64,000 nucleotides of DNA from Gemmatimonadota bacterium (lineage in GTDB: Bacteria > Gemmatimonadota > Gemmatimonadetes > Longimicrobiales > Gaopeijiaceae): positions 62,001 through 126,000 of the forward strand of contig JAJDXM010000024.1 of assembly GCA_022823225.1 (NCBI GenBank), given 5' to 3'. Below, piece after piece: positions 1 through 64,000 of the stretch (positions within the stretch are counted from its first letter, which is position 1; each line of letters opens with the position of its first letter). The notes below the pieces were generated by a model. That model was not told the DNA's origin and made no database searches. It saw only the letters and a program-made list of their open reading frames with translations. A program made the translations under genes and the position numbers.

Positions 1-369
1 ACGCTGACCAGGGCGTGGGTCGACCGTACGCGGAACGACCGGATGGCAGCGCTGGAGGCGGTGGTCGCCGCCCAGGGTCGGCATCTGGAGCAGACCGGCG
101 GGTACACCGCCGTGGCTGAGGACCTTCCGGGATTCGGCACCCTGGCCGACTACGGCCTGCCCGGGCACCTCCTGCTCGACCTCGCCACAACCGACGAAGG
201 CTGGAGCGCCCGGCTGGTCGCGAAGGACAGCTGGACGACCAGCCCCTACACTCACATGTCGCCGCTGCATGATTGTTTCGCCTTTGCGGGTGCGGCGCCG
301 GCGGAGTGGGAGGAGTTGGCGGCCGAGGAGGAGACGGTGCTGGCGGAGCGGACGCCTGTGTGCCTCTGA
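1..369 (+). CDS. Hypothetical secreted-family protein, 5' end cut by window
   Basis: The reading frame is open from base 1 and ends at TGA 367-369, so the true start lies upstream of the window. The visible 122 residues match the C-terminal half of the protein at 1416-2087. Shared blocks are RAALEA(L/V), LP.FG(S/T)LAD.GLP, a (D/E)GWSAR block and CFAFAGA.PE.W. The helix with the alanine/glutamine-rich start and the short beta blocks after it resemble the globular part of pseudopilins, but the hydrophobic N-terminal helix that would prove this is not visible. The function is unknown. It is divergent in orientation to its paralog, with the deiminase-fold gene between them. Confidence 0.75.
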   Translation, partial: TLTRAWVDRTRNDRMAALEAVVAAQGRHLEQTGGYTAVAEDLPGFGTLADYGLPGHLLLDLATTDEGWSARLVAKDSWTTSPYTHMSPLHDCFAFAGAAPAEWEELAAEEETVLAERTPVCL

Positions 370-479
370 TGTCCCGGAGGAGCGCCTTGCCAGCCCGGGG
401 CCTCGCCGCCCCCGATGCTGCGCGGGGCTCATCCGCGGACAGCCTGGGGTTGATCCTGCGCCGCCCAGCCGGGTGAACG

Positions 480-1442
480 GTGCAATTCGGCGTCGCCAGC
501 ATGGTCGCTCCGCTACGCCGCCTGGCAATGCGCCGGCCCGGCCCGGCAACCCTTGAGGCCGACCCCTCGCTCTGGCACTACGCGGGGCCCCTCGACGCGG
601 ACCGGCTGACGCACCAGTACGATGCCTTCGCCGGGTGCGTGGCCGACTCGGGCGCCCGGATCGAGTGGATCCCTCCGGCCGACGACGGCCTCGCCGATTC
701 GAACTTTGTCTTCGATCCCTCCGTCATGACGCCCTGGGGTGCGATCCTGCTCCGGCCCGGCAAGGTGTTGCGCCAGCCGGAAGTGGCACTCCACGACGAA
801 CTCTACCGGCGCCTCGGCGTGCCGGTGATCGGCAGGATCGAGCCGCCCGCCACGGTCGAGGGCGGCGATCTGGTGTGGCTGGACGAGCGGACGCTGGCGG
901 CGGGGCGCACCTTCCGCACGACCCAGGCGGGGATCGGGCAGCTGGAGCGCATTCTGGCGCCTCGCGGGGTTCGAGTCCATGCCTTCGATCTCCCCATGTG
1001 GCAAGGGAGCGCGGCCTGCCTGCACCTGTTGTCCGTGATCAGCCCGCTGGACCGTGATCTGGCGCTCGTCTATCCGCGGTTGCTGCCCGTCGCGCTCGGC
1101 CGGCTGCTCCGCGAGCGCGGGATCCGATGCCTGGAGGCGGGCGACGAGGAGTTCGGGGCATCGCGGGGGCTCAGCCTGAACGTGCTGGCGACCGGGCCGC
1201 GCAAGTGCATCGCGGTGGGCGGCTTTCCCCACACGGTTCGGATGATGTGCGACGCGGGATGCGAGGTGACCTGCTTCGACGCGGACGCGCTGTGCATTCC
1301 GTGCGAGGGTGGGCCGACCTGTCTGACGCTGCCGTTGCGGCGGGGTTGGCAACGGCGCGTGGATGATCCCCGGGTCGCACCGAGGGCGGCGCTTCAGGAA
1401 TTCGAAAAAATGGATTCACTCCACGGGCTGCCAAACATCTGA
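480..1442 (+). CDS. Arginine deiminase / dimethylargininase-fold hydrolase
   Basis: This is a cytosolic enzyme of the guanidino-group-modifying superfamily (arginine deiminase, DDAH, amidinotransferase). Visible family marks are MRRPG near residue 17, FVFDP with Asp79, VEGGD with Glu127 and Asp130, His182 in CLHLLSVI, and a C-terminal nucleophile Cys281 in GGPTCLTLPLRR. At about 320 residues it has the size of a DDAH-like or citrullinase-like member rather than a full arginine deiminase. The start is the GTG at 480; ATG 501 is an alternative that keeps all motifs. It overlaps the 3' end of the convergent gene by 27 bases. The exact substrate (arginine, methylarginine, or another guanidino compound) cannot be told from sequence. 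Confidence 0.8.
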   Translation: MQFGVASMVAPLRRLAMRRPGPATLEADPSLWHYAGPLDADRLTHQYDAFAGCVADSGARIEWIPPADDGLADSNFVFDPSVMTPWGAILLRPGKVLRQPEVALHDELYRRLGVPVIGRIEPPATVEGGDLVWLDERTLAAGRTFRTTQAGIGQLERILAPRGVRVHAFDLPMWQGSAACLHLLSVISPLDRDLALVYPRLLPVALGRLLRERGIRCLEAGDEEFGASRGLSLNVLATGPRKCIAVGGFPHTVRMMCDAGCEVTCFDADALCIPCEGGPTCLTLPLRRGWQRRVDDPRVAPRAALQEFEKMDSLHGLPNI

Positions 1443-2087
1443 ACACATGGGTTCCCGCTCCGTGAACGCAGGCCTATCCTTGCCAGGGGCCTTTGTCCAC
1501 TTCTCGGGCACGGCGCCAGCGAAGGCGAAGCAGCCTTTCGGAACCCCGTACTCCACGTGTTCCGACCAGCCGGTGTTCGCACTCACCCGCGCGCTCCAGC
1601 CGTCGTTCGTGGCTGTCAGGTCGAGTTCGAAGTACGACGGGAGGCCATGGTCGGCGAGGCTGCCGAAATCCGGCAACTCCCCGGCCTCCTGTGCATACTT
1701 CCCGTGTCTCTCTCGATGCCGGTCCTGCGCGGCGATCAGCGCCTCCAGAGCCGCACGTTGATTCTCCCCGCGGCGCTTCATCCAATCCACGGTGACCACG
1801 TAGACCCCGGTGCTCTTCACCCGAAAGCCATGGTGCTCTTCGATCCACCGCCAGCACACGAAACCGAAGCTGTGGATATCGGTATTGGTCAGACCGTGGT
1901 CGTCCAGGTCGAAATCCGGTATTTCGACCTCGATGACCCGATCGTCGAGGATCACCACCGTCTCCGGCATATCGGCGTGATTTCCGGCTCGCCCGCTGCA
2001 CTTCAGGTCGCCGGGCGACGGCGCGGCACCGCCGGGCAGCAACGCGACAGAGGACACGAAAAGCAAAGCGGCAATCAGACTGGGCAT
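1416..2087 (-). CDS. Hypothetical secreted protein, paralog of the gene at 1-369
   Basis: A 223-residue protein with a hydrophobic N-terminal signal peptide (about residues 1-22, ending near GGAAPS). ATG 2087 is preceded by a GGAAGGA ribosome site. The middle region is acidic (DDRVIEVEIPDFDLDD). The last 110 residues match the partial protein at the window start, including a predicted helix RAALEALIAAQDRH followed by the GKYA, DGWSAR and CFAFAGA blocks. That layout recalls the soluble part of pilin-like proteins, but there is no prepilin cleavage motif. Cysteines at about 30, 75, 183 and 211 could form disulfides outside the cytoplasm. No known function. Confidence 0.75.
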   Translation of the reverse strand: MPSLIAALLFVSSVALLPGGAAPSPGDLKCSGRAGNHADMPETVVILDDRVIEVEIPDFDLDDHGLTNTDIHSFGFVCWRWIEEHHGFRVKSTGVYVVTVDWMKRRGENQRAALEALIAAQDRHRERHGKYAQEAGELPDFGSLADHGLPSYFELDLTATNDGWSARVSANTGWSEHVEYGVPKGCFAFAGAVPEKWTKAPGKDRPAFTEREPMCSDVWQPVE

Positions 2088-2304
2088 CGGTCTTCCTTCC
2101 TCTCGGCTCGGGAACTCACGGCCCCGCCGCTCTCGTCAGCAGTGAACTTCCGGGACGCAACACTGAATCTACGCGTTGCCGTGCCGGACCATTACAGCGT
2201 CGCGCACATTCGCGCAAACACGGTTCTGACCCGGGCGATGACTGCGACGTGTGTATTCGCTTCCGCGCCGATCCGGAACCGCGGCCCACAATCGGCGAGA
2301 TTCT

Positions 2305-2334
2305 TTGACCGCTTGAACTCGTCGTGACTAGACT
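2305..2334 (+). promoter_or_regulatory. Possible sigma-70 promoter for the membrane protein gene at 2382
   Basis: TTGACC at 2305-2310 and TAGACT at 2329-2334 are separated by 18 bases. The start codon is 48 bases further on, with GGAGGT at 2371-2376. Three GACTA units (2326-2341) overlap the -10 region. The match is partial, so the call is tentative. Confidence 0.35.
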
Positions 2335-2381
2335 AGGACTAGATTCCATGCACCCGCAACCCGTGCTCCCGGAGGTCACCA

Positions 2382-2834
2382 ATGGCGGATTCGCCGAACA
2401 GGATTTCGGAGTCTCAGAAATCGCACATCCGGATCATGACTGGAGGTGCGGTAGGCCTGGCCGCAGGGTTGATGCGGGGACTGGACTCGGTGTTGATGCC
2501 CCTGTACGGGCCGAATCTCTTCGCTTTGGGCGGTCTCGCCGGAGCCGCGGCCTACCTCGGTTGGCGCGCCCTCCAGAGCATGAAGCGGGATTCCCAGCTC
2601 GATTTCCAGCTTCAGAACCTCGCGCTCTGGTTCGGTGCCGCGGCCGGGGTCACGGTGAGCGTGCCGATTCTGGCCGATGACGCCATTGGCGGATCGCTGC
2701 TCATGTGGCTGGTGGTGGCGCTCGCGGGCGGGATGCTCATCAAGTTCGGGCGGAAGGAGCAAAGGGACGGAGGGGGCACCGCCCCATTGGCCCGGCTTAC
2801 GGAATCCGATGGGGGCCGGCAGTCCGTGGAATAG
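2382..2834 (+). CDS. Small membrane protein, short paralog of the 15.1 and 25.1 kb proteins
   Basis: A 150-residue protein with several hydrophobic segments (about residues 19-38, 42-60, 80-95 and 103-120). It shares a signature with the proteins at 15140-15820 and 25079-25693: TGGAVGLA near the start, a central (A/I)(L/I)(Q/R)SMK.(D/G).QL(D/S)FQLQN, and a C-terminal GG(M/I)L(I/V)(K/Q)FG(P/R)(K/R)E. Unlike those two it lacks the 60-residue N-terminal helical domain. ATG 2382 follows GGAGGT at 5 bases spacing. The FQLQN loop between membrane segments is the best conserved part, but no function is known to me. Confidence 0.8.
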   Translation: MADSPNRISESQKSHIRIMTGGAVGLAAGLMRGLDSVLMPLYGPNLFALGGLAGAAAYLGWRALQSMKRDSQLDFQLQNLALWFGAAAGVTVSVPILADDAIGGSLLMWLVVALAGGMLIKFGRKEQRDGGGTAPLARLTESDGGRQSVE

Positions 2835-2879
2835 GTCCCGCCGCTCTCGGCTGTTCCTCGGACGAATAGCGGTGCCATT

Positions 2880-2897
2880 CGCCGCTGATCCGCGGCG
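2880..2897. terminator. Possible hairpin between convergent genes
   Basis: CGCCGC at 2880-2885 and GCGGCG at 2892-2897 can form a 6-bp stem just outside the stop codon of the minus-strand gene. It lies between convergent genes ending at 2834 and 2898. No U-tract is present, so termination is only suggested by position. Confidence 0.3.
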
Positions 2898-4292
2898 CTA
2901 CGAGGCCCCGCGCAGCCTCCTCGACATCCACTCCAGCATCAGCAGTCCCAGGAGCGCGCCGAACATCCAGGGCAGCAGCCGCGGATCGTCCAGAATGCTC
3001 GCAAGTTCGAGTTGGGCGGGCTCGGGCGCGCCGATGGTCTCGATCAGAGTGGCGCGGGGCGTGGGCTCGACTTCCTCGGATACGGCGCGGTCAAAACGGG
3101 GTGCGTACGCCACGCCGCTGGCCAGAGCGGCCCACCACAGCCGGTGGCTCTCCACGGCGCCGTCGTCGAGTCCGGCCATCCGCCAGCGCCAGGTGTCAAG
3201 GTAGCCGATCTGGATGACGCGGCCGTCTCCGACGCGCCAGCCGGCGATGGCGACGTCGTCGTCGCGCATCTCCAGAGCAATGGCGCCGCGCTTGAGATTG
3301 TAGAGGTCGCCGAGGGCGAAGGACCGGCGGGGGTCGTCGGCGGTTTCGGGACGGAAGTCGGTGGGCCGGGTCGGGATTCCCCACCGTGCGGGCAGGAGTG
3401 ATCCGAGTCCGGGGACAGACGACGCCTCGCCCAGCACGATGAGCCCTCCGCCCCGCCTGACGTAAGGCGGGAGCTGGTCCGCGTACCGCCGGATCACCGA
3501 GTCCATCGCCACCACGAAGGAGTAGCGGGCGGTGTCGAGCCCGATCTGTCCCGGTCCCTGTTCCACATCCCCGCTGGGAGCCACGGCGAAGCGTGCGTCG
3601 ACCTCCCAGCCATGCTCCTCGAGCGCCGCGGCGACGAACTTGCCCTCCCATCCGGCCATTCCCACGACCAGGGCGGACTTGATCGAGACCGAGTCGCGCA
3701 GGTCGTTGGTGGCGGCTCCCCGTCCGTCGAGCGTCGCGCGGATCCGGCCCTCCAGCCGCGGCAGAACGAAGACGGCGCCGTGCCCGTCCACGGACGCGCT
3801 GTCGACGGCGCCGAGTTCGTCGTCCAGCTGCACCCGGGCACCGGGAGAGGCCGCCACCCAGACCCGTGAAGGCTTTTGTGGATCGGCGACCGGCTCCACG
3901 CTTACCGCGCTCGGCGCGGGGGCATCGCCGTTCCACCCCGCCACCGTTCCCGCCCCGGGGAAGGCCGCGATCCAGTCCCGCACGCCCGGCGCCGGGATCG
4001 AGTCAAGCGAGACGTGGATGCGCCGCGGGTTCACGTCGGTGCTCCACCGGGCGAGCGCCTCCTCGACTGCGGGGCCCTCGGCCCGGAGGGAGGGGCGTGC
4101 CCGCTGGGCCCGGAGGGCGTGGCCCAAAAGCAGCGCGATGAGGGCCAGCGCTGCCAGCCGCGCCCCGCGTTCCAGCAGGATGCGGAAACGGTGCCGGCGC
4201 CTGATTGCAGCTTCGGCTTCGCGGGCGCGGGCCGTGCGTGCGGGCTCCGGCGCATCCGGCCCGCCGGCCCGCCGGTCAGCTGGTGAGCGCAT
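2898..4292 (-). CDS. Membrane-anchored protein with glutamine-amidotransferase-like region, last gene of the Bat/Tld cluster
   Basis: A 464-residue protein with a basic N-terminus, a membrane segment at about residues 44-61, a long extracytoplasmic region and a C-terminal membrane segment (about 437-455) ending in basic residues. The region from about 205 to 365 alternates strands and helices, with VVAMDSVIRRYADQLPPYVRRGGGLIVLGE. That arrangement is seen in the class I glutamine-amidotransferase-like fold of BatA-associated proteins, where a catalytic triad is usually absent; I see no nucleophile Cys motif. The start overlaps the upstream DUF4159 gene by 17 bases, so the two are translationally linked. 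Its likely role is in the MoxR/Bat envelope complex, inferred from context only. Confidence 0.7.
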   Translation of the reverse strand: MRSPADRRAGGPDAPEPARTARAREAEAAIRRRHRFRILLERGARLAALALIALLLGHALRAQRARPSLRAEGPAVEEALARWSTDVNPRRIHVSLDSIPAPGVRDWIAAFPGAGTVAGWNGDAPAPSAVSVEPVADPQKPSRVWVAASPGARVQLDDELGAVDSASVDGHGAVFVLPRLEGRIRATLDGRGAATNDLRDSVSIKSALVVGMAGWEGKFVAAALEEHGWEVDARFAVAPSGDVEQGPGQIGLDTARYSFVVAMDSVIRRYADQLPPYVRRGGGLIVLGEASSVPGLGSLLPARWGIPTRPTDFRPETADDPRRSFALGDLYNLKRGAIALEMRDDDVAIAGWRVGDGRVIQIGYLDTWRWRMAGLDDGAVESHRLWWAALASGVAYAPRFDRAVSEEVEPTPRATLIETIGAPEPAQLELASILDDPRLLPWMFGALLGLLMLEWMSRRLRGAS

Positions 4293-5046
4293 AGACCACC
4301 AGGTTCACGCCGAAGCGCGTCGGGTCGACCGCGATGAACCGCTTGGTGTCGGGTCCGAAGGACCACTCCGAGGTGTAGTCCTTGCTGCTGTAGAGGAGCC
4401 CGATGCGGTCGTCGCGCATCACGCCGTAGAGGTGGCGGTGGAGCAGGTTGTCGCCCCAGCCGTTGAGTTCGTGCGACGTGGCGGGCGGACCGCGGTCGAA
4501 CTCGAAGAACTTGGTGTAGATGGGATGATCGTTGGGGATCTCCTCGAGTGCGTCCGGACCGAAGACGGTGGCGATCTCCTCGTGGGCCGTCTTGTGGAAC
4601 TCCCCGTCGATGTCGTGGTTGTGGTCGTCGATGACGATGAAGCCGCCCCGGTCGACGTAGTCGCGCAGGTTGGTCCGTTCCTGCTCGGTGAAGGCCAGGG
4701 GGAAGTGGCCCGTGAACCACATGAAGGGGTGCTCGAGGATCCGGCGGCTGCCGAGCGGGACGATGCTGCCCCGCGGCGCCACCGGCAGGATGGTGTAGCG
4801 CGCGATCGTGTCGATCAGGTTGGCCACCATGCCCAGGCCGCTCTCCCAGTCGCCCACCTCGTACTGCACCGACGTCCAGCGGAACTCCTGTGCGGGGAGC
4901 GGTGGTTCGAGGGGGCGGACGCCGTCTCCCCTTCTGGCCCAGGGGTGGATCACTCCGGCCAACTCGTTCGCAATCCCGGCGTCGGCCGGCCGGCCGCCAG
5001 CCGGAATCCCTCCTGCGGGATGGCGCGCATTCAACGTCTTCGCCAC
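4276..5046 (-). CDS. DUF4159 domain-containing protein
   Basis: 256 residues matching the DUF4159 family. Visible family features are FRWTSVQYEVGDW, a block with HPFMWFTGHFPLAFTEQE, and RDYVDRGGFIVIDDHNHD, where the sheet-turn-GGF pattern resembles a glutamine-amidotransferase-like fold. The C-terminus has YTSEWSFGPD and a final hydrophobic stretch. There is no clear signal peptide from this start (ATG 5046). It overlaps the upstream gene by 16 bases and the downstream gene by 17, a fully coupled arrangement. DUF4159 genes are regularly found beside MoxR, DUF58 and BatA genes, but the biochemical role is not established. Confidence 0.85.
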   Translation of the reverse strand: MAKTLNARHPAGGIPAGGRPADAGIANELAGVIHPWARRGDGVRPLEPPLPAQEFRWTSVQYEVGDWESGLGMVANLIDTIARYTILPVAPRGSIVPLGSRRILEHPFMWFTGHFPLAFTEQERTNLRDYVDRGGFIVIDDHNHDIDGEFHKTAHEEIATVFGPDALEEIPNDHPIYTKFFEFDRGPPATSHELNGWGDNLLHRHLYGVMRDDRIGLLYSSKDYTSEWSFGPDTKRFIAVDPTRFGVNLVVYALTS

Positions 5047-6965
5047 ATCGCACTCCAGGCTGTGAGCCTTTGTCTGACGATCGTCTTACCCTCGAGGTAG
5101 CGGCGCACGTCCGCGAGCGGAGCGGACGCGTCTTCGTTGTCCCGGATGGCGTTGATCGCCTCTCCGAGGAACGATGCGAGGTCGGGATACTCCCGCAACG
5201 CTTCGACCTGCATGAGCATGAGTGTGTTTACGGCGCTGTCGGGCGCGGCCTCGAGGAACTGCATGGACCGCGTGTAGTGCCCCAGCATTTCCTGGCGCAG
5301 TTCGCCGGATACCGGTCTTCGGACCCGGGGCGCGGCGTACCCGGTATCGTGTCCCTGCATTCGCACCCGTCCCAGGTTGACCAGCAGTTCGGGCGGCTGG
5401 CCCCGGAAGTAGTAGCGTTCCGCCAGCGCGTATTCCTCCAGGAGTGCCAGAGCCGCCCACAGTGGCGGAAGCGCCTCTGCGGTCTCCGCGATGTAGAGTG
5501 CCCGTGCGCCCTCCCACAACGCCTCGTGCGCCTCGGCCAGAAGTGGATTGGGGTCGAACACGCCCTCCATCGTCCACTCCACCTGCATCTGTTCGACCGT
5601 GCGGATCAGTCTGCGCAGCTGCAGCCCGATGGTCTGCGCCGAATCGACGAAGAGGTCGCGGTCCATCGTGTGCTTCTCCGCGTCGATTTCCTCGGTGAGC
5701 TGGATGATGAATCGGAGGGTAAGGAACAGGGTGTCGTTGGGCGGCGGGGCCCCCTCGATCGCGAGCGAGTCGTACTCCGACGCGGTCGCGACGCGCAGCA
5801 CGCGCGTCTCCGAGGTGGTGTAGCTGGGGCCGGAGAGCGTGTTGTTGTCGAAGGTGACGGCGCGCAGCGAAAGCATGTCCCCCTCTTCGAGGCGGAAGTC
5901 GGCCAGCGGGACCGTCATCGCGAACTCACCGGTCCGGGCGCCCGAGAAGTTCCTGCGCCGGAGAGTGTCGCGGCGGAAGGTGATGTGCCCCTCGTCCTGT
6001 CCCATCGTTACGATCGACTCGAAGAAGGCACCGCCGAGCCCGATGTCGTCGCTCATCCGGGCCTGCAGCGCGATGTCGCCGCGGATGACGCGAACGGTGG
6101 TGTCACGGAGCGGCAGCAGCAGTTCGACCGAGGGTGCATTGTCCCTGCTTGGCGCGATTACCACCAGGCGGCGGTACTGGCGGTCGCGGAGCTCCAGAGC
6201 CACGGCGGAATCGGGCATGGTGAACCCCGACCGCCACCCGTCGCTTCCGTCCGGTGACGCGTCCAGCGGGGTCTCGCCCAGCAGGATCTCGATGCCATCG
6301 GGGATTCCAAGGCCCTGAAGATCGACCCTGCTCCCCGCGAGGCCCGCGATGGACGCGGGGTCCTCGAACTCCTCGATTTCGAAACCGCTTCTCGCCGCGT
6401 AGGCCGGCGGGGTCACCGCCCCGCGGAGCACCTCCAGCCGATTGGGCATTTCGTATTCGGCCGACGCCTCGACATTGCCCACGCCGACCGCGGCCGCGCG
6501 CCAGTCGGCGGGCATCGCGGCGAAGGTGGCGCCCGTGAGCAGGAGGACGAACCCGGCGGGGAGAAGCGATCTCCACGCCGCCCGTCTCACGAACGACCCG
6601 GGGTCGGCCTTCGCGACGATCGGGGCCAGGCGCTCACCCAACCGGTCCGCATAGCGCGCGTCGATCGCGGTCATCAGGGCGTAGCGAAGCTCGGGGGCGC
6701 GCTCCTCGACCCAAAGAGCCACCCTGGGGACCGACCACACGAAGCGGCGGCGCCAGAGGACGAAGATCAGGATGCCAACCCCGGCGAGGAGCCCCCCGGG
6801 GAGGACCGCCGCCCGGATCCCGGGTGGAAAGGGGAAGAAGAGGGAGAGCAGCATCGCGATGACGAGGACACCGAAGGTCATGCCGGCACCCCACAGCAGC
6901 GCACTGGCCCCGGCAACAACCCCGAGTCCCAGCTTCGTGCGCCTCACCTGCTCGATCGCCGTCAT
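5031..6965 (-). CDS. DUF4175-like large membrane protein
   Basis: 644 residues. Two close N-terminal membrane segments (about 12-45 and 53-70) are followed by a cytosolic stretch containing WVEERAPELRYALMTAIDA and a third segment at about 134-150. The rest is a long extracytoplasmic region with immunoglobulin-like beta strands (TPPAYAARSGFEIEEF, GSRVDLQGLGIP, DDIGLGGAFFESIVTMG). The C-terminal third is helical, with repeated acidic helices. This order resembles DUF4175 family proteins. The start codon overlaps the stop of the upstream BatA gene (ATGA at 6962-6965). It is probably a structural or adaptor partner of the Bat proteins. Confidence 0.75.
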   Translation of the reverse strand: MTAIEQVRRTKLGLGVVAGASALLWGAGMTFGVLVIAMLLSLFFPFPPGIRAAVLPGGLLAGVGILIFVLWRRRFVWSVPRVALWVEERAPELRYALMTAIDARYADRLGERLAPIVAKADPGSFVRRAAWRSLLPAGFVLLLTGATFAAMPADWRAAAVGVGNVEASAEYEMPNRLEVLRGAVTPPAYAARSGFEIEEFEDPASIAGLAGSRVDLQGLGIPDGIEILLGETPLDASPDGSDGWRSGFTMPDSAVALELRDRQYRRLVVIAPSRDNAPSVELLLPLRDTTVRVIRGDIALQARMSDDIGLGGAFFESIVTMGQDEGHITFRRDTLRRRNFSGARTGEFAMTVPLADFRLEEGDMLSLRAVTFDNNTLSGPSYTTSETRVLRVATASEYDSLAIEGAPPPNDTLFLTLRFIIQLTEEIDAEKHTMDRDLFVDSAQTIGLQLRRLIRTVEQMQVEWTMEGVFDPNPLLAEAHEALWEGARALYIAETAEALPPLWAALALLEEYALAERYYFRGQPPELLVNLGRVRMQGHDTGYAAPRVRRPVSGELRQEMLGHYTRSMQFLEAAPDSAVNTLMLMQVEALREYPDLASFLGEAINAIRDNEDASAPLADVRRYLEGKTIVRQRLTAWSAMWRRR

Positions 6966-8215
6966 GCCGCCCTGATCTCGCCAGACCGTTCAACCACCCT
7001 GTTCGTTTGCCCTCCCGACGCCAGCCGCCGCCTGAGCCAAAGTTCCGCGAGGGCCACCGCAAGGGCAAATCCGAGGATCCAGGGAACGGCGGGCGTCACG
7101 CGCAACACCTGGCGGGGCACCTCGGCGGCCGGGGCCAGCGTTTCGTCGCCGGCAAAGGCGGCCATGAATTCCTCCGAGAGGGGTGACATGTCGCGCGGCG
7201 GTCCGCAGGGGCCCTCCAGCCCGGCCACGAAACGCTGGAAGTCCGGGCGGAGGATGGCGTCTCCTTCGGTGGGCATGGGAATCGCGACGGATCGCATGCA
7301 GCCGCCGGCCGTGGGGCGCTCGAAGGCTGCCGGTTCGCCGTCCATCCAGCGGGCGTAGACACGGGTCTCGGCGGCGTCGACCGACCCGGTTCCGTCCCCC
7401 GGCTCCTCGACGGCCCCTGGCGCTGGCTGCCATCGGCGTACGAAGGGGTAGACCATCACGGCGTCGTTGGCGCGGACTCCGCCGATCGTGTCCGGTGGCT
7501 CACGCACGGCCCAGAGCGCGGTCGCGCCGGAGTCGGCCCACTCGACGCGCTCCACACTGCGGGCCCCGTCCGGCTGCTGCGCCGCCCCCGCAACCCGCAC
7601 CGCGTCGATCCGGCCGGGCCAAAGGTCGCGAATATCTTCCGTGGCCGCGTCCCGCTCCTCCTGCGCGAACGGCGAGATCACCACCAGTTGCAGCGAGTCG
7701 GCGCCGTCGCGGAGCCGCGAGCCGATCCTCAACGCGGCGATCAGGGCGGTGGAGAGCGACCCCCTGGAAGCCCGGTCCCACCGCGCGTCGTCGCGCAGAC
7801 CCTCCAGCGCGGCGGCCGTCCCGTCCTCGATCTCCCGCGCCTCGTCGTCGAAGAAGACGACCGCGGTGGCGCCTTCGACGTAACCGAGCGCGCTGTCCGC
7901 GAGTTCGCCGTGACTCCCGACAGCCCGCGACACGTCCACCACGGTGATCCGGGACACCGGCTGTGCGAATGGGTGAATCAGGGGGCGGGCCAGCGCCGCA
8001 CCGAGCAGAAGGATCAACAGGACTCGCAGCGCCAGAAGCCAGAGGTCGCTGAAGCGAAGCGTGATTGTAGTCGCCTGCACGGGGACCCTCGGGACGAACC
8101 GCACGGTGGGAAGCAGGTCCGTGTCGGGCTCCCTGGTGGAGAGGAAGTGGAGCGCCACGACCCCCGCCGCGACGATCCCGGCGGCGGCGAGAAATGCGGG
8201 AGCAAGGAAGATCAA
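6962..8215 (-). CDS. BatA-domain (aerotolerance regulator N-terminal) membrane protein
   Basis: 417 residues. The N-terminus (MIFLAPAFLAAAGIVAAG, then ALHFLSTREPD) is the typical BatA N-terminal membrane segment followed by a short motif. A second membrane segment lies at about 58-80 (LWLLALRVLLILLLGAALARP), just before the von Willebrand-A-like start TVVDVSRAV. The vWA metal site is degenerate: DVSRA stands where DxSxS is expected. A last membrane segment is near 374-392. The gene overlaps both neighbours by four bases. Family members work with MoxR ATPases and DUF58 proteins in the cell envelope. Here the vWA part probably binds partners without a metal, which is inference. Confidence 0.85.
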   Translation of the reverse strand: MIFLAPAFLAAAGIVAAGVVALHFLSTREPDTDLLPTVRFVPRVPVQATTITLRFSDLWLLALRVLLILLLGAALARPLIHPFAQPVSRITVVDVSRAVGSHGELADSALGYVEGATAVVFFDDEAREIEDGTAAALEGLRDDARWDRASRGSLSTALIAALRIGSRLRDGADSLQLVVISPFAQEERDAATEDIRDLWPGRIDAVRVAGAAQQPDGARSVERVEWADSGATALWAVREPPDTIGGVRANDAVMVYPFVRRWQPAPGAVEEPGDGTGSVDAAETRVYARWMDGEPAAFERPTAGGCMRSVAIPMPTEGDAILRPDFQRFVAGLEGPCGPPRDMSPLSEEFMAAFAGDETLAPAAEVPRQVLRVTPAVPWILGFALAVALAELWLRRRLASGGQTNRVVERSGEIRAA

Positions 8216-9096
8216 GCGCGGCTCCCGGTTTCCGGCGGGATCACGATCCGGCGTACCGCCTGCGCGGGGCTGGCGTCGGTGACGACTCGGGTGTAGGCGG
8301 CTCCGGCCATCCGCCAGTCCCTCGCGAGCCGCTCGCGCCAGTCGCGGAAATTGTCGAGGTAGCCAAGTCTTGAATAATCGGTGAGCGGCCTCTTCAGCGA
8401 CGCCTCCTCCGGATCCACGACCAGGGAGGGACGCTCGGAGGGCGACATCTCGGTGGCGTGGATGACGTGGACCGCGTGAACCTCCCGCCCCGCCGACGAC
8501 CGCTCGGTGGCGAGCTTGAGCAGGCTCTCCGCGTCACCCAGGAAGTCGCTGACCACTGCGATCCGGGCGCGGGGATGCCGAAGGGCCACGGTTTCGAGGA
8601 CCGGTGCGAGTCGCGGGCTTCCTCCCGGTTCGACGCCCGCCAGAAGCGCGAGGATCTGATGTACGATGCCGCGCCGGGTCCGCGCAGGGAGATAGTGTCC
8701 GCCCCCGTTTTCGGAGGCCAATGCGATCCCGACGGGGTCGCGGCCGTTGTGAGCTGCTGAAGCGAGTCCGATGGCGATATGGCGGGCGAAGTGCCACTTC
8801 TCCAGAGTCGCGGACGGGTAGGCCATGGAGGCGGAGGCGTCCACGACAATCATTGTGGGAAGCACCGTCTGTTCGGTGGACAGGCGGATGTAGGCCCGGT
8901 TCCTGCGGGCCAGCAGCTTCCAGTCGATCTTGCTTACGTCGTCGCCCTGCCGGTATGCCCGGTAGTCCTCGAACTCCGCCGAGATTCCCCGCATCCACGA
9001 GCGGTGGTCCCCGGCCAGCCCGGCCGGTGCCTTGCGGCGCGCGGGCCACCGCAGCGACCGCACCGCGTCCAGAAGCGCTCCGTCGTCGACGGTCAT
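8212..9096 (-). CDS. DUF58 domain-containing vWA-like protein
   Basis: 294 residues, cytosolic. The DUF58 signature is clear: EFEDYRAYRQGDDVSKIDWKLLARRNRAYIRL at about 41-72 (given here only to mark the R-x-Y-x-x-GD and W-L-AR pattern). It is followed by the vWA metal site D86-A-S-A-S and a strand AVVSDFLGD later on. DUF58 proteins are partners of MoxR AAA ATPases. The start ATG 9096 lies 47 bases after the moxR stop, the only real gap in the gene cluster. The stop overlaps the BatA start. Confidence 0.92.
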   Translation of the reverse strand: MTVDDGALLDAVRSLRWPARRKAPAGLAGDHRSWMRGISAEFEDYRAYRQGDDVSKIDWKLLARRNRAYIRLSTEQTVLPTMIVVDASASMAYPSATLEKWHFARHIAIGLASAAHNGRDPVGIALASENGGGHYLPARTRRGIVHQILALLAGVEPGGSPRLAPVLETVALRHPRARIAVVSDFLGDAESLLKLATERSSAGREVHAVHVIHATEMSPSERPSLVVDPEEASLKRPLTDYSRLGYLDNFRDWRERLARDWRMAGAAYTRVVTDASPAQAVRRIVIPPETGSRA

Positions 9097-9143
9097 TGGC
9101 GGATCGCCGCTCCCGGTGCCACGCGGAGACTATCCAACGACGG

Positions 9144-10209
<1,066 letters not shown>

Positions 10210-10220
<11 letters not shown>

Positions 10221-11568
10221 CTGCGATCGCCGTGAAGTTGAAGTCGCGTGACCGGACCGGCGGGAGTACGAAGCTGCCGCCCGCCGTCAGCACGGGCTCA
10301 CCGATCATTTCGAGGTTGTTCAGGAAGTACATGTGGGAGTCCACGTAGCGCATGTTCGCGATCGGGCGGGTGATCCTCCCGCGCTCCACCAGCCAGGTTC
10401 CGTCGCGGGTCACGCCGGTGAATACGAGCCGCCTGAAGTCCGCGAAGAGCGTGGTCAGCCGGGTCACGTAGATCCCCCGCTCGCAGGTCGCGATCATCTC
10501 GTCCAGCGTGGAAAGCTGCGTCCCCTCCTTCGGCTGGAGACGGACCGAGACGGGATTCGCCAGGGGATAGTCCCGGCCGCGCTCCACGGCGGTGTCGTCA
10601 CCGAAACTCAGGTTCCTGAGGATGCCGTCCTGTACCCAGTAGGTGCGGTCGAAGGGGACGCCCACCCCGTTGAAGGGGCAGAAGGGTCCGTCCGGGTCCA
10701 TCGGATCGGAGACGAACGAGAGCCGGTCGTCGAAGACCTGCTGGCCGATCTTGGTGCCGCCCCCCGGGGCCGCCCAGACGTTGAATCCCGACTCTGCGGA
10801 CTCAAGATCCATGTGGTACTGCATCATGAAGAAGATCATCTGCGCGTAGGCGTCCGGCTCCAGGATGACCGTGTAGCGGGCGGGTTCCACCGCCTGGGGC
10901 TCGCGCGAGCGGTCCGCCTTGTCGGTTGCCCGGTCCGCCACGGCGGCGCCGTCCAGTTCGTCGAAGTCGTAGACGTACTTGCCGGCCCAGCCCGATCCCG
11001 TGTTGTCATCGGTCCTCGCCGACAGCGACAGCGAGCCGTTCGTGCTTCGGCAGTACCCCACCAGCCCCGCCGAGTTCGCCACCAGCATCGAGGCCACGGT
11101 CAGGTCGACGGTCCCCGCGGAGACGAATCCGTCCGTCCGCTCGATGGCGCTGACCGCGCGCTCGATGCGGTCCTCGATGTCCACCGCGCGGGTCGCCTCG
11201 GACCAGAGGCCCGGCGGGGTCGGAAAGCTCCGGGGCTCGATGAGGCGGCTCGTCCCGTGCTCGCCGGGACCGTCGCCCGTGGCATCCTCCGCCCAGCGCA
11301 CGGCTTCCATGAGCCCTTCGTCGTCGAAGCGTTGCGTCACTCCCGCCGCGGTCTTGCCGTTCATCATCGACGTGACCGTCACCTGACCCAGCGAGGCGTC
11401 GAGCTGCGTCGTGATCTCGTTTCGCGAAAAACGGCTGTTCTGCGCGTTGCTGAGCTGCACGTTGACGATCGTGTCCGCGCTCGGATCGGCGAAGGAGAGG
11501 ACCTTCCGCGCGATCGCCTCGGCCTCCTCTTTCGTGAGGATCCGGCCGGTCGTTCTCCGCTTGCTCAT
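10210..11568 (-). CDS. TldE/PmbA-like metallopeptidase-family subunit
   Basis: 452 residues of the TldD/PmbA (U62/M103) family. The middle and end match the non-catalytic TldE/PmbA partner type: YTVILEPDAYAQMIFFMM, then FCPFNGVGVPFDRTYWVQDGIL, and GIYVTRLT near the C-terminus. No HExxxH motif is present, as expected for TldE. No signal peptide or Tat motif is visible, so it should be cytosolic, unlike its upstream TldD-like neighbour. The ATG directly follows the stop of that gene (TAAATG). In Escherichia coli, TldD and TldE form a heterodimeric protease. Whether this pair does so is doubtful, because the partner seems exported and lacks the metal site. Confidence 0.85.
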
Positions 11569-13218
11569 TTAGCGCCTCCCGTAGGTGAATACGTTGACCT
11601 GTCTGAACCGGGCGGCCGGCGCGCCCACCGTGCGTCCGATCTGCTGGAAGGGATCGCCCTTGCCGGTCCCGCCGCCGTGATAGCCGAAGGTGCCGGCGCC
11701 TCCGATCATGTCCATGGAGCGCCAGAAGTCGGGGGTGCGGGCCAGGAAGTTGGGCTGGCTGATGGGATCGCCGAGCTTGCCGTCCCGGATTTCGTGGGCC
11801 ATCCCCGACGCCGAGAACTGCAGGTTAAGCATCGGCGGATCGACGTAGCCGAACCCTCCGCGGTGGATGTAGATGCCGTCCTCCGTCTCGGCGATCATCT
11901 CGTCGATGGAGACGTCTTCCTCGCCGGGGTCCATGATCGCGATGCTCGGCGCCACGACCTGGACCAGCACCGATCCCTGCGAACCCGCCGCGCCGCGCGA
12001 GCCCGGCGGCATTCCGTTGCGCCGGTACCACCAATCGAGCTGCGGCGCGAACTCACGGGTGGTGAAGTAGTCCATCACCACACCCTCGCGGATGAGCGGG
12101 TAGTCCGCGGGAGCGACGCCCTCGACGTCCCACCTGTACATGCCGCCGGCGCGGGGTGCCGACCCGGTCGCGCGCACATTGAGCATCGGATTGTTGAAGG
12201 AGAACTGTCCCAGGACCTCTTCCGGCGGGCTCAGGTAGCTCGTCCCGCCGGAGTGCATCTCGTAGCCGAGGACGCGGTCGAACTCCAGCGCCCGCACGAT
12301 CGAGGCATTGAAGGCCGACGACACCGCGGACGAATCGAGGACCACATCGTAGCGCCCCACGTCGGGTTCCCTCGCGTTCATCATCATGATGGCGTCCTCG
12401 ACCGCCTGTTCCGCGTCCGCCGCAAAGGGGATCCCGTCGATCGCCTCCCACCCGTAGCCGCCCGTCCTGAACGATTCCGGGCTGCTGGAGCCGAAATTCA
12501 TGCGGTCTTCCGAGATCACCTGGGCGCCGTACTGGTTCCCGAAGCCGTGGAAGCGCTGGGCGATGTACGACCCCTCGGTCGACGCGAAGACGACGTCGGT
12601 CTTTCCGAACAGGAAGTCGGAGAATCCGGTGACGCCGGGCACCCCCATTGCCTCGCCGGCGTTCATGACCGCTTCGTTCGCAGCGATCTGAAGCTCGAGC
12701 TGGTCCTGGATCGTGTAGTTCCAGGGGTCGAGGTCGATCGGGGTCTCCCACTCGCCGTCGGCGACGACGGGGGCCGGCGCGAGTTCCAGGGTGCGCGTCT
12801 TGCCCCATGGGTTCAGCGACGACTGCCGCACCGCAACCTGCGCAACCCGGGCAGCCTCTTCTTCCGTGACGATCGTCGACGACGCGAAGCCCCACGCCCC
12901 GTCCACGAGCACGCGCACCCCGAAGTTGAGCGATCCGCTGATCAGCTGCGTGAAAACCTGACGATTCTGCACGATGGTCCGGCGGCTCGCCCCGCTCGCG
13001 ACGCGCACGTCCGCGTATCGCGCCCCCGCGGCCCGGGCGGCGTCGAGCGCGGCCATCGCGATCGCGCGCACGTCGGGGTCCTGCAGAAGCGGCCGGAAGG
13101 GCCGGTACCGGCGCGCGGCCTCGTGGGGGTCGGTGAGCAGCGTGGAATCGAAGCCGATGAGCCCGGCTGCCGCGAAGGCCGAGCCTGTGCGAACGAAGTC
13201 CCGGCGAGACCAGGTCAT
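11569..13218 (-). CDS. Tat-exported TldD-like protein lacking the HExxxH motif (copy 1)
   Basis: 549 residues, started at ATG 13218 because GGAGG lies 8 bases upstream and because this start puts a twin-arginine signal (SRRDFVRTG, then AAAGLIG) at the N-terminus; an upstream in-frame start would spoil it. The body is TldD family: RYADVRVASG at 67-76, GVRVLVDGAWGFASS at 100-114, EGSYIAQRFHGFG and TGGYGWEAIDG. Where TldD has HExxxH the sequence is N304-A-S-I-V-R309-A-L-E312-F-D314, so both histidines and the glutamate are lost. The C-terminal TldD cysteine block is replaced by GYHGGGTGKGD. It heads the operon with the TldE, MoxR and Bat genes. It is possibly a substrate-binding pseudoenzyme or a peptidase with changed chemistry. 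Confidence 0.85.
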   Translation of the reverse strand: MTWSRRDFVRTGSAFAAAGLIGFDSTLLTDPHEAARRYRPFRPLLQDPDVRAIAMAALDAARAAGARYADVRVASGASRRTIVQNRQVFTQLISGSLNFGVRVLVDGAWGFASSTIVTEEEAARVAQVAVRQSSLNPWGKTRTLELAPAPVVADGEWETPIDLDPWNYTIQDQLELQIAANEAVMNAGEAMGVPGVTGFSDFLFGKTDVVFASTEGSYIAQRFHGFGNQYGAQVISEDRMNFGSSSPESFRTGGYGWEAIDGIPFAADAEQAVEDAIMMMNAREPDVGRYDVVLDSSAVSSAFNASIVRALEFDRVLGYEMHSGGTSYLSPPEEVLGQFSFNNPMLNVRATGSAPRAGGMYRWDVEGVAPADYPLIREGVVMDYFTTREFAPQLDWWYRRNGMPPGSRGAAGSQGSVLVQVVAPSIAIMDPGEEDVSIDEMIAETEDGIYIHRGGFGYVDPPMLNLQFSASGMAHEIRDGKLGDPISQPNFLARTPDFWRSMDMIGGAGTFGYHGGGTGKGDPFQQIGRTVGAPAARFRQVNVFTYGRR

Positions 13219-13360
13219 ATCACAATCCTCCCGTCTGGAGCGCTTCTGAAACCGTCCCACAGTATGGGATCACCCAAGGTGCTGCAATACCGGCAACCGG
13301 GCGCCGCCGCAGCTTTGCGCGGACCGGGTGGGAGCGGGGGGCGTCGGTGCCCGTGAGCCA

Positions 13361-13503
13361 CTAACGCCTCGAGTAGGTGAAGACGTTGATCTCACGGAAC
13401 CTCGCTGCCGGCGCTCCCACGGTGCGTCCGATCTGCTGGAACGGATCGCCCTTGTTGGTTCCGCCGCCGTTGTATGCGAAGGTGCCCGCGCCCCCGATCA
13501 TGT
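13361..13503 (-). pseudogene. Out-of-frame conserved C-terminal tail of TldD-like copy 2
   Basis: After the one-base loss described for the gene ending at 13498, the next frame continues with DMIGGAGTFAYNGGG and ends in VFTYSRR. This aligns residue for residue with the C-terminus of copy 1 (GGAGTFGYHGGG to VFTYGRR). Differences between the tails are conservative, so the tail was under selection until recently or is still made by frameshifting. Stop codon at 13361-13363. Confidence 0.75.
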
Positions 13504-15006
13504 CATGGAGCGCCAGAAGTCCGGGGTGCTGGCCAGGAACACCGGCCGGCTGACGGGCTCGCCGAGCCTGCCGTCCCGGATCTCGTGGGCCATCCCGCTC
13601 CCGCTGAACTGCATGTTCAGCATCGAGGGGTCCACCGACGCGAATCCGCCGCGGTGGATGTAGATCCCGTCCTCCGTTTCCGCGATCATCTCCTCGACCG
13701 AGACGTCCTCCTCGCCGGGGTCCATGATCGCAATGCTCGGCGCCACGACCTGGATGAGCACCGACCCCTGCGATCCGGCGGTGCCCCGCGACTCGACCGG
13801 CATCCCGTTGCGCCGGTACCACCACTCCAGCTGGGGCGCGAACTCGCGGGTCGTGAAGTAGTCTACCAGCACGCCCTCACGGATGAGCTGGTAGTCGGAG
13901 GGCGCCACCCCCTCCACGTCCCATCTGTACATGCCGCCGGCCCGGGGCGCCGACCCCGTCGCCCGCACGTTCAGCCTGGGGTTGTTGTAGGAGAACTGCC
14001 CCAGCACTTCCTCCGGCGGGGCGAGGTAGCTGGTCCCGCCGGCGTGCATCTCGTAGCCGAGCACCCGGTCGAACTCGAGCGCGTGCACGATGGAAGCGTT
14101 GAAGGCCGCCGACACCGCGGACGAATCGAGGACCAGGTCGTAGCGCCCCACGTCGGGATCCTTCGCGTTCAACATCATGATGGCGTCGTCGACCGCCTGC
14201 TCGGCGTCCGCCGCGAAGGGGATCCCGTCGATCGCCTCCCATCCGTATCCGCCCGTCCTGAACGACTCCGGGCTGCCGGAGGCGAACCGCATGCGGTCTT
14301 CCGAGATTGCGTCGGCAGAGTATGTGTTGCCGAAGCCGTGGAAGCGCTGCTCGATGTAGGAGCCCTCGCTCGACGCGAAGACGACATCGGCCTTGGCGAA
14401 CTCGAACCACGAGTAGGCCCGGACGGCGATCCCCTTCGTTTCGCCGACCCGCATGATCGCCTCGTTGGCTTCGAGCTGGAGCTCCAGCTGGTCCTGGATG
14501 GTGTAGTTCCACGGGTCGAGGTCGATCGGCGTCTCCCACTGGCCGTCGGGCACGACGGGGGCCGGGGCGAGTTCCAGGGTGCGCTTTTCCCCCCACGGGT
14601 TGAGCGACGATTGGCGCACCGCGAGCTGGGCGACCCGCGCGGCCTCCTCCTCCGTGACGATGGTCGACGAAGCGAAGCCCCACGCCCCGCCCACGAGCAC
14701 GCGCACCCCGAAGTTGAGCTGCCCGATGACCGCCTGCGTGGAGACCCGTCGGTCGAAGACGATGGTCCTCCGGGTGATTCCGCTGGCGATGCGAACGTCG
14801 GCGTAGCGGGCACCCGCGGCCTTCGCCACATCGAGCGCGGCCTCGGCGATCGCGCGCACATCCGGATCCTGCAGGAGCGGACGGAAGGGGCGGTAGCGAC
14901 GTGCGGCCTCGAGGGGGTCCTCAAGCAGCGTCGCGTCGAGGCCGACCAGCCCGGCCGCCGCGAAGGCGGAGCCGGTGCGCAGGAAGTCGCGCCGTGACCA
15001 TGTCAT
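13498..15006 (-). CDS. Tat-exported TldD-like protein, copy 2, frameshifted near its C-terminus
   Basis: This gene is very similar along its whole length to the gene at 11569-13218 and has the same Tat signal (SRRDFLRTG). I prefer ATG 15006 over ATG 15018 because GGATGAG lies 7 bases before it and the first copy starts at the same point. The metal motif is again lost: N303-A-S-I-V-H308, keeping only the second histidine. Relative to copy 1 one base is missing at about 13503-13505 (copy 1 reads CTCCATGGACATG on the coding strand, copy 2 CTCCATGACATG). Translation therefore stops after WRSMT instead of running on for about 47 conserved residues. This is a tandem duplication, with copy 2 possibly decaying or carrying a sequencing error. 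Confidence 0.8.
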   Translation of the reverse strand: MTWSRRDFLRTGSAFAAAGLVGLDATLLEDPLEAARRYRPFRPLLQDPDVRAIAEAALDVAKAAGARYADVRIASGITRRTIVFDRRVSTQAVIGQLNFGVRVLVGGAWGFASSTIVTEEEAARVAQLAVRQSSLNPWGEKRTLELAPAPVVPDGQWETPIDLDPWNYTIQDQLELQLEANEAIMRVGETKGIAVRAYSWFEFAKADVVFASSEGSYIEQRFHGFGNTYSADAISEDRMRFASGSPESFRTGGYGWEAIDGIPFAADAEQAVDDAIMMLNAKDPDVGRYDLVLDSSAVSAAFNASIVHALEFDRVLGYEMHAGGTSYLAPPEEVLGQFSYNNPRLNVRATGSAPRAGGMYRWDVEGVAPSDYQLIREGVLVDYFTTREFAPQLEWWYRRNGMPVESRGTAGSQGSVLIQVVAPSIAIMDPGEEDVSVEEMIAETEDGIYIHRGGFASVDPSMLNMQFSGSGMAHEIRDGRLGEPVSRPVFLASTPDFWRSMT

Positions 15007-15139
15007 CGGAACACTCATCCGGTTGGAGCAGACTGAACACCACCGGGCAGCGTACGGCGGCGGCGGTTCCGTTGCAACTGGTCAGACCGGGCTCGCTGCC
15101 GTCGGTGCGCCACCGCGCCGGAAGCTCCGCGTCCCGGCG

Positions 15140-15820
15140 CTAACCGCGGTTGGGCGACGCGATCCGGGGAGGGGCTACCGTGTTTCCGTCGGATCCGTCC
15201 GCGGCGGGTTCCGGCGTCGCGGCGGGGAGGGTGGCCGGATGTGGCGGATCGACCGTTTCCTCCTCCGTCTCGCGGGGACCGAACTGAACCAGGATGCCCC
15301 CGAGCACGGAGGTTACGAACCAGGCCATGAACGCGGCCACGAACACCTCGTCCGCGAAGAACATTTCAGAGGCCCATCCGCCCACGGCGACGCCCAGCCA
15401 AAGCACGAAGTTCTGGAGTTGGAAGTCCAGCTGGGCGCCCAGTTTCATGCTTCGGATCGCGCGCAGCAGGAGGTAGACCAGCGCGCCGCCGATCGCCAGC
15501 GGCCTGGCAGGTTCCTGAAGCGAGATGATGAATCCGATGGCCACGCCGAGCGCCCCGCCCGTGACGATCCAGTGCGGAGAGGGAAGCGAGGATTTCCTGG
15601 CCGGGACGGGCGCCGCGGGCGACTCCTCGCCGGGCATGAACTCTTCGCCCAGCACTTCCTGGAGGGCGGTTACGGTTGCCGCGGGATCGATGCCGGCCTC
15701 GCCGGCAATCCGGCGGAGTTCGTCAACGGTCAGGGTGTCTCCGCGCGCGTCGATCTCGGAGGCTCGCTGCAGAATGAGCGAAACCTGGGAAGAGGAGAGT
15801 CTCACGGGCGGAGCGGCCAT
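15140..15820 (-). CDS. Membrane protein with N-terminal helical domain, paralog of 25.1 kb and 2.4 kb proteins
   Basis: 226 residues from ATG 15820, chosen because GGAG lies upstream and the paralog at 25079 begins at the matching point. The N-terminal domain (about 8-50) is SSSQVSLILQRASEIDARG followed by TVDELRRIAGEAGIDPAA, a helix-turn-helix pair typical of small regulatory helical bundles. Then come membrane segments from about 80 to 185, with a central RAIRSMKLGAQLDFQLQN loop and the closing GGILVQFGPRE. A proline-rich acidic tail ends the protein. Function unknown. It is transcribed in the same direction as the TldD genes upstream of them. Confidence 0.8.
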   Translation of the reverse strand: MAAPPVRLSSSQVSLILQRASEIDARGDTLTVDELRRIAGEAGIDPAATVTALQEVLGEEFMPGEESPAAPVPARKSSLPSPHWIVTGGALGVAIGFIISLQEPARPLAIGGALVYLLLRAIRSMKLGAQLDFQLQNFVLWLGVAVGGWASEMFFADEVFVAAFMAWFVTSVLGGILVQFGPRETEEETVDPPHPATLPAATPEPAADGSDGNTVAPPRIASPNRG

Positions 15821-15918
15821 AGCGTCTCCAGTCCTGGTGGGCCTGCAGAAATCCGGCAGCGCGGCGCCTCGCCACCCCGGGGTGCGACGCGGGACCATCC
15901 CTGGGCTGCCGGGGCATG

Positions 15919-15954
15919 AAATAAAAACTGCGCGGGCGACTTCCGCAACCCGCG
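15919..15954 (-). terminator. Intrinsic terminator of the sixA-ppk2 operon
   Basis: On the minus strand a perfect 6-bp stem (CGCGGG at 15954-15949 with CCCGCG at 15936-15931) is followed after a few bases by a run of T residues (15927-15919, TTTTTATTT). It lies 67 bases beyond the ppk2 stop codon. This is the only classical stem plus U-tract I found in the window. Confidence 0.72.
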
Positions 15955-16020
15955 TCTCACGTCAGGGATCCGTGGACGGCAGCTCCGGCGTGTCCGCTGG
16001 GAGCAATCCCGGCGGCGCAG

Positions 16021-16887
16021 CTACACCATCGAGCCTCCAGGGCCTCCCGGGCCAGAGGTGACGGGCTCGTCGCGGCTCACGACACGGGTGGCGGGCCCGA
16101 CGATCAGCGGATCGGGCCCGGTGACCACGGCGGTGTCCTTGTCGGGGTACGGGAGCTTCGCAAGGAAATGCTGCATGGCGGCGATCCGCGCCCGCTTCTT
16201 GTCGTCCGACTTGATCACGGTCCAGGGCGCGTCGGCGGTGTCGGTGTAGAAGAAGGTGGCCTCCTTGGCCTGGGTGTATTCCGGCCACTTGTCGAGCGAC
16301 GCCAGGTCGATCGGTGAGATCTTCCACTGTTTCAGGGGGTCCATCTTGCGTTTGTCAAAGCGGTGGCTCTGTTCTTCCTGCGACACCGAGAACCAGAACT
16401 TGAACAGCAGGATGCCACTGTTGACCAGCATGCGCTCCAGCTCCGGACATTGCCGGAGGAATTCGAGGTACTCCTGTCCGCTGCAGAAGCCCATGACGCG
16501 CTCAACGCCCGCGCGGTTGTACCAGGATCGGTCGAAGAAGACCATTTCACCCGCGGTGGGCAGGTGCTGGACGTAGCGCTGGAAGTACCACTGCCCCCGC
16601 TCGACGTCGCTTGGTTTGTCGAGCGCCACGACGCGCGCTCCCCTGGGGTTCAGGTGTTCCATGAACCGCTTGATCGTGCCTCCCTTGCCGGCGGCGTCGC
16701 GCCCTTCGAAGAGAATCACGATCCTGTTGCCCGATTCCTTGACCCATCGCTGGACCTTGAGCAGCTCGACCTGGAGACCGGCCTTGTGGCGCTCGTATTC
16801 CTTGCGCCTCATCTTCGTCTCGTAGGGGTAGACCCCCTCTTGGAAGACGCGGCGGATGACATCGCCTCCCGGCCCGTCCGAGCTCAT
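16021..16887 (-). CDS. ppk2: Polyphosphate kinase 2 family protein
   Basis: 288 residues from ATG 16887, which has AGGAG 7 bases upstream; the longer open frame upstream only shadows the sixA gene. PPK2 is cytosolic and uses polyphosphate to phosphorylate nucleoside mono- or diphosphates. Visible features are Walker A FEGRDAAGKGG (60-70), the lid block HLNPRGARVVAL, Walker B VFFDRSWYNRAGVE (116-129) and FEGR/KFWFSVSQEEQ. The subclass (ADP, GDP or AMP substrate) cannot be decided by eye. The start overlaps the sixA stop by four bases (ATGA). The window also holds ppk1 at 45.7 kb. Confidence 0.93.
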   Translation of the reverse strand: MSSDGPGGDVIRRVFQEGVYPYETKMRRKEYERHKAGLQVELLKVQRWVKESGNRIVILFEGRDAAGKGGTIKRFMEHLNPRGARVVALDKPSDVERGQWYFQRYVQHLPTAGEMVFFDRSWYNRAGVERVMGFCSGQEYLEFLRQCPELERMLVNSGILLFKFWFSVSQEEQSHRFDKRKMDPLKQWKISPIDLASLDKWPEYTQAKEATFFYTDTADAPWTVIKSDDKKRARIAAMQHFLAKLPYPDKDTAVVTGPDPLIVGPATRVVSRDEPVTSGPGGPGGSMV

Positions 16888-17411
16888 CGTCCGCTCCTGT
16901 TCTCGAGCCGGCGCGGGATGATGTAGTGGATCAGCTCGCCGCCGGCCTCGGCTCCGGTCCACCGATCCGACGCCAGGTCCACCACCGCTACGGCACCGGT
17001 GGGGAACTTCGTTCGCAGGGCTTCGATCTCTTCCGGGGCGCCATTGCGGGACAGATGGGCCGCGAGTGCGTGCGTGGACGGGTTGTGTCCCAGGACCATC
17101 ACCGTTGCGGCTTCCCGTGGGGCGGATGCGATACTGCCCAGCACGCTTTGCGGAGAGGCCAGATAGAGTTCGCGCAGGAAAACCACGCGAGCGTGGCCGC
17201 CGAAGTGCGGTTCCATCAGCGCCCACGTTTCGCGGGTTCGCACCGAGGTGCTCGAGTAGACGACATCGGGGATACAGTCCAGCGCGGCGAGTTCCCCGGC
17301 GACCAGTGGCGCCGCCCGGCGTCCGCGGGCGTTGAGAGGACGGTCATGGTCCTTCAGCGTGAGGTCGCCCCAGCTCGACTTGGCGTGCCTGGCGAGCATC
17401 AGCCGCCGCAT
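16884..17411 (-). CDS. SixA-type histidine phosphatase family protein
   Basis: 175 residues of the histidine phosphatase superfamily, SixA branch. The RHAKS motif is at about 8-12 (catalytic His9), followed by DHDRPLNARGRRAA, SSTSVRTRETW, and the second histidine in VMVLGHNPSTHALA. SixA proteins act on phosphohistidine or other small phosphorylated targets in the cytosol. It is transcribed with ppk2 through a four-base overlap, so the two products are probably made together. The pairing suggests a link to polyphosphate or phosphate control, which is inference. Confidence 0.88.
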   Translation of the reverse strand: MRRLMLARHAKSSWGDLTLKDHDRPLNARGRRAAPLVAGELAALDCIPDVVYSSTSVRTRETWALMEPHFGGHARVVFLRELYLASPQSVLGSIASAPREAATVMVLGHNPSTHALAAHLSRNGAPEEIEALRTKFPTGAVAVVDLASDRWTGAEAGGELIHYIIPRRLENRSGR

Positions 17412-17644
17412 GTCTGTGACTCCGGATTCATCGTCCTGCTCTCATCGGTGCCCGGGTGGAGCCCGCACGGGGGGGTTCGCAATGTTACACGACCGACGCC
17501 GTGATTGCACCCCCGGCAGCCGGATTGCCCCATCGGCGACGCGATTGCAGCTTGGGAAGCATCGGAGGTCTCGGACGGGCACGCCCGGCTTCCGCTCCCG
17601 GGCATCGGCGGAACGCTCCGGCGCCGGAACAAAGGAGGAAGGCA

Positions 17645-18817
17645 ATGAGACCCAACTGGCATGTGCGCCGCGGAACCCCCACCGGCATTCTCGCACTCGT
17701 TGCAGCGGCCGCGCTCTGGACCTGTGCCGTGCCTCAGGACGCGCGGCTTCCGGCCGAATGGCACCCCGCGTTGTCGGCCTTCGCGGAGACGGTCGCCGCC
17801 GATGTGGAGAGCGACAGCGTGGGTGGAATGACCGTGGCGCTGGCACGCGACGGCGAGGTGCTGTGGGCCGGGGCCTTCGGCTGGGCCGACCCCGAGGCCG
17901 GGATCCCGGCCGCCCGCGAGACGATCTACCGGACCGGGTCGATCTCCAAGTCGTTCACGGCGGTACTGATGGCGATCCTCGTCGACGACGGGGTCGTGAC
18001 CCTCGACCGGCCGCTGGAGTCGCTGGTCCCTGAAATCGCCGAACTGCAGGAGCGGCCGCCCGGTGCGAGCCCGGGACTGCGCCAGGTCGCGAGCCACACG
18101 GCCGGGTTCGCGCGCGAGCCGAGGCTCCAGGGTGCCGCGGCGGGTCCCATCGAGACATGGACGGCGCGCATCCTGGAGTCAATCCCCACGACCCGCTACC
18201 TGACCCCTCCGGGAACGGAGTATTCGTACTCGAACATCGGCTTCGGCATCCTCGGATTCGCCATGGAGCGCGCCGCAGGGGAGCCCTTCATGGAACAGGT
18301 CGAAGCGCGGATCTTCGAGCCGCTCGCCATGGAGAGCAGCACCTTCATTGTCGGTGAATCCCTGCTCCCGATGCTCTCGCGAGGCCACGCGAACAACGCA
18401 GACGGGGACGTGAACATCGAGCGGCCCGCGCTGGAGCACGCCGGCCGGGGGTACAAGGTTCCGAATGGCGGCGTCTACTCGACGGTGGACGACCTGGCCG
18501 CCTTTGCGGCGGGCGTGATGGGACGGGGCGGCGCATCGCTGCTCAGCGACGAACTGCGCGCGGAGGTGCTCGGCGTGCAGACCCCCGAAGACCCCGACTC
18601 CGGCTACGGTCTCGGCTTCTCGATCACGACCGTGGACGGCCGCGTCTTCGCGGGCCACGGCGGATCCGTCTCCGGATACACGGCGCACCTCCTCTTCGAG
18701 CCGGCCACGGGACTCACCGCGGTGCTGCTGCGCAACTACAACCGGGGCCGCACCAACCTGGGCCGCGCGGCGCGGGAACTGCTGGCGGCACTCTCGGTCG
18801 ATCAGGAGCCCGGATAG
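17645..18817 (+). CDS. Secreted serine hydrolase (class C beta-lactamase / PBP4* family)
   Basis: 390 residues from ATG 17645, preceded by AGGAGG. The signal peptide is at about 10-28, ending near a Cys27 that does not fit a good lipobox. The beta-lactamase-family active site is complete: S99-I-S-K102 (SxxK), Y195-S-N197 (YxN) and HGGS near residue 337. VASHTAGF and YGLGFSI are further family blocks. Members include D-aminopeptidases, esterases and penicillin-binding-protein-like peptidases; resistance cannot be inferred. It stands alone and diverges from sixA. Confidence 0.88.
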   Translation: MRPNWHVRRGTPTGILALVAAAALWTCAVPQDARLPAEWHPALSAFAETVAADVESDSVGGMTVALARDGEVLWAGAFGWADPEAGIPAARETIYRTGSISKSFTAVLMAILVDDGVVTLDRPLESLVPEIAELQERPPGASPGLRQVASHTAGFAREPRLQGAAAGPIETWTARILESIPTTRYLTPPGTEYSYSNIGFGILGFAMERAAGEPFMEQVEARIFEPLAMESSTFIVGESLLPMLSRGHANNADGDVNIERPALEHAGRGYKVPNGGVYSTVDDLAAFAAGVMGRGGASLLSDELRAEVLGVQTPEDPDSGYGLGFSITTVDGRVFAGHGGSVSGYTAHLLFEPATGLTAVLLRNYNRGRTNLGRAARELLAALSVDQEPG

Positions 18818-18824
18818 GCGGATC

Positions 18825-18882
18825 CCTCCGCATTCGGGTGCATCCGCTGTGGCCGCGGCGCTCCGGCACGGGCGATGCGGAG
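18825..18882. terminator. Inverted repeat between convergent genes
   Basis: CTCCGCAT at 18825-18832 and ATGCGGAG at 18875-18882 form a perfect 8-bp inverted repeat. The 42 bases between them are GC-rich and can fold further. It fills the gap between convergent stop codons at 18817 and 18890, so it could terminate both ways. There is no U-tract. Confidence 0.4.
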
Positions 18883-18889
18883 TCGGCCG

Positions 18890-19498
18890 TCACCCGAGGT
18901 CCAGCCCCACCCGCAGCGTCAGCCCCCGGTTCCTGGCGGTTTCGTCCCCGACATCCGAGATGTTGACGAAGCCGTATCCGTACAGAACCTCCACCACCAT
19001 GTCGAAGTCGATGGCATCGAAGGCGATGCCGGCGCCTCCGGCGACCCCGAAGTCGTATTTCTGGAAGGGGTCCTCGCCGGCATCCGCACAATCCACACTC
19101 TGCGAGCCGACCGCGCCCTCGACCGTTGCCGTACAGGACACACGCAGCCCCGCCGTGGGACCGGCGAGGAGGTACGCGCCGGCCCCCACCGGCAACTTTC
19201 CGAGCGCCGCGGCTTCGACATAGGCCAACCGGTATCTGAAGTCCAGATCGCCCAGAACATCGGCCGCGAAACCCGTACCCCGCTCGCTGTATCCCCCGGA
19301 CAGGACGAGCCCCGCCGGCCCTCGCACGAAAGTCACGGACGCGCTGGCGTGCATGCCGGCGATCGAGGACACCTCGACCTCCTCGTCGGCGGTGGAGAAT
19401 CTGGTGAGCGTCATGCCGGCCCTGCCGCCGAAGGACATCTGGGCGGCCAGGGGCGTGGCGCAGAGGAGGGCAGCGAGAATGGGCAGCAGGCGCTTCAT
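18890..19498 (-). CDS. Outer-membrane beta-barrel (porin-like) protein
   Basis: 202 residues with a signal peptide (MKRLLPILAALLCATPLAAQ, cleavage after AAQ) and alternating amphipathic strands to the end: FGGRAGMTLTRF, GLVLSGGYSERG, RYRLAYVEAAAL, AYLLAGPTAGLRV, FGVAGGAGIAF and RGLTLRVGLDLG. This is the pattern of small 8-strand outer-membrane barrels (PF13568-like). Cysteines at about 121 and 136 may form a disulfide in an outer loop. ATG 19498 has GAGAGGAA upstream. It diverges from the VOC gene. Confidence 0.8.
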   Translation of the reverse strand: MKRLLPILAALLCATPLAAQMSFGGRAGMTLTRFSTADEEVEVSSIAGMHASASVTFVRGPAGLVLSGGYSERGTGFAADVLGDLDFRYRLAYVEAAALGKLPVGAGAYLLAGPTAGLRVSCTATVEGAVGSQSVDCADAGEDPFQKYDFGVAGGAGIAFDAIDFDMVVEVLYGYGFVNISDVGDETARNRGLTLRVGLDLG

Positions 19499-19635
19499 CG
19501 GTTCCTCTCCAGGGCTGTGCAGGCTTCCAGCGCAGGGGGTCTCGTCCCCGGCGCCATGGCGATCAGGGCCATGATCACAAAAAGTGGCGGATGGGTGGGC
19601 GGCGGCGCCAGTGGCTGCGACGACCTTGCGTGCGA

Positions 19636-19664
19636 TTGGCCAATCGACGGACCGCGTTTAGAAT
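19636..19664 (+). promoter_or_regulatory. Sigma-70-like promoter with palindrome over the -35, upstream of the VOC gene
   Basis: TTGGCC (19636-19641) and TAGAAT (19659-19664) are spaced by exactly 17 bases. The leader to ATG 19718 contains AGGAGG and GGAGAG. The -35 lies within a perfect 12-base palindrome GATTGGCCAATC (19634-19645), a possible operator. Confidence 0.55.
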
Positions 19665-19717
19665 TCGTGCTCGCCGAGGGATGGGTTGACGGGATTCACG
19701 AGGAGGATAGGAGAGAC

Positions 19718-20476
19718 ATGTCGAACAAACCACTGGGCCGGTTCAGCTGGCACGAAGTGATGACCACGGACACGGACGCCGCACGCAGCTTCTATACGAA
19801 GATCACAGGCTGGGGCACGACGATGTGGGACGGGGGCGACAAGCCTTACGAAATGTGGATGAACGGGGAGATGCCGGTCGGGGGGCTGATGGAGTTGCCG
19901 GCGCCGGAGGTGCCACCGTGCTGGCTGGCATACCTTTCCACGCCCGACATCGACGCCACGCTCGCCAAGGTAAGGGCGCTGGGCGGCAGTGTGATGGGCG
20001 AGATGCAGGTTCCGGAGGTGGGCCGTTTCGCGGTGATCTCGGACCCGCAGGGCGGGGTGATCGCCGTGATCGAGTCCGAGGGCGACGCGGCCGGCCACGA
20101 TGGTCCTCCAGCGGTGGGCGAGTTTTCGTGGCACGAGTTGGCGACGACAGACCGCGAGGCTGCCTGGTCCTTCTATTCCGAGATCTTCGGATGGGAGGAG
20201 ACCGACCGGATGGACATGGGCGAGACGGGCATCTACCAGATGTTCGGCCGCGGCGCGCACCCGCTGGGAGGAATCATGAACGCACCTCCGGGCGTGCCCG
20301 CCGGATGGATGATCTACGTGCGGGTGCCGGACACCCATGCGGCCGCGAAGGTGGTCACGGACCTGGGTGGCAGGATCCTGCACGGTCCGGTCGAGGTGCC
20401 CGGCGGCGACCACATTGCACATTGCATGGACCCGCAGGGAGTGGCGTTCGCGGTTCATTCGACCGCCGGCGATTGA
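19718..20476 (+). CDS. VOC family protein with two glyoxalase-like domains
   Basis: 252 residues made of two tandem vicinal-oxygen-chelate modules. Each starts with FSWHE(V/L).TTD..AA.SFY(T/S)(K/E)I.GW (about 9-33 and 135-159) and ends with a DPQG block (about 112 and 239). Single-gene two-module VOC proteins of this type include CFP-30B-like and hydroxylase-like members. The metal-binding His and Glu positions are present in part, but the substrate is unknown. ATG 19718 has GGAGAG just upstream. The next gene follows after 16 bases and is probably co-transcribed. Confidence 0.88.
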   Translation: MSNKPLGRFSWHEVMTTDTDAARSFYTKITGWGTTMWDGGDKPYEMWMNGEMPVGGLMELPAPEVPPCWLAYLSTPDIDATLAKVRALGGSVMGEMQVPEVGRFAVISDPQGGVIAVIESEGDAAGHDGPPAVGEFSWHELATTDREAAWSFYSEIFGWEETDRMDMGETGIYQMFGRGAHPLGGIMNAPPGVPAGWMIYVRVPDTHAAAKVVTDLGGRILHGPVEVPGGDHIAHCMDPQGVAFAVHSTAGD

Positions 20477-20492
20477 ACGGCGCGCGAGCGCG

Positions 20493-21035
20493 ATGAGTGA
20501 CGAAAGTGTAAAGCAAACATTACATGATGTAAAGCGTACAATACATTTTCGTCTGCTGACTCCGGACGACTGGCCAGCCGTCTCCGAGATCTACCGGCAG
20601 GGGATCGCGTCCGGCGATGCGACCTTCGAGACCCGGGTGCCCGACTGGAAGAGCTGGGACGCCGCGCGCAGCCCGGACTGCCGGATCATCGCGGAAGTGG
20701 ACGGGCAGGTCGTGGGGTTCGGAGGACTGAGCCCGGTGTCCGGACGGCCCGTCTACGCCGGCGTTCGCGAGGTCATGATCTATGTCGCCCAGTCGGCGCG
20801 CGGCCACGGCGTCGGGGGACGTATGCTCCGCAGGCTTGTCGCAGAGACCGAAGCGCTCGGGATCTGGACGCTGCAGGCCGGGATCTTTCCCGAAAACGCG
20901 GCATCGATCCGGATCTTCGAGAATGCCGGCTTCCGGATCCTGGGAACCCACGAGCGCCTGGGCCGCTTCCATGACGGGCGCTGGCGCGACGTGGTGCTGA
21001 TGGAGCGGCGGAGCCGGGTGGCGGGGAGGGATTGA
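20493..21035 (+). CDS. GNAT N-acetyltransferase, phosphinothricin-acetyltransferase-like
   Basis: 180 residues. The GNAT fold begins at FRLLTPDDWPAVSEIYRQGI (residue 19) and includes DATFET, the beta strand with VGFGGLSPVSGR, the acetyl-CoA loop SARGHGVGGRMLRRL (Q/R-x-x-G-x-G/A form), and a C-terminal NAASIRIFENAGFR. This order is that of the phosphinothricin/methionine-sulfone acetyltransferase group. Residues 6-18 (VKQTLH through TIH) are coded by a strikingly AT-rich stretch and lie before the domain, so they look like an added N-terminal extension. The ribosome site before ATG 20493 is poor. Confidence 0.87.
   Translation: MSDESVKQTLHDVKRTIHFRLLTPDDWPAVSEIYRQGIASGDATFETRVPDWKSWDAARSPDCRIIAEVDGQVVGFGGLSPVSGRPVYAGVREVMIYVAQSARGHGVGGRMLRRLVAETEALGIWTLQAGIFPENAASIRIFENAGFRILGTHERLGRFHDGRWRDVVLMERRSRVAGRD
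20507..20546 (+). repeat. AT-rich in-frame repeat element, copy A (in GNAT gene)
   Basis: Forty bases at about 30% GC inside very GC-rich DNA. They contain TGTAA, 8 bases, TTACA (20507-20524), then TTACAT-G-ATGTAA (20520-20532), and end in ATACAT. A second copy at 54045-54084 agrees at 28 of 40 positions, and at 16 of 18 in the first inverted repeat. Both copies are on the plus strand and read in the same frame, giving V(K/R)xTLHx4T(I/L)H. Confidence 0.6.
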
Positions 21036-21097
21036 GGGTCGGCCCGCGCGGGACGGAGCGCGGCCGTCGCCCGGCGCGCGGACCACCCCGTGGCCTG

Positions 21098-22159
21098 CTA
21101 CGCCACGTCGATCGACTCGTCCAGAAACACGTCCTGGATCAGGTTCAGCAGCTTGACACCGTCGGCCATCGGGCGCTGGAAGGCCTTGCGGCCGGAGATC
21201 AGCCCCATCCCGCCGGCGCGCTTGTTGATCACCGCCGTGCGCGCCGCCTGGGCGAAGTCGTTCTCGCCGCTTGACCCGCCCGAGTTGATCAGCCCGGCGC
21301 GCCCCATGTAGCAGTTGGCCACCTGGTAGCGCGTCATTTCGATCGGGTGGGCGTCCGGGACCAGGTCGGAGTACACCTTGTCGTGGGTGCGGCCGAAGCC
21401 GACCGCGCGGTAGCCCCCGTCCAGTTCGGCCTGCTTCTGCTTGACGATGTCGGCCTCGATGGTGACACCGAGGTGGTTGGCCTGTCCCGTAAGGTCTGCG
21501 GCGGCGTGGTAGTTCTTTCCGCCGGTGTTGAAGGCGGACTGCCGCAGATAGCACCACAACACCGTGACCATCCCCAGTTCGTGGGCCATCTGGAAGGCCT
21601 CGGAAGCCTCCTGGAGCTGTCGCATCCCCTGGTCGGAGCCGAAGTACACGGTCGCGCCGACGGCCACCGCGCCCAGCTCCCACGCCTGCTGGACGCTCGC
21701 GAACATGACCTGGTCGTAGCGGTTGGGGTAGGTGAGCAACTCGTTGTGGTTCAGCTTGACCAGGAAGGGAATCCGGTGCGCGTACCTCCTCGAGACCGAT
21801 CCCAGCACGCCGAGCGTCGACGCCACGGCATTGCAGCCGCCCTCCAGCGCCAGCTCGACGATGTTTCCGGGATCGAAGTACACGGGGTTGGGGGCGAAGG
21901 ACGCGCCCGCCGAGTGCTCGATCCCCTGGTCGACCGGAAGAATCGATACGTAGCCGCTCCCGCCCAGCCGCCCGTTGCCGAGGATCTGCTGCATGCTGCG
22001 CAGGACCTGCGGATTGCGGTCGGTTCCGGCGACGACCCGGTCGACGAAATCGGCGCCGGGAAGGTGGAGCCGGTCCCTGGGGAAGCCCCGTGCGCGGTAG
22101 TTGAGCAGGTCTTCGGCTTCGGCGCCGAGGAGTTCGTGGATTCGGTCGGATGTCGGCAT
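21098..22159 (-). CDS. fbaB: Class I fructose-bisphosphate aldolase, archaeal/FbaB type
   Basis: 353 residues, close to the 350 of Escherichia coli FbaB. Glycolytic and gluconeogenic cleavage or formation of fructose 1,6-bisphosphate goes through a lysine Schiff base. Seen in the sequence: [14 protein letters not shown] near 70, [12 protein letters not shown], the Schiff-base region [23 protein letters not shown], and a phosphate-binding [17 protein letters not shown] at the C-terminus. ATG 22159 was chosen because the homology begins right there; no good Shine-Dalgarno is seen. It is monocistronic and convergent with the GNAT gene. Confidence 0.92.
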
Positions 22160-22357
22160 GGTGGTGGTTGGGTGGAGGGCGGAGGTGAGGCCGCGTCGCC
22201 GCGCGTGTCCGTTAGAGTGGACCCGACGGGCTTCGGTGTCCAGTGGGGAGTGCGGGCCGTGAGGGTGCCGCCGCCCGCGCCGCCGCCCGTTGCCCCGTCG
22301 GCGATTCGCGCGCACTTTCGCTGGGAGTCCGTGATTTCACTTGACGGAAGGCACCAA

Positions 22358-24418
22358 ATGACCAGATACGTTCCGTTCCCGGGACTCCTCCTCATCATCG
22401 CGGCCCTGGCGCCGGCCGGCGCAACCGCCCAGGGAGGCGACGACCCCATCGTAAGGCTCGAGGTCACGCCGGCCCAACTGGCCATGCGGGTCGGGGACGA
22501 AGTCGTGGTCACGCTGACCGGCTACACGGAATCCGGTGAGCGCGTCCAGGATCCCCCGGTGCGTCTCGTGGGCCCCCGCGCCGGGATGCGCGTCCGGCAG
22601 GAGACCGTGACGGCGCTGGCGGCGGGCGAGTTCACACTCATCGCCACCCTGATCCGGGACGATGCGCCCCCCGGCACCGAGCCCGTGGTCCTGCGCGTCC
22701 CCGTCACGATCGGGTGGCCCCCCCTCGCCCGGGTCGCGGTATCTCCAGTGACCGGCGACCGCCTCTTCACGGGCACCACGATCCGGCTGCGCGCCCGCGC
22801 CGAACACGCCGACGGGTCCGTGCGGCCCGGTGTGGAGCCGCAGTGGCGGAGCGGCGCCCCGGACATCGCCACCACCGACCGGTTCGGACGCGTCACCGCC
22901 CACGCCCCCGGCACGGCGACCATCACCGCCACGATCGAGGGCGTGGACGGCACGCTCGCCCTCACCGCCGAGCTCTTCACGGCGACCTCCCTCACCATCA
23001 CCGGCGGCGTCTCCCGCGCCCGCACCGGCGACGTCATCGACTTCGGCACCGAGGTGCGCGGCCCCGGCGGCGACCTCCTCGCCGGCGTCCCCGTCGAGTG
23101 GTCGCACGCCTGGGAGGGGCCCGACGGGATCCTCGCGCCGCCGGCGCCCGCACAGATGCACGGCAGCCGCTTCGTCGCCGATGTCCCGGGCATCTACACA
23201 GTGATCGCGGACGCGGGACCGCTCACCGCGCGCACCTCCTTCCGCGTCACCCGGCGCGACGTCATCCAGGAGATCGAGATCCACGGCCAGGGGCGAGAGC
23301 AGCGTGTCCGGACCACCGACTTCTGGGTCTTCGAGGGGCGCGACGGCCGCGACTACGCGCTCACCGGCGCCAAGCGCTCGGACGGCTACGGCTTCGTCTG
23401 GGACGTCACCGAGCCCGGCAACATCTTCAAGACCGATTCGATCCAGGTCGACGCGCGTTCCGTGAACGACATGAAGGTTTCGCCGGACGCGCGCTACGCC
23501 ACGATGACCCGCGAGGGGGCCTCGAACCGGCGCAACGGCGTGGTGATCCTCGATCTCGCCGACCCCGCGCACCCGAAGATCGCGTCGGAGGTCACCGACC
23601 ACGGCCTGACCGGCGGCGTCCATAACGCTTTCCCCACGAATGAGCACGTGTTCGCGCTCGCCGGGGGCGACAAGTACGTGATTCTGGACGTCAGCGACAT
23701 CTACAACCCGCGCTACGTGGGCGAGTACAACCACCCGGACAGCCGGCTCCACGACGTGTGGGTGCTCGACGGGCTGGCCTATTCGGCTGAGTGGGAGAAC
23801 GGCCTGGTCGTCGTTGACGTGGGCGACGGGCGGTGGGGCGGTTCGCCCGAGAACCCGGTCTTCGTCAGCAGCCTGCCCGTGCCGGCCGGCGCGACGCACG
23901 CGGTCTTCCCCTACATCTCCAAGTCGACGGGGAAGCACTACGTCTTCGTAGGCGACGAGATCATGAGCCGCCGGGGACTGGCGTGGGCGGGTCCGCAGGG
24001 CAGGGGATCCTACCAGCTTCCCTACGACCCCGAGACCGGGATGAACGGAATCCCCCTGGCCACCCGGGGATACATCCAGATCATCGACTTGTCGAACCCG
24101 GAGTCGCCGGAGATGGTCGCCCGCTACGAGGTCCCCGAGTACGGAACCCACAACATCTGGGTCGAAGACGATGTGCTCTATCAGGCGTACTACGAGGGAG
24201 GACTGCGCGTCGTGGACGTTTCGGGCGAGTTGATGGGTAACTTATACACGCAGGGCCGGGAGATCGCGGTCTTCAAGCCCTACGACCCGATCGGTTATGT
24301 TCCCAATTCGCCGATGACGTGGAGCGCGATGCCCTTCAAGGGCCGCATCTTCTTCTCGGACACGAATTCGGGACTGTGGTCGGCGAGACTGGTGCCGAGG
24401 AGCAGGCCGATCAGCTGA
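22358..24418 (+). CDS. Secreted LVIVD-repeat protein with N-terminal Ig-like domains
   Basis: 686 residues from ATG 22358 (GGAAGG upstream). A signal peptide (about 1-25, ending ATAQ) is followed by two or three bacterial Ig-like domains (about 28-310), seen as VRLEVTPAQLAMRVGDEVVVTLT, LARVAVSPVTGDRLF and SLTITGGVSRARTGD. After that comes a beta-propeller-like region with LVIVD-type blades: NGVVILDLADPAHPKI, KYVILDVSDIYNPRY, LVVVDVGDGRWGG, GYIQIIDLSNPESPEMV and LRVVDVSGELM. It is probably an exported surface or periplasmic protein; no catalytic residues are recognised. The gene stands alone. Confidence 0.82.
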   Translation: MTRYVPFPGLLLIIAALAPAGATAQGGDDPIVRLEVTPAQLAMRVGDEVVVTLTGYTESGERVQDPPVRLVGPRAGMRVRQETVTALAAGEFTLIATLIRDDAPPGTEPVVLRVPVTIGWPPLARVAVSPVTGDRLFTGTTIRLRARAEHADGSVRPGVEPQWRSGAPDIATTDRFGRVTAHAPGTATITATIEGVDGTLALTAELFTATSLTITGGVSRARTGDVIDFGTEVRGPGGDLLAGVPVEWSHAWEGPDGILAPPAPAQMHGSRFVADVPGIYTVIADAGPLTARTSFRVTRRDVIQEIEIHGQGREQRVRTTDFWVFEGRDGRDYALTGAKRSDGYGFVWDVTEPGNIFKTDSIQVDARSVNDMKVSPDARYATMTREGASNRRNGVVILDLADPAHPKIASEVTDHGLTGGVHNAFPTNEHVFALAGGDKYVILDVSDIYNPRYVGEYNHPDSRLHDVWVLDGLAYSAEWENGLVVVDVGDGRWGGSPENPVFVSSLPVPAGATHAVFPYISKSTGKHYVFVGDEIMSRRGLAWAGPQGRGSYQLPYDPETGMNGIPLATRGYIQIIDLSNPESPEMVARYEVPEYGTHNIWVEDDVLYQAYYEGGLRVVDVSGELMGNLYTQGREIAVFKPYDPIGYVPNSPMTWSAMPFKGRIFFSDTNSGLWSARLVPRSRPIS

Positions 24419-24548
24419 GGGGCGGCTGGCGGGCCGCTCGGACCGGCGGGCCAACGCCGGTCGACAGAACGCACCAGGGCGGTGAGCGAGGGGCGCCGCC
24501 GGCGGGACACCGGCCGGCGGGATGAGCCAACAACCGGACGGGTGAAAA

Positions 24549-25061
24549 ATGGAGTCCTCGTACATGATGTGGATGGCTATCGCCATCGTTGCCGTTCTCG
24601 CGCTTCTCTTCGTGCTGGTCAGTTTCTTCTTCGGGTGGGGCGAGTGGCTGCGCCGCCGGCGGAACATCGAAATGTCGCTGGACGCTGGGGTGCGGCACCT
24701 CCTTGACGAATACCTGAACGAGTTCGCCCGCCGGCTCGGGTGGGAGGACGAGTCAACCGGAAGGCTGCGGTCCGCGGGCGAAGAGGTGCTGATGAGCCTG
24801 GCCGGGCAGGACGGAGACACCTCGGGGCTGCGGCGCCTGCGGGTCTCCGTGCGGCAGGAGAAAGGGGCCGCGGTCATGGAATTCCTGGCCGCGCCACAGG
24901 GCACGAACTTCGAGGAGCAGATCAAGCTGCTTGAGAAGCATGCGGTCCCCGTGGAGCAGGAGATGTCACTCCGGCTTCTCAGCCACTACGCGTCATCGGT
25001 GCGGCACCGCCACTACCACCTGAACGATCTGGTGACGGTGCGGGTGGAGCGGTCGCGGTAG
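24549..25061 (+). CDS. Hypothetical membrane-anchored protein
   Basis: 170 residues. One strong membrane segment at about 7-30 (MWMAIAIVAVLALLFVLVSFFFGWG) is followed by a basic RRRR stop-transfer and a soluble, mostly helical, charged cytosolic domain. That domain includes EYLNEFARRLGWEDES and RHRHYHLNDLVTVRVERSR. I recognise no family. The ribosome site is weak (GGGTGA). It converges with the membrane protein gene at 25079 across 17 bases. Confidence 0.65.
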   Translation: MESSYMMWMAIAIVAVLALLFVLVSFFFGWGEWLRRRRNIEMSLDAGVRHLLDEYLNEFARRLGWEDESTGRLRSAGEEVLMSLAGQDGDTSGLRRLRVSVRQEKGAAVMEFLAAPQGTNFEEQIKLLEKHAVPVEQEMSLRLLSHYASSVRHRHYHLNDLVTVRVERSR

Positions 25062-25078
25062 AGGCGGCTCCCCCCGGC

Positions 25079-25693
25079 TTACTCCTTGCCGGGGACGAGC
25101 TGCGGCACCCCGTCCTGCGGTTCTTCTTCGCGGGGGCCGAACTGCACGATCATCCCCCCGACGAGGGAGCAGATCAACCAGAAGAGGAACGCCGCGGCGA
25201 AGGTCTCGGCGTCCGCGAAGGCTCCGATGGCCGTACCTCCCATCGCCAGCCCGAACCAGACCGCAAAGTTCTGCAGCTGGAAACTGAGCTGGGACCCCTT
25301 CTTCATGCTCTGCAGAGCCCTGACGACCAGGTAAAGCACGGTCGCCCCGAATGCGGGGATGCCGACCACGCCCGGCAGCGCGGTGATGAACCCCAGTGCC
25401 AGGCCCACGGCGCCCCCGGTCACGATCCACGCGGGCGAAGGCGCCTGCGGGTTCTTCGTCGGCAGCCGGTTCCCACCACCCGCCTCCGGCACCGCCGGCA
25501 CCGAGGCGCCGGCGCGATCGGCCATGATCTCCTGAATCGCCATCTCGGTAGCCGCCGCGTCGATCCCCGCCTCTGCAGCGATCCGCCGCAGTTCCTCGAC
25601 GGTGATCACTTCGCCGCGGGCATCGATCTCCGCGGCGCGCTCCAGGATCAGCGTCACCTGCGAACGGGATACTCGCGTCGGCGAGAGCGTCAT
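25079..25693 (-). CDS. Membrane protein with N-terminal helical domain, paralog of the 15.1 kb protein
   Basis: 204 residues from ATG 25693. The first 50 residues form the same helical module as the paralog at 15140 (VSRSQVTLILERAAEIDARG, then TVEELRRIAAEAGIDAAA). The membrane part begins at SPAWIVTGGAVGLALGF, carries the RALQSMKKGSQLSFQLQN loop, and ends with GGMIVQFGPREEE. Identity with the 15.1 kb protein is high over both domains, whereas the 2.4 kb member has only the membrane part. Function unknown. Confidence 0.8.
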   Translation of the reverse strand: MTLSPTRVSRSQVTLILERAAEIDARGEVITVEELRRIAAEAGIDAAATEMAIQEIMADRAGASVPAVPEAGGGNRLPTKNPQAPSPAWIVTGGAVGLALGFITALPGVVGIPAFGATVLYLVVRALQSMKKGSQLSFQLQNFAVWFGLAMGGTAIGAFADAETFAAAFLFWLICSLVGGMIVQFGPREEEPQDGVPQLVPGKE

Positions 25694-25778
25694 GGGCTCG
25701 TTTCTCGGGGGAAAGCGCGGGGTGGGATGAAGAATATGTATCGATTCGGATGCAGGCGGCAAGCCGGCTCGTTGGGCC

Positions 25779-27164
25779 TTACGAGGAAGGCGGCCCCAGC
25801 GCCCGCGACATGAACGCGACCGCGCGCGGGATCGCGTCTTCCAGCGTGAGGAAGTCGTGGCCGCCCGACTCGTAGATGTACGCTTCGAAATCGGGCGGTC
25901 CGCGCCCGATCGCCTCCATCGCCCGCATCAGTGAGTGCGCCTGCGAGACGGAGACGACGAAGTCGATGGTGCCGTGGTGGACCTGGGCCGGTGGAATGTC
26001 GGCCGCGAAGAGGACGGAAGACCGCCGCACGAGTTCGAGCCGTGCCTCGGACCGAGGCATGTCGCCCCGGATGTACGGCTGCACGATCGTGGAGTCCAGG
26101 TGCGCGACCCCGGTCAGCCTGCGGGGCGTGCGCAGCGCGGCCTCGCGCACGATTTCCCGCACCCATTCGTCGAAGAAATCCGTCGGGCCGAAGAACGACA
26201 CGATGCGCTCGACGCGCTCGTCCCTGATCCCGGTCAGCATCGCCACCCCTCCGCCCCTGCTTCCGCCCAGGAGGTTGTAGCCGCCCGGCCGGGCCTCCGG
26301 GGTCATCTCGAAGGCGACGTTCACCAGCGCGATCACGTCGTCGACATCGTAGTCCCAATGGCTCGAGGTCCCCTCCGAGACCCATTCCCTGTCGCCGTGG
26401 CGGAGCGGCTCGCTGCGGAAGGAGGGAAGCACGTAGGCGAAGCGGCGGGTGATGTCGCCGAGCCCCAGCGCGGCGATCTGCAGGTCCGCGACCGAGACGC
26501 CGCTCTCGCCGCCGTGCAGATAGGCGAGGATCGGGAGGCTCTCGGCCTCGGCGCTGTCCGGAACGACGATCGCGCCGTAGTGGCGTACCCCCGTGACCAG
26601 GTGGCTCACGATGCGCAGGGTGGCTGCCGTGCTGCCCAGCATGAGCGGCTCGGTGAGTTCGACGCGCACGCCGGCGGCGGGTGCGCTGCGGCCGGCCCAG
26701 TCGGCGCGGACGGCTTCGAGTTCGGCGGGCGCCGGCGCGGCGAAGAGCGCGTCGAGTTCGGCCTCGAGGTCGATCGACTCGGCCGTGATCCCCGTGCTGG
26801 CCGGACCCGCCGATACGGTGAGCGTCTGCTGGCCCGGGTCGGGACCGAGCGTCCAGAGGGCGGAGGCCCGGCCGGTGCCGTCGGTGGTGACCGAGGCGGA
26901 ATCGGCGTGGCCGTGGCCGGGTGAAGGGGTGAAGGAGATCGCGGCTCCGGCGATGGGCTGCCGGCCGGCGTCCAGGACGCGGACCACGATGGGCTCCTCG
27001 AGCGGCAGACCCTGAACCGCGCGCTGGGCGTCGCCGGAGAGGACCTCGACCGCGGAAGGCAGGCGGTCGGGGGTGACGGGGTCTGAGTCGCCGCCGCAGG
27101 CGACGAGGGTGGTGGCGAGGAGAAGTCCCTGGAGACCCGCCCAGCGGCGATCAGCGCGAGTCAA
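25779..27164 (-). CDS. Lipoprotein with Ig-like domain and alpha/beta-hydrolase domain
   Basis: 461 residues. The lipobox LVAC gives lipidated Cys23. An invasin/Big-1-like domain runs from about 38 to 125 (PIVVRVLDAGRQPIAGAAISF, DGTGRASALWTLG). From about 165 to the end is a prolyl-oligopeptidase-like alpha/beta hydrolase: LPILAYLHGGESG (oxyanion region), nucleophile S302 in LLGGSRGGG, FFGPTDFF, and catalytic His in YIYESGGHDFL near the end. Start TTG 27164 has GGGAG 10 bases upstream and lies 6 bases after the stop of the preceding gene, so both are co-transcribed. The substrate may be an ester or a peptide. Confidence 0.82.
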   Translation of the reverse strand: MTRADRRWAGLQGLLLATTLVACGGDSDPVTPDRLPSAVEVLSGDAQRAVQGLPLEEPIVVRVLDAGRQPIAGAAISFTPSPGHGHADSASVTTDGTGRASALWTLGPDPGQQTLTVSAGPASTGITAESIDLEAELDALFAAPAPAELEAVRADWAGRSAPAAGVRVELTEPLMLGSTAATLRIVSHLVTGVRHYGAIVVPDSAEAESLPILAYLHGGESGVSVADLQIAALGLGDITRRFAYVLPSFRSEPLRHGDREWVSEGTSSHWDYDVDDVIALVNVAFEMTPEARPGGYNLLGGSRGGGVAMLTGIRDERVERIVSFFGPTDFFDEWVREIVREAALRTPRRLTGVAHLDSTIVQPYIRGDMPRSEARLELVRRSSVLFAADIPPAQVHHGTIDFVVSVSQAHSLMRAMEAIGRGPPDFEAYIYESGGHDFLTLEDAIPRAVAFMSRALGPPSS

Positions 27165-27170
27165 GGTGGC

Positions 27171-28055
27171 CTATCTCCCGAATGCGTAGTTGAAGTTGAT
27201 GAGCGGAAAACAGCAGCCCAACTCCCCGTCTGCCGCTCCGCCGAAGACGCCGACCTCCGCGGAGAACCGATCGCCGATGAAGCGGAACCCTCCGGAGAAA
27301 AGCGCGCCGACGGCGTCGGGAAGGATGTAATTCTCGGTGATCAGTTTCATCCGGCGACTGACCCGGGTTTCGCCGCCGATCATGAATGCCGGCTCGTTCG
27401 CGACGTCGTCTCCGGTATAGAAGAAACCGATACCCGCGGAGAACGCCGTGATCTCGCTGCCGAACGTGCCCACCCCGAACGCGATCCCGGCCAAATCGTC
27501 ATCGACACCGAAGGCGAGCGTTCCGATCGACGCTCTGACCGAAGGGGTACGGACGACCTGCACCTTTCCACCGACATAGTACGGCTCCAGCTCCCCGAAG
27601 AAGATCGGCGCACCGCCGTAGACCATGATGCGGTCGGTGAGCCCGGCTGCCGCGAAGGGCAGGACGATCAGATAGGTGCCGATGTATGCTTCGCCCGCCT
27701 CGAGGGTGCGGCCGGTTGCGGTGAAGTACAGCCGCGTGTCCGCCGGGTCCGATTGCCAGTACTGGCCGTCCACCACCTGCCCGCCCGCCGCACGGATCGA
27801 TCGGATCTGGCTGCGGTCAATCTCAAGCGTGCCCCCACCCACGGTCGTGATGACCACCCGCTGCGGGTCGGCCTCGGTGATGCGCCCGATGATCATGGAG
27901 CCGTCGGCAAGCCCCACCTCGTAGATGGTGTCGCTCGGGGCGGGGATTTCGGGCGGCTCCTGAGCCCGGATTGCCGCCGGAAGGAGGGCTGCGGCGATGA
28001 GCACGCCCTGGAGAAGTCCAATCGCTCGCGACGACCGGTTTTCGATGCGAGTCAT
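27171..28055 (-). CDS. Secreted hypothetical protein with barrel-like C-terminus
   Basis: 294 residues from ATG 28055 (GAGG upstream). The signal peptide is at about 10-31 (AIGLLQGVLIAAALLPAAIRAQ). A small domain at about 44-95 (YEVGLADGSMIIGRITEADPQRVVITTVGGGTLEIDRSQIRSI, shown to mark the repeated strand pattern) resembles the beta fold that precedes outer-membrane barrels. The remainder alternates glycine-rich strands (SIGTLAFGVDDDLAGIAFGVGTFG, FSAEVGVFGG) and closes with NFNYAFGR, ending in an aromatic-Gly-Arg. This suggests an outer-membrane location. It is the first gene of a pair with the lipoprotein hydrolase, and divergent from the dipeptidase gene. Confidence 0.72.
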   Translation of the reverse strand: MTRIENRSSRAIGLLQGVLIAAALLPAAIRAQEPPEIPAPSDTIYEVGLADGSMIIGRITEADPQRVVITTVGGGTLEIDRSQIRSIRAAGGQVVDGQYWQSDPADTRLYFTATGRTLEAGEAYIGTYLIVLPFAAAGLTDRIMVYGGAPIFFGELEPYYVGGKVQVVRTPSVRASIGTLAFGVDDDLAGIAFGVGTFGSEITAFSAGIGFFYTGDDVANEPAFMIGGETRVSRRMKLITENYILPDAVGALFSGGFRFIGDRFSAEVGVFGGAADGELGCCFPLINFNYAFGR

Positions 28056-28172
28056 TCTCAATCCTCGTTGGGGGTCTGGCGGACGGCGTCGGGCGTCGTC
28101 CCCATGGAATCGCTCCCATCCCGGGTAAGCTACCCAAGGTTCCTGCGATGGCAATCGCAGTGGGCGCAGGCT

Positions 28173-29369
28173 ATGGTCCACGCCATGCAAGCAGTCCTGC
28201 TCACCCACCAGGTCACCCGGCGCACCTTCCTCGGGGCGGCCGCAGGCCTGACGCTCGGCGCCGCGAACGCCCTGGGAAGAGAACTTGCGCCGGCGGCGGA
28301 CCGGACCAGGCAGGACCTTTTCGTCATCAACATGCTCGGAGCCGTCCGCAACCCGAACCCCCCGAGTCGGGGCGGCCCGTCGGGAGCGCTTCAAGCCGGT
28401 GCGCGTCCCGGTCCGGATGCACGGGCAGTCGCCGACGCCCTCACCTCGGGAACGGCCGCCGTCAACATCACGGTCGGCTATGTGGCGGGCTCCCAGGATC
28501 CGTTCGAGAGTTCGGTCGCGGACATTGCCCGCTGGAACCGGGTCATCCGGTCGCGCCCCGAGTCTCTCCTGAAGGTGTGGACGGCTCGCGACATCGAGAC
28601 GGCGGCGGCGGACCGCAGGGTCGGCGTCATCCTGGGGTTCCAGAACGCCGCGATGATGGGGGACGACGCCGGGCGGGTCCATGTTTTCGCGGGGCTCGGG
28701 GTGAAGGTCATCCAGCTGACCTACAACGTCGCAAACCAGCTCGGGCACGGCTCGATGGTGCCCGAGAACGGCGGGCTGACGGACTTCGGGCGGGAGGTGG
28801 TTGCGGAGCTCAATGCCAGCCGGACGCTGGTGGACCTGAGCCACAGCGGCGAGCAGACCTGCCTGGACGGGATCGCGGCCTCGAGCGCGCCCGTCGCGAT
28901 CACGCATACGGGTTGTCGGGCGGTCACCGACCTGCCGCGCAACAAGACCGACCGGGAGCTGCGGCTGGTCGCCGAGGGCGGCGGAATCGTCGGGATATAC
29001 TTCATGCCGTTCCTTGCGGCCGACGGGATGGCGGTGGCGGACGACGTGGTGCGGCACATCGAGCACGCGGTGAACGTGTGCGGCGAGGAGCATGTCGGGA
29101 TCGGCACCGACGGGGGGACGACGGCCCGCGACGACATGGAAGTGGCCTACGAAGCGGCCCAGAGGGATGTCGAGGCGCGACGGGCGGCGGGGATTGGGGC
29201 CACGGGGGAGCGCGCGGGGGTTGTGCCGTTCATCCCGGACCTGCAGGGACCGTATCAGTTCCGCAAGCTGGCCGGGATGTTGCTGGGGCGGGGGCACTCG
29301 ACCGGGCGCGTGGAACGGATCCTGGGACTCAATGCGCTTCGGGTCATGCGGGAGGTGTGGGTGGCGTAG
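28173..29369 (+). CDS. M19 (renal dipeptidase-like) family protein with altered metal ligands
   Basis: 398 residues from ATG 28173 (ATG 28185 is also possible). An N-terminal TRRTFLGAAAGLTLG looks like a Tat signal. The body follows membrane-dipeptidase blocks: GVKVIQLTYN, GLTDFGREVVAELN, LVDLSHSGEQT (metal His), VAITHTGCRAV (second His), GIGTDGG, and a C-terminal ILGLNALRVM. The usual first metal pair HxD after strand 1 is replaced by INMLGAVRNPN, and the bridging Glu of the GxExG block is Gln in ILGFQNAAMM. It may belong to a known variant subgroup or be inactive as a dipeptidase. Confidence 0.82.
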   Translation: MVHAMQAVLLTHQVTRRTFLGAAAGLTLGAANALGRELAPAADRTRQDLFVINMLGAVRNPNPPSRGGPSGALQAGARPGPDARAVADALTSGTAAVNITVGYVAGSQDPFESSVADIARWNRVIRSRPESLLKVWTARDIETAAADRRVGVILGFQNAAMMGDDAGRVHVFAGLGVKVIQLTYNVANQLGHGSMVPENGGLTDFGREVVAELNASRTLVDLSHSGEQTCLDGIAASSAPVAITHTGCRAVTDLPRNKTDRELRLVAEGGGIVGIYFMPFLAADGMAVADDVVRHIEHAVNVCGEEHVGIGTDGGTTARDDMEVAYEAAQRDVEARRAAGIGATGERAGVVPFIPDLQGPYQFRKLAGMLLGRGHSTGRVERILGLNALRVMREVWVA

Positions 29370-29392
29370 CAGTCCGTGGAGCTTGTGGCGCC

Positions 29393-30073
29393 TTATTGGC
29401 GCCGCCAGTCCGCCCGGTCGGGAATCCCGCGGCTGAAGAACAGCTCGAAGCCAGTTTCCGCCGCCAGCGCCTCGGCCGCCTCGCGGCCCGCGCGCCCGGG
29501 CGGTAGGTCACGGGTGATCTGCCGTATCTGTCCGGTCGCGGGGTCGCGCAGGATTGCCATCGGCCGGTCGCTGTCCCTGTCCAGGGTGAACGACCCGCCG
29601 GGCCCCTCCAGGGTGATGCTCGCCAGCCGGTCCGCCCACCCCTCCTCAACCGGCACGGCGAAAACGAACGACCCGCTCCCATCCCCGTCGGCGATCACGG
29701 GCATCTCGAATCGCAGCGAGATGAATTCGGTGCCGTCGGCGTCGCGGCCCGTGATCAGGTGAGGGCCCTCGTTCTCGGGAAGCGAGGGGCGCGCGTCCAG
29801 CACGAAGGCGGGGTCGAGGTGGGGCGTGCCCTGCGCATCGGCACCGCCCCAGAGGAAGAGGACGCGCTGTTGGGCGGCGGTCGCGGCCGGCGTGAGCGGG
29901 TCCGCGCCCTCCGCGGTCGCCGCTGTCTCCGCGTTGTTGTGGGCACAGCCGATGGTTGCAGCCGCGAGGATGAGCGTCCACATGGGGCCCGGCAGGCGGC
30001 GCGGATGCATCGCCGACCGAATGCAGCGGGGACTCATTCCACGGCCTGCCAAACTGCCCGACGCGCCCGCCAT
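29393..30073 (-). CDS. Hypothetical lipoprotein downstream of the sirtuin gene
   Basis: The product has a lipoprotein-type N-terminus, MWTLILAAATIGC followed by AHNN. The soluble part has blocks RVLFLWGGADAQGTPHLDPAFVLDA, ENEGPHLITGRDADGTEFISLRFEMPV and SFTLDRDSDRPMAILRDPATGQIRQI. No family is recognised. Three starts are possible: ATG 30073, which overlaps the sirtuin stop as TGATG; ATG 30037; and ATG 30010, which gives the neatest signal peptide. I list the coupled start but the N-terminus is uncertain. It converges with the dipeptidase gene across 23 bases. Confidence 0.65.
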   Translation of the reverse strand: MAGASGSLAGRGMSPRCIRSAMHPRRLPGPMWTLILAAATIGCAHNNAETAATAEGADPLTPAATAAQQRVLFLWGGADAQGTPHLDPAFVLDARPSLPENEGPHLITGRDADGTEFISLRFEMPVIADGDGSGSFVFAVPVEEGWADRLASITLEGPGGSFTLDRDSDRPMAILRDPATGQIRQITRDLPPGRAGREAAEALAAETGFELFFSRGIPDRADWRRQ

Positions 30074-30990
30074 CACGCAAGCAGCTCCGGCAGGACCTCC
30101 CCCGCCGCCCCCCGCAGCGCCACCTCGGCCGCGCGAGTCAGGTCGGTCGCCTGCGGGTTGACCTCGATGATGCGGCCACCGCCGTGCAGCGTGGCCAGCG
30201 GGATCCCCGCGGCCGGGTAGACCACCGCGCTGGTCCCGATCACCAGGCAGAGATCGGCGCGAGCGGCCATCGTCTGGGCGCGTTCCAGGAGCGCGCCGTC
30301 GAGCATCTCGCCGAAGAGCACGACATCGGGGCGGCGAAGGCCCCCGCACTCCGCGCAGCGGGGCAGGGTGCCGCCCGGCGGCGCCTCGCCGGTTCCGGTG
30401 CCGCGCGCGGTGTCGTCATGGGCTGCCAGTGGCTCGGCCTCGGCGCGGAGGCCGCAATCGTTGCACCGGTCGCGCGCGATCGCGCCGTGAATCTCGATGG
30501 GGAACGCGGCGTCGGGCGGCCCGTCCCCCGCTTCCTCAGCCGCCGCGCGCGTGTGGAGCCCGTCGACGTTCTGCGTCACGATGCCGTCCACACCCCGCCG
30601 CAGGAAGAACCGGGCCAGAGCGCGGTGCCCCTCGTTGGGCTCGCAGGTCGCCAGGAAGCCGCGGCGCCATTCGTACCACTCCCACACCGTGCGCGGATCG
30701 CGCTCGAACGCCCCGATCGTGGAGAGTTCCTCGGGCCGGTGGTTGCGCCAGAGCCCACCCGCGTCGCGAAAGGTCGGCACGCCCGACTCGGCGGAGATGC
30801 CGGCGCCGGTGAGCGCGACGACCCGCTCGGCCTGCGCGACGAGGTCGCGGGCGTGGGGGAGGTCGGGGTGGGGCAGGGTGGCCTCCGGGGACGGAAGGGG
30901 GTGCGAACGCGCCTCAAAAACAATGTAGCGGGGAAGACCGGAGAAGGGGCGCGCCAAGATGCAGCGGTCCGGCCAGCCCGGCTCATCCAA
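30073..30990 (-). CDS. SIR2 family NAD-dependent protein deacylase (class III signature)
   Basis: Cytosolic sirtuin. NAD binding: ALTGAGISAESGVPTFRDAGGLW. Catalytic base: His in TQNVDGLH, then IEIHGAI. The zinc site has two Cys pairs, CNDCG and CAECG. C-terminal blocks are PDVVLFGE, VIGTSAVVYPAA and IIEVNPQ. The WYEWRR block contains Y-x-x-R, the marker of class III desuccinylase/deacetylase sirtuins. The only long start is TTG 30990, which overlaps the preceding gene by 8 bases and adds about 40 weakly conserved residues; a TTG at 30957 is an alternative. Stop and next start overlap as TGATG. Confidence 0.88.
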   Translation of the reverse strand: MDEPGWPDRCILARPFSGLPRYIVFEARSHPLPSPEATLPHPDLPHARDLVAQAERVVALTGAGISAESGVPTFRDAGGLWRNHRPEELSTIGAFERDPRTVWEWYEWRRGFLATCEPNEGHRALARFFLRRGVDGIVTQNVDGLHTRAAAEEAGDGPPDAAFPIEIHGAIARDRCNDCGLRAEAEPLAAHDDTARGTGTGEAPPGGTLPRCAECGGLRRPDVVLFGEMLDGALLERAQTMAARADLCLVIGTSAVVYPAAGIPLATLHGGGRIIEVNPQATDLTRAAEVALRGAAGEVLPELLA

Positions 30991-31444
30991 TCGGAATCCG
31001 GAACGTAACCATGTCCATCGACGGCGACGCCGGTTCCGCGTCGTTTACCCTGGTCAACATGAAGGCGATGTGTCCCGCCAGCGCCCCGACGAAGGCGCCG
31101 CCCAATACGAAGGATGCCCGACTCTGGGAGCAGGCCCCTTCCTTCTTCGCTTCTTCGGCCTGACGCCTGTCACGCCCGGCCCCGCCGCAGACGGCGTACG
31201 CGAGGAGACCGCCCAGTACCGCCCCGCCGCCGGTGAACAGGGCCCGGCGCCTGCCCTCTGACATTCCCTCGTTCGTGACGCACCGCTGGCTCTCGATGCA
31301 CCGCTGGGCCAGAGTGGCCTGGACGGAAAAAAGCCCGACACCCGGGCTGGGCAGCGCAGGCCGCGTCCACAGCTGGCGCTCCTGGCCAGCGAGTGGCGTG
31401 GCGCTCAGCGACAGTGCGAACAGCGTGGCGAGTGCGGCTCTCAT
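30983..31444 (-). CDS. Secreted/membrane hypothetical protein with glycine-zipper segments
   Basis: 153 residues. The signal peptide (MRAALATLFALSLSATPLAGQ) is followed by a short soluble part with two cysteines (QRCIESQRC). Two glycine-rich hydrophobic stretches follow (TGGGAVLGGLLAYAVCGG at about 71-88 and FVLGGAFVGALAGHIAFML at about 112-130), separated by a charged loop. The pattern recalls glycine-zipper membrane proteins. No function assigned. It is sandwiched between the deacylase gene and the sirtuin gene on the same strand. Confidence 0.65.
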   Translation of the reverse strand: MRAALATLFALSLSATPLAGQERQLWTRPALPSPGVGLFSVQATLAQRCIESQRCVTNEGMSEGRRRALFTGGGAVLGGLLAYAVCGGAGRDRRQAEEAKKEGACSQSRASFVLGGAFVGALAGHIAFMLTRVNDAEPASPSMDMVTFRIPIG

Positions 31445-31460
31445 GGGGGGCCTGCCCCCC

Positions 31461-33194
31461 TCAAGCCGCCGGCCGCCCCCCGCGCCTCGACACCAGCACC
31501 TTCCCTGGCACCGCCATCAGGATCACCCCGTCCCGCACTACGAACTCCCCATTAACCAGCACATGGTCGATTCCTTCGGAGTGTTGGTGCGGTTCCACGA
31601 AGGTGGCGCGGTCGGCGATCGTCTCCAGGTCGAAGACGACCAGGTCGGCCCAGTAGCCCTCGCGGATCTCGCCCCGGTCGGCGAGGCCCATGATGCGGGC
31701 CGGGAGCGAGGTTTGCGCCCGGATCGCCGACTCGACCGAGAGCGCCCCGGCGGTCAGCGCGTAGTGGCGGATCTTGCGCGGGAAGGTGCCGTAGAAGCGG
31801 GGATGGACCGGACCGTCGCCGGGCCACGCGATCCCGCCGTCCGACGCGGTCGCGACCCATGGCTGGGCGGCGTAGTTCTCCACGTCGCCCTCCGACATCG
31901 AGAATCCGCGGAAGCGCCCGCCACCCGGACGGTTCCGGTCACCTTCGAGCTGCAGCGCGATCGCCGTTTCCACCGGATGCTCGTCCCGCATCGCCGCCAC
32001 GTCGCGGAGGTTCATTCCCACGTAGTCCGGGTCCGGGTAGTCGAAGGTCACGACCCGCTCAGGCCCGCCGCGGCGCCCGATCTCATGCCAGATGTCCATG
32101 CGGATCCGCGCCGCCGTCTCCGGGTCGCGCAGCCGCATCTCCAGCATTTCGGCGGGCGGCCGGGCGTCGCGCGGGTTCTCCGCCTCCGGATCGGCCAGTG
32201 CCCAGCGGGGAACCAGGACCGTGTTGCCGTCTGTGCCGCTCGTGGAGTAGGGGTATTGGTCGGCCCACACGCGCACGCCTTCCTCCCGGGCGCGCTCGAT
32301 GAGCCCGATCGCCGACGCACTCGACCCCCAGTAGGACACGCCCTTGGCCTTGATGTGCGACGCCACCACCCGCACCCCGGTCTGCCGCCCGATCTCGATC
32401 GTCTCCATGACCGCGTCCTGCAGCGTCGGCGGACGCCCCTCGTGCTGACTGGGCAGGTACCACATCGGATCCGGCCCTTCGGCCCGCTCATGCGAGATGT
32501 ACACGCCGTCGTACGGGGCCAGCTCGGCCACCAGCTCCACCAACTCGCCGGTCGTGCTCCAGCGCCCGGGCGCGTATTCCAGTCCCGCGGTCAGCCCCAC
32601 CGCGCCCTCCTCCAGCCCCTGCCGCACCAGCGCCGCCATCCGCCGGGTCTCCGCGGGGGTCGCGGCCCGCTGAAAGTCGTCTTGCATGACCATCCGCCGC
32701 ACGGTCCCGTGGCCCACCATCATCATCACGTTGGGCCCCACCCCCTGCCGTTCCAGGGTCGCGCGCTGCCCGGCAATCGGCCACGGCGAGCGCCCGTCCT
32801 GGTTCACGACGATGGTCGTCACGCCCTGCGACACGACGTTGGGCGCCGTCTTGCGGTGGGTTGAATCGTTGCGGATCGACCGGCCCCCGCCTTCCGCGTC
32901 GCTGTTGTCGGCGTGGGAGTGGATGTCGATGAACCCGGGCGACACGTAGCGGCCGGTCGCGTCGATCTCGCGGTCGGCCGTCGCCCCGGCGAGGTCGCCA
33001 AGCGCGACGATACGTCCGTCCACGACCCCGATGTCGGCGCGGAACCAGGGGTTGCCGGTGCCGTCGAGGATGCGCCCGCCGCGCACGATGAGGTCGAAGT
33101 GGCGGGTGTCCTGGGCGGCAAGCGGGGCGCCGGGGGCCGAAAGCGCGAGGGCAAAGAGGGCGCTGGCGATGAGTAGGCGGCGATAGTCGAACAT
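31461..33194 (-). CDS. Secreted N-acyl-D-amino-acid deacylase family amidohydrolase
   Basis: 577 residues with a signal peptide (about 1-27, ending LAAQ), so the enzyme acts outside the cytoplasm. D-aminoacylase-type amidohydrolase features are visible: DLIVRGGRILDGTGNPWFRADIGV, metal HxH in GFIDIHSHAD, GVTTIVVNQDG, the zinc/lysine region ending GAVGLTAGLEYAPG, SHIKAKG, and the late ASDGGIAWPG with the catalytic Asp. The C-terminal beta sandwich is GEIREGYWADLVVFDLETI. It would release D-amino acids or similar products from N-acyl compounds. It is followed by the glycine-zipper gene 16 bases downstream. Confidence 0.9.
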   Translation of the reverse strand: MFDYRRLLIASALFALALSAPGAPLAAQDTRHFDLIVRGGRILDGTGNPWFRADIGVVDGRIVALGDLAGATADREIDATGRYVSPGFIDIHSHADNSDAEGGGRSIRNDSTHRKTAPNVVSQGVTTIVVNQDGRSPWPIAGQRATLERQGVGPNVMMMVGHGTVRRMVMQDDFQRAATPAETRRMAALVRQGLEEGAVGLTAGLEYAPGRWSTTGELVELVAELAPYDGVYISHERAEGPDPMWYLPSQHEGRPPTLQDAVMETIEIGRQTGVRVVASHIKAKGVSYWGSSASAIGLIERAREEGVRVWADQYPYSTSGTDGNTVLVPRWALADPEAENPRDARPPAEMLEMRLRDPETAARIRMDIWHEIGRRGGPERVVTFDYPDPDYVGMNLRDVAAMRDEHPVETAIALQLEGDRNRPGGGRFRGFSMSEGDVENYAAQPWVATASDGGIAWPGDGPVHPRFYGTFPRKIRHYALTAGALSVESAIRAQTSLPARIMGLADRGEIREGYWADLVVFDLETIADRATFVEPHQHSEGIDHVLVNGEFVVRDGVILMAVPGKVLVSRRGGRPAA

Positions 33195-33349
33195 GGCCTG
33201 GCCGATGGTGTAGGACTGGAGGTGGGGAAGTGGGAATTGTACCGCGGGTCCACGGGGCAGGCCAGCGAGAGGGCAACGCCGCCGGGCATCAAGGCCGTCC
33301 CATTGGCAAGTCGCCCTGTGGGGTTATCATGATCGCGGGAGGTGACAAC

Positions 33350-34540
33350 ATGTACCGGTTGACCCGCAAGCCAAGGTCGAAAACCGACCCGCGGCGCATC
33401 GTGCCCGCCGTCCTGACCGTAGGCGCGACGCTCTCGATTGCCTGCACGGGCTCGGGCGACGATGCCCGCCGATCGGCCAATTCGACGGATGCGGAGTGGG
33501 AGCTCGTCGAGGATCTGCGGCTCGACGCGGAAGTTGAGGACTTTTCGCTGGTCGGGCGTCTCTACGTCGGGCCACGCCGCGAGATCGTCGTGCCCGAACC
33601 GCAGGACTCCCGGATGCGGGTCTACGACTCGGCGGGAACGCTGGTGACGATGATCGGGAGAAGCGGGGAGGGACCTGGAGAATTCCAGCACGTCGGCCCG
33701 GTCTACTGGGCTGCGGACACGCTGGTTGTGGGGGATGGGCGCTTGGCGCGCACGACGTACTTCCTGGCGGACGGGACGGTGGCCCGCACAGAGGCGTTTC
33801 GATTCTGGAACCCGAACTTCGATGTCGGGAGACCGGACAGCACCTTCTTCGCTTTCGGCCCCCAGGCCATCGATGACGAGGGAGCGATGCTCGGGGTGGC
33901 CTATCTGAATCTGAGGGAGTCAGCGGAACTCGTGGTTCTGCGGGTGCCACGTGACGGTACGCCGGGCGTTGTCGCATCTCCTCCGCAGTACGAGGATGAA
34001 CGCTGGAGCGTCACCATATCCGGCCTCACCAACCGGGTTCCCTTCGCTTTCCAGCCACGAGCTGAAATCGCACCGGACGGAAGCGGGTTTCTGTTCATGA
34101 CAGCCGATCAGTCGACCCTCGACCCCACCTACAACCTGACGCTGGTCCGCCCGACCAACGACACGGTGTTTGCGCGGTCCTACGCGTACCCTGGCGAGGC
34201 GATTCCCGATTCGGCGATGGAACGCGGCATCGCCAATATGGTGCCGGAAAACAACCTTGCCCGTCGCTTTCGGGCCGGCGCGCGCGCACGGGCGCCCTTG
34301 GTCTACCCGCCGGCCGTCGTCACGCTCGGTCTCGACGGGACGATCTGGGTGGAGCTGCGCCCCACCGATCATGGAACCCCCGTGCACGTGATCAGCGAGG
34401 CGGGAGACCCGATTGGCTCTCTGCTCCTGCCGGCGCGATCGCGCATCCGGCAGGCCAGCCTGACGCACCTCTGGGTGACCGAAAGTGACGAGCTCGGTCT
34501 CGCAAGTGTGGTTCGCTACCAGGTGATCCGGCCGGGCTGA
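33350..34540 (+). CDS. 6-bladed beta-propeller lipoprotein
   Basis: 396 residues. ATG 33350 was chosen for its perfect ribosome site (GGGAGGTGA, 6 bases away) and because it gives a clean lipoprotein signal ending in LSIAC. Propeller-type blades follow: FSLVGRLYVGPRREIVVPEPQDSRMRVYDSAGTLV and TMIGRSGEGPGEF, the motif found in three other proteins of this window. Later blades include TLVVGDGRL and TLGLDGTIWVE. Such proteins are exported and often poorly characterised; ligand and role are unknown. Confidence 0.82.
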   Translation: MYRLTRKPRSKTDPRRIVPAVLTVGATLSIACTGSGDDARRSANSTDAEWELVEDLRLDAEVEDFSLVGRLYVGPRREIVVPEPQDSRMRVYDSAGTLVTMIGRSGEGPGEFQHVGPVYWAADTLVVGDGRLARTTYFLADGTVARTEAFRFWNPNFDVGRPDSTFFAFGPQAIDDEGAMLGVAYLNLRESAELVVLRVPRDGTPGVVASPPQYEDERWSVTISGLTNRVPFAFQPRAEIAPDGSGFLFMTADQSTLDPTYNLTLVRPTNDTVFARSYAYPGEAIPDSAMERGIANMVPENNLARRFRAGARARAPLVYPPAVVTLGLDGTIWVELRPTDHGTPVHVISEAGDPIGSLLLPARSRIRQASLTHLWVTESDELGLASVVRYQVIRPG

Positions 34541-34574
34541 GCGGCTGGACCGCCAGGGATCCAATCCGCGCGGT

Positions 34575-35114
34575 CTACCGACCGCCACCTGGGTCTGACC
34601 GGCGCGGAGGTGCTGCCGAGGGGCTCACGCGCGGCCACGGGACGGTCAGGAATGCGGGATCCGGGCGCAGACGCGGGGTCGCCGGAACCGGCTGGAGGAG
34701 CCGGGGTACGGCGAACTCTCCGGGCAGCACCCCGGGCTCCGGTGGGGCGAGCAGGGGCGGCACCCCCAGGAAACTGCTTGCCGGCGACGCGAGTCCCGCG
34801 CCTTGTGAAGCAGGGCTCATCCGCTTGCGGCAGGCTCCGACCCTGCGGAATCCGGTGTAGGAAGAAAACCCCAGCGCTCCGCCAGCCACGGCCCCGAACC
34901 TGACGGCGTTGCCATCGGAATTCGTGAGGGCGGTCGCGACGCCGGCCACGGCGCCCACCGCGTCGACCAGGGGAATGATCCTCTCGGTTGTGCATGCGCC
35001 GACCGGCACCGGGTCGTTCGCGGGTATGTAGCCCGGGGGCCCGTCTACGAGCACCATGGAACAACCGGAGGTCAGGGTTGCAAGCGCGCCGATCACAGCC
35101 AGTCTGCGTTTCAT
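34575..35114 (-). CDS. Small lipoprotein with glycine-rich segment and proline-rich tail
   Basis: 179 residues. Lipobox LTSGC gives Cys18. AAGGAG lies upstream of ATG 35114. A hydrophobic glycine/alanine stretch (VDAVGAVAGVATALTNSDG, FGAVAGGALGFSSYTGF) resembles glycine-zipper lipoproteins. The last 70 residues are rich in proline and arginine and may be surface exposed or disordered. It lies 42 bases beyond the crtI stop in the same direction, so it may be read with the carotenoid operon. Confidence 0.65.
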   Translation of the reverse strand: MKRRLAVIGALATLTSGCSMVLVDGPPGYIPANDPVPVGACTTERIIPLVDAVGAVAGVATALTNSDGNAVRFGAVAGGALGFSSYTGFRRVGACRKRMSPASQGAGLASPASSFLGVPPLLAPPEPGVLPGEFAVPRLLQPVPATPRLRPDPAFLTVPWPRVSPSAAPPRRSDPGGGR

Positions 35115-35156
35115 GTAAGCATCTCCTTGGGTCGGGCCGATTCGTTCGACTCGAAA

Positions 35157-36896
35157 CTATCGCCTCGGCGCCTCGAATGACAACGCCGCCGCGCGGATGG
35201 GGCGGGCACCTGCCGCACGGTCAGGGCGGCCGCCCGACAGATCCTCCGTGATCGCATGCAAAGTCGCGGCTGCCGACAGCACCACTCCCGGCACCCCGGC
35301 GCCAGGGTGCGTCCCCGCCCCCACCAGGTAGAGGCCCCGCACCTCCTCGCTGCGGTTGTGGGGCCGGAACCACGCGGTCTGGGTCAGCCGGGGCTCGATC
35401 CCGAAGGCGTTTCCGAGCGTCGCGTTGTACTCGGTGGAGAAGTCGTCCGGAGTGAACGCGTGCTGCACCTCGATCGCGTCGGCCAGGCCGTCGAGCCCCC
35501 AGGCCGTAAGGGCCGCGATCACGCGGTCGGCCATCGGCCGCGACTCGCGCCACCATTCGATCCCCGATGCTCCGTTCGGCACGGGCACCAGCACGTAGAT
35601 GCTCTCGCAGCCGGGCGGCGCCATGCTCGGATCGGTCCGGCTCGGCACGTGCAGGTACATGCTGAAATCGTCCGATAGGACCTTGCGGTCGAAGATGTCG
35701 CGCACCAGCCCCCGGTAGCGCGGCCCCAGGATGATCGTGTGATGGGACAGCTGCGGGTACCTGCGGCGCACCCCCAGGTAGAGGAGGAAGCAGCTCATCG
35801 AGTGCGCGATCCGCCCCAGGCGCCGCCGGCTCCAGCGCCGCCGCCGCACGTGGCCCAGGAGTGAACCGTACGTGTGCCCGACGTCCGCGTTGCTGACCAC
35901 GATGTCGGCCGGGAGGAAGGAGGTGCCAGGAGCCATGTAGTCCGTCCGGATGGCACGCGAGCCCGGCGGTGCAGTCCCGTTGTCCGATGTCGGCTCCTGA
36001 GCGCCTGCCGCGCGAACTGTGCGCGCCGCCACCCGCACCCCCCGCACCCGTCCCCCTTGCACCTCGATCCGCTCCGCGGCGGTCCCGGTCAGCACCCTCC
36101 CGCCGATGTCGCGGAAGAGCGCGCCGAACCCCTGCACGAGGCTGTACATCCCGCCCTTCGCATACCAGACGCCGCCCTCCTTCTCCAGGTACGGGATCAT
36201 CAGGAAGATCGAAGGGGCCCTGAAGGGGCTCCCCCCCAGGAAGAGGGGATGGAAGGAGTAGAGGAAGCGGTGCCGGGGGTCGCGGAAGTACCGGCCGACG
36301 AAGCGGGCAACCGGCCTCCAGGCGCCCAGCCGTGCAACCCGGGGCGCGAACGCCGCAATCTTCCCGAGCGAATCGAAGGGCCGCGCGCCGAGCCCTTCGT
36401 GGATCACGGCGTCGTGGATCGGCCGAAGCCGGCGGAAGAACTCCGGCAGTCGCGCCGCGTCCCGGGGGTCGAACCGCGCCATGGCCGACTGCATCCGCGC
36501 CAGGTCGGAGGTGTAGTCGAGGTGGGTGCCGTCGTGGAACCAGACGCGGTAGAAGGGGTCGAGGGGGACGAGCGAGACGTAGTCGCTCAGCCGCCGTCCC
36601 GCGGCCCGGAAGACATCGTCGAGGATCGCCGGCGCGGTGATCAGACTGGGGCCGGTGTCGAAGGTGTACCCCGCGTCGCGGATCTGTCCCGCGCGGCCGC
36701 CCAGCTGGTCCCGCTGTTCGATGAGCGTGGTGGCGATTCCCGAGGCCTGCAGCCGCACCGCTGCGGCCAGCCCTCCAAAGCCGCTGCCGATGACGACCGC
36801 GCTCTGGCGGCCGCCGCTGCCGCCGGGCGCGGCCCCTGGCCGTGGGACGCGCGAACGGTGCCTGGGTGGCCGTGTGACGGCAGCGCTACCCGGCAC
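35157..36896 (-). CDS. crtI: Phytoene desaturase-type carotenoid oxidoreductase
   Basis: 579 residues from GTG 36896, chosen because it overlaps the crtB stop by 11 bases, has GGAG upstream, and the FAD domain begins just after. The FAD fold is VVIGSGFGGLAAAVRLQASG, then the LIEQRDQLGGRAG block and GYTFDTGPSLIT. The CrtI C-terminal signature LYLVGAGTHPGAGVPGVVLSA is present. It desaturates phytoene toward lycopene at the membrane. A proline/glycine-rich insert of about 30 residues interrupts the middle domain (AAGAQEPTSDNGTAPPGS). It is the last enzyme gene of the carotenoid operon. Confidence 0.9.
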   Translation of the reverse strand: MPGSAAVTRPPRHRSRVPRPGAAPGGSGGRQSAVVIGSGFGGLAAAVRLQASGIATTLIEQRDQLGGRAGQIRDAGYTFDTGPSLITAPAILDDVFRAAGRRLSDYVSLVPLDPFYRVWFHDGTHLDYTSDLARMQSAMARFDPRDAARLPEFFRRLRPIHDAVIHEGLGARPFDSLGKIAAFAPRVARLGAWRPVARFVGRYFRDPRHRFLYSFHPLFLGGSPFRAPSIFLMIPYLEKEGGVWYAKGGMYSLVQGFGALFRDIGGRVLTGTAAERIEVQGGRVRGVRVAARTVRAAGAQEPTSDNGTAPPGSRAIRTDYMAPGTSFLPADIVVSNADVGHTYGSLLGHVRRRRWSRRRLGRIAHSMSCFLLYLGVRRRYPQLSHHTIILGPRYRGLVRDIFDRKVLSDDFSMYLHVPSRTDPSMAPPGCESIYVLVPVPNGASGIEWWRESRPMADRVIAALTAWGLDGLADAIEVQHAFTPDDFSTEYNATLGNAFGIEPRLTQTAWFRPHNRSEEVRGLYLVGAGTHPGAGVPGVVLSAAATLHAITEDLSGGRPDRAAGARPIRAAALSFEAPRR

Positions 36897-38946
36897 TGGC
36901 GAACTCCGCGTGCCGAGTGCGGAGCCGCAGTCGCCGGAGCCCCCGGTTTGCCAGAACGACCTTCTCCCTGAGCGAGGTATGGGCCCGCCGGTTGAGGTTG
37001 TCGTAGCCGTTGGCGCGGACCCCGTCCTGAATGCCCCGGTAGACTTGTGCCGCCACCGCGACCGGTCGCTGGAAGAAGGGCGGCAGGTGCGGCATCCCCT
37101 CGCAGGCGGCGGCGTAGGACGAGTCGGCCGCAGCCATGATCTCTTCCAGCAGCGCGATGTAGCCCGCGTCCACGGCACCGCCGGCGTGGGTGCGAGTCTT
37201 CATCGCGGAGAGCGATTCGGGTGTGACCCCGTGCGCGGCCATGCGGTCGGCGGGCAGGTAGATGCGGCCCATCGCCAGGTCCTCGCCCACGTCGCGAACG
37301 ATGTTGGTCAGCTGCATCGCGTGCCCCAGCGCGTGCGCGCGCTTGAGGACCCACGCGTCGCGCACTCCGAAGGCCCGGGTGAGCCACGCGCCCACCACCG
37401 AAGCCACACGGTGGGTGTAGCGGCGCAGCTCTTCCATGGAGGGGTAGTGGTGCGGCTCCACGTCCATTCGCACGCCTTCGATCAGTTCGGAAACCAGATC
37501 GAAGGGAATCCGCTGTCTGCCCATGCCACCCATAACCACATCCGCAAGCGGGATTCCCGTGCGATGCCCCTCATACGCCAGACCACAGATCTCGGCCCAG
37601 ACATCGAGGGTTTCGTGAAGCCGCACCACCAGATCGTCAGACTCGTCCACCAGATCGTCGGTGAAGCGGCAGAATGCGTAGATCTCGCGTACCCGCCTGC
37701 GCTCGTCGGGCGGGAAGAGGAGCGACGCGAAGGAGAAGGTGCGGCTGTTGCGGGCGAAGTACCGGCCCCACTGCGCGGGGGGGCCGAGCGCGAGGGCCCG
37801 GGCGGCGATGCCGGCGGCGGCAGTCGCCTCGGACAGCCGCGGTCTGCCGGCCGCCGGCGGGGGTACGGAGATCGCGGCCGACAACCCCTCGCGTGCGGCT
37901 CTCCGGCAACGGGCCGTCCAGCCATTGACGAGCCCGATGATCTCCGGCCCGGTCCGCAGCGCTTGCAGCCGGTTTACCAGAGCCGAGCGGCGGACTTCGA
38001 GACGGGCCGCGGCCGCTCCGGCCATCGACTCGCCCCTGGCAGGGGTCGTGCCCGTTCGGCCGCCGCCCGCCCGGAAGAACTCCCGGGCCGCGTCTCGCGG
38101 ACTGTGCTCGAACCACTCCCACCCGCGCGCTCCGAGGACGGAGGTCCAGGTGCGGTTGTTGAAGTCCTGAAGCTTCGGCTTGCCGGTACTCTCGGCGGGG
38201 CAGTAGTCGAGGAAGTCGTCGACCAGCTGGTAGAAGGCGCCGAGCTCCACGCCGAGTTCGCGCAGCACCTGCGGCGAGAGCGACACCACCACCTCACCCG
38301 GCTGCCTCCCCACGCGACCGGCGAGCGAAGCCGCCGCCCCGAAGAGGGCGCCGCTCTTCGCGCGCACCACCTCCTCGTAGCGGGCCGCGGGCTCGGGCAC
38401 GGCGGCGAGTTCGCCCTGCAGCTTCTCGCCGCGCACGGTGGCAGCCACCGCGGCGACGAACGCGGCCACGAAGTCGTTCCACCCCGTCATGAGCGCGACC
38501 CGGTAGGAGCCCGTCAGGTACAGGTCACCTGTCAGCAGCGCCGCGCCGGGACCCTTTCGCGCCAGCAGGGTCGCGCCGTCGCGCCGCCCGACGCCGCCAT
38601 CGAGCACATCGTCGTGGTGAAGCGACGCCTCGTGCACCATCTGCACCGCGAGGCACCCGAGCCAGAACCGCTCGCCGATCAGGCCGCGCCGCCCGGGAGG
38701 CACGAACGAGAAGGCGGTCACGGGGCGCAGCAGCTTGCCGCGCAGAGGCGGAACCGCGATCCCGCTCCGCTCTGCCAGCCTCGAGGCGCGCTCCATACCC
38801 GCCTTCACGACAGGCAAGCAGGCGCCCAGGCCCGGTCCGCCGGCACCCGAGACCGGATCGCCCGCGGCCGCGCTCCCCGAGGCCCCGGTTCCCACGGTTG
38901 GCCGCCCGCCCATCGCCGGCACGCTCGTCACCGGCCCGTTACCCAC
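36886..38946 (-). CDS. crtB: Fused polyprenyl diphosphate synthase and phytoene synthase
   Basis: 686 residues holding two enzymes of one pathway. Residues about 45-300 are a trans-polyprenyl (geranylgeranyl) diphosphate synthase: RGKLLRP at 69-75, first aspartate motif DDVLD at 112-116, K197-SGALF, second motif DDFLD at 243-247. Residues about 375-675 are a squalene/phytoene synthase: RTFSFASLLFP, DDLVDE at 430-435, GVRMDVEP, RVASVVGAWLTRAFG and NIVRDVGED. The linker (about 300-370) is proline/alanine rich. The start is GTG 38946, with GGAGG upstream and an 8-base overlap with cruF. Substrate chain length is inferred from the neighbours. Confidence 0.9.
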   Translation of the reverse strand: MGNGPVTSVPAMGGRPTVGTGASGSAAAGDPVSGAGGPGLGACLPVVKAGMERASRLAERSGIAVPPLRGKLLRPVTAFSFVPPGRRGLIGERFWLGCLAVQMVHEASLHHDDVLDGGVGRRDGATLLARKGPGAALLTGDLYLTGSYRVALMTGWNDFVAAFVAAVAATVRGEKLQGELAAVPEPAARYEEVVRAKSGALFGAAASLAGRVGRQPGEVVVSLSPQVLRELGVELGAFYQLVDDFLDYCPAESTGKPKLQDFNNRTWTSVLGARGWEWFEHSPRDAAREFFRAGGGRTGTTPARGESMAGAAAARLEVRRSALVNRLQALRTGPEIIGLVNGWTARCRRAAREGLSAAISVPPPAAGRPRLSEATAAAGIAARALALGPPAQWGRYFARNSRTFSFASLLFPPDERRRVREIYAFCRFTDDLVDESDDLVVRLHETLDVWAEICGLAYEGHRTGIPLADVVMGGMGRQRIPFDLVSELIEGVRMDVEPHHYPSMEELRRYTHRVASVVGAWLTRAFGVRDAWVLKRAHALGHAMQLTNIVRDVGEDLAMGRIYLPADRMAAHGVTPESLSAMKTRTHAGGAVDAGYIALLEEIMAAADSSYAAACEGMPHLPPFFQRPVAVAAQVYRGIQDGVRANGYDNLNRRAHTSLREKVVLANRGLRRLRLRTRHAEFASAG

Positions 38947-39739
38947 CGCCCCACCTCCACTTCACGATCCCGAGGACCCCCAGCGTCAGAACCACCGCCA
39001 GCCAGTACCCGGCGACCATCGTCATCGCGAGCGACAGCGCGAGCACCGTCGCGTAGTAGACCTCCATCAGCCGGGCGGGCACACGGTCCGCCACTGGCCC
39101 GGCCCTGACCGCGTCGAACCCCGCCATGATCAGCACGCCGGTCCCGAACCACCCCGCCAGGTTGACCAGCGGCATCCCGTAGTAGCTTCCCCCGGTCTCC
39201 CACACCCAGTACGGCGACAGGTCGCTCATGGCCGGGTCGAGGCTCAGGTCCCAGGCCGTGAGCAGGAGGGCCCCGAGCGCCCATCCGGCCACTCGGCCGC
39301 CCGCCATCCTGCGCGCCAGCACATACGACGGGAACGCCATCATGAACCAGCTGAAGGGGATCAGCACCGGCACCAGCCCCGCCACGCGGATCCCGAGCAG
39401 CTCGGTGTACCGGTAGGCGCTGAACGGAAAGCCGGTGGCCGTGCCCAGCAACTCCATGCCCAGCGACAGGGTGCCTGCCAAGACAAGTGCCGGGATCCAG
39501 CGCAAGCCCACCCGGACGGTCAGAGACAGAGCCAGCACGGCAAATGCGATCACGATTTGGCCGCGCGCGAAGATCTCGAAGGCCGGCGCATAGAAGCCTC
39601 GCGACGACGGGAACCGCGCGAGGAGCTCGGGGTGTCGGCCGAACGTGGCGAAGCCCGCGACGGTGACGGCCGTGAAGAGACCGAGGACGATCAGGCCCCA
39701 GTTGTCGAGCCGGTTGAAAGCGCGCTCGGACTCACGCAC
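38939..39739 (-). CDS. cruF: CruF-type carotenoid biosynthesis membrane protein
   Basis: 266 residues with seven or so membrane segments, matching the CruF/DUF422 carotenoid 1,2-hydratase family: TGFPFSAYRYTELLG, VPVLIPFSWFMMAFPSYVLARR, TAWDLSLDPAMSDLSPYWVW, GMPLVNLAGWF. CruF adds water across the terminal double bond of lycopene-type ends, leading to hydroxylated, often glycosylated, acyclic carotenoids. Together with crtB and crtI it suggests an acyclic hydroxycarotenoid product; no cyclase is visible. It overlaps the regulator gene upstream and the synthase gene downstream, each by 8 bases. Confidence 0.88.
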   Translation of the reverse strand: MRESERAFNRLDNWGLIVLGLFTAVTVAGFATFGRHPELLARFPSSRGFYAPAFEIFARGQIVIAFAVLALSLTVRVGLRWIPALVLAGTLSLGMELLGTATGFPFSAYRYTELLGIRVAGLVPVLIPFSWFMMAFPSYVLARRMAGGRVAGWALGALLLTAWDLSLDPAMSDLSPYWVWETGGSYYGMPLVNLAGWFGTGVLIMAGFDAVRAGPVADRVPARLMEVYYATVLALSLAMTMVAGYWLAVVLTLGVLGIVKWRWGGG

Positions 39740-40769
39740 GGGACGCGGAGGTCGGCGGGGCCGGGGGGGTGGCCAGGTCCGGGTGCCGATCGAGCCACCG
39801 CCCGAACGCGCTCAGCGAGTCCAGGACCGCGGGGGTTCCGAAGGGCCACTCACATCCGCAGAGATCGACTCCCTGGGCTCCGCCACCCCCAAGGGCCAGC
39901 GAATAGGGTCGGCACCGATCCGCGAGCCGGCCCGCCACGTCCACGAACCGCCGAACGTCCGCGGGCCCGCGGGGTGGAGTGAAGGAGACACACACCAGCG
40001 AAGCCCCGGCCACTTGCTGCGTCGCGACGATCTCGGCCACCGGAAGGCCCGTGCCGAGGTGCTCCGCGCGCCAGCCCCGCTGAACCAGCATCAGGCGAAC
40101 CAGAAGCGATCCCAGGACGTGCTGGTCGGGCTCGACCGTGGCGACGACGGCGGTGGGGCGGGTGGGGGTACGCGCCCCGCCGGCCCGCTCGAGGAGTGCG
40201 TAGATGGTCTCCGAGACCTCCCTGCTCGCGGCGCGTTCGGCCCGAATCGGCAGTTGCCCACGGGCCCATCCGTCTCCCACCCGCTCCATGAATCCCCCGA
40301 AGACGCCGTCGAGGATTCGGGGATCGACAGACCGGGGCGCATGCCCCGGGGACCCTTCCCTCTGCCCGCGCCGCGACGCAACGGCGGCTTCGTCCAACCC
40401 GGTCACATGCCGCAGGAACCGCCCGATGCACCGGGTGCGGCCAGCCTTCAGCCAGTCGATCAGCAGCCTCTGAGCCGGTCCCGGATCTCCGGCGTCGAGG
40501 GCCCGGCCGGCGTGCCAGACCGTTTCCGCATCGAGGCCGAATCCATGAAGGTAGACCGCATGTCCGCGTTCCCGGGCCACGCGCAGCACCAGATCGAGAG
40601 AGATGCGCCGATGCCCCCCGGAGGTGGCGGAAACGCCTCGCTTTCCGGCCTTGGCGGTGGTCCGGCCACCCCCGAACCAGCGCTTCACGGTCGAAGGGTG
40701 GATGCCGATGAGCTCGGCCACGTCGCCCGTAGTCAACGTCGTGGCGTGTTCGCTGGTTACGCCGGCCAA
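39732..40769 (-). CDS. CarH/LitR-like MerR regulator with B12-binding domain
   Basis: 345 residues. A MerR-type winged helix (LTTGDVAELIGIHPSTVKRWF, then GGHRRI at 51-56) is followed by a helical bundle (about 75-190) and a Rossmann B12 domain with D215-Q-H217-V-L-G220 (lower axial histidine) and ALGGGGAQG. CarH proteins are AdoCbl light sensors that repress carotenoid genes in the dark. In the CarH Wx9EH motif W168 and E178 are kept, but the His after Glu is R179 and the residue after Trp is Ala. TTG 40769 has GGAGG 8 bases upstream. It overlaps cruF by 8 bases, so the repressor and its target genes form one operon. Confidence 0.88.
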   Translation of the reverse strand: MAGVTSEHATTLTTGDVAELIGIHPSTVKRWFGGGRTTAKAGKRGVSATSGGHRRISLDLVLRVARERGHAVYLHGFGLDAETVWHAGRALDAGDPGPAQRLLIDWLKAGRTRCIGRFLRHVTGLDEAAVASRRGQREGSPGHAPRSVDPRILDGVFGGFMERVGDGWARGQLPIRAERAASREVSETIYALLERAGGARTPTRPTAVVATVEPDQHVLGSLLVRLMLVQRGWRAEHLGTGLPVAEIVATQQVAGASLVCVSFTPPRGPADVRRFVDVAGRLADRCRPYSLALGGGGAQGVDLCGCEWPFGTPAVLDSLSAFGRWLDRHPDLATPPAPPTSASRA

Positions 40770-40798
40770 AATCGGCCTCCACAGACTGAAATGAACGA

Positions 40799-40830
40799 AT
40801 TATATAGACTATTTCACTTCATAATAGTCT
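40799..40830 (-). promoter_or_regulatory. Promoter and inverted-repeat operator of the carotenoid operon
   Basis: On the minus strand a perfect TATAAT (40804-40799) lies 30 bases before the TTG start of the regulator. Directly upstream is an 8-bp inverted repeat, AGACTATT (40806-40813) and AATAGTCT (40823-40830) with a 9-base gap. It occupies the spacer and -35 region, where CarH/MerR repressors bind. No TTGACA is present, so the -35 may be poor or read by an alternative sigma factor. Confidence 0.65.
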
Positions 40831-40854
40831 GGAATCGTTTATTCTACAAGTAAT

Positions 40855-40877
40855 GATCGGATTTTGAATCACCGATC
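40855..40877. terminator. Inverted repeat, possible terminator of the propeller gene upstream
   Basis: GATCGG at 40855-40860 and CCGATC at 40872-40877, with inner ATT/AAT bases able to extend the stem. It lies between the 3' end of the gene at 41022 and the carotenoid promoter, so it could shield the operon from read-through. There is no long U-tract. Confidence 0.3.
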
Positions 40878-41021
40878 GTGCCAATCCGGTGTTTATTGCA
40901 TCCTACACGGGGAGTGCAGATCGGTTCCGGAGGGTCCGTCAGGAACGGAGAAGGGTCCCCAGCGGGGTTGGCGGCCTGTTATCCCCCCGCGCCCTTGATG
41001 CCGGCGGGCCGGCGCGCCGCC

Positions 41022-42161
41022 TCAGTTCCCCGAGCGCACGTACTTCGTCAGCCCGCCGCCGGCGGCCCGCAGCGAGATCGGCCCTTCCGCCGCGTAGACG
41101 TTGCCGTCCCAGTCCACCGCCACGCCCTCGCCGGCGAACCCCTGCGGCCAGTCCGCGGACAGGCCGTGCGGCGGAATGAACGCGGTGACCCGGTCCTCCG
41201 ATACGTGCCCGATGCGGATTCCAGTCACCCAGCCTTCGTGATTGCCCGGGTTCGACTCCGAGTCGATGGCGTAGAGGTTGTCGTCGCGGTCGATGAAGAG
41301 GCCGCTGATGCGGCTGAACGCGTGGTACGAGTCCAGGTGGTTGCCGTCCTGGTCGAAGATCTGGATGCGGTGGTTGCCGCGGTCGGCCACGAAGAGGCGG
41401 CCCTGCGAGTCGAAGGCCATGCCGTGCGGGGTGCGGAACTCGCCCGGACCGTCGCCGATCACACCCCACTCCATGATGTACTCGCCCTCGGGCGAGAACT
41501 TGATGATGCGCCCGGTGGAGCCCTCGGGGGGGTTGGCGTTCTGCCCGCTGTGCCCGTCGGAGACGAAGATGTCGCCGTTGGGCGCGGTGATCACGTCGCA
41601 GGGCTGGTTGAACAGCCCGGGTTCCGTGCCTGTCACCCCCGGCTGCCCCAGCGCCATCAGCACCTCGCCGTCGGGCGAGAACTTGATGACCTGGTGCCCC
41701 TTGTCCTCGGTCCCCTGCGAGTCGGTGACCCAGACGTTCCCGTCCGCGTCGACGTGGATTCCGTGGGGGAGCACGAAGAGTCCCGCGCCGAAGCTGGCCA
41801 GGATCTCGCCGGTCTCGCGGTGGAACTTGAAGATCGGGTCGACCAGGTTTTCGGCGCATCCGCCCGCCAGCCCCACGCCGCCGCACCGGTCGTAGGCCCA
41901 GATGTGCCCGTCGATCGGGTCGATGTCGACGCCCGCGGTCGATCCCCATTCGCGCCCGTCGGGGAGGTCTGCCCAGTCGGCCATGACGGTCGGGTTCGGG
42001 TTCGGGAGGTCCAGCGACGGATCCTCGATGGTGGTGGGCTCGATGGGGGTCGCGTCGACTTGGGCGGATTCCTCCGCACCTTCGGGTGCGCAGCCTGCAG
42101 CCCACAGCAGGCAGGCCAACAGCGCCGACGTCGAGATTCGGGAAACGATGCGCTTGCTCAT
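41022..42161 (-). CDS. NHL-repeat beta-propeller lipoprotein
   Basis: 379 residues. Lipobox WAAGC gives Cys24; GAGGAG precedes ATG 42161. NHL-type blades are regular: GIHVDADGNVWVTDSQG, QVIKFSPDGEVLMALG, PCDVITAPNGDIFVSDGHSG, RIIKFSPEGEYIMEWG, GMAFDSQGRLFVADRGNHRIQIFDQDG and GVAVDWDGNVYAAEG. This resembles the propeller of peptidyl-alpha-hydroxyglycine alpha-amidating lyases, with cysteine pairs near CGGVGLAGGC, but activity cannot be inferred. A GDGPGEF motif is shared with the other propellers here. Confidence 0.82.
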   Translation of the reverse strand: MSKRIVSRISTSALLACLLWAAGCAPEGAEESAQVDATPIEPTTIEDPSLDLPNPNPTVMADWADLPDGREWGSTAGVDIDPIDGHIWAYDRCGGVGLAGGCAENLVDPIFKFHRETGEILASFGAGLFVLPHGIHVDADGNVWVTDSQGTEDKGHQVIKFSPDGEVLMALGQPGVTGTEPGLFNQPCDVITAPNGDIFVSDGHSGQNANPPEGSTGRIIKFSPEGEYIMEWGVIGDGPGEFRTPHGMAFDSQGRLFVADRGNHRIQIFDQDGNHLDSYHAFSRISGLFIDRDDNLYAIDSESNPGNHEGWVTGIRIGHVSEDRVTAFIPPHGLSADWPQGFAGEGVAVDWDGNVYAAEGPISLRAAGGGLTKYVRSGN

Positions 42162-42305
42162 GACGGCTCCTCGCGGCTTCGGACCCTGGTCGCGCCCCCG
42201 GCCGGGAACGCCCGGACTGGCATGGTGCGCCGCGGGGAGCGTGTAGTCAAGGAGCGGGCGAGAAGCCCGGTCCGAGCAGCCCCGTGGGCAAGGCCGTCGC
42301 CGCCG

Positions 42306-43538
42306 CTAGCCGCCCGACCGGCTCAACGACCACACCTGTACGTATTCCACACCCAGTTCGTCCGTTGCGTAGCCGAGGATGTGGTCCTCCCCGATCTGGA
42401 AGATGCGCAGCCCCGCGGGCGTCTCCACGAAGCCCAGGACGTGTCCGCCGGGGTCGAAGACCGTCCACACCGGATTGGGCCCGCCTTCCCCCGGCAGCGT
42501 GTACTCCTGAACCCAGAGGTGGTTCAGCTCGTCGGCCCGGACTCTGCTGAACGCGGGGTGGGTCTCCGGGAGGCGCACGTTCTCATACCGTTCTCGCTCC
42601 TCACGCCTTCTCGCCGCCCGTTCCGTCTCTGGCGATCCCGCCACCCGCCGCTCGATCAGCGCTTCCAGGTGCGCCGGCGTCGTGGGGATGAGATCGTGCT
42701 CCCGGCGCACGATGCGCTTCAGCGTCCCGTCGGTCGAGTAGACGCGGAATTCGTAGGTGTCGTCGGAACCGACGATGACATCGTCTCCCCATGGGACGAC
42801 GACGTCGCCGCGGGAAAACGGGATCCCGATGACCATGACCCCGTCCTCGACGGGAGGCGAATACCACTCGCTCCCCGGGAACGACCCGAGGGTTGGGCCC
42901 GGTTCCCCATCGGGGCCCCTGATCTCGTAGATGCTCCGTGAGCGCGAGAGCCCTGGCTGGGAACTCGCGGTGGGGTCCATTCGTGAACCGACGACAAGAC
43001 CGCCCGGCAGCACCGTTTCGACAGAGATGCGGACCCGGTCCTGCATCCCGAAAACGCGCCCGTAGTCGCCCTGCGAGTCGAAGACGGTCAGGCGATTCCC
43101 CTGCGACCAGCGCGCAACGAGCGAATCCCCAGGCCAAGGGTCGACACTTATGAGGTTTATGAACTCCCCGGGTCCTTCGCCCGAGCCTCCCCAGGTGGCG
43201 AGGTGGACCCCCAGCGTGTCGAAGGCCCGCAACTCACCGGAAGCCCGGTCCGCCACGATGATCCTCCCGTCGGGCATTCGGAGAATATCGGAAAGGTCCA
43301 GCAGATACGGGTCCGGCCCGTCGACCTCTCCGATCGACAGGGCGGGTCTTTCGCCGATCCGCCAATCGAGTCTCGAATCGGCGGGCGGACGGGCGTTTTC
43401 GATGATGGGGACCCCGGTGGTGTCCGGAGTCTCGAAGTCGGGGGCCGGCCCCTCGGGCGGCGCTGGTGCGGGATCGCCCGAATCGGCACAGGCGGCACCG
43501 GCAAGGGCCACGATGGTCAAGAGAATGGACGGCTTCAT
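42306..43538 (-). CDS. 6-bladed beta-propeller lipoprotein
   Basis: 410 residues. The lipoprotein signal MKPSILLTIVALAGAAC gives Cys17; GAGGA lies upstream of ATG 43538. Blades: DILRMPDGRIIVADRASGELRAFDTLGVHLATWG, GSGEGPGEF, RLTVFDSQGDYGRVFG, YEFRVYSTDGTLKRIV, LWVQEYTLPGEGGPNPVWTVFDPGGHVLGFV (only strand landmarks shown). It is of the same general type as the proteins at 33350 and 56635. It lies upstream of another propeller gene and diverges from the NAD-salvage pair. Role unknown. Confidence 0.8.
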   Translation of the reverse strand: MKPSILLTIVALAGAACADSGDPAPAPPEGPAPDFETPDTTGVPIIENARPPADSRLDWRIGERPALSIGEVDGPDPYLLDLSDILRMPDGRIIVADRASGELRAFDTLGVHLATWGGSGEGPGEFINLISVDPWPGDSLVARWSQGNRLTVFDSQGDYGRVFGMQDRVRISVETVLPGGLVVGSRMDPTASSQPGLSRSRSIYEIRGPDGEPGPTLGSFPGSEWYSPPVEDGVMVIGIPFSRGDVVVPWGDDVIVGSDDTYEFRVYSTDGTLKRIVRREHDLIPTTPAHLEALIERRVAGSPETERAARRREERERYENVRLPETHPAFSRVRADELNHLWVQEYTLPGEGGPNPVWTVFDPGGHVLGFVETPAGLRIFQIGEDHILGYATDELGVEYVQVWSLSRSGG

Positions 43539-43746
43539 TGCGGGTCCTCAGTCGTGGGTGCGGCCAGACGGGTCAGCGCCGGCCCATAGTCTACTCCCAC
43601 CCCACCAGACGTGCGCGGTACATCCGGTGTTTCGGCACGATCCGTGGCATCACTCCCTGCTCCCGCCCTGATTTCGCTACAATTTCTGACGACACCCCGA
43701 GTTCGCATTGGTTGCGAGTTCGCCGAACCGGAGACAAGGTCCCGCC

Positions 43747-44910
43747 ATGCCGCCTTCTGCCCCCGGCAATTCGCCGTCCGCCGCCTTCGGTGCTCGGCCC
43801 GCCGACTCGGGAGCCGCCGCGCCCGCCGCCCCCCCCGCCCCCATCCGCCACGCCGAGCGCCTCGACCCGGCCATCTTCGACTTCCCCGTCGAGAAGATGC
43901 GGAGCGGCTACTACTCCGACAAGTACTTCGTGCGGGCGCGCGACCTGCTGCTTTCGCGGGGCCGTGGCCCGTCGGTGACGATGCAGTTCTTCCAGAAGCG
44001 CGACGCCGTGGTGGCGGGCACGGACGAGGCGATCGGAATGCTGAAGCTGTGCCTGACCGAGGGCTACGACTTCGGCGACCTCGAGGTTCGCTCGCTGCGC
44101 GACGGAGACCGTGCCGGCCCGTGGGAAACCGTGATGTTCGTGACCGGGCCGTATCCGGCCTTCGTGCACCTGGAGACGCTCTGCGCGGGGGTGCTGGGAC
44201 GCCGGACCCGGATCGCGACCAACACGCGCGCGGTGGTCGAGGCCGCGTGGCCCAGGCCGATCATGTTCTTTCCGGCGCGCCACGATCACTGGCGGGTGCA
44301 GACGGGGGACGGATGGGCGGCGCACGTGGCCGGTGCGATCGGCGTGTCGACCGATGCGCAGGCCTCCTGGTGGGGGTCGTCGGGGATCGGCACGGTGCCG
44401 CACGGGCTGATCGCGGCTTTCGGGGGCGACACGGTGGCCGCGACGGTGGCGCTGGCGGATTCTCTGGCCGAGGAGGTGCGCATCGTGTCGCTTGTCGACT
44501 TCGACAACGACAGCGTGGGGACGAGCCTGGCGGTGGCGCGCTCGCTCGGGGAGCGGCTGTGGGGGGTGCGGCTCGACACCTCCGGCACCATGGTCGACCG
44601 CTGCATGGAGGGCGAGATGGGCGACTTCGACCCGCGCGGCGTGAACCCCCGGCTGGTGCACAAGGTGCGCGATGCGCTGGACGCGGAGGGCTTCGGCCAT
44701 GTGCGGATCGTGGCGTCGGGCGGGTTCGACGCCGCGAAGATCCGCGCCTTCGAGGAGGCGGGCGTGCCGGTGGACCAGTACGGCGTGGGCTCGTCGCTGA
44801 TGCGGGGGCGCTTCGACTACACGGCCGACATCGTGATGGTGGAGGGCAGGCCGGTGTCGAAGGCGGGGCGGTGGCACCGGCCGAATGAGAGGCTGGAGGT
44901 GGTGGAGTGA
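43747..44910 (+). CDS. pncB: Nicotinate phosphoribosyltransferase family protein
   Basis: 387 residues from ATG 43747 (AAGGT upstream; an ATT/GTG region upstream is open but not conserved). The N-terminus is proline/alanine-rich to about residue 35. The enzyme then begins with EKMRSGYYSDKYFVRARDLL, and shows LETLCAGVLGRRTRIATNTRAVVEAA, DHWRVQTGDGWAAHVAG, GTVPHGLIAAFGGDTVAA, the phosphate-binding VRIVASGGFDAAKI, and VGSSLMRGRFDYTADIV at the end. It makes nicotinate mononucleotide from nicotinate and PRPP. GTGA couples it to the nicotinamidase gene. A TACAAT at 43678-43683 may be its -10. Confidence 0.87.
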   Translation: MPPSAPGNSPSAAFGARPADSGAAAPAAPPAPIRHAERLDPAIFDFPVEKMRSGYYSDKYFVRARDLLLSRGRGPSVTMQFFQKRDAVVAGTDEAIGMLKLCLTEGYDFGDLEVRSLRDGDRAGPWETVMFVTGPYPAFVHLETLCAGVLGRRTRIATNTRAVVEAAWPRPIMFFPARHDHWRVQTGDGWAAHVAGAIGVSTDAQASWWGSSGIGTVPHGLIAAFGGDTVAATVALADSLAEEVRIVSLVDFDNDSVGTSLAVARSLGERLWGVRLDTSGTMVDRCMEGEMGDFDPRGVNPRLVHKVRDALDAEGFGHVRIVASGGFDAAKIRAFEEAGVPVDQYGVGSSLMRGRFDYTADIVMVEGRPVSKAGRWHRPNERLEVVE

Positions 44911-45701
44911 GCGGTCGGGCCCTGGTCGGCTGGATCGTGGACGTCCAGGAGGACTTCATGAACCCGGACGGCCGCCTCTACATCCGCGACCTCTTCGACT
45001 CCGCCGATCCCGGCGCGGTCGAGGTGATCCCCGCGCTGGTGGCCGCCGCGGCGTGGATGCGCGCGCACTGCGACGTGATCGTCTACACGGGCGACTGGCA
45101 CGGCCTCGACGACCACGAGATCGATCCGGTGGCGCCAGATCCGGCCCGGGAGACCTATCCCCCGCACTGCATGGGGCGGTCGCCGGACGCGGACGAGCGC
45201 GCAGGCGCGGAGGTGATCGCCGAGATCCGGCCGGCGGGTCCGGTGGTGTTGGCCCACGACGCGACCGACGAGGATGCCGCCCGCGTGGCGCACCGGGCCG
45301 TGGCGCAGCGGCGGCCCGTCTTCGTGCGGAAGACGCGGTTCGACGTCTTCGAGGGCAATCCGGCCTGCGAGGCGTTCGTGCGGTCGCTGGGCGAGGCGCT
45401 GGGCGAGGTGGCGGGGGCGGGGGGAGGGGTTGCCGCGCCGGCGGGCGACCAGGGTCCCGCGCCCGAGGCGGTGGGCCGCGCGCTCGAGTTCGTCGTGGTC
45501 GGGGTGGCGCGGGACGTGTGCGTGACCCAGGCGGTCGACGGGCTGCAGGCGCGCGGCTACGCGGTCACCGCGGTGCGAGACGCGACGTGGGGACTGGGTC
45601 TCGAGCCGGAAGAGGACACGCTTGCGCGGTGGGCGGGGCGGGGGAGGGTGGTGACGCTGGCCGAGCTGGTCGCGCGGGAGCCCGCCTCACCTCCGCCGTG
45701 A
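44907..45701 (+). CDS. pncA: Nicotinamidase / isochorismatase-family hydrolase
   Basis: 264 residues from GTG 44907, which overlaps the upstream stop (GTGA). Isochorismatase-fold features: WIVDVQEDFMNPDGRLYI with catalytic Asp11, VYTGDWHGLDDHEI (metal histidines), TYPPHCMGRSPDA, a lysine in VRKTRFDVFEGNP, and the nucleophile Cys in GVARDVCVTQAVDGL. The HC-M-G block is typical of nicotinamidases. It converts nicotinamide to nicotinate, the substrate of the preceding enzyme, so the pair forms a salvage module. A glycine/alanine-rich insert sits before the catalytic strand. It converges with ppk1, overlapping by 15 bases. Confidence 0.85.
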   Translation: MSGRALVGWIVDVQEDFMNPDGRLYIRDLFDSADPGAVEVIPALVAAAAWMRAHCDVIVYTGDWHGLDDHEIDPVAPDPARETYPPHCMGRSPDADERAGAEVIAEIRPAGPVVLAHDATDEDAARVAHRAVAQRRPVFVRKTRFDVFEGNPACEAFVRSLGEALGEVAGAGGGVAAPAGDQGPAPEAVGRALEFVVVGVARDVCVTQAVDGLQARGYAVTAVRDATWGLGLEPEEDTLARWAGRGRVVTLAELVAREPASPPP

Positions 45702-47951
45702 ACCCCCCTTCGGGCCCCCGGTGAGCCGGGCTCGCAGCCGCGTCCCCTCGAACTCGCGGGCGTGGGCCCAGGCGATCATCGTGTCGAAGGTGCAGGTTTC
45801 CCTGCCCTTGCCCGGTCTGCGCTGCGTGTAGCTGCCGTCGGGTCCCATCCGCCAGGCGCATCGCCGGTCCGCCAGCTGGATGTCCAGGACCTGGCGCAGC
45901 TCGGCGCGCAGGGCGGCGGTCTCGACCGGCACCAGCGCCTCCACCCGGGCGCTGAGGTTCCGTCCCATGCAGTCCGCCGAACCGATGTAGTACTCTTCGT
46001 CGCCACCATTGCGGAAGTAGTAGATGCGCGAATGCTGCAGGAACCGTCCCACGATGCTGACCACGCGGATGTTCTCGGAGAGCCCCGGGATCCCCGGGCG
46101 AATGCGGCAGCTGTCGCGCACGATCAGGTCGACCCCGACCCCCTTCGATGCCGCAACGTAGAGCGCGCGCGTCACCTCGGGGTCCTCCAGCGCGTTCATC
46201 TGGAACTGGATGAGTCCGGGCGACTCCTCGCTGTGGGCCGCGATCTCGCGCTTGATCCGCTTCAGAATCGCGGGGCGCAGGAACTTCGGCGCCGGCAGCA
46301 GTTTCCAGTACTTGCGCTTCGGCTTGTACCCCGTGGTCAGGTAGTTGAAGAGTTCGGTCAGGTCGGCGCCGATCGATGGGTCACTGGTGAGCAGCCCGTG
46401 ATCGCAGTATTGGCGGGCCGTCCCGACGTGGTAGTTGCCGGTGCCGACGTGCGCGTAGCGGCGGAGCCCGTCGTGGTCCTGCCGGACGACGAGCGTGACC
46501 TTGCAATGCGTCTTCAGCCCCAGAACCCCGTAGGTGACGTGGATCCCGTGCCTGGCGAGTTCGTTCGCCCACTGGATGTTGGCCGCCTCATCGAAGCGCG
46601 CGCGCAGTTCGATCACGACGGCCACCTGCTTGCCGTCGCGTGCGGCGCGCACCAGGTGATCGATGATGCTGCTGCGCGGCGCCATGCGGTAGAAGGTCAT
46701 CTTGATGGCGCGGACCTTGGGGTCCCGCGAAGCGTCGTGCAGGAAGCGCAGCACCGAGGTGTCGAAGGCCTGGTAGGGGTGATGGAGCAGGATCGGCCCC
46801 TCTTCGCGGATGATGTGGAAGATGTTCCGCCCGGTGAGAAGGTCGGGGTGCTCCGAGGGGTGATGCGCGGCGTCCTTGAGGCCCGGACGGGGGAGGTCGT
46901 GGAACGCCATGAGGTCCCTGAGGCCCAGGAGGCCGTCGCCCTCGAATACGTCGCTCTCCTTCAGCCCGAGTTCGCTCGTGAGCATCTGCAGCCGCCTGGG
47001 GTCGAAGCCCTCCTGCACCTGGAGGCGCACGATCGGGGCCAGCCGCTGTTTTCGCAGCCCCGCCTCGATCAGCTCGAGCAGGTCGTCGGCCATGTCCTCG
47101 TCGACGTCGTAGATTGCGTTGCGCGTGACCCGGAAGTACTCGCAGGCGAGGATCTCCATGCCGGGAAAGAGCAGGTCCAGGTTGTTCGCCATCACGCTCT
47201 CGAGCGGCACCCAGGCCGACGCGCCCTCGATCCGGACGAAGCGGGGGATCCCGGTTCCCACGGGCACCTTCACCCGGGCCAGCGAGACATGTTCGTCATC
47301 GGGGTAGCGGAGCGTGACCAGAAGGTTGAGCGACAGGTTGGATATGAAGGGGAAAGGGTGTGCGGGATCGGTCGCCTGGGGCGTCACCAGCGGGTAGATG
47401 TTGCGGACGTAGTGCTTCCGCAGCCACTTCCTGCGCTCGGCGTCCAGTTCGTCCCAGTCGGCGATGTGGATGTCCTCGCCGGCGAGTTCCTCGAGTAACG
47501 CGCGCGCCGCCCTCCGCTGACGCGCTTCAAGCCGGGACACGACCTCGTAGCACTGTTCGATCTGCTGCACCGGAGTGCGCCCGTCCACCGTTCGCTCGGT
47601 GATCCCCGTCTCGACCAGCTGCTTGAGCCCGCCGATTCGCTTCATAAAGAACTCGTCGAGGTTGGAACCGACGATCGACAGGAACTTGACGCGCTCCAGC
47701 AGTGGAGTCCTCGCGTCCTCGACCTCGTGCAACACCCGGAAGTTGAAGTTGAGCCACGTCAGCTCGCGGTTCAGGTAGTATTCGGGCCGGCTCAGGTCGT
47801 GCGGGTCGGCGGGCCCGGGGATCGGCGTGGGGTCGGCCGGCGTGCGGAACCGCGCAGACGCACCGGGGGTATCAGGCGCAGCATCGTGCGGCGCGGGAGC
47901 GTGGCGGCCAGCCGGGATCTTCCGGGGCACGACCGATGCGGATTCCGACAT
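45687..47951 (-). CDS. ppk1: Polyphosphate kinase 1
   Basis: 754 residues from ATG 47951; a longer frame upstream is not conserved. After a proline-rich extension of about 50 residues comes the PPK1 N-domain (YYLNRELTWLNFNFRVLHE, FLSIVGSNLDEFFMKR). The catalytic parts follow: FYRMAPRSSIIDHLVRAARDGKQVAVVIELRARFDE, and the autophosphorylated His in YAHVGTGNYH. The C-domain has LIVRDSCRIRPGIPG, SRIYYFRNGGDEEYYIGSADCMGRNL and RVEALVPVE. It makes polyphosphate reversibly from ATP. No Shine-Dalgarno is seen before the ATG, and the AT-rich stretch just upstream could give a leaderless or very short-leader transcript. Confidence 0.94.
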   Translation of the reverse strand: MSESASVVPRKIPAGRHAPAPHDAAPDTPGASARFRTPADPTPIPGPADPHDLSRPEYYLNRELTWLNFNFRVLHEVEDARTPLLERVKFLSIVGSNLDEFFMKRIGGLKQLVETGITERTVDGRTPVQQIEQCYEVVSRLEARQRRAARALLEELAGEDIHIADWDELDAERRKWLRKHYVRNIYPLVTPQATDPAHPFPFISNLSLNLLVTLRYPDDEHVSLARVKVPVGTGIPRFVRIEGASAWVPLESVMANNLDLLFPGMEILACEYFRVTRNAIYDVDEDMADDLLELIEAGLRKQRLAPIVRLQVQEGFDPRRLQMLTSELGLKESDVFEGDGLLGLRDLMAFHDLPRPGLKDAAHHPSEHPDLLTGRNIFHIIREEGPILLHHPYQAFDTSVLRFLHDASRDPKVRAIKMTFYRMAPRSSIIDHLVRAARDGKQVAVVIELRARFDEAANIQWANELARHGIHVTYGVLGLKTHCKVTLVVRQDHDGLRRYAHVGTGNYHVGTARQYCDHGLLTSDPSIGADLTELFNYLTTGYKPKRKYWKLLPAPKFLRPAILKRIKREIAAHSEESPGLIQFQMNALEDPEVTRALYVAASKGVGVDLIVRDSCRIRPGIPGLSENIRVVSIVGRFLQHSRIYYFRNGGDEEYYIGSADCMGRNLSARVEALVPVETAALRAELRQVLDIQLADRRCAWRMGPDGSYTQRRPGKGRETCTFDTMIAWAHAREFEGTRLRARLTGGPKGGSRRR

Positions 47952-48078
47952 GACGTAAACATATGTTATCGTGTCTATGGGAGCCAGAAACCGGACGTGG
48001 CGCGCGGTTGACGGACGCAAGAGCCGCGCCCAGTTTGCTATCACGGGGCCGAGCCGGCCTTCCTACTGAGGAGTTGTC

Positions 48079-48576
48079 ATGAAAAAGTCCATCCTGTTCC
48101 TCATCATCGCCACCGCAGCCTGCAGGTCGTCCGCGCCCGTTTCCTTCCAGGGGGTGGCGCCGCCGGGCCGGGAGGCCGCCTACCAGTGCGCAGTCGCCCA
48201 GCTCAACATCATGGGCTATGCCATCCAGGATGGAAACGCGGATGCCGGGTACGTGCTGGGGCGGAAGCAGACCTCCGGGATCGGCACCCAGATCATCACC
48301 GGCAACACCTATCACGACGTGCTGAGGGCCCAGGTTTTCGACAACGCCGGCAACACCAACCTGCGTGTCGAGGCCTCGCGAATCGTCGACCAGGACGTGA
48401 GCCTGGTGGGGGGATTCACCGACGAGCCCGAGCAGGGCGAGGACCGGATCGCGCCCTCGGAGAGCGGCATGAGCGATGCCAGGGCGCTCCTTTCCAACTG
48501 TGGCGTTTCCAGCATCAGCAACCCTCCGGGGGAGCAGGCGGCGTACCTGCTGCAGGGAACGGTTGACAGCTTCTGA
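48079..48576 (+). CDS. Small hypothetical lipoprotein
   Basis: 165 residues. Lipoprotein signal MKKSILFLIIATAAC (Cys15); GAGGAG lies ahead of ATG 48079. The mature part has AAYQCAVAQLNIMGYAIQDGNADAGYVLGRKQTS, a pattern often seen in small periplasmic lipoproteins with an alpha/beta fold. LRVEASRIVDQDVSLVGG follows and a late Cys141. No family named. It diverges from ppk1 across about 128 bases and precedes menF by 36 bases. Confidence 0.72.
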   Translation: MKKSILFLIIATAACRSSAPVSFQGVAPPGREAAYQCAVAQLNIMGYAIQDGNADAGYVLGRKQTSGIGTQIITGNTYHDVLRAQVFDNAGNTNLRVEASRIVDQDVSLVGGFTDEPEQGEDRIAPSESGMSDARALLSNCGVSSISNPPGEQAAYLLQGTVDSF

Positions 48577-48612
48577 TCCTCGCACCGGCTCGCGCGTCCC
48601 GGGTTTGCACCG

Positions 48613-50031
48613 GTGACCTCGACGGGCCTTCACGAGATACGGCGCGAGGTTGCGCCGGTCTGCCCGCATCTGTTCCTGCATCTCAACGCGCACGGTCCCA
48701 GAGGTTTCTGGGCCGCGGGCGACCGCTGGGTGGCCCATGCCGGAGTACTGGACGTGGTGGTTGTCGGCCATGGGTCCGCGGACGTGGCGGATTCGCGATT
48801 CGAGACCGTGCGGGAAAGCTCGGTCCGCGTGTTCGACGCCCTCGGGGCCGGGGGTGCATCCGAAGATGCGCCCGTACGCCTCTTCGGCGGGTTTGCCTTC
48901 GCCCCCCGGCGTAACGCGGATCCGGTTTGGAGATCGTTCCCGCCTGCGCTCTTCCACCTTCCCGAGTTGGAGCTCCAACATCACCCGGAGGCCGGGGTCT
49001 GCTCCCTCGTCGTTCGTGCGCGGCATCCGAAGGCGGCCCAGGAAGGCTGGAGGCGCTGGGCTGAGACGCTGAGGGGCGGAGCCGTGCGGGGGGTTGGCCC
49101 CGGCCGCCGCGCCTCGCCGGCGCACCGCGGCGAGATGGCCGGCGCCGGGATGCGACGGTCCCCGAGTCCCGCTGCCAGGCACCTTTCCGGGACGGAGCGG
49201 CCAGCCTGGGGGCGGATGGTATGGCAGGCGCTCAACACGATCGGCCGCGGGGACGCCGAGAAGGTTGTGCTGGCCCGCGCGCTGGAGGTCGCACCCGCAC
49301 GGCCCGTCAACCCGGCCGACCTGGCGGTTTCGCTGTGGGAGGAGAACCACGGCAGCTACGTCTTCCTCTTCGAGCCGGTACCCGGAGACGCGATCGTGGG
49401 CGCCGCGCCCGAAAAGATCGCCACCCTCGTCGACGGTGTCTTCAAGGCGACCGCGGCCGCCGGGAGCGCCGCGGTGGGAGCCGATTCGGTCGCAACGGCG
49501 CAATTGGCCCGGCGCCTGTTCAACAGCCCGAAGGATCGCGCCGAACATGACTGCGTCGTGCGGGACATGACGGCCCGGCTGAGAGCGGTCGGTTGCACGG
49601 TTCAACACGACGTGGAGCCGCACGTCCTGGCCCTGGCCCGCATTCAGCACCTCGAAACCAAGATCGCGGCGCAGGTGCCGAACGGGACCTCGCTGCTCGA
49701 CATCCTCGCGGCGCTTCACCCGACCCCGGCGGTGTGCGGGATGCCCCGGAGCGTGGCGCTTGCGGTGCTGGGGGACAGCGAGTCGTTCGACCGGGGGTGG
49801 TACGCCGGACCGGTGGGCTGGTTCGACTCGGAGGGCGGGGGGATCTTCGTCCCCGCGCTGAGGTCCGCCGTATCTTCAGGGGGACGGTGGAGGCTGTTCG
49901 CCGGCGCGGGCATCGTTGCGGGATCGGATCCCGCGCTTGAATGGGAAGAGACCGAACTGAAGTTCCGCCCGGTACTCAGGGCCATTGCGAGGGCAGGCGC
50001 GGCAGCGCGCGCCGCGGCCGGCTCGGGATGA
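48613..50031 (+). CDS. menF: Isochorismate synthase
   Basis: 472 residues of the chorismate-binding family; first step of menaquinone synthesis (chorismate to isochorismate). Seen: the catalytic base lysine in DAEKVVLARAL, FLFEPVPGDAIVGAAPEKIATL, AEHDCVVRDMTARL, HLETKIAAQV, LHPTPAVCGMPR (usually G where Cys is here), and ESFDRGWYAGPVGWFD. The C-terminus has the substrate pocket GAGIVAGSDPALEWEETELKF. The start is GTG 48613 without a strong ribosome site. It is the first gene of the men cluster. Confidence 0.92.
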   Translation: MTSTGLHEIRREVAPVCPHLFLHLNAHGPRGFWAAGDRWVAHAGVLDVVVVGHGSADVADSRFETVRESSVRVFDALGAGGASEDAPVRLFGGFAFAPRRNADPVWRSFPPALFHLPELELQHHPEAGVCSLVVRARHPKAAQEGWRRWAETLRGGAVRGVGPGRRASPAHRGEMAGAGMRRSPSPAARHLSGTERPAWGRMVWQALNTIGRGDAEKVVLARALEVAPARPVNPADLAVSLWEENHGSYVFLFEPVPGDAIVGAAPEKIATLVDGVFKATAAAGSAAVGADSVATAQLARRLFNSPKDRAEHDCVVRDMTARLRAVGCTVQHDVEPHVLALARIQHLETKIAAQVPNGTSLLDILAALHPTPAVCGMPRSVALAVLGDSESFDRGWYAGPVGWFDSEGGGIFVPALRSAVSSGGRWRLFAGAGIVAGSDPALEWEETELKFRPVLRAIARAGAAARAAAGSG

Positions 50032-50038
50032 TAAAGGG

Positions 50039-51895
50039 GTGACGGACGGAGAACTCAACTTTGCCTGGGCGCGGGCAATCCTCGAGACACTCGTGGAATA
50101 CGGGGTCGATGAGATCGGGATTGCGCCGGGTTCGAGATCGGGTCCCCTCGTCCTGGCTTCGCGGACGATCCCGGCTCTGAACACCCGGGTTCACCTCGAC
50201 GAGCGCTCGGCCGGGTTCTTCGCGGTGGGCTACGGACGCACGCACCTCGGGCCGACCGCCGTGGTCACCACATCAGGCACCGCCGTGGCCAACCTGCTTC
50301 CCGCGGTGGTGGAGGCCGACATGTCCGACGTTCCCCTGGTCCTGATCACGGCCGACCGGCCTCCCGGCATCCGCGGAGCGGACGCCAATCAGACGATCGA
50401 CCAGCCGGGGATATTCGGAGACCGGGTGCGTTTCGAGGCCGATCTCCCCGTGCCGTCCCCGAGCTACCTGGAGGGAGCCGGCTCGCACTCGGTGGTCGAA
50501 ATCGTCCGGCGGGCCGCGCGCCATGCGGTGGGGCCGCCGAGCGGGCCGGTCCACCTGAACGTGCCCTTCGACAAGCCGCTGGAGCCCGAGTCGCCGGAGG
50601 GACTGGGTCTGAAGGGGCCTGGTGGTGAGGAACGCCTCGATCTGAGCTCTCTGGAAGTGGAGGTGGTGGAGGGCGAAGTCGTCCCCGAGGGACCGTGGCG
50701 CCACAGGGGCGAGGCGCGCCGAAGGGGAAGGGACCAGGAGGTCGTGCTCGCCCACCAGCTCGCGCTCTCCCGCCGGCCCCTGCTCGTGGCCGGTCCGGCT
50801 ACAGATCCCGGGCTGGACGGTCCGGCCGCGGTTCGGTTCGCCAGGCATTTCAACGTCCCGCTGCTGGCGGATCCGCTTTCGGGCGCGCGCTTCACGCCGG
50901 ACGACGGGGGCGATCGGCCGGTCCCGGTCCTTGGCGCATACGACCACTTCCTGCGGGTTCCCGATGTGATTTCCCGCCTGGCGCCGGATCTGGTCATTCG
51001 CACCGGGCGGTCACCCACATCGGAGGCGGTGGAGGCGGCGTTGGCGAGCTGGCATCGTTCGACCCAGGTCGTCGTCGACGACGGGGGACACCGGAAGGAC
51101 CATCAGGGTCTCGCCAGCCACTACCTGCACGTCTCCGCCGGAGCCGTCCTGGAGCGGCTGGCGCGGGAGAAGGAGGACGATGCCGAGGAACCGGACAGTT
51201 CGCCCTACCGCGAGTGGACCCGCTCGTGGTGCGACCTGGAAGCGGCGGCCTGGGCGGTGATCGAAGAAGACCCGCACGCGGACAACGAGGGCGACTTCGC
51301 CGCGGCTGTCGTCCGCGCGCTTCCGTCCGGCGCGACGCTGTTCGTCTCCTCCTCGATGCCGGTGCGGGATGTGGACGCCTACGCGCGACCCGCCCAACGC
51401 GACATCCAGGTGCTCGGAAACCGGGGGGCCAGCGGGATCGACGGGATCGTCTCGACGGCGCTGGGGTGCGCGGCCGGCGGTGCCGGCCCGGTGGCCGTGC
51501 TGATTGGCGACATCGCCTTCTACCACGACATGAACGGCCTTCTGGCCACGCGCGATCCCCGCCTCCACGTCGTCTTCGTGGTGGTTGACAACGATGGCGG
51601 TGGTATCTTCCACATGCTTCCCATCCGCGAGTTCGAGCCGGTCTTCACGCCTTACTTCGCCACCCCGCACGGACTCGACTTCCGGCATGCGGCGCGGCTG
51701 TACGGACTGCCCTTCACCGACGCCGCCACCCCCGCCGAGCTCGAACAAGCGGTCGAGACCGCCGCCGCGCGCCAGGGCGCCGAGATCATTCGGGTTCGCA
51801 CGGGAAGGGAGGCGAACCGGCGCAGGCACGAGATCATCCGCGAGCGCGTGGCCCACCGCGTTCGTGCGCAGCTGACAGAACCGGAGAACACATGA
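50039..51895 (+). CDS. menD: SEPHCHC synthase (MenD)
   Basis: 618 residues from GTG 50039, eight bases after the menF stop, with GGGATGA upstream. A thiamine-diphosphate enzyme joining 2-oxoglutarate to isochorismate. Seen: [15 protein letters not shown] near residue 25, [18 protein letters not shown] (catalytic Glu region), [38 protein letters not shown], and the ThDP site [16 protein letters not shown] with [15 protein letters not shown]. An arginine/glutamate-rich linker of about 30 residues ([16 protein letters not shown]) lies between domains. Its stop overlaps the menB start (ATGA). Confidence 0.94.
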
Positions 51896-52731
51896 CCGCC
51901 ACCGACTGGCAGACCGCCAAGTCCTACGAGGACATCACCTACCGAAAGCGCGACGGCGTGGCCCGTGTCGCGATCAACCGGCCGGAGGTGCGCAACGCCT
52001 TCCGTCCCGAAACGCTCTTCGAACTCCTCGACGCCTTCAACGACGCCAACGAGGACCCTTCGATCGGCGTGGTCCTGCTGACCGGAGAGGGGCCGTCGAA
52101 GGACGGCAAGTACGCATTCTGCTCAGGCGGGGACCAGCGGGTGCGCGGCGACGCGGGATACGTCGGGGGCGACGGGGTGCCCAGGCTCAACGTCCTGGTG
52201 CTGCAGAGGCTGATCCGGACGATGCCGAAGCCGGTGATCGCCCTGGTCGCGGGCTACGCGATCGGTGGCGGCCACGTGCTGCATGTCGTTTGCGACCTCA
52301 CGATTGCCGCCGACAACGCGGTCTTCGGACAGACGGGTCCAAAGGTGGGCAGCTTCGACGGCGGCTTCGGTTCGTCCTTCCTCGCCCGCATCGTGGGACA
52401 GAAGAAGGCGCGCGAGATCTGGTATCTGTGCCGCCAGTACGACGCCGCCGAGGCCGAGGCGATGGGGCTGGTGAACAAGGTCGTGCCGGTCGAGGAGCTG
52501 GAGGACGAGGGCTTCAGGTGGGCACAGGAGATCCTGAATCACAGCCCGCTCGCGATCAGGCTGCTGAAGTCCGCCATGAACGCCGATGTGGACGGCCAGG
52601 CGGGACTTCAGGAGCTCGCCGGGAACGCCACGCTCCTCTTCTACATGACCGAGCAGGGGCAGGAGGGAAGGGACGCCTACCTGCAGAAGCGCAAGCCGGA
52701 CTTCCGCAAATACCCCTGGCTGCCGTGGTGA
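51892..52731 (+). CDS. menB: 1,4-dihydroxy-2-naphthoyl-CoA synthase
   Basis: 279 residues, crotonase fold. MenB marks are clear: [60 protein letters not shown] (landmarks only), the MenB-specific [26 protein letters not shown], and a C-terminal [13 protein letters not shown]. It closes the second ring from o-succinylbenzoyl-CoA. It starts at ATG 51892, overlapping menD by four bases. Confidence 0.96.
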
Positions 52732-52753
52732 CGCTGGCGGGGCCGCCGGGCCG

Positions 52754-53731
52754 ATGGGGTCCGTGGGTGTGCTCATGGAGGTGACGCGCGCGCAGGCCTG
52801 GATTCTGGCGACCCGGCCTCGAACTCTTTCGGCGGCTGCGGCCCCGGTTGTCGCCGGTTCCGGCTTCGCCGCGGTCGACGGTGTCTTCGCTCAGCTTGCG
52901 GCGCTGGCCGCGCTGGTGGGGGCTCTCCTCATCCAGATCGCCACGAACCTCGCGAACGACTACTACGACTTCGTGAAGGGCGGCGACACCGGGGACCGGC
53001 TGGGCCCGGTTCGGGTGACCCAGGCGGGCATCCTCCCGCCCGAAGCCGTGTTCCGCGGGATGGTCGTGGTGCTGGCGCTGGCGCTTGTCACAGGGGCGTA
53101 TCTGGTCTGGATCGCGGGGTGGCCGGTCGCCGTGGTGGGGTTGGTGTCGATGCTCATGGGGGTCGGGTACACCGGTGGGCCGTACCCCCTCTCCTACCAC
53201 GGCCTGGGCGATGTCTTCGTCTTCGTCTTCTTCGGCCCGGTGGCGACGGCGACCACCTACTACGTGCAAGCGGGGGTGTGGTCGCCGGGAGCGATCGTGG
53301 CCGGGGCGGGACTCGGCGCCTTCAGCACCGCGATGCTGGTGGTGAACAACCTGCGCGACCGCGAGACGGACGGGGCGGCGGGCAAGCGCACGCTCGCCGT
53401 GCGGTTTGGCGACCGCTTCTCGGTGGTGCAGTACTTCGGGTGTCTCGCGGCGGCGGCGCTCGTGCCGCTCGCGGGCGTGTACCTGATGGGGTGGTCGGGG
53501 TGGACGATGCTCGCGCTGGCGGGGCTGGCTCCGTGCCTTCCCGCCGCCGGGCGCGTGCTGGCGGTGCTTCGAGGCAACGGTGCCGGCTCCGGGACGGACG
53601 GGCGGCCCACCCTCGACCGCCGCACCCTCAATCCGGCGCTGGGCATGACCGCTCGTGGTGTTGCCCTGTACGGTGCGGGCCTCGGGGTCGGCGCGCTGCT
53701 CGGGGCGCTGACCGGCATCGGTTCCCCTTGA
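52754..53731 (+). CDS. menA: 1,4-dihydroxy-2-naphthoate polyprenyltransferase
   Basis: 325 residues, UbiA family, eight to nine membrane segments. The first Asp-rich motif is NLANDYYDFVKGGD and the second NNLRDRETDGAAGKRTLAVRFG. The N-terminal AWILATRPRTLSAAAAPV is typical of MenA. It attaches the isoprenoid tail in the membrane. The start is uncertain: ATG 52754 is listed, but GTG 52766 and ATG 52775 also keep the whole domain and no start has a good ribosome site. The stop overlaps the menE start (TTGA). Confidence 0.93.
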   Translation: MGSVGVLMEVTRAQAWILATRPRTLSAAAAPVVAGSGFAAVDGVFAQLAALAALVGALLIQIATNLANDYYDFVKGGDTGDRLGPVRVTQAGILPPEAVFRGMVVVLALALVTGAYLVWIAGWPVAVVGLVSMLMGVGYTGGPYPLSYHGLGDVFVFVFFGPVATATTYYVQAGVWSPGAIVAGAGLGAFSTAMLVVNNLRDRETDGAAGKRTLAVRFGDRFSVVQYFGCLAAAALVPLAGVYLMGWSGWTMLALAGLAPCLPAAGRVLAVLRGNGAGSGTDGRPTLDRRTLNPALGMTARGVALYGAGLGVGALLGALTGIGSP

Positions 53732-55263
53732 CCCCCCCCCACCTCACCCGGCACGCCCCCACGCCCGCCGACGACCTCGCCCGGCGCGCCCTCGAGCACC
53801 CCTCCGCCACCGCCGTCGCGTGGGATGGTGGATCGTGGAACTACCGCGAGCTGGACGCCCACGCGACGGCCCTCGCGGCACGCCTCCACACGCTCGGCGC
53901 GGCCCGGGGCGAGGCGGCGACCCTTTGCGCGACCCCGGGCCCGGAGGCGCTCGCCGCGCTCTTCGCCCTCTGGCGCGCGGGCGCGATCGCGGTGCCGCTC
54001 CACGAGCGGCTGGCACCCCCGGAGGTGGCATACGCTCGCCAAACTGTAAGGCCAACATTACATCTTGACAACTCGACTTTACATGCAGTGGCTGGCACGG
54101 ACCCCTTGACGGCGAGCTGGCCGGAGCCTCGGCCCTCGCCGGCGCCCTCGCCCCCCGACGCCCGCCCGCCCCCCACCACCTACGCCGCCTTCCCCGACCT
54201 CGCCGCCTTCATTCTCACCTCCGGCTCCTCGGGCGCGCCGAAAGCCGTGGGCTTCACGCGCGACGCCTTTGCCGCCTCAGCCGCCGCGGTCACTCGGCGG
54301 CTCGACCTCGGCCCGGACGACCGCTGGGGGCTGTGCCTCTCGCCGGGACACATCGGCGGGCTGTCGCTGGTGGTGCGAGCCGTGATGACCGGGTCATCGG
54401 TGCGGACGTGGCCCCGCTTCGACCCCGGCGCCCTGGCGCGCGCGGTACTCGGCGGCGAAGTCACCCACCTGGCCCTGGTGCCGGTGATGCTGCGGCGCCT
54501 CCTGGCCCGCCTGGGCGGTCGCCCCGTCCCGCCCACGCTCCGCTGCGTGCTCGTGGGCGGTGCTGCTGCGCGCCCCGCGCTCCTCGACGAGGCCTTCGGC
54601 GCCGGCCTCCCCCTCGCCACCACCTGGGGCATGACCGAGACCGCTTCGCAGATCGCCACCGCGCCCCCCGACCTCGCCCGCCGGCATCCCGGCACCGCGG
54701 GACGCCCGCTGCACGGCGTGGAGGTCCGCCGGGATCCTTCCGGCACCTTCTCCGTGCGGAGCCCTGCGCTGGCGCAGGTGGTGGTGCGCAGCCCCGGCAT
54801 GCCGCCCGAGCCGCTGGCCACCGACGCCGACGGGTGTTTCGCCACGCGCGACTTCGGACGGATGGATGCGGACGGCCTCCTCTGGATCGAGGGCCGGGCC
54901 GGGGCGATCATTGTGAGCGGGGGGCTGAACGTGAGTCCCCGCGAGGTGGAGCGGGCGATCGAGACGCTGCCGGATGTGCGCGAGGCGGTGGTCTTCGGCC
55001 TGCCCGACGGCGAGTGGGGCGAGATGGTTGCGGCCGTGGTGGAAGGCGACCGGGACGCCGTCACCGCCGGGGACATCGACCGCCACTGCCGGGAGCGGCT
55101 GGTCCGCGGCCGGTGCCCGTCGCGGATCCTCGTGGTGGAAAGGCTGCCCCGCACATGGACGGGGAAGGTGATCCGGGCGAAGGTGAGCGAGGAGTACGGA
55201 CCGGGTCTGGCGGCTACGCGCGCCCCGCCGAACAGGAACGAGACGACAGGGGAGACGAGATGA
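53728..55263 (+). CDS. menE: o-succinylbenzoate-CoA ligase
   Basis: 511 residues from TTG 53728, overlapping menA; the longer open frame upstream is only antisense-free shadow of menA. ANL adenylate-forming family: P-loop FILTSGSSGAPKAVGFT, TTWGMTETASQ, the hinge/lysine block DFGRMDADGLLWIEGRAGAIIVSGG with NVSPREVE, and the last lysine in TWTGKVIRAK. The N-terminal part carries an AT-rich insert coding residues 107-119 and a proline-rich stretch after it (RPSPAPSPPDARPPP). The gene is coupled to tyrS (ATGA). Confidence 0.9.
   Translation: MTPPHLTRHAPTPADDLARRALEHPSATAVAWDGGSWNYRELDAHATALAARLHTLGAARGEAATLCATPGPEALAALFALWRAGAIAVPLHERLAPPEVAYARQTVRPTLHLDNSTLHAVAGTDPLTASWPEPRPSPAPSPPDARPPPTTYAAFPDLAAFILTSGSSGAPKAVGFTRDAFAASAAAVTRRLDLGPDDRWGLCLSPGHIGGLSLVVRAVMTGSSVRTWPRFDPGALARAVLGGEVTHLALVPVMLRRLLARLGGRPVPPTLRCVLVGGAAARPALLDEAFGAGLPLATTWGMTETASQIATAPPDLARRHPGTAGRPLHGVEVRRDPSGTFSVRSPALAQVVVRSPGMPPEPLATDADGCFATRDFGRMDADGLLWIEGRAGAIIVSGGLNVSPREVERAIETLPDVREAVVFGLPDGEWGEMVAAVVEGDRDAVTAGDIDRHCRERLVRGRCPSRILVVERLPRTWTGKVIRAKVSEEYGPGLAATRAPPNRNETTGETR
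54045..54084 (+). repeat. AT-rich in-frame repeat element, copy B (in menE)
   Basis: Forty bases of about 38% GC within GC-rich menE. TGTAA, 8 bases, TTACA (54045-54062) is the same inverted repeat as at 20507, and a second TTACAT lies exactly 21 bases after the first, as in copy A. Codons here (GTA, AGG, CCA, ACA, TTA, ACT) are rare elsewhere in the window. It codes VRPTLHLDNSTLH at residues 107-119 of MenE. Confidence 0.6.
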
Positions 55264-56528
55264 TCGAGGAACTCCGGTGGCGCGGACTGCTGGCGGACGC
55301 GACCGAGCGTGCGGCGGCGGCCTTCGCGGCCGGCCAGGTCACCGGGTACATCGGCTTCGACCCGACCGCCGCATCGCTGCACGTGGGGTCGCTGGTCCCG
55401 ATCATGGGGCTCGTGCACCTGCAGCGTGCCGGCCACTGCCCGATCGCACTGGTCGGCGGCGGCACCGGGCTCATCGGGGACCCGTCGGGGAAGGCCTCCG
55501 AACGCGCGCTCCTCGACCGGGCGCGGGCCGAGGAGAACGCGGCGGCGATCCACCGGCAGCTCGCCCGGTTCCTGGACTTCGAGTCGAAGAGCGCGCCGGC
55601 GCGCATGGCGAACAACCTCGACTGGCTCGACGGACTCCGGCTGGTGGACTTCCTGCGCGACATCGGCAAGCACTTCTCGGTCAACGCGATGCTCCGCAAG
55701 GAGTCGGTGCGCCGCCGCCTGCAGGACGACGAATCCGGCATCTCCTTCACGGAGTTCAGCTACCAGCTGCTGCAGGCCTACGACTTCCGGGAGCTGAACC
55801 GGCGGTACGGCTGCACGCTGCAGATGGGCGGGTCGGACCAGTGGGGGAACATCACCGCCGGGATCGACCTCGTGCGCCGGCTGGGCGGGCCGCGCTGCCA
55901 CGGGGTCGTCTTCCCGCTCCTCGAGTCGTCCAGCGGAGTCAAATTCGGCAAGACCGAGGCCGGAACCGTCTGGCTCGACCCCGAGCGCACCTCTCCCTAC
56001 CGCTTCTACCAGTTCTGGCTGAACGCCGAAGACGCCGACGTGGTTCGTTATCTGAAGCTGTTCACGCTGCTTGGCCGCGCCGAGATCGAGGAGCTGGAGG
56101 GCGCGGTGGCCGACCGACCGCACGTGCGCGAGGCCCAGAAGCGTCTGGCCGCGGAGATGACCCGGATCGTGCATGGCGCCGACGGGCTGGACCGTGCGGA
56201 GCGCGCGTCCCGGGTGCTCTTCGGGGGCAGCCTGGAGGGGCTCGGTGCGGCCGACATCGAGGAGATCTTCGCGGACGTGCCTTCGGCGGCGCTGGCCAGG
56301 CCGGCCCTGGAGCGGGGCGTGGAGCTCGCGGTGGTGATGGCCGACGCCGGCATGACCGCGTCCCGCAGCGAGGCGCGGCGCCTGATCCGGGGTCGGGGGG
56401 TGTACGTGAATGGCGCGAGAGTGGCCGAGGTCGGCGCCCTGGTGCGCGCGGAGGACGCCATCGAGGGGCGGTTCGTCGTCGTGCGCGCGGGCAAGAAACG
56501 GTACCTGGTGGTGGAGGTGGCGGGGTAG
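55260..56528 (+). CDS. tyrS: Tyrosyl-tRNA synthetase
   Basis: 422 residues from ATG 55260, overlapping the menE stop and preceded by AGGGGAG. Class I synthetase: HIGH-like FDPTAASLHVGSL, TGLIGDPSGKASER, LQAYDFRELNRRYGC, QMGGSDQWGNITAGIDL, the KFGKT form of KMSKS (VKFGKTEAGTVWLD) and a C-terminal S4 RNA-binding domain (GMTASRSEARRLIRGRGVYVNG). Complete and normal length. Co-transcription with menE is implied by the four-base overlap; the link may be shared chorismate metabolism or chance. Confidence 0.96.
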   Translation: MIEELRWRGLLADATERAAAAFAAGQVTGYIGFDPTAASLHVGSLVPIMGLVHLQRAGHCPIALVGGGTGLIGDPSGKASERALLDRARAEENAAAIHRQLARFLDFESKSAPARMANNLDWLDGLRLVDFLRDIGKHFSVNAMLRKESVRRRLQDDESGISFTEFSYQLLQAYDFRELNRRYGCTLQMGGSDQWGNITAGIDLVRRLGGPRCHGVVFPLLESSSGVKFGKTEAGTVWLDPERTSPYRFYQFWLNAEDADVVRYLKLFTLLGRAEIEELEGAVADRPHVREAQKRLAAEMTRIVHGADGLDRAERASRVLFGGSLEGLGAADIEEIFADVPSAALARPALERGVELAVVMADAGMTASRSEARRLIRGRGVYVNGARVAEVGALVRAEDAIEGRFVVVRAGKKRYLVVEVAG

Positions 56529-56634
56529 GGGTGTGGCTGGGCGTGAGGGAAGCACCGGGTTGCCACGCATGACGTCGCCCAGCAAGCAGGGCACCCCCGG
56601 GCACCGCCGCCAGCAAGCTGGAGAATCGGATCAT

Positions 56635-57729
56635 TCAGTTGCGCTCGGTCAGCACCGCCTCCAGAATTGGGATGTAGAGCATATCCTCGCTGGGCTGAAA
56701 CCACAGATTGCCGTGGAAGGGCAGGGGCTGATCCCACACGGCATCGAATCGCACGGATCCGATCAGTCGACCATCCGTCGTGAGTGCCTCGACTATGGCA
56801 TCCTCGCACCCGATCATCCTGGCCCGGTACGCCTCGATGTCGGGATCCAGCGGCTGGTGATCCGAATAGATGTCGTCGCACCAGCCGGGCGCATCGGAAT
56901 CCGATGCACGCACGACCGTCCAAAGCAGGCCGCGCTCATCCGCTTGAAACCAGTAGATTCGTGCGTCGTGTCCTCCGGGATCGGGAAACCAGTCGCGTGC
57001 CACGACCAGCGAGTCCGCCACGGAACCGTCTGGAAGCGCATGTCTTCTGAGGACATAGCGGTCACTCTCGACCGACCAGACACCGGCCTGGTCCGCCGCG
57101 GCAAGCAGCAGTGACGACCCAAGTCGGGCCGGGACTCCGAATGGCCGGATGCTATCGTGTTGTAGAGCGAAGGCCTGCTCGCCGGCAGGGATCCGTGCAC
57201 TCATGATTGCGAGATCCCCGTATGTGACGGCCGACTCCGCTCCACCGGCTGCGGGAAGGCGATACGAGCGCAGGAAGCGCCCGCTGACCGCATACCGATG
57301 GAGCGTTGTCCGCCCGGTAAGGACGAGAAACTCATCCTCCGTGACCTGCGCAAAGCCGGTTGGGTGGTGAAACTCGCCGGGGCCCTCTCCCGGGCCCTCT
57401 CCTGCGACATTCAGGAGTTCCCCTCCCGGTGCCCAGAATGCGAAGGCTCCGTCGTGGTACGTTGCCGTGATGTACTGGCCATTCACCACGGCCAGGACGG
57501 GATAGGGCGTGATGCTGTCCGCCCCCTCCAGGCGAGCCACCTCGCGAAAACTGATTCCGCACGGTGCTTCCGCCGAGTCGCCGGGCGGGGGTGCGGCAAG
57601 CCAACCGCATTCGTCCGCCGACAGGTGCAGCGAAGACCCGGACGACGCTCCGGTGTCGGGCTGACAACCGATGGCAACGAGAACGACCGCCACCACCGGG
57701 GCGACCGCCCTACGGGCTCCCCTGAACAC
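56635..57729 (-). CDS. Beta-propeller-like lipoprotein
   Basis: 364 residues if started at GTG 57729, which gives a clean lipoprotein signal FRGARRAVAPVVAVVLVAIGC; ATG 57834 is an alternative but would overlap the upstream gene. Mature part: CGWLAAPPPGDSAEAPCG (possible disulfide), ITPYPVLAVVNGQYITATYHDG, then AGEGPGEGPGEFHHP with the propeller motif locally duplicated, EFLVLTGRTTLHRYAVSGRFLRSY, and late WFQADERGLLWTVV. It resembles the other 6-bladed propeller lipoproteins in the window. Role unknown. Confidence 0.72.
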   Translation of the reverse strand: MFRGARRAVAPVVAVVLVAIGCQPDTGASSGSSLHLSADECGWLAAPPPGDSAEAPCGISFREVARLEGADSITPYPVLAVVNGQYITATYHDGAFAFWAPGGELLNVAGEGPGEGPGEFHHPTGFAQVTEDEFLVLTGRTTLHRYAVSGRFLRSYRLPAAGGAESAVTYGDLAIMSARIPAGEQAFALQHDSIRPFGVPARLGSSLLLAAADQAGVWSVESDRYVLRRHALPDGSVADSLVVARDWFPDPGGHDARIYWFQADERGLLWTVVRASDSDAPGWCDDIYSDHQPLDPDIEAYRARMIGCEDAIVEALTTDGRLIGSVRFDAVWDQPLPFHGNLWFQPSEDMLYIPILEAVLTERN

Positions 57730-57788
57730 GGGTCGGCAAAGTGGTGCGCCGCTAAGTGGTAGCGCTGTGACCCGTTCCGGCTCGCCGC

Positions 57789-58190
57789 TCACGAAAGGTT
57801 CGGATCGCAACACGCACCCACATGGATCGAGCATTGCCCAGGATAGAAGACACTGGTACCGGGGGCAGTGAGAAACTCGGTGTCGTGGTAGACACCGACA
57901 ATGCCGACCCTCGGAGTTGCATCGGCGAAAGAATTGCCACGGTGAACCCAGCCACCGTACCCGGCGTGATATCGATCCCAGCAACCCTGGCAAAACACAG
58001 GCCCTGGATCCTGCACTGGATCCGCGCGAACATCCAACGGAACCGGGGCCGGTCCACCGGGGTCGGCAATTCTCATCGTCCTCTCATCCGCGGTCGCAAG
58101 TTCCGTTTTGGTGCCCATGCCGAAGAACAGGAGGCCTGCGGCGGCGAGGATGAAGGCGGTGGTTGGGTTGGCAGGCTTTCGAGCGCGCAT
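57789..58190 (-). CDS. Small secreted cysteine-containing protein
   Basis: 133 residues from ATG 58190, with GAGGAGGA 7 bases upstream. An N-terminal hydrophobic stretch (TTAFILAAAGLLFFGMG) suggests export. The mature part has FCQGCWDRYHAGYGGWVHRGNS in its middle and CSIHVGACCDPNLS at its end, i.e. a CxxC and a CxxxxxxCC group with nearby histidines, fitting a disulfide-rich or metal-binding small protein. I recognise no family. It has a strong promoter and an unusual repeat-rich leader. Downstream is the propeller lipoprotein, probably co-transcribed. Confidence 0.68.
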   Translation of the reverse strand: MRARKPANPTTAFILAAAGLLFFGMGTKTELATADERTMRIADPGGPAPVPLDVRADPVQDPGPVFCQGCWDRYHAGYGGWVHRGNSFADATPRVGIVGVYHDTEFLTAPGTSVFYPGQCSIHVGACCDPNLS

Positions 58191-58216
58191 TTTGGATCCT
58201 CCTCGGAGGTTGGATG

Positions 58217-58268
58217 TTTCCCCCCGGGAGGTCTTTCCCCCCGGGAGGTCTTTACCCCCCGGGAGGTT
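58217..58268 (-). repeat. Triple tandem repeat in the leader of the small secreted protein gene
   Basis: Two perfect 17-base units (58217-58233, 58234-58250; plus strand TTTCCCCCCGGGAGGTC) and a third 18-base unit with one extra base (58251-58268). On the transcript each unit carries CCUCCC, complementary to the GGAGG ribosome site, followed by GGGGGG. A further CCUCC lies right next to the ribosome site (CCUCCGAGGAGG). The rest of the gap to 58542 shows nothing I can name. Confidence 0.75.
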
Positions 58269-58272
58269 ACGA

Positions 58273-58301
58273 ACTTTAACATCTTCGGCCCATGATGTCA
58301 A
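58273..58301 (-). promoter_or_regulatory. Strong sigma-70-like promoter for the small secreted protein gene
   Basis: On the minus strand TTGACA (58301-58296) is a perfect -35, followed after exactly 17 bases by TAAAGT (58278-58273). Transcription would start near 58267, at the edge of the tandem repeat, giving a leader of about 77 bases before ATG 58190. Confidence 0.68.
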
Positions 58302-58542
58302 CCCTATCCTATCGTGATTATCCCTCTACTACGCGACGGCAGGATGATTCTGTCGCATGATTGCGCGATCATATCGGGTCGGACCACCAATCCCACCCTG
58401 CCACCACCTCCAGGTACTTGCCAATGGCACTGCCCTGCCCCGGACACAGCCCCGCCACCTCCGCCCGCTGCCGCACCAGCGCCAGCACGATGTCGATCGC
58501 AGGCGTCGGCACGGCGCCTCGCCGCTCTCGGGAACGGTCCTT

Positions 58543-60849
58543 CTAACGACCCGCTCTCGCCGAGTCCGCCTTCCCGATCGGCGCGTCGATCAGCTCATCC
58601 GGGATCCCGAACGCGTCGACCAGTTCGAGCGCGCGGTCCGCCAACGCGGCGCAGCGTTCGTTCACCTCCCGGCGGATCGCCTCGCTCTTGGGCGGCTCGA
58701 AGTATCCCTTTTCCAGATACCACTCCCGGTGCGCCTCCAGCGCCGCGAGTCCGTGCAGCGTGATGACCACCTCGATCAGTTCCCTGCCGGGTCCCTGCTT
58801 CATGCCCTTCAGCGCCGCGACCGATTCGGCGAGCATGAAGCGGTCGGCGTGGGCGCGCGCCAGGGCGATCATGTGGTCCTGGCAGGCGTTGACCGCGCCG
58901 AAGGAGTCCATGCCCTCGTCGAGTCGTGCCTTCAGGCGGCGGGCCGCGGAGCGCAGCAGGCGCTCTTCCCGGTAACGGAGCGCCGAGAGCTGGAAATCGT
59001 GGCTGGCGAGGTGGCCCGGGTCGGTGCGCCGGGTCACCACGGGGTTCATTTCGGCCAGACGGGTCCCGGCCAGCTCGGCCAGATGGCGCGCGATCCCCCA
59101 CATTGACAGGTCGCCCATGTCCCGCCGGTAGTTCGACAGCAGCCCCTTGGCAACGAGTTGCAGGAGCACCGGGTTGGCGCCCTCGAAGGTGGTGAAGACA
59201 TCGGTGTCGGCCTTCATGCGCGCGAAACGGTTCTCGGCCAGATACCCCTGGCCCCCGCAGGCCTCGCGGCAGGCCTGCAGCGTCCGCATGGCGTGACGCG
59301 ACGCGACGGCCTTCAGCGCGGCCGCGCGGACCTCCAGCTGGCGGCGGTCGGTGCCCTCGTCGGCGAAGCGGCGCACGAGGTCGCGCAGGGCGAAGGCGGT
59401 CGCGTACGAGGCGGCGATGCGCGGGAGGAGTTCGCGCTGGAGCGCCAGGTATCCGAGGATGGGGACTTCGTCGCCGCCGGCCGGGCCGAACTGCCGCCGC
59501 CCGGCCGCGTACCGGATCGCGATCGTCAGGGCCTTCTTTGCGACGGTGTGCGATGCGGCCGCGATGCTGATCCGTCCCGCGACGAGCGTGCCCAGCATGG
59601 TGAAGAAGCGCCGTCCGGGGCTCGGGATCGGGCTCTCGTAGCGGCCGTCGGCCGTCACCCGGGCGAAGCGGTCCAGGAGCGCGGCGCGCTCGACGCGCAC
59701 CGAATCGAACCATATGCGCCCGTTGTCGACCCCGTTCAGTCCCTGCTTGGCCCCGCAGTCCTCGATCCGGACCCCGGGACAGGTGCCGCCGTCGCCGCGC
59801 CGAATGGGGATCAGGAATGCGTGAACGCCGTGGTCGTCGTCGCCGATTCGCAGCCGCGCGAAGACGGTGGCCAGCCGGCCGTGCAGGGCCGCGTTCCCGA
59901 TGTAGTCTTTCGCTGCATCGTCGTCCGGGGTGTCGATGACGAACTCGGCGGTCGCCGGGTCGAAGGTCGCCGTGGTGCGGAGACCCTTCACGTTGGAGCC
60001 GTGGCCCGTCTCGGTCATCGCGTAGCACCCCGGCAGCGCGAGGGTGCCGGCGCGCGCCAGGTAGCGGCGATGGTGCTTCGCGGTGCCCAGCTGGGCGATG
60101 CTGCCGCCGAAGAGCCCGAACTGGACGCCGTATTTGACGAGCACGCTGAGGTCGCCCAGCGCCAGTTCCTCAAAGGCGGCCACCCCCGCGCCGGGATCGC
60201 CGCCGCCACCGTATTCGCGCGGTTGGGCGATCGCGCCGATCCCCTCGTCCGCGAGGCGCTGCACGGCCGCGAGGGTGCGGGTCCGGTACTCGCTGCGGGA
60301 AATCTCGACCGGGAAGCGCAGTTCCGGCCGCCTCAGCGCGGCGCGTACCCGTGCGCGGATGTCGGTGTAGTCGCCCTGCAGCAGGGCGGCGGCCTCAAGT
60401 ACCGCGCGGGAGGGGGCCGCCACCCCTGGAGGAACCGGCACCGCCATCCCGTCCACCCGCGTCAGGTCGCGGAGCGCCTCCGCGCTGGCGAGTCCCAGTT
60501 CCAGCTCGAGCTGTCCGAGCGTCGCGAGGGCCTCGTCCCGCCAGGGCGCGTCCCGCGCAACCATCGACATGCCGGCGCCCGCCAGTGTCAGGCTGCTCCC
60601 CGCTCCCTCCCGGAGAACCGCCAGCGCCGCACCGTAGGCATCGGGGGTTGGGGGCGCGGCCGGATCGAGCCAGTCGGCGATCCGCGCTCCGCCCTCGGCC
60701 GTGATCCACCCGGCTGCCTCCAGCGCGCGTGAAACCGCGCCCAACTCCGACTCCTCCATGAGGCCGTCGGCCCACACGGCACAGAGCAGCGGCAGAAAAG
60801 CGAGGAAGGTGGGCTCGTCGGAGAGTTCGGGCTGACGCTTCGGCGGCAT
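58543..60849 (-). CDS. Acyl-CoA dehydrogenase/oxidase family protein with N-terminal helical extension
   Basis: 768 residues from ATG 60849 (ATG 60951 also possible). The first 60 residues (PTFLAFLPLLCAVWADGLMEESELGAVSRALEAAGWI, landmarks only) look like a TerB-type helical segment. The acyl-CoA dehydrogenase fold follows: YGGGGDPGAGVAAFEELALGD, GCYAMTETGHGSNVKGLRTTATFD (FAD/substrate loop), KQGLNGVDNGRIWFDSVRV, AAGRRQFGP, ACREACGGQGYLAENRF and TFEGANPVLLQLVAKGLL. A C-terminal helical domain as in acyl-CoA oxidases completes it. It is likely a beta-oxidation enzyme; oxidase versus dehydrogenase is undecided. Divergent from purE. Confidence 0.86.
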   Translation of the reverse strand: MPPKRQPELSDEPTFLAFLPLLCAVWADGLMEESELGAVSRALEAAGWITAEGGARIADWLDPAAPPTPDAYGAALAVLREGAGSSLTLAGAGMSMVARDAPWRDEALATLGQLELELGLASAEALRDLTRVDGMAVPVPPGVAAPSRAVLEAAALLQGDYTDIRARVRAALRRPELRFPVEISRSEYRTRTLAAVQRLADEGIGAIAQPREYGGGGDPGAGVAAFEELALGDLSVLVKYGVQFGLFGGSIAQLGTAKHHRRYLARAGTLALPGCYAMTETGHGSNVKGLRTTATFDPATAEFVIDTPDDDAAKDYIGNAALHGRLATVFARLRIGDDDHGVHAFLIPIRRGDGGTCPGVRIEDCGAKQGLNGVDNGRIWFDSVRVERAALLDRFARVTADGRYESPIPSPGRRFFTMLGTLVAGRISIAAASHTVAKKALTIAIRYAAGRRQFGPAGGDEVPILGYLALQRELLPRIAASYATAFALRDLVRRFADEGTDRRQLEVRAAALKAVASRHAMRTLQACREACGGQGYLAENRFARMKADTDVFTTFEGANPVLLQLVAKGLLSNYRRDMGDLSMWGIARHLAELAGTRLAEMNPVVTRRTDPGHLASHDFQLSALRYREERLLRSAARRLKARLDEGMDSFGAVNACQDHMIALARAHADRFMLAESVAALKGMKQGPGRELIEVVITLHGLAALEAHREWYLEKGYFEPPKSEAIRREVNERCAALADRALELVDAFGIPDELIDAPIGKADSARAGR

Positions 60850-61025
60850 TCTGGCGAAGGAGACAGGGGTGGACCGGCTTGCCACCGAGCCCTCCGATGG
60901 CGGTGCTTCACCGAAGTATACCGCTTTTCCGCTCGCGGACCGCGGAGCCATCCCCTTGATATTCGTTCGCCGGTCGCGCAAAGTCGGAGCTTGCCCCGCC
61001 CATCGAGCCACCGGAGAGGATCCCG

Positions 61026-61556
61026 ATGCCAGCGAAGTTGCCCACGCCGCCACCCCGCCGTCCCCTTGTAGGGGTGATCATGGGATCCCGGAGCGACTGG
61101 GACACGATGAAACACGCGGCCGACACGCTGGAAGCCCTGGAGATTCCGTACGAAGTGCAGGTGGTCTCGGCGCACCGGACGCCCGATCTGCTCTTCCAGT
61201 ACGCCGGGGCGGCCGAGCACCGGGGACTCCGGGTGATCATTGCGGGTGCCGGCGGAGCGGCCCACCTGCCCGGCATGGTGGCCGCCAAGACGGTCCTTCC
61301 CGTGCTGGGCGTGCCTGTGCAGTCGAGGGCGCTCAAGGGAATGGACTCGCTGCTGTCGATCGTGCAGATGCCGGGAGGCGTCCCGGTCGGGACCCTGGCG
61401 ATCGGCGTGGCCGGCGCAACGAACGCCGCGCTGCTCGCCGGACGGATCCTGGGCCAGTCCGACCGGGCGATCCAGGAGGCCGTGCGCGCCTACGCCCGTG
61501 CACGTACCGACGCGGTGCTGGCCGACCGCGACCCAAGCGCTCCGCCGCCGCAGTGA
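61026..61556 (+). CDS. purE: N5-carboxyaminoimidazole ribonucleotide mutase
   Basis: 176 residues, class I Pur[19 protein letters not shown] (substrate phosphate site), [11 protein letters not shown] (catalytic His), [49 protein letters not shown]. It moves the carboxyl group in de novo purine synthesis and acts with PurK. ATG 61026 has GGAGAGGA upstream. The stop overlaps the purK start. Confidence 0.96.
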
Positions 61557-62671
61557 GGGTCGGCGTGCTGGGCGGCGGGCAGCTCGCTCGCATGCTCGCG
61601 CTCGAGGGGATCCCCCTGGGACACCGCTTCACCGTGCTGGAGCCGGCGCCCGACCCGCCCGCGGGCGCCGTGAGCGAGGTCGTGGCTGCCGCGTACGACG
61701 ACGCGGAAGGGCTGGCGAGGATGGCCGCGGCGAGCGATGTGATCACCTGCGAGTTCGAGAACGTGCCGGCCCGGAGCGCCGCCTACCTCGCCGCACGGCT
61801 CCCCGCGCTCCCTCCGCCGGCGGCGCTCGAGGTCGCGCAGGACCGCCTCGCCGAGAAGGAGATGTTCCGCGAACTCGGGATTCCGACCGCACCCTTCGGC
61901 CGGATCGATTCGCCGGCCGACATCGAGGACGCGCTCGCCGTGTCGGGGCTGCCCGCCGTATTCAAGACGCGCCGGCTGGGCTACGACGGCAAGGGGCAGG
62001 TGGTGGTGCGGTCGCGGGGCGACGCGGCGCGGGCGCGTGAGAAGCTCGCCGGGCCCCTGATTGCCGAGAGCTTCGTCGCGTTCGAGCGCGAACTGAGCGT
62101 CCTGGCGGTCGCCGGGCGCGATGGTAGCCGGGTCTTCTATCCGCTGACCGAAAACCATCATGCGCACGGTATCCTGCGCGTCAGCTATGCTCCGGCACCC
62201 GGCCTCGATCCGGAGCTTCAGGCCGAGGGCGAGCGGATCGCCGGTCTCCTGCTCGGCCGGCTGAACTACTGCGGAGTGCTGGCGATCGAACTCTTCGAGG
62301 CGGGGGGCCGCCTGCTTGCCAACGAGATGGCCCCCCGGGTCCACAATTCGGGCCACTGGACGCTGGACGGCGCCAACGCCAGCCAGTTCGAGAATCACAT
62401 CCGTGCGGTGACCGATCTCCCGCTGGCCCGGCCACAGGTCTCCGGCCCGGCCGCGATGGTCAACATCATCGGCGAGCTGCCGGACCCGCGCGCGGTTGCC
62501 GGGGTGCCCGGCGCGCACCTGCATCTCTACGGCAAGGCGGCACGCCCGGGCCGCAAGCTGGGGCACGTCAACCTGACCGGCCGCGACGCGGCCGAGGTGA
62601 TGGACGGGGTGGCACGGGTGTGGGAACTCCTTCCCGGGGCGGCACTGCCCCCTCGGCCCACGGGCTGGTAG
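61553..62671 (+). CDS. purK: 5-(carboxyamino)imidazole ribonucleotide synthase
   Basis: 372 residues from GTG 61553 (GTGA overlap with purE). ATP-grasp fold: [17 protein letters not shown] at the N-terminus, [96 protein letters not shown] (family markers). The C-terminal [20 protein letters not shown] is typical. Complete length. Makes the substrate of PurE from AIR, bicarbonate and ATP. Confidence 0.96.
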
Positions 62672-62776
62672 GCGGGGACTCTTCGCGGGGCGCCGGGAGG
62701 TGCGCTCGCTGCCGGCCCCCGCCGTCTTCGGATTGGCATTAGCTTTCGCGCTGGAATCACAACACAGCGAGGCATC

Positions 62777-63259
62777 ATGCTTGAAGCGATAAAGGCCAGG
62801 ATATCGGACGAGGTCGAGGCGCTGACCCGCGAACTCAACGTCGAGCTTCCCGACCGGATCAAGAAGGCCGCCGAGTTGGGGGACCTGCGAGAGAACTCGG
62901 AGTACAAGTCGGCGCTGGAGCGGCAGCAGTTCGTTCAGGCACGGATCGGACACCTGGCCTGGCGAATGTCGGAATTGTCGAAGATCGACGTGAAGGACAT
63001 CCCCTCGGACCGGGTGGGCTTCGGTTCGACTGTGCGCGTGCTGAACGTTGCGACCGACGAAGAGACGACCTTCACGATCGTCGCCGGGGATTACATCGAT
63101 CTCGACGCGGGACACATCTCCCTGGACTCGCCGCTCGGAAGGGGACTGCTCGGGGCTCGCCAGGGAGACGATGTCGACATCACGCTTCCCGCGGGCGAGC
63201 GCCGTTTCCGGGTGGTCGAGCTCACGACCCTGCCGCAACAGCTGGCAGCCCGTGGATAA
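62777..63259 (+). CDS. greA: Transcription elongation factor GreA family
   Basis: 160 residues: an N-terminal coiled coil with the acidic tip GDLRENSEYKSALERQQ (the D and E that reach the RNA polymerase active site) and a C-terminal FKBP-like domain (DRVGFGSTVRVLN to SPLGRGLLGARQGDDVDITLP). It stimulates transcript cleavage in backtracked polymerase. The coil includes VQARIGHLAWRMSEL. ATG 62777 has a GCGAGG site. It is separate from purK by about 105 bases and convergent with the last gene. Confidence 0.92.
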   Translation: MLEAIKARISDEVEALTRELNVELPDRIKKAAELGDLRENSEYKSALERQQFVQARIGHLAWRMSELSKIDVKDIPSDRVGFGSTVRVLNVATDEETTFTIVAGDYIDLDAGHISLDSPLGRGLLGARQGDDVDITLPAGERRFRVVELTTLPQQLAARG

Positions 63260-63337
63260 ACCCGCGTGAGCACCGCGGCCAGCCCGGATGCATTCGCCGC
63301 TCGAATGCCGCGTGGGTTTTGTCCATGGGCTGCTTCG

Positions 63338-63360
63338 GGGACGGGTAGGACGCCCGTCCC
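63338..63360. terminator. GC-rich hairpin between greA and the convergent gene
   Basis: GGGACGGG (63338-63345) and CCCGTCCC (63353-63360) form a perfect 8-bp stem with a 7-base loop, lying 78 bases past the greA stop and 15 bases before the stop of the convergent gene. No U-tract, but position and stability suggest two-way termination. Confidence 0.5.
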
Positions 63361-63375
63361 GGCAGCCGCCGCCGG

Positions 63376-64000
63376 TCAGAAGCCCGGCGGCGGGGCGATC
63401 CGCGCCACGATCACGGCCACGTCATCGGGCACGCCGGCGTGGAAGATGGCGCCCGCACCCGCAGTCATTGCCTCGAAGTCGTGCATCCGTACGCCGCTGT
63501 CCCCCAGAAGGCCCCTGAACGAGGCTGCCTGACCGAGGACGACCGCCGCGACCGCGCTGGCGTCGTCGTCCCCGGTGAGCGTGACCGGCCACGGGTAACG
63601 CCCCGGGGGATCCGGGTTCACGAAGATCTCGGTTGCGGTGGGAAAGTCGTACGCCAGAAACCGCGGCGTGCGCTCGTCGGTCAGCCAGGGTTCGGAGCCG
63701 GCCACCGTCATCGCGATGCCGTGGTATTCGAGAAGCTCCGCCATCGAAACGCCGGTGACCGCCTCGAGCCCCTCCACCCCCGGAACAGTGAGCGAGTCGT
63801 TGAGCGCGGTCACCAGGGCCGGGTCGGCCGACGGGTCCGTTTCCCCCGCGGCTCCGGCCACCCAGTCCCGGACGAGGCGGTGAAAGTGCCACCCGCTTCC
63901 GTACACCGAGAACCTGAGCTGGATCTCGTAGGTTACCGCATTGGGGTCCAGGTGGAAGGCGTCCACGGTTCGGTCCATGAGGTTGCGGACCCCGTACGAT
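63376..64000 (-). CDS. Hypothetical protein, 5' end beyond the window
   Basis: The minus-strand frame is open from its stop at 63376 to the window end. An ATG at 63978 exists, but the codons before it (YGVRNL) look like a continuing protein, so the start is probably outside. Visible blocks are VTYEIQLRFSVYGSGWHFHRLVRDWVAG, EAVTGVSMAELLEYHGIAM, AYDFPTATEIFVNPDPPGRYPWPVTLTG and a final AIFHAGVPDDVAVIVARIAPPPGF. I recognise no family. Confidence 0.65.
   Translation of the reverse strand, partial: SYGVRNLMDRTVDAFHLDPNAVTYEIQLRFSVYGSGWHFHRLVRDWVAGAAGETDPSADPALVTALNDSLTVPGVEGLEAVTGVSMAELLEYHGIAMTVAGSEPWLTDERTPRFLAYDFPTATEIFVNPDPPGRYPWPVTLTGDDDASAVAAVVLGQAASFRGLLGDSGVRMHDFEAMTAGAGAIFHAGVPDDVAVIVARIAPPPGF

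Follow-up and report, generated by a model that had tools for sequence, protein, structure and literature searches.

A 39-bp twin-dyad element conserved at the DNA level within and between genes of a Gemmatimonadota genus: a putative paired docking site of a protein with a global or architectural role

The stretch of 64,000 nucleotides analysed here (the window) contains two copies of a 39-bp element which, on the balance of the sequence comparisons, is rather probably a paired docking site at which a global or architectural protein, sequence-specific and peculiar to one genus, would bind the DNA. The computations revealed an element family with a fixed 21-bp pitch, restricted to one genus, with footprint-like conservation, selection on codons in the menE and smc genes, and carriage by a MITE, and no preference of the sites for promoters, for an orientation or for a chromosomal region. 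That a protein occupies the element and acts globally is what we infer from these properties. The features of the window were as follows.

20493..21035, + strand: GNAT acetyltransferase gene (Pfam Acetyltransf_1, 2.1e-13); the element forms codons 6-17 of the longest reading, or the start region
20507..20545, + strand: twin-dyad element no. 1, 39 bp, with the dyads 21 bp apart from start to start
20507..20524, no strand: dyad A of element no. 1, TGTAAAGCAAACATTACA, an exact match to TGTAA-N8-TTACA
20528..20545, no strand: dyad B of element no. 1, TGTAAAGCGTACAATACA, one mismatch to TGTAA-N8-TTACA
53728..55263, + strand: menE-like gene for an AMP-binding enzyme (PF00501, 1.2e-53; PF13193, 8.3e-14), which holds element no. 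2 in frame
54045..54083, + strand: twin-dyad element no. 2, 39 bp, kept at this position in 19 of the 20 menE orthologs of the genus, own genome counted
54045..54062, no strand: dyad A of element no. 2, TGTAAGGCCAACATTACA, an exact match to TGTAA-N8-TTACA
54066..54083, no strand: dyad B of element no. 2, TGACAACTCGACTTTACA, the second unit at +21
63245..63333, no strand: 89-bp short form of a MITE-like repeat, without the core, with termini GCAGCCCGTGGA...TCCATGGGCTGC

An earlier note on this DNA had singled out the two elements for their resemblance, their AT-richness and their second unit 21 bases on, and all three observations were borne out. Of the 40 bases of 20507-20546, 28 are identical in 54045-54084, including 16 of the first 18; the GC contents of the two stretches are 30% and 37.5%, respectively, versus 69% in the window. 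With no more than one mismatch allowed, TGTAA-N8-TTACA was found at three sites in the window (20507, 20528, and 54045), against 0.03 expected. Alignment of 53 copies from the genome to which the window belongs (the own genome) revealed two 18-bp palindromes with a pitch of 21 bp, not one palindrome; the 39-bp consensus reads TGTAAaGt-nn-ACtTTACA, then three mostly A/T bases, then TGTCATGTTTACCATACa, and the conservation has sharp edges on either side of it. The second unit was present at the 21-bp spacing in nearly every exact copy inspected. Each element comprises four TGT(A/C)AwG half-sites spaced about 11, 10, and 11 bp apart, which puts all four on the same helix face. The five copies in unbiased stretches of the own genome each scored 19 of 20 half-site positions, with none at 15–18. 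By a generic 20-position score, elements of the more densely populated relative G011 scored mostly 19–20, with few lower, and shuffled sequence yielded zero elements. About 53.8 bits were conserved, a value inflated by the score threshold of the collection, versus the 16.2 bits needed to locate about 115 sites, which suggests either that two or more protein units bind or that the binding has to be very stable.

The whole-genome search for the 18-base motif that had been proposed together with these observations did not end in an absence of other copies: the own genome (4.19 Mb, 97 contigs) contained 144 dyads with one mismatch at most, versus 10 for the reversed control pattern. The element was found in 22 of the 23 genomes of the genus, with 13–368 exact dyads each, and exact dyads numbered 0–1 per genome in 36 outgroup genomes (12 genomes belonging to the family but to different genera, and 24 to the order); most of the genomes compared were MAGs. 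A composite-pattern scan of 84,980 species gave matches almost only in Gemmatimonadota MAGs, many of them from sponges as judged by isolate names, and, according to the literature and taxonomy, the element-bearing genus is probably Candidatus Palauibacter. A phage origin was rejected, the 25 scattered exact matches in 2.9 million viral contigs being judged chance-like. No earlier report of the element was found in a limited search of the open-access literature.

The complete chromosome OX639991.1 (L065/L080/L109), labelled 'Longimicrobiales', carries the element family and is apparently G022 of the window's genus. On the complete chromosome G022, 77 sites were found, with a coefficient of variation of the gaps of 1.03 (random, 0.98), a chi-square p of 0.46, and 42 of the 77 sites on the + strand; neither regional clustering nor strand polarity of the parS/matS/KOPS type was seen among them, and replication-linked polarity was rejected on the same chromosome. 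Sites were densest in G011, the smallest genome of the genus, with 368 exact dyads over 2.8 Mb; its inner consensus was shifted (one of the dyads has CCATGG), which might reflect co-evolution of the site with its binder there. G009 was the sole genus member with zero exact dyads. It contained one twin-dyad-like site (L353:6484-6522, 17/20) upstream of an apparently broken reading frame, called AlbA_2-like from its sequence and not from a profile search; followed as a lead to the binder, this site and its neighbour yielded nothing clear. In the smc tree, G009 and G011 together took a weakly supported basal position in the genus, so that the tree does not separate a loss in G009 from a system that originated later. 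G009 either lost the system or never had it, and can serve as a natural control.

The two window genes belong to different families, as had been noted earlier: by their Pfam matches, one encodes a GNAT acetyltransferase and the other an AMP-binding enzyme, which agrees with menE. The comparison of menE homologs, likewise proposed earlier, located the element in frame at one and the same position in all orthologs of the genus but that of G009, with the length unchanged, and in the syntenic region around the window the menE site was the only one common to all species compared. A conserved leucine was encoded by TTA in 19 of 19 element-bearing species and a histidine by CAT, also in 19 of 19. TTA made up 14 of 9532 leucine codons (0.15%) in the sampled genes of the own genome and was missing among the codons listed for 24 other conserved menE leucines. 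The element-free menE of G009 is of equal length and encodes IVDPALHIDDD by GTC GAT CCC GCG CTC CAC ATC GAC, whereas the other menE sequences of the genus have V-x-x-x-LHxDN with the codons TTA CAT and mostly ATT. Since rare codons are kept in menE and the same residues are encoded by GC-rich codons in G009, selection acts on the DNA sequence; ordinary protein descent cannot explain the codon pattern. A second AMP-binding enzyme with an in-frame element (VDNSSLHYVNFASH), resembling the menE case, was observed in G001 (L360).

The smc gene carries the element at one coiled-coil position in 22 of 22 element-bearing genomes of the genus (22 of 23 overall), with cysteine encoded by TGT in 22 of 22 cases and threonine by ACA in 42 of 43. 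The 21-bp pitch is visible in the smc of some species as a seven-residue repeat, CKAELTSCKAELTS, and the second dyad is degenerate in part of the genus. In G009 and 12 outgroup smc genes, this place is GC-rich coding sequence without the element or such residues, and smc aligns to them without an insert or a gap. In the own genome, a further copy was found in the C-terminal arm of ValRS.

It had been suggested in the earlier note that a small mobile palindrome is tolerated as a peptide insert, a proposal that draws on two unrelated genes reading through the element in the same frame. The shared frame is true of both window elements and carries no weight, because frames 1 and 3 hold stops in both of them and frame 2 alone is open; the smc and ValRS copies are read in frame 1. 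Rickettsia palindromic elements are repeats read in frame inside unrelated genes (PMC10969869); they are insertions of about 150 bp, whereas in menE and smc there is no insertion, and codons and residues are conserved. The absence of any gap in element-free orthologs, together with the retention of the menE residues by GC-rich codons, refutes the proposal for menE and smc, and the GNAT site lies at the gene start; overall, an origin as an in-frame peptide insert can be regarded as very improbable.

For 14 orthologous site pairs, substitutions amounted to 4% in the half-sites, 14% in the inner positions, 38% in the spacer, and 47% in the flanks, a profile that is of the type a protein footprint would leave. 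An alternative reading is a structured RNA element in untranslated regions, as the dyads could form hairpins and copies occur in 5' and 3' gene flanks, often just past stop codons. However, base-pair covariation was at or below chance at most of the variable dyad positions, with a G-C correlation in one position pair (27/32; 6/11 in MITE copies), strand bias was nil, and the element had no match in Rfam; the RNA reading was therefore rejected and appears scarcely credible. REP and BIME sequences are extragenic, often situated past stop codons, and present in tens to hundreds of copies, and REPs rely on hairpin pairing. The element differs from them in its little dyad pairing covariation and in its AT-richness.

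The mobility supposed in the earlier note was confirmed in another form than that of a peptide insert, namely, a 247-bp MITE-like repeat that carries the core, and stand-alone copies that are gained or lost between species. Strong flank similarity united 50 of 181 elements into a repeat with the ends GCAGyCCGTGGA...TCCACGGrCTGC. In the own genome, this MITE-like family numbers about 40 copies (C41, C63, C7, and others) in three nested sizes of ~247, 171, and 89 bp; in the longest, the core is at offset 78. Terminal inverted repeats surround a core in the 247-bp copies only; the 171- and 89-bp forms are without it, and the core is thus seemingly dispensable for mobility. Clear MITE arms were seen at neither of the window elements (20507 and 54045), a lenient search flagging 20507 weakly. 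In total, 223 distinct elements were collected as a sample of the sites, the own genome being sampled in stretches; at a lenient threshold, 93 had MITE-resembling flanks and 130 were stand-alone. A clean empty site was found for a MITE copy (L131 versus L145/L154 of relatives). For stand-alone copies, only one clean empty counterpart was found, in the comparison of L165/L074 with L156: a 66-bp segment separates two genes whose counterparts in another species overlap as TGATG. Between 29369 and 30049 of the window, ends resembling those of the family flank a coding-like stretch at a distance of ~680 bp, and these may be two partial MITE copies or a larger relative. Contig L099 (JAAXGQ010000014.1, labelled Vicinamibacteraceae) is probably a mis-binned contig of the window's genus, given that it contains a core-bearing MITE and stretches ~74-76% identical to L031 of the own genome.

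These data bear on whether the sites are relics or carriers of a selfish MITE family, with the core serving mobility or maintenance under weak host selection. The fixed offset of the core in the 247-bp unit, the empty sites, and the many lineage-specific positions agree with this explanation, and the intergenic turnover between species, which would be expected of a purely selfish mobile element too, speaks against the docking reading. The selfish-element explanation is opposed by the shorter MITE forms that do without the core, by the solo copies that retain the core alone and intact, and by the menE and smc sites, which did not come from insertion and whose codons are fixed throughout the genus. 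A purely selfish element is consequently considered improbable. Correia elements of Neisseria are a MITE with a binding site for the nucleoid-associated protein IHF (PMC10969869), and the present MITE similarly carries a putative protein-binding site; unlike in Correia elements, most of the sites lie outside the MITE (130 of 223 at the lenient threshold) and are footprint-conserved, and some in-gene sites arose in place.

Gene context was obtained with a home-made caller based on GC by codon position, not with a published gene finder. Stand-alone copies were mostly intergenic, with solo densities of 0.57, 0.39, and 0.49 per kb in tandem, divergent, and convergent gaps, respectively; neither promoter enrichment nor an excess in divergent over convergent gaps was seen among the solo sites. 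They often begin just past a stop codon, at a median distance of 22 bp, and several have the stop codon itself supplied by the TAA of TGTAA; their orientation relative to neighbouring genes was 38:35. Many intergenic positions turn over between species or are lineage-specific. The genes adjoining the sites showed no functional theme, and no recurrent HTH family was present among the top 25 Pfam families listed for the neighbours, for which reason an autoregulated binder gene was rejected. A PadR operator tied to ADOP permeases was likewise rejected: the genome has 5 PadR genes, and the element is near one such locus only. An element between exonuclease III-like and amidohydrolase-like genes was observed both in the own genome (L253:15277) and in G001 (L365:3355), and this intergenic site is possibly old and conserved.

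In the GNAT gene, the element was at the gene start in 8 further species, the remaining species being without it; since most of these sites lie at the translation start, the earlier placement inside two genes holds for menE, in frame, and less so for GNAT. In several species, the start ATG falls inside the second dyad, as might be expected if the element were the operator of an ordinary global transcription factor (TyrR- or NtrC-like with a Fis-type HTH, or Lrp-like) with a strong and a weak box, gene-near sites controlling those genes and internal sites acting as roadblocks. The TyrR box has the consensus TGTAAA-N6-TTTACA with an invariant G-N14-C (PMC4374768). Each dyad matches this box: in dyad A, position 1 was G and position 16 was C in 130 of 130 solo sites, and in dyad B this held for 98%, and the strict and the degenerate dyad resemble a pair of strong and weak boxes, which in TyrR/PhhR of Gammaproteobacteria are also adjacent 18-bp dyads (PMC4374768). 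In contrast to TyrR boxes, the sites number tens to hundreds, and neither an aromatic-pathway theme nor a promoter preference was present; promoters of aromatic amino acid genes were not favoured, the neighbours being mixed. The search for HTH_50 gave generic NtrC-family matches in all relatives, including site-free genera, with some genus members below the cut-off, and singled out no protein distributed like the sites; such generic matches do not favour a TyrR-type HTH as the binder. An ordinary operator is accordingly a less likely alternative, albeit one that deserves to be kept in view. A regulator site within coding DNA, as the earlier note had also proposed, is upheld insofar as the element is a selected, DNA-level site of protein-binding type; a regulatory function of it is hypothetical.

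An architectural or roadblock role of the putative docking site would account better than a classical operator for the random placement, the indifference to promoters, and the fixation inside genes. The absence of promoter preference is negative evidence, and enhancer-type and roadblock regulators likewise bind far from promoters. The binder would thus more likely be of a chromosome-organising or roadblock/insulator type than an operator protein of a defined pathway, with two dimers or one tetramer binding the twin-dyad site very stably. The sites may arise in place by point changes, as in menE and smc, or may be dispersed or turned over, with the MITE as one carrier, and selection would keep them once present. 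parS, Noc sites, and matS are short palindromes found in tens of copies within and between genes, irrespective of gene function; the element differs from them in the lack of regional clustering on the complete chromosome, in its twin dyads, and in its faster turnover. A more far-reaching interpretation, which is put forward tentatively and falls clearly short of an even chance, is a genus-specific chromosome-organising or insulating system, in which a protein would have to occupy tens to hundreds of twin sites of very high information content, irrespective of transcription units, selection would reshape the Smc coiled coil (two Cys-containing seven-residue repeats in some species) and hold ultra-rare menE codons, and a MITE would have been co-opted to scatter the sites.

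A DNA site that prevails over protein coding across a whole genus is rarely seen, and here one DNA motif fixes TTA, CAT, TGT, and ACA codons in smc and menE over about 20 diverged species. If the binder were a new global or architectural protein, the sites would provide a ready site map and a direct test of site origin (in place versus on the MITE), as well as a handle on the chromosome biology of an uncultured, largely sponge-associated branch of the Gemmatimonadota.

Follow-up and report, generated by a model that had tools for sequence, protein, structure and literature searches.

A CarH-like regulator with a changed cap motif

Can a CarH-like regulator in which the histidine of the adenosylcobalamin (AdoCbl) cap is replaced still read cobalamin and light? 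The gene that raises this question lies at 39732..40769 on the minus strand of the window (the whole 64,000-nucleotide stretch analysed). On translation it gave a single open frame of 345 aa with a TTG start, six bases 5' of which sits GGAGG. The protein has a helix-turn-helix (HTH) region at about residues 11-68, a four-helix cap carrying W168-x9-E178-R179, and a Rossmann B12-binding domain with D215xH217xxG220, S262xT264 and G294G295. The cap reads GDGW168-A169-RGQLPIRA-E178-R179 and the lower-ligand stretch EPD215-QH217-VLG220. In the phmmer alignment with Thermus CarH (5c8a), whose residue numbers are those of the published papers, W168, A169, E178 and R179 fell opposite W131, H132, E141 and H142, and H217 paired with the lower-ligand histidine. 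The sequence-only reading had described an intact DxHxxG motif at H217, an arginine at 179 that turns Wx9EH into Wx9ER, and an alanine after Trp168 where Thermus CarH has histidine; translation and alignment bore out all three. The alignment with CarH/LitR proteins that it had proposed placed no histidine at 169 or 179, and R179 stood opposite H142.

Profile matches to the protein were weak. HTH_17 scored 22.4 bits, below its curated cut-off, PF02310 matched residues 206-283 with 28.9 bits (cut-off 32.1), and the NCBIfam CarH equivalog NF052513 reached 37.1 bits where 400 are demanded. Wx9EH, the mark of CarH (class I LitR), is here W168-x9-E178-R179. The CarH motif D/ExHx2G/P-x41-SxT/V-x22-27-GG is present as D215xH217xxG220-x41-S262xT264, with a gap from S262xT264 to G294G295 of 29 residues, two over the quoted range. 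Among the SignatureFinder elements of light-responsive cobalamin-binding domains (CBDs), GxxW and GxxxP were found while EH and GxxH were missing, the glycine of GxxH being Pro214. CarA is marked by loss of the tryptophan of Wx9EH with EH kept, whereas this regulator has the tryptophan and not the histidine. Class II LitR proteins retain no more of the B12-binding region than its four-helix half, whereas the full B12 motif is present here and the fold match spans residues 79-331.

The cap arginine is fixed in one branch of Gemmatimonadota regulators

We divided the homologue loci that were read into ER-type (Wx9ER) and EH-type (Wx9EH), a split outside which weaker homologues lie. Arginine occupied position 179 in all ER-type Gemmatimonadota homologues read (18 genomes: 13 of the family, G058 with a C-terminal piece, and G162, G270, G279 and G340 from another family of the same class), and histidine did so in all 21 EH-type homologues (20 rows plus the second regulator of G058, identical proteins merged). 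Only these two residues occurred there in the Gemmatimonadota rows read, L050 being too short to be assigned. Those ER-type relatives that have names are Gemmatimonadetes metagenome bins, some labelled Gammaproteobacteria. In a tree of 37 rows, built with column 179 left in and thus slightly circular on this point, all 15 Gemmatimonadota ER rows formed one branch (97/91), and two changes sufficed to explain the cap residue, the second one in Planctomycetes. Because an entire branch of related bacteria shares the swap, R179 is probably a functional variant rather than the mark of a broken copy.

Alignment A2 comprised 14 ER and 17 EH rows and omitted L004, L009, L011, L022, L024, L026, L029 and copies of the same genes. 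W168, E178, H217, G220, S262, G294 and G295 were invariant in all 31 rows, and the lower histidine was retained in all ER-type Gemmatimonadota rows. Eighteen positions, including 179, 121, 183, 184, 241 and 247, were nearly invariant in ER rows and shared no residue with EH rows; position 121 was histidine in 14/14 ER rows. Position 214 was glycine in 17/17 EH rows and proline, serine, asparagine or threonine in ER rows. By counting from H177, position 241 corresponds to D201 of Thermus CarH, which pairs with R176 across the dimer interface. In the excerpt of PMC9304148 an Arg-Asp pair is called crucial. The ER fragment of G058 is the first to branch off and retains Gly at the place of 214 and Asp at that of 241, so that the arginine at 179 seems, from these residues, to have arisen before the changes at 214 and 241.

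Position 169 varied freely, with histidine in one of the 31 A2 rows. Non-histidine residues are thus usual there, and light-responsive relatives have Arg, Gln or Tyr after the tryptophan; CtMerR, with Arg, is light-responsive and its tetramer monomerises (both from passages of PMC11796333), so A169 carries little information. As a sign of altered photochemistry it was rejected, and that part of the earlier argument, which had listed the alanine beside the cap arginine, falls away. The other part stands: the EH change is fixed in the clade and GxxH is lost as well, which makes an altered cobalamin response a fair inference.

Several relatives departed from these patterns. An EH-type regulator (L024) has Asn for the lower axial histidine. 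G058, a genome 77% complete, holds an EH-type and an ER-type regulator, each adjoining its own cruF and crtEB (L149, L150); the double set could be real or the product of a mixed bin. Nine Planctomycetes homologues (L053, L057, L064, L065, L067, L070, L071, L075, L083) combine Wx9ER with replacement of the lower axial histidine by Tyr, or by Ser in L083, so W and E may survive even in proteins whose binding of cobalamin is questionable. In many Phycisphaerae-type relatives Wx9EH is intact and GDPY stands at the lower-ligand place. From these motifs, the Planctomycetes/Phycisphaerae-type branch is possibly cobalamin-free or Tyr-ligated.

The regulator heads a carotenoid operon

The regulator gene is the first of a tight operon, regulator-cruF-crtE/B-crtI, with overlapping genes all on one strand. 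A cruF-like gene of the carotenoid 1,2-hydratase family (38939..39739, minus strand; PF04240) overlaps the end of the regulator gene and adjoins the regulator in relatives as well. It is followed by a crtE-crtB fusion (36886..38946, minus strand) with polyprenyl synthetase (PF00348) and phytoene synthase (PF00494) domains, and by an ORF (35157..37178, minus strand) with a crtI-type phytoene desaturase domain at residues 127-650 (TIGR02734), whose true start is probably nearer 36800.

This linkage to carotenoid genes, a feature of CarH (class I LitR), recurred among relatives. A cruF match was found in 50 of the 121 family genomes. When 49 typed regulator places were paired with cruF places by coordinates, 42 lay within 162 bp of a cruF match, among them all 13 full ER-type family genes and the ER fragment of G058. 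Within the source genus (23 genomes), the seven genomes with an ER-type regulator are exactly the seven with cruF (G000, the source genome, G013, G015, G018, G019, G020 and G023). The order regulator-cruF-crtEB was seen in 11 of the 12 ER loci L033-L044, with crtI next in 10; one of these loci, L042, stops at a contig edge. At L036 the ER-type regulator is accompanied by cruF only, and the next 8 kb held neither crtEB nor crtI. Since ER-type regulators adjoin cruF and the co-occurrence in the genus is exact, control of the operon by the regulator is well supported, and the regulator most likely controls all of regulator-cruF-crtE/B-crtI, its own gene included.

A conserved upstream motif marks a candidate operator

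Alignment of upstream regions pointed to a presumed operon promoter, TTGTAG-N17-TATTAT (40821..40849, minus strand); a consensus promoter scan did not report it and proposed a different one at 40868-40841. The candidate operator CGATCATTACTTGTAGAATAAACG (40836..40859, minus strand), of the form CG-N8-TTG-N9-CG, has its centre on the presumed -35 box. This motif occurred in 16/16 ER upstream regions versus 2/20 EH regions (background 0.029 per 260 nt), figures to be read as descriptive because the pattern was drawn up from the alignment and the count made on those very sequences, which are related. It stood 121-126 bases ahead of a fixed reference point in 15 ER regions and at 185 in L039. A refined version had one exact match in the 4.19-Mb source genome, the site ahead of the regulator, and the loose pattern was not enriched within the window (9 matches versus 19.7 expected).

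We then counted perfect dyads with 6-bp arms, 11-12 intervening bases and CG ends, a count that supersedes a looser one with 8-bp arms; neither the shuffles nor the background correct for kinship of the upstream sequences. Such dyads were present in 5/16 ER regions (0.34 in shuffles), one of the five being a GC-rich repeat elsewhere, in 6/11 EH regions outside one branch (0.27), and in 0/10 within that branch (0.12). Dyads also precede EH-type genes and are therefore not unique to ER regulators. The candidate operator itself is a degenerate dyad with 4/6 arm pairs, and two ER sites have 2/6. The dyad-free EH branch carried 11-bp direct repeats of TGTnnR in 7/10 regions (0.065 in shuffles), by a pattern picked after reading the upstream regions; with the pattern used, the 11-bp direct-repeat operator expected of CarH was found in 0/16 ER regions. 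By eye, an inverted repeat AGACTATT-N9-AATAGTCT was also seen at 40806-40830, overlapping the presumed -10 box; it was not evident in the aligned relatives.

Predicted fold and cobalamin supply

An AlphaFold model of the regulator, built from 31 sequences, had a mean pLDDT of 88. VIA-align gave CtMerR (8jbs) as the best match (Z 17.5, rmsd 3.2, 218 residues), tied with photocobilin 8j2x (Z 17.0, rmsd 2.9, 207 residues), and Thermus CarH was the top Foldseek match. TM-scores by query length against the seven best full-length chains in Foldseek were 0.36-0.47, because domain placement differs. AppA SCHIC domains also matched the model (Z 15.3, rmsd 2.8, 203 residues), so the fold by itself does not settle the ligand.

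A PduO-type adenosyltransferase (PF01923) was found in the source genome and in 109/121 family genomes, and a missing AdoCbl supply was accordingly rejected as the cause of the cap change. Among the B12 proteins of the source genome are one of MetH size, a B12-binding frame of 176 aa and two further frames with a B12 domain, of which one is weak. As for a second canonical CarH in that genome, one CarH-type protein was found and the candidate explanation was dropped; likewise, in each of the 17 ER genomes other than G058 the only strong match besides the regulator was a MetH-sized frame, not another CarH-type protein. Reports on the phylum (PMC10581226, PMC10469786) speak of B12 being imported or salvaged, not synthesised. 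Photolyase-type PF00875, considered as a separate hint of light exposure, showed no link with ER-type regulators, as genomes with and without the regulator both match; in the source genome it scored 26.1 bits, just below the cut-off. In G041, G044, G045, G046, G061 and G084 a PF00875 match lies about 6-12 kb from the EH-type regulator on the same contig.

Proposed mechanism and alternatives

Published residue roles frame what the cap change may mean. The EH motif touches the ribose of the adenosyl group and forms a link across the dimer interface (PMC10979010); in CtMerR, illumination makes E166 and H167 rotate, and water connects the Glu with the cobalt (PMC11796333); and in light-exposed Thermus CarH the upper ligand is the His after the Trp, although H132A mostly remains a tetramer in the light (PMC10442372). 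The sequence-only reading had offered another B12 form, a different light response or B12-independence; on balance the findings lean towards cobalamin binding. We regard cobalamin binding as probable and light sensing through AdoCbl as the likeliest input.

Starting from the operon, its linkage, the residues, the clade and the conserved upstream motif, we infer a regulator that represses the carotenoid operon, and with it its own gene, in the dark, an account whose chances as a whole fall just short of even. As a dimer it would sit on an imperfect dyad of 24 bp that covers the -35 box, and block transcription. Cobalamin, most likely AdoCbl, would be held base-off by H217, with W168 and E178 placed over its upper face and R179 taking the place of the His that in relatives joins the ribose to the dimer partner. 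Light would cleave the Co-C bond, the E178/R179 contact would be lost and the repressor would leave the DNA, without passing through the bis-His state of Thermus CarH. Two of the four SignatureFinder elements are missing in the regulator, which speaks against this account, as do the weakness of the candidate operator as a dyad, the Planctomycetes homologues that keep W and E without the lower His, and the absence of a link with PF00875. A bolder form, a doubtful one, is that this lineage of CarH relatives rebuilt the coupling from adenosyl group to interface around Arg, so that, in place of a head-to-tail tetramer sitting on direct repeats, a two-fold dimer would occupy the -35 dyad and the state of the cobalamin would be sensed by the cap Arg instead of by a His ligand.

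Loss of EH together with GxxH in the main ER clade would also fit a regulator that depends on cobalamin and not on AdoCbl, whose adenosyl pocket is shut by Arg and the loss of Gly, so that it binds OHCbl or another cobalamin and reports supply or redox state rather than light directly. HaAI-2E, whose CBD lacks the signature, bound OHCbl only and is called light-independent in the excerpt of PMC11796333. We consider this unlikely: W168 and E178, adenosyl contacts in relatives, are invariant in 31/31 A2 rows, and the cap motif found in AdoCbl photoreceptors is present in the EH sisters at this operon. The dyad-like ER sites bring to mind CarA, a dimer on inverted repeats around -35 that keeps the lower-ligand motif and yet is B12-independent (excerpt of PMC9304148), so that H217 is no proof of cobalamin dependence; class II LitR sites, also B12-independent, share the 6-N12-6 layout (excerpt of PMC9758184). 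That the operon is repressed by a dimer that needs no B12 and is relieved by some other protein is nevertheless a rather improbable explanation, given that CarA lacks Trp and has EH, the opposite of the regulator, that every ER-type Gemmatimonadota row keeps the lower His, that dyad-like sites accompany EH-type regulators too, and that none of the eight neighbouring proteins scanned was recognisable as a photoreceptor or antirepressor. Least credible is neutral drift, by which R179 is without consequence and the protein an ordinary CarH. Fold and operon are indeed those of CarH-type regulators, but Arg is fixed in every ER-type row while 169 varies freely, and the 18 ER positions noted above share no residue with EH rows.

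Natural Wx9ER regulators are a ready test of what the cap His does and allow one to ask whether AdoCbl binding, response to light and oligomer state are separable; the ER genomes, all but one, have one such regulator each with one operon to control. Such regulators could supply a B12-based optogenetic switch with other properties, and if the coupling was rebuilt around Arg, a cobalamin switch with new chemistry (a different upper ligand, or a response that is reversible or gated by redox).

Comparison with known systems

We found no description of a Wx9ER or H142R CarH in the open-licence literature. CtMerR of Chloracidobacterium thermophilum (8JBS/8JBT) is the best PDB sequence match and has the best VIA Z; it shares the SVKRW...GGHRR HTH and likewise has no His after the Trp, but retains EH and GxxH. 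With CarH/LitR (class I) of Thermus thermophilus the regulator has in common the order of HTH, four-helix cap and Rossmann B12 domain and the carotenoid control; the Thermus protein has Wx9EH, a bis-His light state and a tetramer on 11-bp direct repeats, whereas the ER type has Wx9ER, no His after the Trp and a dyad-like site. The EH-type Gemmatimonadota regulators, which form sister branches, share the gene order regulator-cruF-crtEB and differ in His 179, Gly 214 and Asp/Asn 241; the 11-bp direct repeats upstream in one EH branch resemble published CarH operators. CarA of Myxococcus xanthus also has an altered cap motif, an intact lower-ligand motif and an inverted-repeat operator around -35, but keeps EH without Trp, whereas the regulator keeps Trp and Glu without His. 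Class II LitR of Pseudomonas has the same 6-N12-6 operator layout and no usable B12-binding domain, unlike the regulator with its intact B12 motif. Judged on sequence, then, the regulator is by published defining features neither a CarH (EH and GxxH missing) nor a CarA (Trp kept); it represents a variant of the CarH-type carotenoid repressor that is specific to its clade, and most probably works like CarH and CarA.
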